This document shows positions 1 to 27,917 of a stretch of DNA of 27,917 bases, in pieces. The translations under genes and the position numbers were made by a program. Positions within the stretch are counted from its first letter, which is position 1. Each line of letters starts with the position of its first letter. Origin of the DNA: Ectocarpus siliculosus (Eukaryota > Sar > Phaeophyceae > Ectocarpales > Ectocarpaceae); NCBI GenBank assembly GCA_000310025.1, contig FN649758.1:1711287-1739203 (forward strand). The letters run 5' to 3'. The notes below the pieces were generated by a model. The model was not told where the DNA came from and did no database searches. It saw nothing but the letters and a program-made list of their open reading frames with translations.

Positions 1-299
1 TTTTGGGTCCTTCCAAGCCCCCCCCCCTTTTTGGGGATTTGGGGGGGGGGGGAGGGGTTTTCGGCCATATTTTCCACAACCACCCGGGGAAAAAGGGGGG
101 GGGCCGCGGGGGTTTCGAACAGAAATTCTTTTTTGGTGGCATTTTTGGTGGTTTGTCCCGCCGGGCGGGGCTGTTCCCTTTCCTTGGCCCACACAGGGGG
201 GGGCAGAAAGCCGGGACCTTAGGCCAAAAAAGGGGGGGGCCACCAGGGGGGGGGGGGGGGGGGGTTTAGAAACCCCAGTTGAGGCCATTTGGTCCCGGG
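1..299. other. Low-complexity G/C homopolymer stretch
   Basis: Long runs of G (up to about 20), C and T dominate this stretch, and short reading frames here are just glycine-rich readings of those runs. It looks like poor-quality terminal read sequence or an assembly end, not biology. Homology to the downstream repeat starts only at the last G run near 300. No gene is called. Confidence 0.7.
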
Positions 300-2822
300 G
301 GGGGGGGGGGGCATCCTCGTCTTGAGGCAAAAAAGCGCTTGTCAAGGGTGCCCATGTACCGCATGCCCGAGAGCGGATATAAGTCAGGCGTGCGGGTTTT
401 CCGTGTGCCCAGCGCAGCCGTAGGTGTGCTGTAGTGCGACATGTGCTCGGTCGGTCGGCTCACAGGCACTATAAGGGGCACGAATACTGTTCGATAGATA
501 GCGCGTGAATGGTGCGCAAGAGGCCCTGTTCAGGCGTCGGTTGCAATGACGTCAGTGGTGCGGTTTCATGGCCGAGGAGTGGTTTCGGTCACATCACAGG
601 GGTGGGAGAAGTCAGAAGCACAAGGCTACTTGACAAGCGATGATCACTCTAAACCCGTAACCCTCAAGGCATGCCGTGCAACCCACGTCCTACGTCAACG
701 AAGACTAGGCACGTGGCCCCATTGAGTACACGTTCACGTGCTGAACGGAGCAGTACCGCCTAGGAATGTTCCCTCTGTTCAAGTACACAATGCTCTGCCG
801 TTCTACCAAGGTGTATCTATTGCGTCTTGTGCACGCACCACTGTGATCATGATTCAATGCGTGTTGTAGATGCATTTAGTTTGGCACAGGAAGAAGGAAA
901 TAGAAGACTATTGCATTTTTCTGACTTTCTAGCTGCATTCTCGAAGGGTGGTCTGCCATCGATCTACCCGAACAGGAGCTGAAAGGCACTAACGAACCCA
1001 GGCAAAGCTTCAAAAAACAATAACAAAAAAACGCGAACGAGATGAAAAAGCAAGAAGTCCAGTCATCATGTCGTATTGCTCCCGGTGAGAAAGTCTGTTT
1101 CTGCGGTAGTGTGATGGTACTCCATCAAATTAGCTCTTCTCACCGCCAACGGGCGTACACGAAAAAAGACACATCGCATTGCCTTTCCTGTCTCCCCTCG
1201 CCGGGGAACGATGAATTTCGACGGAACAATCGGCGGGAAGAACTTTTGCAAAACGAATCGGGTCGCCCCGGCGGTATACGACCACACGGGGTATGATCGA
1301 GTACCGCTCTGGCACGTCAAGATACACCAAGAACAGTTTCCGACTAAACCTCTGCGAAAATGTCGGGCTAGGGCGGCGTTAATCAATGCGAAAAAATGGG
1401 ATTGACTCTAGCACTTGGGGCCGGAATGGAGAAAACAATGTCCGTGCCCTTTCCGAAGGGGGAGGGGCTCGATGTGCAATGTATAACAACAGCCTCGCAT
1501 GTGATGCGTGATATGTAGCAGAAGAGGTACTTTTCAGGCGCTGCAATGTAAAGGGACAATTCCTTTTCACGCTTGACCCAGAGCCAGAAATGGGTTCTGA
1601 AGTTGCTCTTGGACACCGTCACATCGATGGCGGGGGAGCGCACCACAGGGTGGGAGCAGGGATGAGCAGGGATGATACGGCCAGGTGTCCGCTCATCGAT
1701 GGGGATCCACTACTTGACCTCGATCTTCAAGCCGGCTTGCAGATCGAGGTCGAGGAGTGGAAGTCCATCGATGAGCGGACACCAAACCAGATGCACGAGG
1801 ACGCCGAGGTGGGTTACTTATTCCTGACGGTGGAGACCAAACATTTCCGATGACCTTCCGAGATCTGGCCCTCGATTCCTGAGTCCTCAACAATACATTG
1901 AAACGACATATTTCCTGCTTCGCTCCTGGGGTAGCCAGACGCAAAGTACGCATATCTGCCACAGATCTGGAAATATTGATTGATGTAAACACTCAGACAA
2001 GCCGAAAGACACCCAAGTGCAAACACACGGGAACCACAGGGTCAGAAAACCAAAATACTAGCCCCGCGAAAAACCTGTCCTACAGTAGCAGCAATGGTTT
2101 AGCAGCACACAAGCGCTTTCTAATGAGTAACAATGGTTCGTTTGCCATCATCCACCAGCTGGTCGAGATCGTAATCAGTTATTTGTTTGGACGAGCATAC
2201 GAACGGTGAACGTATGCGAGAACACTACCGATTATGGGGTTGTGTCCTTTATTTCCATGCTCAAAGCTCTCTATATTTATTCCTTTTCCCGAGACCTCCC
2301 CTTCTGTACTACTGAAACCGGTAGGCGAACCCCAGGGAGGTACGCCATGTGCGAAAATTAACGCCTCCTGACTCGTGCTGCAAGACACGGACCAACGTGC
2401 GTTAGGTCCAACGGCCACAATCATGTCAACGCCCATCGCCACACCCATAAGACGCCAAGCCAAAGCAGAACGACCTGCTGTATTTCCTCATTCCGCCGAC
2501 CAAACCAACCCTCACCAACACATCCTGGCGGTGTGAGCGTATACAATAAAAAACAGATGTAAGTCCATCCCAGATAGTGTCTCATCGCACGGTAATAAGG
2601 CGAGGAGCGCTGTATGATCGGGTCACCAAGTAGGAGACCGTCATCGCCCACGAATCTCACATACCAGCTTGTGGGGGGTAATCCCGGAAACACGGGGTCC
2701 CCCCCATGAGCCTGCTACTGCAAATAGACTTCGTACAACACTAAGTAGGCTGAACGGCGAACAGAAAAAACGCGAACTTCGCGAAAAACTGCATCAGACA
2801 GCTTGGCTTGTGAGAAACGCCA
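300..2822. repeat. Dispersed repeat, copy A (partner at 16621-18974)
   Basis: This segment aligns collinearly, in the same orientation, with 16621-18974. Shared landmarks run from a G run followed by GCATCCTCGTC at the start to GTGAGAAACG at the end. In one 195-nt block (1211-1405 against 17546-17740) I count 24 substitutions and no indel, about 88% identity; other parts look lower. A middle section (about 1675-2140) does not align with the partner and holds a palindrome. Short ORFs in both copies show more changes at codon positions 1 and 2 than at 3, so I see no coding constraint. No LTR ends, terminal inverted repeats or known domain were found, so the repeat class is unknown. Confidence 0.85.
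1684..1783. repeat. Loopless near-perfect palindrome of 100 bp
   Basis: The two 50-nt arms meet at GCCGGC (1731-1736) without a spacer. By eye the arms differ at 6 of 50 positions, and the outer 19 nt (starting GGTGTCCGCTCATCGATGG) are perfect. It lies in the part of repeat copy A that has no counterpart in copy B. It could be a small foldback transposon, an inverted duplication or a cloning or assembly artefact. No convincing target duplication flanks it. Confidence 0.85.
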
Positions 2823-2828
2823 AGAAGA

Positions 2829-3266
2829 GTGTTGGTGGACAAAACGGTGTAGAGCAAACAACAATGGTTGCTTACCGGCTCAGATACCAGGCGAAGTGAA
2901 TCCACGGCAGGTCGTCCGGCAGCGGTACGACTTCCTTCGTCTCCTCCTCGTATCCACGGTGGGTCACATGGGAGTGAGGGGCCAGACCCTCATCACCCAA
3001 CGACCGGTCCACCATACAAACCTGTAGGTGACACGCGTAGGTACTACTGGCGCTACGCTTGTCACCTACAGGTTTGTATGGTGGACCAGGCGTTGGGTGA
3101 TGGGGAGCTTGCTCCTCACACCTATATTTGCCACCGCGGTTACAAGGACGACAACAAGAGAGTCGTTTCGCTCCCGGTCGACCGTACTATCGACACACTT
3201 CGCCTGGTGTCTGCCACGGTAAGCAACCATTGTTATTTGTTCTACACAGGTTTGTCTACCAACAAG
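2829..3266. repeat. Long inverted repeat (foldback), 12-nt loop
   Basis: The left arm is about 2829-3040, the right arm about 3053-3266, and the loop is 3041-3052. The innermost parts are strongest: 3006-3032 and 3061-3087 are a perfect 27-bp pair, and pairing continues inward through GCGTAG/CTACGC. Outward, identity falls to blocks such as ACAATGGTTGCTTACCG, ACCAGGCGAAGTG and CATCACCCAACG. Homology between the two large repeat copies stops at about 2822, just where this structure begins. A transcript through it would form a hairpin of about 200 bp. It may be a foldback element or an inverted duplication. Confidence 0.85.
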
Positions 3267-3644
3267 GGGAGAAAACGATTCTTCGTCTTCGAACAAACGT
3301 GCTCTCGCACTACTCCTGAAAGGGGGCAGATTGTTACCGGTGCGCGATCACCTTTGATATTTTCCTCTATATCAGCTAAGGTGTCGCGGGTACAGCAGCA
3401 ACATTTGTTGCACCAACAACACTGCATATCAAAGCTACCGATAGATGAACCGCACACACCACCCCTCAGACGGAATTTCGCTGGAGAAGGAAACCAAGCA
3501 AAGATCCACTCCCGAACTCAACTCAGGATATTTATCAACTGCTTTCAACGAGGGCAACTCCGGAGAGTCTACTGTAATGTGCGAATGAACGCCCGCATGA
3601 ACAAGGTAGTCATTTCCTCCTCTGCACATTTCACACTACAATAA
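2868..3644 (+). CDS. Uncertain ORF of 258 codons, unrecognised
   Basis: An ATG-to-stop frame of 258 codons, long for chance in sequence of this composition. Its first half is read through both arms of the inverted repeat at 2829-3266, so it may be a by-product of that structure. I see no domain, signal peptide or membrane segment. The middle is Gln/His-rich (near 3391-3425) and the end is basic. The second half lies antisense to a candidate spliced gene at 3435-3883 on the minus strand, so at most one of the two is likely real. No function is proposed. Confidence 0.2.
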   Translation: MLTGSDTRRSESTAGRPAAVRLPSSPPRIHGGSHGSEGPDPHHPTTGPPYKPVGDTRRYYWRYACHLQVCMVDQALGDGELAPHTYICHRGYKDDNKRVVSLPVDRTIDTLRLVSATVSNHCYLFYTGLSTNKGRKRFFVFEQTCSRTTPERGQIVTGARSPLIFSSISAKVSRVQQQHLLHQQHCISKLPIDEPHTPPLRRNFAGEGNQAKIHSRTQLRIFINCFQRGQLRRVYCNVRMNARMNKVVISSSAHFTLQ

Positions 3645-3883
3645 TACACACCTGGTAATTCCACTTTTGCACAGTCGACAACAACATGAAAGAGTGAATC
3701 CTTCTTGCGAATTTTTTCTACATAGTCAAGCATCGCAGAGAAGGGAGCCGGAGAAACAAGAACCGATCCTATATGTGGCCTTCCTCCTGTGTGACCCCGG
3801 CTGTGGCGTCCTGAAATTTTACCCACAGGTGTAAAGAACGACGTCCAACCTAGCAATGAGATGACAGTAGGTGCATCCATCAT
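3435..3883 (-). CDS. Candidate two-exon gene fragment, unrecognised
   Basis: A minus-strand frame starts at ATG 3883 (MMDAPTVISLLGW) and runs 104 codons; a second frame in another phase overlaps its end and stops at 3435. A possible 80-nt intron with a CCAG/GTGTGT donor and an ATTACAG acceptor, after the ELP codons near 3650, would join the frames in phase 1. The protein would have a mixed, globular-looking composition including KIRKKD and KAVDKYPEL. A third minus frame continues towards 3242, but I found no phase-compatible junction to it. It overlaps a longer plus-strand ORF, which makes both uncertain. Family unknown. Confidence 0.25.
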
Positions 3884-5545
3884 TCTCCTCTTTTCTTTTC
3901 ACATCCCCACAATGCGAAGACAGTGAAAAACGGAGTCAGAAACTGCGAAGCAATTCAACATTCAACAACCATCGTCTCCCGTCACAAGTTCTATGATTGA
4001 TTTCGTTCTAGGATACCCTCTCTACTACAATTTTACCCAAAAGAAGATAAGACATCCAAGACTAATCAAAGAGACGACTCTGAATATGCTGCAATGTACA
4101 AGGGGATCTTGAATTGAACAAAATACCGCCTGGACGAGGTGAGCATTTTCACTCTGCCCGTTTCACAATTTGCAGACAGGTCTGTTTGTCGAAGATCTCG
4201 GTGAACGTATTCATTTTCTCGTTTTATTCATTTGCGGATCGTCGTCTAGAAAAGGCTTGGTTTCTCCCTTCTACTCATCACACGTTTCGATCTCTCTCTT
4301 CCACTCTATCAATATACCGTCCCAACGATCCGTGCACGCGGCAAACCAATCTGCGAAGACATCCAATACTGTTGACAATAACGACGCCTCCAAGCATTCA
4401 GGAAATTCGAGGGCCTCAAGAAACGTGTAACGTCTCCTTCGAACACGGTTATCATGCTCTACCGTCGTCTCGCATGTTTCGTCGTGTTCTATCCTACTCA
4501 TTCACCTAAACTATTGCGCACTTTTGTGCCGTGTTCAGTTTCACACACCTACATATGATGTTCATTTCAATTTTTCGGTCATTTTCACATGTACTTGGAT
4601 GGATTTTGCAGATTTATTCTTCCATCTCCAGACGGCATCACACGTTCGCCCAAACCGGTCCCAACGAGGTACTCGGAATGGACGCCGAAGGAACACTAGA
4701 CTTCTAGTGTATCAAAGAAACCACGATGAAAACGAGACGTTGCCGCGAATCTGGTCGATAAGGTTTTCACTGCGTCCATCAACCACTAGATATGGGAGAA
4801 AATATATGAACTTTGCTGTCGACGACCGAACAAACTGTGTAGCGTATTGTGCTCGGAAAAATTCGAAACATCTCCCAGATCTACATATATATGTATTTGG
4901 GTTCTGGTTGTTCTGTCCTGGAGGCGGGTTGGTTCGGGTGTCTTGGTACGGTTTCCACGGGTCCCACAAAGAGAATGGTCTCACGGAGTTCTCATTCTGC
5001 TGCCTCGCTGCTCCTGCAGCAACAGTTGGATAGACGCGTGTCCACTGGACCCAAGGGTCTCTTATTGAGGAACCGATAGTTTGTACCATGCAGCCCGCTT
5101 CGGAGGGTCACGCGGCATAGGAGGGCAGCAGCAAGCTACGTCGAAGTTCGGACCATAGCTAGCAAACTATATCGATTTTCCTTTTCACTGATCTGACGGA
5201 CGAGGGCCGGACGATGATGGAACACGCTTGGCCTGAGCGCTCCGTCCGACATCGCCCTGCTTCGCCCTCTGACCGACGGAAAGAGAGGGTATTTCTGCGG
5301 CCATTTTTGGGCCGAAGGTGTTTCGGACACGTTGCGTTCTATTGATACTGATATGGCCTCCATCGAAAAACAAAGCAACAGCAGTAAATCGGGCTCTTGT
5401 GCAGCAGCAGACTCACTCGTAGTCGGACGCCATGACCAGCACTTGGAACTTCTGTGGTTCCGTATGTCATTCCACGAGCGCTCACCGCTGCTCGGCCTCC
5501 GTCCTCTTCGGACGACGAGGATATCGACAGCTCATCTTCCAACGT
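3884..5545. other. Region without a supported gene
   Basis: The longest open frames are 131 codons (4114-4509, plus), 169 codons (4524-5033, plus) and 125 codons (4712-5089, minus). They overlap or change frame, and none shows a domain I know. T-rich tracts ending in CAG (for example near 4173, 4607 and 4633) could be splice acceptors, but I could not assemble a phase-consistent model. It may hold small exons of an unrecognised gene or be intergenic. Confidence 0.4.
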
Positions 5546-5615
5546 ATAGAAGCCGGAAGCAAACCATTAGACTAGTCAGCGCTGACTAGTCCAATGGTTT
5601 GATTTCGGCTTCTAT
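5546..5615. repeat. Loopless palindrome of 70 bp
   Basis: Two 35-nt arms meet at 5580/5581 with no spacer (centre GTCAGCGCTGAC). The arms differ at three of 35 positions. The outer ends read ATAGAAGCC and GGCTTCTAT. No target duplication is evident. The arm sequence is unrelated to the palindrome at 1684-1783. It may be a foldback mini-element or two transposon ends joined head to head. Confidence 0.9.
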
Positions 5616-8090
5616 GAAAGTTAGCGGTGGGCGAAAAACGGCAAAGACAATAAATCCTCCCACCACCGACCAGGCGACTCTGCATCCATCCGGGGACGAT
5701 GCTCACCATCAACCACACCTATCGTTGCCACCCTGTTCCAGCCTAAAACGTGCGCTTGATTTGTAAGAGTCATTCATTTGTTGTTGTTCTATTTGGTTTC
5801 CATGTACTTTCTGGCATCGCGAGATTGCGACTCTACCATTTTGGGTCTCTTATACCCGGAATATGACCAGCGACGTCTGGCTTGAACGGGTGGAGCTTAT
5901 TTATTGTGCTTAAGAGCCTTGTTCTTACGTATTTTCGACTTTCGTATGATATATATTTTGGGGTTCTGTGTTTTTTCTCTTTGAGTGCACAAGTTTGTAG
6001 GACCACCTATTTCTGTGAAGATGGCCTGTGACCTTTCCACCCGCCAGGTTCAGTTGGACCAGTCTGGGTGTGAACAGGTACTGTGCGGCGACCGGGTAGC
6101 TTTCAATATGAAAACAACACCTTCGATACCGTTGTCATCGACAACAACAACTCGAATTTCGTGCTCGCTTGATTTCTGTCCACTCTTATGTTTGCACTAC
6201 TGTTGGCACACTGGCATTGTTCTGTATTTAGGCCTGTTGGCGTCGTTTTGCGGTTGGGTGCCCTTCACACTTGTACTGCGACGCGCATATCTCTGTTGTG
6301 ACGCCTTTTGCTTGAACGACAACATCAACCATTTCCCCAGAACTTTGCAGGCGGCGCACTTCGCGAGCATTTTATTACCTGCATAATCTCATTCATAGCG
6401 TAAGTTCATCTAGCAAATAGATAGGCATCATGTTCTCAGGCTTTCATTTTCGTGTACGTGTACACCCTCAATGAGACGTGATTATTTTTCCTGTGTGAAA
6501 TCCTCTTCTGCGTACCTTCCGTTCTCGTCACGCATCACACCAACACACCATTTATTTCTTTGCAGTCCACATCCAGACTCAGCCTACAGTAGCACTTTGG
6601 CGATGCCCCCGGCATTGAAAACGCTTTCCTACTACCGGTCCATTGACCTTCAACGGCAGTTGATCGATCACGGCTAAGGCGTTTCTATAGGCATGGACGA
6701 CTTGGGAATCACACCGACCGAATCACTTTTTCCCTTGACGAGAAAACATTTTTCAACACAAAACGCCTGCCTGGCATCGGCGCCCACACCACAAGCATGC
6801 ACCGAAGCCTACTGCCCACGTCACCTTGTGAGCCACCCCTTCTAACGCACCTCTGAGTACCCCAAGGTGATGTGCAGAGCTCGGCCTCCTCAGACCTGAC
6901 CGGCAAATTGTTGATTGTTGAGCGAGATCCCAGTGTTGCGGATGAGGTGAACGTCGCCGAAGTCCCACGGCTGGGCTCTTGGGCATCGGCGAACACGCGG
7001 CGGAGGCCTGACCTCCACAATGATCTCGATCCTCTAACCCTTTGTGCACCCCTTTCGTCCTCTGCCACTTGATCTTGACACTCTATTCCCTTCGGCGGTT
7101 GGTGTGTGGGCGGGTGGGGTGTGGGCGCCAGCCGGTGTGCCTCGGAAAAAATGGCGGAGAAAACAGAAAAAAAGAGAGCAGGCACCAGCAGGTCGTGCGT
7201 ATACCGGTCGTACTTTCAACACGGTCGAACATTTGCCTGCCCCCCCCCCCATTTTTCTGTTCGGAAGGAGGTGCTGTTCGGAAGGTGGGCATGGGCGTTT
7301 GGTTGCCTATTGTAGTATTGCCTGGAGCACCGCCACATTGTTCAGGCACGCTCACTACTTTGCGCAAGTTCCCTCTCTCACACTATGAGAGGGGCAAGCA
7401 TGGGGCACACGCCCGCCGGGTTATCTCAACAACAAATTCCGTCTGAAACAGCTCACTTCAAGCAGCTATTCGTAGATCCTGACTACTCGTGGATCCTGGG
7501 CTGTTCGGACCATTATTATTACGGTGGGTAGCAAAACAGATCTACCCGCCCAATTAGGAAGGATATCCAAGTCCTCGATCACAAGATATCATGGCGTCGA
7601 AAAGTGAATAAAATGGTCTATACCTCGATTTGGCGACAGAGCTGATGCCTCCTGTATACGTAGCATGCGAGACTGATACGTACACGTCACTGTAGAGAAG
7701 AGCCAGCGCTCCCTTGCTTCCAATTGTTAGGATGCATGGTATACACCAGCCTTGATAACTTCCAAAGCATGTGCCTACTGTGTATGTATCATGAAGTATG
7801 TACGAAAATATCCCTGCACGCATCGAAACAACTACACTGTATGCACCTACCTATGTACGGAGTATTTATCCTGTCAGTTTCAGTATTCTCTCGATAGTGT
7901 CTCGCCCATCATGCACGACTGTGGTTGATGGGTGATGGCTGGTGCGGGAGATGTATGTAGTACAACGGACTCCCGCGCAAGGAAGAAACAGGGAACATGA
8001 TCCAGATGACATAGCCCCTGGCAGCGGGTGCGTCCTCCACTGTTGTCAGTCCTCTACCTTTCCCAAGGCAACAGCTAGACTATACTGCTG
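5616..8090. other. Region without a supported gene
   Basis: There are many short overlapping ORFs: 133 codons at 5985-6386 plus, 158 at 6709-7185 minus, 134 at 7042-7446 plus. None is recognised. A textbook-looking intron is possible at 6400-6565 (GTAAGT donor, TTTATTTCTTTGCAG acceptor), but the upstream open stretch is short and the downstream one meets TAG after eight codons. A C run lies near 7240-7251. The frame at 6872-7072 (plus) is smooth and acidic, but its identity is unknown. Confidence 0.4.
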
Positions 8091-8122
8091 TTGCTGTTCA
8101 GCACGAGTACTAGTGTAACAAG

Positions 8123-8593
8123 TTGGTTCTTCTTCACGGGTCTTCCGGATTTCACCACGCGTGCACACCATTCACACTTGACACTTGGTCGGCAAAGTTT
8201 ATACGTTCAGGTGCTGTCTGGTTCGGGTTGCGGCTTATGCTTACTGCTGCTGCGGGTTGGTTGCTGCCAGCTTGTGTGCCTTTGGGTGCACAACTGCTAA
8301 CTGGGCCGCTGCTGGTTGCACGCACTTTTCCGCCCGAGCCACATGTTAATTCTACTTTTCCTCTCGCCTCCACCGCCGTTGAGCCTTCTGCTCTTGGGAC
8401 AGACATGGGTTTCGACTATGATGCTGGAACTACTCTAGTGCCACGCTTACCTCACGGCTCTGCTGCTGGCAGCACACTGTATTTTGATTACAATGTGCAG
8501 GCGATTCCCCCGTTTTCCTCACGCAGTAGTCGTTCACAAACAGCAGCTCGAGCTCAACGGCTTCGTTACAGTGGCATCGATGCCAGAACATAG
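8123..8593 (+). pseudogene. Possible gag/5' polyprotein remnant
   Basis: An ATG-started frame of 156 codons, Ala/Leu/Pro/Ser-rich, in the expected position and orientation upstream of the RT. I recognise neither a CCHC zinc knuckle nor an aspartic protease DSG/DTG motif. Between 8594 and 9300 short protein-like stretches continue on the same strand in shifting frames (for example around 8711-8960 and 8890-9180), as expected of a decaying polyprotein. Assignment to the element rests on position and composition only. It could be an unrelated ORF. Confidence 0.3.
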
Positions 8594-9299
8594 TTCCAAT
8601 TAGTCGACACTTTCGACTCCTTCACATGCATCAGTTCCAGTACTTCGACTACACATGCAGAGAAACATTCCGTCCAACTCCATCCCGAGCATGGCCTCGT
8701 TCCGGTTAATTTGGTGCGCAGCGATGGCTCTCCAGCTCTCGTCGGATACTCTTTTTTTGTGGATATGCTTCCGCATTATGCGCCACTGTATGTTTTCTTC
8801 AGAGGAACATTTCGTGCAAAATGGTTGTCAACGAATCCCGCTCGCGGGAATATCCTCTCTTTAACCAGGAGACATTTTTACAGCTTCGGCTCCCCTTCTC
8901 AAAGTTCCTCTTGGCGCTGTGTCGCGCCACATTATGAGCGACGGTCTTCAAACTGCGGCTGAAGCTTCCATTGTTGGTTCGGGCGGCTGGGTTGCGGATC
9001 CTGTTTCGACAGGTTGCATGGATTTGTCTGCATTCATTCCATTGCTGATATGATTTCCTGAGCGACCTACCCCGTCTCAAAGCGACAACGACGATCCTGG
9101 TTCGCCGGTGCTTCCCCTTCGTCGCCTTCGTCGGCCGGCTCTTGTCGAGTTTTTCCAGAGTGTGGGATATCCTTTGATCTCCACGGCCCAGGTTGGACTC
9201 CTGATGTCATCGCTGAGCTCGGTATCGTTTATGCGAGCACGATGATGTGGTTCTGAGTTCTCCCACAGGCTTTGGATCCTGTTCGCCCATTCCTTTCAA

Positions 9300-10160
9300 G
9301 CTTTTAGTTCCTCCTGGCAGCCCACCCGTCACATCTCGACCATACCGCGTTATCTCCGGTGGCGAAACTGGTTGACGCGATCCTTGATCAATATGGCTGG
9401 TCTGATTCGACATTCGACTTCGCCCTACTCGGATCCTTTGGTTGTTATACCGCAGAAATCTGGTGGTGTTCGCGTCACTGTGAACTATTGCAAGCTTAAC
9501 AAGCTCTGAGCATTGAGCCAGCTTCCGATTCCTTAAGTTGATACTTTGGACAAGTTGTTGAAAGGGCGAATACATTCCCTTCTTGACACATGAAATCTTC
9601 ATTCCACCAAATCACGGTTAGTCGTGATACAATCCCTCTGACGGCATTCGTGGCGTCTTCCGGGCTCTTTTAGCGGTTGAAGATGCTTCAAGGCAGCTCG
9701 CCGCCCCTGGGTGGTTTTGTAAAGTTGTCAACGAAGTCATCAAAACTTTCCGCGGTGTGGCATCGTGCCTGGATGATTCTATCGTCTTTGATGGCACCCC
9801 TGCTTCTCATGCTGGTACCATGCGCGCCGTCTTTGAACTCTTGCGTACCGTACACACGACTTGAAACGCACGCCCCCGAAAGCCACCATTGGCGCAATAC
9901 AAGCGGACTTCCTCGGAAACAGCATCTCTCCCGACGGTGCTAGGCCAAACGGTGCCAAGGTTCCGGGCCGAACCAAAATGCTACTGCCCAAGGGCGTCAA
10001 GCAACTCCGTTCCCTCCTCGGGGTCCTCATCTACTACCGCAAGTTCCTCCCCAACAGGGCTACACGCGTTCGGCCTCTGGCCACTCTCCTTAACGAAGCA
10101 GGTGAAGTTCCTGTTCACCGTTTCTACGGAGCAAGCCGTTCGTGTTCTGTTGTCTGAGTT
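9300..10160 (+). pseudogene. Ty3/gypsy reverse transcriptase, frameshifted
   Basis: Family motifs appear in order across shifting frames. A stretch reading SPYSDPLVVIPQKSGGVRV starts at 9420, followed by NYCKLNKL before a TGA at 9507. SQLPIP follows (about 9517-9533), then FHQIT near 9600. The catalytic box reads CLDDSIVF, with CLDD at 9766-9777; both aspartates are kept, but the usual Tyr before LDD is Cys. After a further frameshift come ADFLGNSISPDG and LRSLLG..IYYRKFLP (about 9998-10055), typical of the thumb. Stops and shifts show it is a pseudogene. It would have made cDNA from the element's RNA. Confidence 0.9.
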
Positions 10161-10580
10161 GGCCAACTCCCCTGTTGTGGTGTATCCGGATTGGGATACC
10201 GTTTCGGACGGCTCGCGACCTTTTCATCTTTGCTGTGAAGTCGCAGTGGGAATCTCGAACAAAAACAGCCGGATGACTTCATTCGTCCCATCGTTTTCAT
10301 CAATCGGGCTACTTTGGACTCCGAACGTCATCGGACGCCCCTCGATCTCGAGGCGGGTAGCATCGTGTGGTGTATCAAACGACTTCGCGGTTACTTGTGG
10401 GTACGAAATTTCGGATTTTTCCGACACGGCAGATTTCTTGAGCATTTTGCCAAGGTGGGGGAGAGCAATGCCCGTGTTCAACCTTGGCTAGAATCCCTTA
10501 CCGCCTCCAATTATACTCTCGAGTTTCACAAGGGTTCTGCGAACGGCAACACTGATTTCCTCTCGCGCCTTCCGACCGAT
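10160..10580 (+). pseudogene. Ty3/gypsy RNase H, catalytic acids lost
   Basis: Sequence corresponding to the retroelement RNase H follows the RT. The first catalytic box, normally CDAS-like, reads CCEVAV near 10230, so Asp is Glu, and the frame then shifts. From about 10314 the frame is clean: RHRTPLDLEAGSIVW, then KRLRGYLW, where the family has the conserved E and the strand before F.DH. The usual DH pair is replaced (FFRHGRF). The tail NGNTDFLSRLP (ending about 10575) is the standard end of a Ty3/gypsy RNase H and fixes the assignment. No activity is expected. Confidence 0.85.
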
Positions 10581-11112
10581 GCTGCCGAATGTGACCGATC
10601 TGGTCGCAGCCGCTGGACACCGGCCGACGACGCGGAGACCATGTTTTTGATCTGTTCTTGTGGCCTTACGCCTTCCGGCCATCGGGCCGCTGGTGTTGGC
10701 TCGTCCCGACTTCCGTCGGTCTTGGGTGGGCTTGCCCCCTCTATGGCTGACTTCGTCGATTTCTGTAGGTACGGTCCGCGTCTCCCGCCGCCAGGCCTCT
10801 CGCCTTCGTCTGGCGTCTGGAATATCGCTCCCTGGCCGTCCACGACGCTCGGCGTTTCGCCTCCTTCGAGAATGCGCAATCGGCCTCCCAACATTTGGGC
10901 CGATTCTCTGCATCAGTCTTCGGATGATGTTATTGCTCTAGAGCCCGGGTCTCCGTCGACCGTCCCACCGGCTGCCACACCACGTCTGACCCTGGATCCT
11001 ACCCAAGTGATTTCCACGCGGACTCGTCGCCGTACGGGAGTTGTAGCAGGACAGCCACTCCCGCCTGTTGATTATGATTTACCTCGTTTTCGTGCTTCCC
11101 ACACGGATTTCT
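10581..11112 (+). pseudogene. Retroelement linker between RNase H and integrase
   Basis: The reading frame continues without a stop from RNase H for about 175 codons. It is Pro/Ser/Gly-rich and includes DRSGRSRWTPADDAE straight after SRLP. I recall a similar acidic linker in a protist gypsy family but cannot verify it. The homologous frame resumes at 11637, so this linker is split by the insertion at 11113-11636. The function of this section is unknown. Confidence 0.6.
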
Positions 11113-11594
11113 ATTGTGTGCCTTTTTCTGTCTCTTATGCCTTGTTATTCTCGGCCTGGTCCCTTTTTGTCCTCGCTCTTTTTCGTTTTCTTTTCTCTTT
11201 CCTTCCTGTTTCCTTTTATTTATTTATTTTTTCTATTTTTTCTCTTTTTCTCCCTGTTTTCTCTCTTTTTCTGTGTCAGATGGCCTTGTCTCTGCCTGTG
11301 TTGTGAAGTACCAAGATTGAAACAGCGGGGTGTACGTCTTTCTCTCTGGCCTGTGATGCTGACTCCTAGTCTCAGTTGGTACCTCGCATAGCGCGCAGAG
11401 GGAGCGGAGGACTCTAGAGTATCTGTCGTTGATATCTATTGACTTGGGGACCCCTTGGGGCCAGTTTATTTGAGTGTACCTTTTTAGGGTCAGTTAGCCT
11501 GTGACCACGGGAATCGACCGCGTCAAGTGTTGGATCAGTACGGACATATGGAGGTACTGGGTAGAGAGAGATCGAAACGGTTTTTAATGTGAAG

Positions 11595-11627
<33 letters not shown>

Positions 11628-11636
11628 CGGATTTCT
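11113..11636 (+). mobile_element. 524-bp insertion with (ACA)n tail and 12-bp duplication
   Basis: The 12-mer ACACGGATTTCT occurs at 11101-11112 and again at 11625-11636, flanking an interval that interrupts the retroelement linker. The interval ends in eleven ACA triplets (11595-11627) right at the second copy. A target duplication of this size plus a simple-repeat 3' tail is what a LINE-mobilised element (a SINE or a 5'-truncated LINE) leaves. Near its 5' end is a strikingly pyrimidine-rich tract (about 11115-11280). I see no clear pol III A and B boxes and no reverse transcriptase, so its class is open. Confidence 0.65.
11595..11627 (+). repeat. (ACA)11 microsatellite
   Basis: Eleven uninterrupted ACA triplets. 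They form the 3' end of the insertion described at 11113-11636 and overlap the first bases of the second copy of its flanking direct repeat. Confidence 0.95.
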
Positions 11637-12230
11637 GCTTCGCTACGACCAACTTGGCGGTCTCCACCGTCGACGGCCCTAGTACTCCCCCAATCCCTCC
11701 ACTCCTCTGGCTCATGGGTTGGACTCTGCGTCTCCGCCGCATACTGCACCGACCTCCGCTTGCTCCTGCTCTGCAATCTCCTGCAGCCCCCAGCTCTTCG
11801 GAGTCCCCGCCGAGTTTTTTTCGACCGCTCGTGCTATTTCACCTTCGGGTTCCACCGCTCTACCCCCTGCAGGGTTACGGTCGACACCTCAAGAGTCGGC
11901 CCCCTCTTCTATCGAGGCGGCTTTGCATTCTTCGGCGGACCTGGACTTCCGGGCGTCTGTCGAACGTTTCTGGCATGCTGGTCTCGCGAGCAAAGCAACG
12001 AACTTGTGTGTGATGCAGCGATTCGTTTCATCCTCCTGGGTCGGCCTTTGGTCCTCTCTTCGGATTTCATCGATCATGTTCCGTCCCCTCGTCGACCTTC
12101 TCTGTTGGAGACTCGCGACCTGTCTGAGGCCGGCTATACGTTGACGATGTGGCTTGGTCTTGCTTGTTTGCAAGCCGACGGCGCCGCCTTCTCCTAGTTC
12201 TACACGTCCTGGTGGACGTGTTGCTCGCCT
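11637..12230 (+). pseudogene. Retroelement linker / integrase N-terminal spacer
   Basis: After the insertion the retroelement frame resumes (TDFCFATTNLAVSTVDGP) and continues, with frame changes, through a Ser/Pro-rich stretch. From about 12000 it contains VCDAAIRFILLGRP, then RRPSLLETRDLSEAG, a spacer I associate with the region just ahead of the integrase zinc-binding domain in this gypsy family (recollection). The useful frames overlap in two phases (11589-12197 and 11719-12144), so at least one frameshift is present. Not functional. Confidence 0.55.
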
Positions 12231-12640
12231 CATTAACGATTAATCCGTTCGGATTCTGTTTCCCGCTCATGCGTCCTGCCACCTCGGTGCAGCTCGCCCG
12301 CTTAGCATGCCGGGACGTTGCTATTGGTAGTTGGCATGAGTGTTTGTACGAAGTGGTGGGTGAGGCATTGTTTGCGATGCCAAGCTCGCAAATCGTCTTG
12401 TCAGACTCCTCGATGGCTTACTTTATGCCTTCCATTTCCTTCGGGACGCTACGTAAGCTTCCCTCTTCCACTGTTGGTGGCTGGGTTTGGGTGTACAACT
12501 CCGAATCCACCATCCGCCAAGGTGTTGGCACGGATGACAAGGTTCTTACATAAATCTAAGTTTTCTTTGCTCTGGACCGGCGCGTTCAACATTTTGGCTG
12601 TGGGCCCGTGTTCTGACGCCCATGACGGCCGTCCTTCGTA
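12231..12640 (+). pseudogene. Integrase remnant lacking the catalytic core
   Basis: The zinc-binding domain is visible: a CHLG-like histidine segment near 12280 and then CTKWW..HCLRCQARK, with the CxxC cysteines at 12369-12371 and 12378-12380. Normally a DDE core of roughly 150-200 residues follows. Here, after about 25-30 residues (to about 12465), the sequence switches with a frame change to VGGWVWVYN (from about 12473) and FSLLWTGAFNILAVGP (about 12560-12605), which resembles the GPY/F-type C-terminal module. The catalytic core is therefore deleted. Homology fades after DGRPS near 12640. Confidence 0.8.
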
Positions 12641-13280
12641 CAGACAAATGACGCCAACGCCACGGGTAAAATGTGCACCATATAGACACGGAGAGGCCAA
12701 TCAGATAGAAACATTCTGGAAAGCGGCGACAGCACGAAGAGGTGTGCGTGATTCCCCGAAAGCCCAAATCGTTTTCGCGTTGTGCAAGCTACTGAAGCCC
12801 TCTGCCCATACAGTTTTTACGGCGACAACATCACCTGAACGCAACGTATCCAATAAAAGCTGGCCCAAGGCACGATGCACTCTCAACATTCTCCCACCCA
12901 ATAGTAGGGTGCCCACCCGAAATAGGCTTTAGTACAATGCCATTGAGGATTACTCCCGTCCACCGGAACACGTATGTGAGAACATCGAATTTCACCCCGA
13001 ACTGATTGGAACGCACGCCCATTGTTGGTAGGGTTTGTGACTCAATCGAAGTGCACATCAGGGAAACGATACGGGCTCACAGCCCAACAGACCCCCAGCA
13101 TACCACTCACATCCCTGTCCGATGTTCAGCGACCACAGGCAACAAGCCACCACAAGAGAAACGGGCAACATCATCAACACGTTCAACCAACCGACGACAA
13201 TCACCAAAGACATTAAATTTCGCGTTCATTTTTTGTTACTCTCCACCGTGACCAACCGACCCATCCTAACCGCACCCACC
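12641..13280. other. Spacer between retroelement and minisatellite
   Basis: A plus frame carries on from the retroelement to 12932 (204 codons from 12318), but its last ~95 codons have no recognised similarity. The 3' end of the element and any LTR should lie here. I found no polypurine tract or TG...CA repeat matching the upstream side. The stretch 13080-13280 is CA-rich and leads into the minisatellite. Confidence 0.4.
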
Positions 13281-13715
13281 CACTGTTATATCACACGATG
13301 CAACATAGCCACTGTTATATCACACGATGCAACACACCCACTGTTATATCACACGATGCAGCACACCCACTGTTATATCACACGATGCAACACACCCACT
13401 GTTATATCACACGATGCAACACACCCACTGTTATATCACACGATGCAACACACCCACTGTTATATCACACGATGCAACACACCCACTGTTATATCACACG
13501 ATGCAACACACCCACTGTTATATCACACGATGCAACATAGCCACTGTTATATCACACGATGCAACACACCCACTGTTATATCACACGATGCAACACACCC
13601 ACTGTTATATCACACGATGCAACACACCCACTGTTATATCACACGATGCAACACACCCACTGTTATATCACACGATGCAACACACCCACTGTTATATCAC
13701 ACGATGCAACATAGC
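13281..13715 (+). repeat. Minisatellite, 15 units of 29 bp
   Basis: Fifteen head-to-tail copies of a 29-bp unit (CACTGTTATATCACACGATG plus nine more bases) start at 13281 and repeat every 29 bases to 13687. Most units end in CACACC. Units 1, 9 and 15 end in CATAGC, and unit 3 has one A-to-G change. There are no spacers, so it is not a CRISPR array. Because 29 is not a multiple of three and the unit has no stop on the plus strand, all three plus frames are open, which explains the repetitive ORFs here. Those are not evidence of a protein. Confidence 0.97.
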
Positions 13716-15090
13716 CACATCCACATATTCCTAACCCCAAAGCCAACCCTCCTTGTTTGAGGTGACGGCTCCACTGCACACCCACGCTGCCGACCTGGCT
13801 TGAGAGGGCGAGACACACTCGGAAAAATAGTGGTATTATATAAGTAAAGAATCAGCCTGAAATACTATCTTGTAACAACAATAGACTATTAAAATGATTC
13901 GCATAACAATAGTGTATCCTATGCATCAAAGCATCACAATGAAATAAAATGATAATAGAAGCCAACGCCCCCAAGGGTTCAGGAAGAATGTCTCACCACT
14001 ATTGTACCGCCACACACCACTGCGGACGCCACCAACAACAAGGACAACATCACAACCCAAAAAAACACAGCAACAACATTCGTATAGTCTAAAAAATAAC
14101 CAGCGAGACAGGACTAAGGGAGACTGGACTGCACTTCAACACCGACCAGTAGGCCATAAACATGCATGTTAGGCTGACAACAATCATCCGATGGCTCGAC
14201 CCCCCTGCCCTTTGGCACACTTTTCTGACGTGGAGGAATTCAACAGCTACAGGAACGGTTTAACCAGTGCCGATGGCACTATTCAACTATCAGGAACCTG
14301 AGGTGCATCAGGTGTGATCGAAACACGTCACCAAGAATGCATACGCCTAAAAGATATGCATTGCATTAGCCTATCAGAAAGGATTTTACCCAACCCCAGT
14401 GGTCTGCTTTGCTCTGTTACATATGGTACAACGGTAGCACACAATTATTCCCGCTTGTTGGGTTCATGTTGCCTGCCCCAAGCGAAAGCAGAGCGCACAT
14501 CAACCTCAAGACTCTAGGCTAGATGGGTACGAACCCCTATAACACTCGAGCTGTTGCCCACCATTCCATTTTCCCACGGAGATTCCTTGTCCCGCCGGTA
14601 AAGATATAAAGTCAGTGATGCGCATAGTCAATCTCCTGTGGTTAAAACCTGTGTGGTACACGCCAGCCGAGTAGGTGCGCAACACAAGTGAATCGGCCAC
14701 AACAAAGAACATCCAACGAGCACTCTATCATCCGAGCAACCCTTTCACATTTATTGGAAACAAATAAAAACTCTGCAGAGAGAAACCCTTCAACCGCTGT
14801 TCGCGGATGGCGACAGACAAGAAAGCAGGGTGTCTAATTGATATACCCGCCTACAGTAATTCCTTTCTGCCACTGGAGGTGGAAGATGCTTAGCTGTAGC
14901 GGAGGGGTCATGATTCTTCCATAAAAACACCCACTTTGGCATGCCCGTCAGGGAACAGGCTTAAAACCCGACTTTTGAGCCTGGCAATGTGACAACAATC
15001 AATCGACATAGTCACCTGTCAACAACTATAGAGGCGAAGAGGAGACAAGTGGAACTCCTAAACCCTTCCCCGTACGCTCTGTCCCGGAGG
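13716..15090. other. AT-richer intergenic stretch
   Basis: No supported gene. The section 13830-13970 is clearly richer in A/T and includes a TATATAAG-like string near 13837, but nothing downstream justifies calling a promoter. The remaining ORFs are under 70 codons. The right part, up to 15090, lies beyond the poly(A) signal of the minus-strand gene at 15097-16614. Confidence 0.5.
14266..14285. repeat. Short hairpin carrying the GGCACTATTCA motif
   Basis: AGTGCC-GAT-GGCACT followed by ATTCA. The sequence GGCACTATTCA matches the motif repeated near both ends of the transposon at 19477-20887. It may be a solitary remnant of a related element, but it is short enough to be chance. Confidence 0.4.
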
Positions 15091-15096
15091 TTTATT
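15091..15096 (-). terminator. Poly(A) signal AATAAA
   Basis: TTTATT on the plus strand reads AATAAA on the minus strand. It follows immediately after the TGA (15097-15099) that ends the minus-strand gene, as part of TGAAATAAA. Its position fits a 3'-processing signal for that gene. Confidence 0.55.
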
Positions 15097-16614
15097 TCAA
15101 ACGACACTCCCCGACGAAATCCCTGCGGTGTCCCCGGTTGCGCTGGCTGGCGGAGCCGCGCCCCCTCCCCCGCTCCCAGAGCCGCTTGTGGCTTCCAGTT
15201 CCTTCTTCTTCGTCCAGTTCCTGGTTCCCTCCCTGCCCCCGCATCTGGGAGATCCGGCCAGCTGATCACCGGACTGACTACTGGAGACTGGCTTCTGCTT
15301 CGTTCCCCTGAACCTGTCGTGTTCGCGAGTTTTCATTGCTCCAAGTCAGCCGCGCTGCAGCCATGCTCGTCTGAAGAAAACTGTGCAATCCACTCCCAAC
15401 AAAGACGCACACACCCTGTGGTACTGAATTCATGGAATCGTTGTTACCGTTCACACACGTGTTTTTGCTCTACCAGAGCAGCATTCGTGGGGCGTAAGCA
15501 GCGCGTTAGTCTGACAAAGTCGTCGACGGCATGGGTGGATGCATGGGGCGACAGTAAATCTAGGTTCGACATCCTCACCGCGGGATGCGCTTAAAGCGGC
15601 GGCAGAAGTCCACCAGATGGTGATTTTTTTTCCCATCAGGCACCTTGATGCAGCATTTTTCGCGGCGGTGGTAGCAGTCGTCCAACGACCGCAGTTGGGT
15701 CGCAGCCTCGAGCGCCGCACTCACTTCGTCGGGAGTCCACAACCCCCCAGCCTCCCGGACCTCCTCACGGTAGGCCTCGTGAGAAGCCGCCGTTGAGAGG
15801 TTGGTGAGGGCGTTCGCTTTGGATACGAGAAGACGAAACAAACAATCTAGAATTAGAATCACATTGGAACAGGCGCGTATTCATGGTGCACCAGACAGCA
15901 CACCAACAACCCAGCGCCTGAAGTAGTTCTCTTGCAGGCGAAATGGGTCGAACGTCGGGGCATTCGTTCTAAGCTCCGGCGACAACTCAAACTTGTTCCA
16001 AGTCCGACTGGGTGGAGTCTGGAATTCCACCGCGGGTAGGCAAAACCCCAGTCCGTGAGGCTCAGTTCTTAGCATAGGTGCGTCTATACAACGAGCACGA
16101 AACGCGGGTTAAAGACCAATACCACCCACACACCTTTCGGTTCCGCCGCAGCCCATGCCTCCATGGCCATTCCCTGGTACGCGGTGGAATTCGCCACCCG
16201 CGATCGTTCCACTCGTAGCGCCCTCGCCCCCGTACGGGGTGCTTTAATCATAACCTTATCATCGCCGTCCCCGGCTCCCGTACCCCCACCGCCGTCGATG
16301 GTCACGACCTGGTGGTCCGCCGCCACCAACCCCCACGACTTGGAGGACCTCTCCGTCATGTCGACCTGTCCGGAGGAGGCCTCCGGCATGATAATGACAA
16401 TCATGCCCGCGAAGAGGGGAGCCTTTGCTTGGGCTTCCCTGAGGAAGTCATCCAAGTCAGGAGGGGGCTGGTCCTGCTGCCCCAGCGACACTTGCTGCTC
16501 CTGAAACCGGAGATTATCCGGCTGAGTGGTCACGAATGCCGGATCATACGACAAGAAACGAGGATGACAGCAGGGGGGGAGGTGGCGAGGGCTTCTGAAG
16601 CGTGGTTGGTGACA
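15097..16614 (-). CDS. Five-exon gene candidate, unknown function, 5' incomplete
   Basis: Exons on the minus strand: up to 16614-16134, 16083-15892, 15846-15579, 15510-15448 and 15313-15097. Introns are 50, 45, 68 and 134 nt, each GT...AG (starting GTGTGT, GTGCAC, GTGAGG, GTAACA), and every junction is in phase, giving 387 codons counted from 16554. The last acceptor could instead be six bases downstream. Exon 1 encodes a Gln/Pro/Asp-rich then Gly-rich segment. Exons 2-3 encode FDPFRLQENYFRRW joined to a helical stretch and TPDEVSAALEAA. Exon 5 encodes KKKELEA and a Ser/Gly tail. No family is recognised. There is no ATG in the open part before internal Met codons, so upstream exons or a start are missing. 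The frame meets TAG at 16615-16617, beside repeat copy B. Confidence 0.55.
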
Positions 16615-16620
16615 CTATTG

Positions 16621-18974
16621 GAAGGGGGGGCATCCTCGTCCGGGGGCAAACAAGCGCTAGTCAAGGGCGCCCACGTATAGCACATCCGAAAGCGGCGATC
16701 GGTCAGGCGTGCGAGGTTACCGTTTGCACTGACCGTGCAGCCGTAGGCATACTGTAGTGAGGTGTGTGCTACATAGGCCGGCTCACAGGTACTACAAGGG
16801 GCACGAATACTGTTCGGGCGGGATATGAAGACATCGGGTGAATGGTTGCAATATCGTCAGTGGTGCGGGTTCATGGGCGAGGAATGTTTTCGGTCACAAC
16901 ACAGGGGTGAGAGAAGGCACAAGAAAAATGCTACTTGACAAGCGATGATCACTCAAAAACCGTAACCCTCAAGGCATGCGATGCCATGCATGCCATGCAG
17001 TGCGCGTAGACTGTGACTAGTCCCCATGCGCACACGTTGCAACTGCTCAACACAGCAGTACCACCTAGGAATGTTCCCTCTGCTCAAGAACAAACTGCGG
17101 TGCCGTCCTACCGCACTATCAAATACGTCTCTTTACTTTGATCGTGATTCCATGCGTGTAGACGTTATAGTTTGGCACAGGGGAAATAGAATAGAACGAC
17201 TGCATCTTCATGACTTCTAGTTTCATGCTCAAAGGGACTCGAAGGGATGGTCTACCGTCGATCTACCGTAAAAGGAGGTTGACCGAACTACATAACGAAC
17301 CCAGGCCAAGCTCAAACGAAAACGGAAACATTACGAATGAGATGAACAAATAAGGGTGTCCAGTCATGCCGTCAAGTTCCCCACGAGAAAGTCTGTTTCT
17401 GCGGTACAATAGTGTGATGGTACAAATAAACGTAGGTCCCCTTACCGCCAATAGGGTTTCAGGAAACACAAGACATACACATACACATGCAGGTGGGGCC
17501 TCTGAATATCACGTTGCCTTTTCTGTCCCCCCCCGCCGGGGAATGATGAACTTCGACGGAACAATCGGCGGGAAGAACCTTTGCAAAATAATTCAGGTCG
17601 CCCCAGAGATATTCGACCACACGGAGTATGATCGAATACCGCTCTCGCACGACGTGATACACCAAGAACAGTTTCTGACTGAAGCTCTGCCACGATGTCG
17701 CGCTAGGGCGGCGTTAATCAATGCGAAAAAATGGGGTTGACTCTAGCACTTGGGCCGGAAGGGCGAGAAGAAGTCCGTGTCCTCTCCGAAAGGGGACGGG
17801 CTCGATGTGCAGAAAATAACAGTCTCCCATGTGATAGGTGATGGTATGTAGCAGAAGAAGCACTTTCAGGAGATGTAATATAAAGGGAGAATTCCTTTTC
17901 ACGCTTGAACCAGACCTAGAAATGCGCTTTTTATGCTGCTCTTGGATACCGGTACATCGATGGCGGGGGTGCGCACCACAGGGTGGGGGCGGGGATGAAG
18001 GCCACCAGGGAATATTTTCCTCGATATCCCCTAGGTATTTCTACTGCTGTTAAGAAACAAAATACTCCTTTCACGTTCACCTGACACTTTCGGCTCGTCT
18101 GAGTTTGTCCAACAATCAATCGTTCTGTTGCTAGGCGTGACTGGCGCGCTACAGGGTGTTTGGGGTGTCAAAATGTCGCGATATGAACTTCCGTCTGTAC
18201 GAAGCGAATGCATCTGTACTAGACACCTCAAAATTGTTTTGCACTAGAATTTGTCTTTCCAGATCTGTAGCAGATTGTGAGTAAACTTGTTTCGTGTGCC
18301 ATCATGCACCGGCCGACCCACAGATCGTAATCAGCCCTTTGTTTGAACGAGCATGCGAACGGTGAACTTTTGCGAAAATACTTCTGATTATCGTCTTGTG
18401 CCCTATATTTTCAAATTCAAAGCTTCATGTTTTTAACGCCTCTTCCCAAGACTTCCTCTTCTGTACTACTGAAACCGGTAGGCGAACCCCGGGAAGGTAC
18501 ACCATGTGCGAAAAGTAACGCCTCCTGAATTTTGTTGTAAGGCAAGGGGCAACATGCTTTAGGTCCAACGGCCACAGTCATGCCAGAGTCCATCGCCAAA
18601 CCCGTAAGGGGTCAAGCCAAATCAGAACGACCTGTAATATTTCTGCATTCCGCCGACCAAACCAACCCTCACTAACACATCCTGGCGGTGTGAGCGTACA
18701 CAATAAAAAGCAGACAGTACGTTCATCCCAGATAGTGTATCATCGCACGTATATATGGCGAGGGACGCTGCATTGTCGGGTCACCAAGTAGGAGACCGTC
18801 ATCGCCCATCTACGTCACAAACTAGCTTGCGGGGGGTGATCCCGGAAAAGCGGGGTTCCCCCCCTGAGCCTGTTGCTGCAAATTGACTTCGTACGGCACT
18901 AGGTTGAAAGACGAACAAAAAAAACACGAGCGTCGCGAAAACTGCATCAAGCAGCTTGGCGTGTGAGAAACGAC
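16621..18974. repeat. Dispersed repeat, copy B (partner at 300-2822)
   Basis: Direct, collinear, diverged copy of 300-2822. It begins at a G run followed by GCATCCTCGTCC and ends at GTGAGAAACGACA. Section 18005-18295 does not align with copy A and is shorter. As in copy A, substitutions in the reading frames compared are mostly non-synonymous and frames do not persist, so it is treated as non-coding. It sits between two minus-strand gene candidates, and its left edge coincides with the loss of the reading frame of the gene at 15097-16614. Confidence 0.85.
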
Positions 18975-19521
18975 AATTGGGGCTTACACCCTCTTCCCCC
19001 TCCGTCGTCCCCCCTTCCAAACAACTCCTATCGAATAAGGAGATCTTCTGCATACGGCAAGCCTCTATTCACCCTCGGTCGCGAAAAAATCGAAGCCCAC
19101 CTGCCCTCCTTCGTCTTCGAGCCCGGGGCCCGTGCCGTCGTGGCCCTTCTCCACACCAGGTGCGCTGGGGCGTATAGATAGAGAATAGGGGAGTGAAGGG
19201 ACGGGCTGTCGGCCGTGTGTGCCACACCAATGGTGGACGTGTTTGGTGTAAGGGTAATCGATAGTGACGAAGTCTCGCCTCGGCGAGATTTTTTGACAAA
19301 ATCATATCGGGAAACTCTTGGCGCAGGTTGCGTGTAAATGTGGCGTCGCCGTGTGCTGAAGCCAAGGACGTACACAGATGACTTGGCATAACTCAGATCG
19401 GGTCGAAGGGGCATGGCAGACAGGTCGATATGCTCCATCCAAAACATGCGAGGGAAAACCACAACAGCAACAGGTACAGCAGGTGTCCCGATATAGTGCC
19501 GGTATGTGTATACCGGGCACC

Positions 19522-19610
19522 GGCACTATTCAGAATTGTGGCTGAATAGTGCCAACGGCACTATTCAGAGCCTGAAAATCCCTCTATAGTGCCGGCTTGG
19601 CACTATTCAG
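19522..19610. repeat. Left subterminal motif array
   Basis: The 12-mer GGCACTATTCAG occurs on the plus strand at 19522-19533, 19557-19568 and 19599-19610, and inverted at 19542-19553. A partial inverted copy (TATAGTGCC) ends at 19593. Adjacent inverted copies can form hairpins. Subterminal repeats like these often bind transposase. Confidence 0.85.
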
Positions 19611-20737
19611 GACTGTTCGACTTCAGAGTGCAGCGCTTGCGCTTTGGGGGGCTGACAGAGTACCAAACGAACGGTATTTGGATCAATCGTGAGGTGGGCG
19701 ATGTGGGCGGGCTTCAGTAAGTTTCGTGAGGCTCTTGGACTGTCGAAAACACGGCACTGGTCACATTAAAATTAGTTTGATTGACCAGAGATTTGTTGCA
19801 CAGCAGTTGTTCTCTTCCCACCTCAGCGCAAGCACTCGCTAGTGAAACGTTGCTGCTGCCTTTCAACCTTAGACCGTGCTGCCCGATAAAAGTTCACGTC
19901 GCTATCAAATTATTATGCGTTGTATTGCAAGAAGGTCGTAGCACTATTCAGGCAACCTCAAAGGCACCCTCGACAGCGAACGAAAGACGCTCATGCACGC
20001 ATCCGATGTACATTTGGAGGTAGAACATGGATGGATGTAGTGTTCCTTACACGAGCACACAAAAGCAGATGCAACCTAAAAAACGGGTGAAGAAGATGAC
20101 GAACTCCCCTGTTCCTTCGATAAAAAGCTAGAGAGAAGACCAAGCCTTCAGCAGCAAGAAAAACGAATGGCCAACCAAAAGACGTCAGTCTCAGTGCGGT
20201 CAAAAACAGAAAATATTTGTTTCTCAAGGCCGTGAGAGGGTGTCATGGGGGAGGCTGAGCTATTCTCAAGACAGAAATGGTAGCAACAGAGAGAGGAGAA
20301 CTACGTGACTGCCAAGGCTTACTACTTCGAAGTGTTTTCATCCTTCCTTAGAATTATTTTATTTACCACCACTACTACACTCTTCACTCATATTTTTCAT
20401 CTCTAGATTCTGCGCCCCTGCGGCGTTTGTTGTGAGGAACGTCATCTCGCTCGAAACTCTTGTTGTTCCCCTCAACGCCATATTTTCCCGGCATCATCAC
20501 TGCTATCCTTGGCTATTTTTTCCATATCCTTCGTCACTACCACCATCTTCCTTTTCGCTCGCCTTACTACTGAAATCCCAGCCTATTGGTGGAACCCAGT
20601 CGATCGGTATACCGTGACATTTGAAGACGTCACGCGTACCGAGAGAAACCAAGCTACTTGTAGCTCGAAAGGAAACCGTCTCCGAATCCTGTTGGCGTAG
20701 AAGGCTTGAGGCGAAAAAAGGCTGTGTGTGGGTTCGG

Positions 20738-20873
20738 TAGTGCCTGTACCGGCACTATAGCGGGCAGCCCTCAATAGTGCCAAACCGGCACTATTCAGGC
20801 CTGTGTCTGTGTCGAGAAATTTTACCGGCACTACTGTATACCGGACGTTGGCACTATTCAACCGGCACTATAT
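20738..20873. repeat. Right subterminal motif array
   Basis: Counterpart of the left array: GGCACTATAG at 20751-20760, inverted TCAATAGTGCC at 20771-20781, GGCACTATTCAG at 20787-20798, GGCACTATTCA at 20850-20860, and GGCACTATATC running into the terminal inverted repeat at 20863-20873. Shorter or diverged copies lie between. Confidence 0.8.
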
Positions 20874-21239
20874 CGGGACACCTTCTGTATGCCAAGTAAA
20901 CAGCACGCCAGTAACGAAGCGTACCTAGGGTCACCGGCGGTGGAGCTGGTTGAGAGAGCGCCGCTCCCGTCGCTTGTTTCTCCGTCGGTGGAGACGGTGC
21001 TGGCACCACCATTGGAACCAGCCTCGGACTGCAGCCCATCCCTCGTTAGCTCCTGCACATAATGCTCGTATTGAGCTAGCTTCGCCTCGGGAGCGCTGGA
21101 ATTTCGTGGACACCGCAGGTTGAAGAAGAGGCATACGCAATATATTGGGTGATGGGACGTCTGGGACCACGAACAACACATTGACAAAACTGGCGCAAAA
21201 CTCGGAATCAGGAGACCCAATCAGGGCTGGAACAACCAT

Positions 21240-22469
21240 TCGGCGGATTTCGACGTTTTGCTATCACCCCTTACTGACATCAGTTTACGTAGATTCATTC
21301 TAACATTAAAACTTCGAGGAACTAAATCCCCGAGGGAAAAACGTCTTCAGGCAGGCCTACACGCTGTACGTAATGCACGAAAGAGAACACCAGGCATCCA
21401 TATTTCGTCCACGCCAGAACACGCTCTTCGCCAAATACGTTTGCTCACCTCCCTGCTAAAGTTCGCGCGAACCCACCGGTCTTCCACGAGCGAATTACCC
21501 AGTCTCTGTCACGTCCGCTGTCACGTTGACGTTCGACTTTGTCAGCCATCTCCCTAGCGAGGCATCGATGACGCACAAGCCGCGGCAGGAATACGCAGGG
21601 TCAGAATGACGATCGTTTTCGTCATGCCTGAGCAGGTCCAAATTTCGTTGCCTACCTTACCACTCAACTTTCCGATATAGACTATGTATCAGGGTGCAGT
21701 TGTAATAACGATATGGTGAATGAGTCCACTGCACACGCTACGAAACCCGGCGAGCAGAACAATGTTTTTAGAGAATGATACACACAAGAAACAAATCGCC
21801 CCAGCTGCCGCCGATGTCCGGGGAATACCTTGGCGGCAAGTAGCACAACACGTGTTGGCAGGAATTCCAAACTGCGAAGTTCCTTAGTGTGGCGGTAGAT
21901 GCAATTCCAAACACCAAGGAGGGGCGACAACTATTGCCGCTAGGGAAGATCATCACAACGATAGTTGAGAGGTAGACGAGATGTTTAACTTGTTGTCGTT
22001 GACAGAAAACCCCTGGATAATTCCAAGAATACTACAGTTCTTTAGTGATTTCCCGGGGAATATCAAGGTTTTCAGAGCGCTCATAGAAGGGTGCACGAAC
22101 AATAAACAATTTCCGCACCTAGGCACCCCATTCCATATTTTGTAGAGTGATAGGTGAGGGAGAGGGTACGAAGTGACCCCCCTCGAAAAACCGCCATACA
22201 ACAAGAGTAGACTGAATTTCAATAAAAGGGACACGATACAATTGTATAATATGGGGGTTTCTTGTGCATCTTTTTGCCCCCTAGCCATGTGCACTCGTGC
22301 ATATGCGCCGCGACTGCGCGCTGTACTCCGCACCACACCTAGCCGACGAGAGGGAGAGCATGATCAGCGTACCCTCGAGGGGGGGCAGGCCTAGCACAGG
22401 CTGCTGCGGCGCAAGACTACAGACAATAGTGCGTTCAGATCGCAGTAGAAGTAGACCCGGAGTCCAGTG
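21240..22469. other. Region without a supported gene
   Basis: Open frames include 99 codons at 21258-21557 (plus, Arg/Lys-rich), 82 codons at 21682-21930 (minus) and 127 codons at 21953-22336 (minus, with a hydrophobic stretch). None is recognised, and no splice model holds them together. Upstream exons of the interrupted gene at 19028-21220 could lie here. Confidence 0.4.
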
Positions 22470-23290
22470 AAGAGGGGGAGAGGGAAGTGAGGAAGCGAAT
22501 GAGAGGGGTACCCAGGTGTGCGGGATTACATCTTTCCTGCACCCTTCGGCTGATTACATTGTTTGCCAAAACCCGAAGTTCTCTCGCGTCCACACACACA
22601 GTGCCATTGCACGTCGCATGAACAGAGATCGATGCGAGGAAAAGGGAAGCTTCCTTTTGCACGAAAGCAAGTGCGGAAACCTCGCTGCTGATGGCCCGGC
22701 GATTAAGTAGCGACCAACAGCTTTGACGTTCGCTCGAATACGACGACATCTCTCGGGTGTCAGATCGGGGCGCGACAACCGACAAGGGGCACATGCCTCT
22801 CTGACCGGGCCTGCTGACATTGCAGTAGGACGGTCTGCACGGACAATCGCCACACCTTCCGCTTCTACGTGGATAAACTCGGCGATAGAGTAGTCATGCT
22901 GATGGAGCAATGCCCGAAGCGAATATCGCCAGTATCATAGCCTTTGGTGAGTTTGGGGGCACTCCTTGCTCTGGTATACATATGGTATCGATTGCAGCTT
23001 TTGCCTGGACACCTCGTCTCGGCTGTCATTGGGAACGTGACCCGTGGGTCGAACTTGGCTCATTTTTGGAGGGAACTGATGGCGCAGCCAACATATGAGT
23101 GCAAGCTCATGGGAGATTTCGAGGGAACGCACGCATGAATACTCCGCTGACCGTCACGTGCAGCCAAACGACCTCGTTGGCCAACACCAGATGAATCGCC
23201 AACGTGTCGATGTGTTCAGGTTGACACGATTGGTCAGTCCAAAACGTATCCTAGTGCGTACTCGAAAAGGGAGAGAGATCGCGATTTATT

Positions 23291-23440
23291 GTCGCGACAC
23301 CACCTACCAAGGTCTTATAAAAACGTGGGGTCAGTGGTTGGCCGTCAAGTCATTTCGGTGGTCCCTCTTGCTCCATAGCGTTCTTCACAGCAAGGCGGAT
23401 GTATTTGTTCGTCAAGAATTGGATAGAGGTTGTAATCAGT
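23291..23440. repeat. Hyperconserved 150-bp core of the tandem units
   Basis: This core starts GTCGCGACACCACCTACC. It recurs at 25388-25537, 26568-26717 and 27749-27898, all exactly 150 bp, with a single difference between units 1 and 2. The 130 bases just upstream differ at about 15 positions between the same two units. It is open in at least one frame on the plus strand in all copies (containing AVKSFRWSLLLHSVLHSKAD). It may be a functional exon or RNA, or a gene-conversion patch. Confidence 0.75.
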
Positions 23441-24194
23441 AGTTAGGTGCGAGTAGGCGCCCGCGGTCTCCGAACATTTGCCATGCGGGCGGAATTGGCA
23501 AGTCCTGGTTTGGTGAGTGTCGAAAACCACTAGGGTGGCGGCGACAACCATACGTAACTACAGAGGAGGATCGATCGGAGCAGTAGGCACGACATGAGCG
23601 CGGAATCTGGGTGCTGATGGCACGACTATCGCGCAGCGACCAACAACTTTAATGACGAGAAAAGAATCTCCATTTTTCGCATACCGTAGCTCGTGCAGGA
23701 GGGCGTTGACGGTGGCTTGGAGCTGGAGGTGGTGTGGTTGTAATGCTGTACATTGTGAGGAGAATATTGAAGTGGTCACTGGCCCTTGAAGGGCCCATCT
23801 ACCCGAGACAGGAATCAACGGCTGCCTCGTGGAACAGGGATGTCCCACTCGTATAGCAGAGACACTGTAGCGTGCCGCAAAGGGTTGTTCGACCGGGTGT
23901 GGATGTTCTTGGTTGCATCTGTAGATGCAACCCACCCGCACCACGCCTCTGTCGCCGCGACAGCGGAGTAGTGAACGGGTGCACATTGCAGAATATTTTG
24001 CAAGTGCCACCACCGCAGTCACTGTAAGGGCAGGTTTGTTTAAGGCGTAGACAAAGGCGAAGACAATGAACAAACCGAGTTGATTTGAAACGATTCTTCG
24101 AATTGCCATGCCGTATATGTTGGGGGTACCCGGGAAAGAATTTCGTAGTACGGGGCCCCTCAAACGAGAGAAGGGGTCGCATATGCCACCACTC
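23441..24194 (-). other. Unit-1-specific segment with a 218-codon ORF
   Basis: The segment begins at the base after the conserved core and ends where unit 2-like sequence resumes (GTTCACATCTCG). A minus-strand frame from 24214 to 23558 (218 codons) covers most of it, long enough to notice but with no recognised domain. It contains a hydrophobic stretch (LGLFIVFAFVYAL) near 24080-24120. Part of the segment (about 23610-23660) resembles the left part of the units (GCTGATGGC...GCGACCAACA), so it may be a rearranged, diverged piece of the repeat instead of a foreign insertion. Confidence 0.4.
23911..23932. repeat. Short perfect hairpin
   Basis: GGTTGCATCT-GT-AGATGCAACC: a 10-bp stem with a 2-nt loop, inside the unit-1-specific segment. 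No following T run and no known role. Confidence 0.6.
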
Positions 24195-24621
24195 TGTTCA
24201 CATCTCGTGTTCACAGAGTCTTGCGTGCAAGAAGGACGGAAAGTAGTGCACAGACAACGAGCAGGATTGACACATAGAAGGACCCTCCTAGTGGCTTCCG
24301 AGTCTCAGGCGCTGACAACAAGTAGAGTTTATCCCCCCCACCCCTTTTCTCTGAAAGGCGGGGGAAAGGAGAGGATATCCGGTACCGTACTTGTCGCGTC
24401 GCTAATAGGAGAGAATGGTAGGAACTATTTGGAGGCCTCGGCATCTGAGACTACTGCATGCAGTAAGATTGGTTCCCTTCACGGGAGAAAATAGCATCCT
24501 TGGTTGCTGTTTCGACGGAAGAGAGAAAGACCGTATTATTGGGAGAGAGGCAGAGGCACGATAGAACGACCGCCGAAATGTGTCTGCGAAAAACGTGCCC
24601 TCTCTCTGTCTTCGCTCGGGA

Positions 24622-25959
24622 GAGGAGGAGAGAGCAGTGAGAAGCGAATGAGAGGGGTACCCAGGTGTGCGGGATTACATCTTTCCTGCACCCTTCGGCT
24701 GATTACATTGTTTTTGCCAAAACACCGTAGATCTCTCGCGTCCACATTGCACGTCGCATGAACAGAGATCGATACGAGGAAACGGAAAGCTCCCTTTTGC
24801 ACGAAAGCAAGTGCGGAAACCTCGCTGCTGATGGCCGGGCGATCAAGTAGCGACCAACAGCTTTGGCGTTCGCTCGAATACGACGACATCATCTCCCGGG
24901 CGTCAGATCGGGCCGCGACTACTGACAAGGGACGCCTCTCTGACCGGGCCTGCTGACATTGCAAACCTTCCGCTTCTACGTGGATAAACTCGCTGGTACA
25001 ATTCGAACAATGCCCAAAGCGAATATCGCCAGTATCATAGCCTTTGGAGTGTTTGGGGGCACTCCTCACTCTGGTATACATGTTGGATCGATTGCAGCTT
25101 TTGCTGGAACGCGTCTCGACTGTCATTGGGAACGTGACCCGTGGGTCGAACTTGGCTCATTTTTGGAGGGAACTGATGGCGTAGCCAACATATGAGTGCA
25201 AGCTCATGGAAGATTTCGAGCGAACGCACGCGTGAACACTCCGCTGACCGCCACATGCAGCCAAACGACCTCGTTGGCCAACTCGAGATGTATCGCCAAC
25301 GTGTCGACGTGTTGAGGTTGACATGATTGGTCAGTGCGAAACATGTCCTAGTGCGCACTCGAAAAGGGAGAGGGATCATGATTTGTTGTCGCGACACCAC
25401 CTACCAAGGTCTTATAAAAACGTGGAGTCAGTGGTTGGCCGTCAAGTCATTTCGGTGGTCCCTCTTGCTCCATAGCGTTCTTCACAGCAAGGCGGATGTA
25501 TTTGTTCGTCAAGAATTGGATAGAGGTTGTAATCAGTGGTCACGTTTCGTTGTGTTCACAGAGTCTTCGCGTGCCAGAGAGAGAAAGTAGCGCACAAACA
25601 ACGAGCAAGGTGGACACATGGAAGGACCCTAGTGACTTTGCGAGCCTCAAGAGCTGACAACAAGTAGAGAATACACTGCCACCCACCCACGCCTTTCCTT
25701 TCGAAGGCGGCGAAAAGGAGAGGATATCCGGTACCGTCCTTGTAGGTAATGAGAAAGAGTGGCAGGTACTATTTGGGGACTTGGGCACCTGACACGATTG
25801 ATGTACGTGCAGTAAGATATATTCCCTTCACGGGAGGAAATAGCATTCTTGGTTGCTGTATGGAGGGGAAGAGAGGGAGACAGTATTTATTGGGAGAGAG
25901 GCAGAGGCATGATAGAAAGGGCGTCTGCGGGAGTTATGCTCTCGCTGTCTTCGCTCGGG
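24622..25959. repeat. Tandem array unit 2 (hybrid)
   Basis: The left part (to about 25010) matches unit 1. The right part (from about 25040) matches units 3 and 4, at about 96% up to 25400 and about 99% from there on, by eye. It is therefore the junction between two unit types. The longest minus-strand ORF here is 196 codons (24536-25126) and is unrecognised. Compared with unit 1 it has indels of 4 and 28 bases upstream, which breaks any shared long frame. Confidence 0.85.
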
Positions 25960-27139
25960 CTTTAGGAAAACTAAACTAAATGCAATTGGAAAGATAACTG
26001 TAAACGTTGAGTTTCGTTTGTCTCCCAGAGCAAAACCATTGTATCGTTTTCATCGTTTGCTGGGACGCCTCGTGTCGGCTGATATTGAAAGAAACCCTAT
26101 TCCAGTAGGTCGGTCTATACGGACAATCGCCAAACCTTCCGCTTCTACGTGGATGAATTCGGCGAGACTAGTCAAGCTACGGAGCAACGCCCGCAGCGAA
26201 TACCGCTAGCATTGTAGCCTTTAGAGTGTTTGGGGGCACTCCTCGCCCTGGTATACATATTGGATCGATTGCAGCTTTTGCTGGGACGCGTCTCGACTGT
26301 CATTGGGAACGTGACCCGTGGGTCGAACTTGGCTCATTTTTGGAGGGAACTGATGGCGCAGCCAACATATGAGTGCAAGCTCATGGGAGATTTCGAGCGA
26401 ACGCACGCGTGAACACTCCGCTGACCGTCACGTGCAACCAAGCGACCTCGTTGGCGAACTCGAGATGTATCGCCAACGTGTCGACGTGTTGAGGTTGACA
26501 TGATTGGTCAGTGCGAAACATGTCCTAGTGCGTACCACTCGAAAAGGGAGAGGGATCATGATTTATTGTCGCGACACCACCTACCAAGGTCTTATGAAAA
26601 CGTGGAGTCAGTGGTTGGCCGTCAAGTCATTTCGGTGGTCCCTCTTGCTCCATAGCGTTCTTCACAGCAAGGCGGATGTATTTGTTCGTCAAGAATTGGA
26701 TAGAGGTTGTAATCAGTGGTCACGTTTCGTTGTGTTCACAGAGTCTTCGCGTGCCAGAGAGAGAAAGTAGCGCACAAACAACGAGCAAGGTGGACACATG
26801 GAAGGACCCTAGTGACTTTGCGAGCCTCAAGAGCTGATAACAAGTAGAGAATACATTGCCACCCACCCACGCCTTTCCTTTCGAAGGCGGCGAAAAGGAG
26901 AGGATATCCGGTACCGTCCTTGTAGGTAATGAGAAAGAGTGGCAGGTACTATTTGGGAACTTGGGCACCTGACACGATTGATGTACGTGCAGTAAGATAT
27001 ATTCCCTTCACGGGAGGAAACAGCATTCTTGGTTGCTGTATGGAGGGGAAGAGAGGGAGACAGTATTTATTGGGAGAGAGGCAGAGGCATGATAGAAAGG
27101 GCGTCTGCGGGAGTTATGCTCTCGCTGTCTTCGCTCGGG
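25960..27139. repeat. Tandem array unit 3 (1,180-bp period)
   Basis: Head-to-tail unit with an exact 1,180-bp offset to unit 4, and to unit 2 over 25540-25959. Differences from neighbours are a handful of single bases (for example near 26838, 26954 and 27021). Its left end (TTTAGGAAAACTAAACTAAA) is the second type of unit start, absent from units 1 and 2. No credible gene is seen; ORFs are under 90 codons. Confidence 0.9.
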
Positions 27140-27917
27140 CTTTAGGAAAACTAAACTAAATGCAATTGGAAAGATAACTGTAAACGTTGAGTTTCGTTTG
27201 TCTCCCAGAGCAAAACCATTGTATCGTTTTCATCGTTTGCTGGGACGCCTCGTGTCGGCTGATATTGAAAGAAACCCTATTCCAGTAGGTCGGTCTATAC
27301 GGACAATCGCCAAACCTTCCGCTTCTACGTGGATGAATTCGGCGAGACTAGTCAAGCTACGGAGCAACGCCCGCAGCGAATACCGCTAGCATTGTAGCCT
27401 TTAGAGTGTTTGGGGGCACTCCTCGCCCCTGGTATACATATTGGATCGATTGCAGCTTTTGCTGGGACGCGTCTCGACTGTCATCGGGAACGTGACCCGT
27501 GGGTCGAACTTGGCTCATTTTTGGAGGGAACTGATGGCGCAGCCAACATATGAGTGCAAGCTCATGGGAGATTTCGAGCGAACGCACGCGTGAACACTCC
27601 GCTGACCGTCACGTGCAACCAAGCGACCTCGTTGGCGAACTCGAGATGTATCGCCAACGTGTCGACGTGTTGAGGTTGACATGATTGGTCAGTGCGAAAC
27701 ATGTCCTAGTGCGTACCACTCGAAAAGGGAGAGGGATCATGATTTGTTGTCGCGACACCACCTACCAAGGTCTTATAAAAACGTGGAGTCAGTGGTTGGC
27801 CGTCAAGTCATTTCGGTGGTCCCTCTTGCGCCATAGCGTTCTTCACAGCAAGGCGGATGTATTTGTTCGTCAAGAATTGGATAGAGGTTGTAATCAGTGG
27901 TCACGTTTCTTTGTGTT
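27140..27917. repeat. Tandem array unit 4, cut by window end
   Basis: Near-identical continuation of unit 3. Single-base changes are visible (an extra C near 27428, T to G near 27830). The array probably continues beyond the window, so the copy number is unknown. Confidence 0.9.

Follow-up and report, generated by a model that had tools for sequence, protein, structure and literature searches.

The DNA stretch analyzed here, the window (27,917 nucleotides of the Ectocarpus siliculosus genome, G000:C33:1711287-1739203), contains at positions 19477 to 20887 a non-autonomous DNA transposon of 1,411 bp with inverted ends. Its terminal inverted repeats lie at 19477 to 19503 on the plus strand and at 20861 to 20887 on the minus strand, and they are bordered by the two TAs of the target-site duplication (19475 to 19476 on the left and 20888 to 20889 on the right; no strand is assigned to the TAs or to the element). 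Counted with the TA, the arms are 29 nt long (20861-20889 for the right arm) and 97% complementary, and the element harbors subterminal repeats of GGCACTATTCAG. Its longest stop-to-stop frame measures 102 aa, and a Pfam scan of this frame gave no match and found no transposase. Other features were seen elsewhere in the window: a 700-bp repeat at 2124-2823 and 18278-18976 (82% identity), part of which occurs again at C33:1917 kb (79%); an RNase H-like domain of reverse transcriptase (PF17917) at 10239-11306, indicating a retroelement that is apparently frame-broken; and a minisatellite at 13277-13718 with a 29-bp unit in 15.2 copies (97% matches).

We then searched the whole assembly (189 Mb on 492 contigs), in which the chlorophyll-binding family gave 87 matches, marking the host as a photosynthetic eukaryote, and the Rubisco large chain none, the plastid possibly not being included. 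A DNA search with positions 19000 to 20600, for which the best 40 of 441 candidates were scored, gave at least 65 matching pieces among those listed when the window was included, and at least 64 beyond the window element, some pieces belonging to one and the same copy. The terminus pattern of both inverted repeats recurred in the genome, with 156 matches at up to three mismatches (72 forward and 84 reverse) and none for the reversed control. Twelve family copies were fetched from among the matches listed. Eleven of them measured 1,456 to 1,530 bp and the remaining one 1,259 bp; a TA was present at the left end in 10 and at the right end in 9 of the 12, and their longest stop-to-stop frames ranged from 106 to 214 aa. 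The window element was 97.1% identical to the consensus of these copies (gaps left out), and since 11 of the 12 exceed it in length, internal sequence was apparently deleted from the window copy after its insertion. No Pfam transposase was matched by seven translations, namely, the longest frame of the window element, one frame of L025, locus L023 in full, and four frames from related elements. DDE_3 (PF13358), the one DDE family searched, had no genome match at E 0.001 among the 11 candidates scored. The inverted repeats are those expected of a non-autonomous Tc1/mariner-like element, as is the TA target-site duplication, matched by one TA at each of three empty sites. The TA target and the CAG...CTG ends measured for the element are typical of the Tc1/mariner superfamily. 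By its ends and target the element would thus be Tc1/mariner-like and non-autonomous, a superfamily that we only infer because no transposase with matching ends was found.

DNA searches with each flank led to three paralogous stretches with the same flanks: relative A (L001 3860-4954, C33:1904859-1905953); relative C (L003 8530-9624, on contig C216), which is nearly identical to A; and relative D (L001 9142-9874, C33:1910141-1910873). All three cross the insertion site uninterrupted, with one TA and no element, reading CAACAGCAACACGTAT where the window reads CAACAGCAACAGG/TAT. Both the precise insertion at a TA and the existence of an empty site, as claimed in an earlier note on this DNA, were thus borne out, the latter by three paralogues within one genome (two on C33 and one on C216). 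Alignments of the window with the relatives were 74 to 75% identical (gaps counted), against 97.1% for the element and its consensus, and the insertion therefore looks younger than the local duplication as judged from these identities. Where the two contigs were compared, C216 was nearly identical to C33 and may be an alternative haplotype. Similar blocks also recur inside positions 22435 to 27917 of the window, and both C33 (near 1901-1905 kb) and C216 carry them again.

The earlier note had proposed that excision of the element reveals a gene. The underlying arithmetic holds: positions 21220 to 19028 of the minus strand, minus the element and one TA (1,413 nt), leave 780 nt open, which gives 259 codons plus a stop; the join falls within ...LLACCLLGI/PVAVVVF.... 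Because the window copy was apparently shortened after insertion, the divisibility of element plus TA by three is irrelevant to this join. The upstream half ends nine sense codons into the element rather than seven codons inside the inverted repeat, its stop (20860-20858) falling immediately beyond the 29-nt arm. In none of the three relatives, however, was the interrupted frame conserved. Starting from the G of GDPR/GDAR, 164 codons are open in the window, 42 in A, 27 in C, and 42 in D, and the 259-codon frame was seen in the window copy only, so that the claim of a broken 260-codon gene is not supported and a conserved gene of this length was rejected. As to homologues across the junction, whose absence had been named as a refutation, the DNA of all three relatives runs across the junction, but the protein frame is not maintained in any of them. 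A Pfam search with both halves gave no matches. The downstream half (19028 to 19474, minus strand), open in the window copy only and not conserved as protein, yielded in a protein search one match besides itself at E < 0.05, namely, D, with 44% identity and two stops. When the whole empty-site window was dinucleotide-shuffled 200 times, frames of at least 259 codons arose in 12 of the shuffles, and 3 of the 500 shuffles made from the local 3.1 kb gave such a frame. The empty-site window itself contains two other frames of at least this length, with 355 and 263 codons. The local joined frame is mildly unusual compared to chance, as would be expected if a real exon contributed part of it.

Such an exon would lie at 20925 to 21095 on the minus strand, where we infer a coding core of 171 nt that is Ser/Thr-rich in its 3' part. 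Its length is 171, 135, 135, and 168 nt in the window, A, C, and D, respectively, all divisible by three. In the claimed frame, pN/pS was 0.47 for window versus A (p 0.044), 0.43 for window versus D (p 0.004), and 0.47 for A versus D (p 0.030); these p values are one-sided Fisher values, uncorrected, for a short exon and for copies that are not independent, C nearly duplicating A. The claimed frame was the sole one of six to stay below 0.5 in all three comparisons. A plain nucleotide alignment gave 0.64 (p 0.11) with A, 0.65 (p 0.13) with C, and 0.43 (p 0.004) with D. Antisense coding was rejected, as no antisense frame fell below 0.5 in all three comparisons (one gave 0.49, 0.59, and 0.98). 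Length differences between window and D amounted to 3 at 20943 inside the exon; past the exon to 1 at 20917, 1 at 19454, 1 at 19440, 28 at 19381, 2 at 19298, 8 at 19205, and 10 at 19033; and, in the poorly aligned part before the exon, to 1 at 21235, 3 at 21183, 14 at 21117, and 5 at 21098. D is the only paralogue to cover most of the downstream half. Window and A or C differ by one base in length at about 21151 and at 19438-19440, and they align poorly below about 19390. No homologue of the exon was found in Pfam (searched with four exon copies), the PDB, or viral contigs, and no neighboring exons were recognized around the locus. Plus-strand frames at 20778-21059, overlapping the exon, and at 21153-21554 match the relatives too.

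The coding pattern stops at a donor-like AG/GTACGCTT (AG/GTACGC), 36 nt before the insertion. This putative 5' splice site (20919 to 20924, minus strand; first intron base 20924) scored 8.6, the median of 27 introns of 160 to 1,668 bp predicted in 17 of the 18 kinesin loci retrieved, from which the matrix was built, so that the matrix is fitted to the introns it is compared with. The next best minus-strand GT between 21400 and 20880 scored 4.8, and 22 of the 3,595 GTs on both strands of the window reached 8.6 or more. The donor GT is kept in A (10.6), C (10.6), and D (7.8), and the insertion TA occupies positions 36-37 of the implied intron. For the 3' splice site, TTCCAG at 21096 to 21097 (minus strand) is one of several candidates. 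The D alignment is interrupted just upstream of it, and it was absent from the acceptors scoring more than 1; no single acceptor was identified, the matrix from 27 introns being too weak for this. Positions 21140 to 21290, just upstream of the exon, share about 90% identity with A and C, above the conservation of the exon itself, and no frame accounting for this was found. Such conservation is odd for an intron and counts against an intron reading.

The join also completes a hydrophobic run of about 20 residues, previously likened to a type I membrane protein. As a conceptual translation the run holds up, its best 19-residue Kyte-Doolittle mean being 2.40, but a membrane protein was not supported. 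The empty-site window has 241 frames of 60 aa or more; 33 of these had a 19-residue mean of at least 1.6, and 6, the joined frame among them, reached 2.40. In the claimed frame, pN/pS of the segment was 1.44, 1.51, and 0.91 for window versus A, C, and D, respectively, and past the segment it was 0.93, 0.87, and 1.09. Where the segment ends downstream, each of the three relatives shows a one-base difference, and D has two more inside it. Although hydrophobic in A and C, the segment is thus not conserved as a transmembrane segment in the claimed frame, and a transmembrane protein was rejected because this frame lacks constraint (0.91 to 1.51). Frame 2 of the segment gave ratios of 0.52, 0.52, and 0.29 (p 0.22, 0.30, and 0.12) from few changes, so that pN/pS of the segment may be low in another frame. 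The hydrophobic run is most likely an intron read as protein.

Taken together, we consider it fairly probable that a TA-inserting element has landed in an intron, within a small gene that was duplicated locally, and does not break a long membrane-protein gene. A non-autonomous Tc1/mariner-like element would have jumped into the window copy of the duplicated stretch, probably after the duplication, and landed 36 nt downstream of the putative 5' splice site on the minus strand. If positions 21095-20925 form a coding exon, its end in AG/GTACGC would place the element within the following intron, with which it would be spliced out, so that the protein would stay the same. Intron or intergenic DNA that is open by chance in the window copy would then account for the hydrophobic run and for the 136 codons that follow. 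A gene broken inside the hydrophobic segment, which would itself be coding, e.g., as a C-terminal membrane anchor, seems to us improbable. The segment is indeed open and hydrophobic in the window, A, and C (19-residue means of 2.40, 1.76, and 1.85), the insertion introduces a stop after nine codons, and A and D share a later stop. However, besides the pN/pS of the segment in the claimed frame and the restriction of the 259-codon form to the window copy, D is out of frame through the segment, C stops directly after it, and the tail shared by A and D, in an alignment read by eye, carries six base differences in four codons, all four of which change the amino acid.

More serious, if still rather unlikely, is that the local duplicate is dead or never coded, the exon being left over from a gene whose living (or formerly living) copy is elsewhere and the transposon lying in functionless DNA. 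Exon-region matches at E up to 0.01 (six of the seven listed) are confined to C33 and C216, the seventh lying on C15 (E 0.33); an in-frame stop interrupts the exon in D; no other exon was recognized; the surroundings are repeat-rich; and two inverted fragments of the exon unit adjoin D. Against this, the window, A, and C keep the frame intact, their exon lengths are divisible by three, the donor site is kept, and the exon pN/pS of 0.43 to 0.47 argues for coding. The two fragments (RKAQYDQHVEELSRDGLQQEAGSIG and APEAV*AQCEQYVQELNRGG; L001 8940-9160, C33:1909939-1910159) look as if the exon unit beside D had been duplicated and flipped. Only very faintly credible is a lineage-specific, locally amplified gene whose charged repeat unit, PEAKxAQYEQYVEELSRDG, would undergo shuffling and inversion as a phase-symmetric exon, with the transposon near its donor altering its splicing.

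The locus has little significance beyond itself. It provides a clean example of a long frame and a membrane-like segment that can arise by chance when an element is excised from an intron-rich genome, and it shows that such frames can be tested against empty-site paralogues of one assembly. The locus is most likely an ordinary transposon insertion, and such insertions are common. According to PMC12477816, 34.1% of transposable element bases in Ectocarpus are intronic, these elements make up 20.1% of intronic sequence versus 2.4% of coding sequence, 81% of genes carry at least one genic insertion, and autosomal introns have a median length of 524 bp. The same source describes non-autonomous Mariner-Tc1 elements of Ectocarpus, TcMar-N1_Ec32 among them, which like the window family have many copies without a transposase of their own, whereas the window family measures about 1.5 kb and has subterminal repeats, compared to 217 bp for TcMar-N1_Ec32 (PMC12477816). 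As in an ordinary intronic insertion, the window element lies just past a donor-like site and leaves the exon core untouched, splicing at this locus being predicted.
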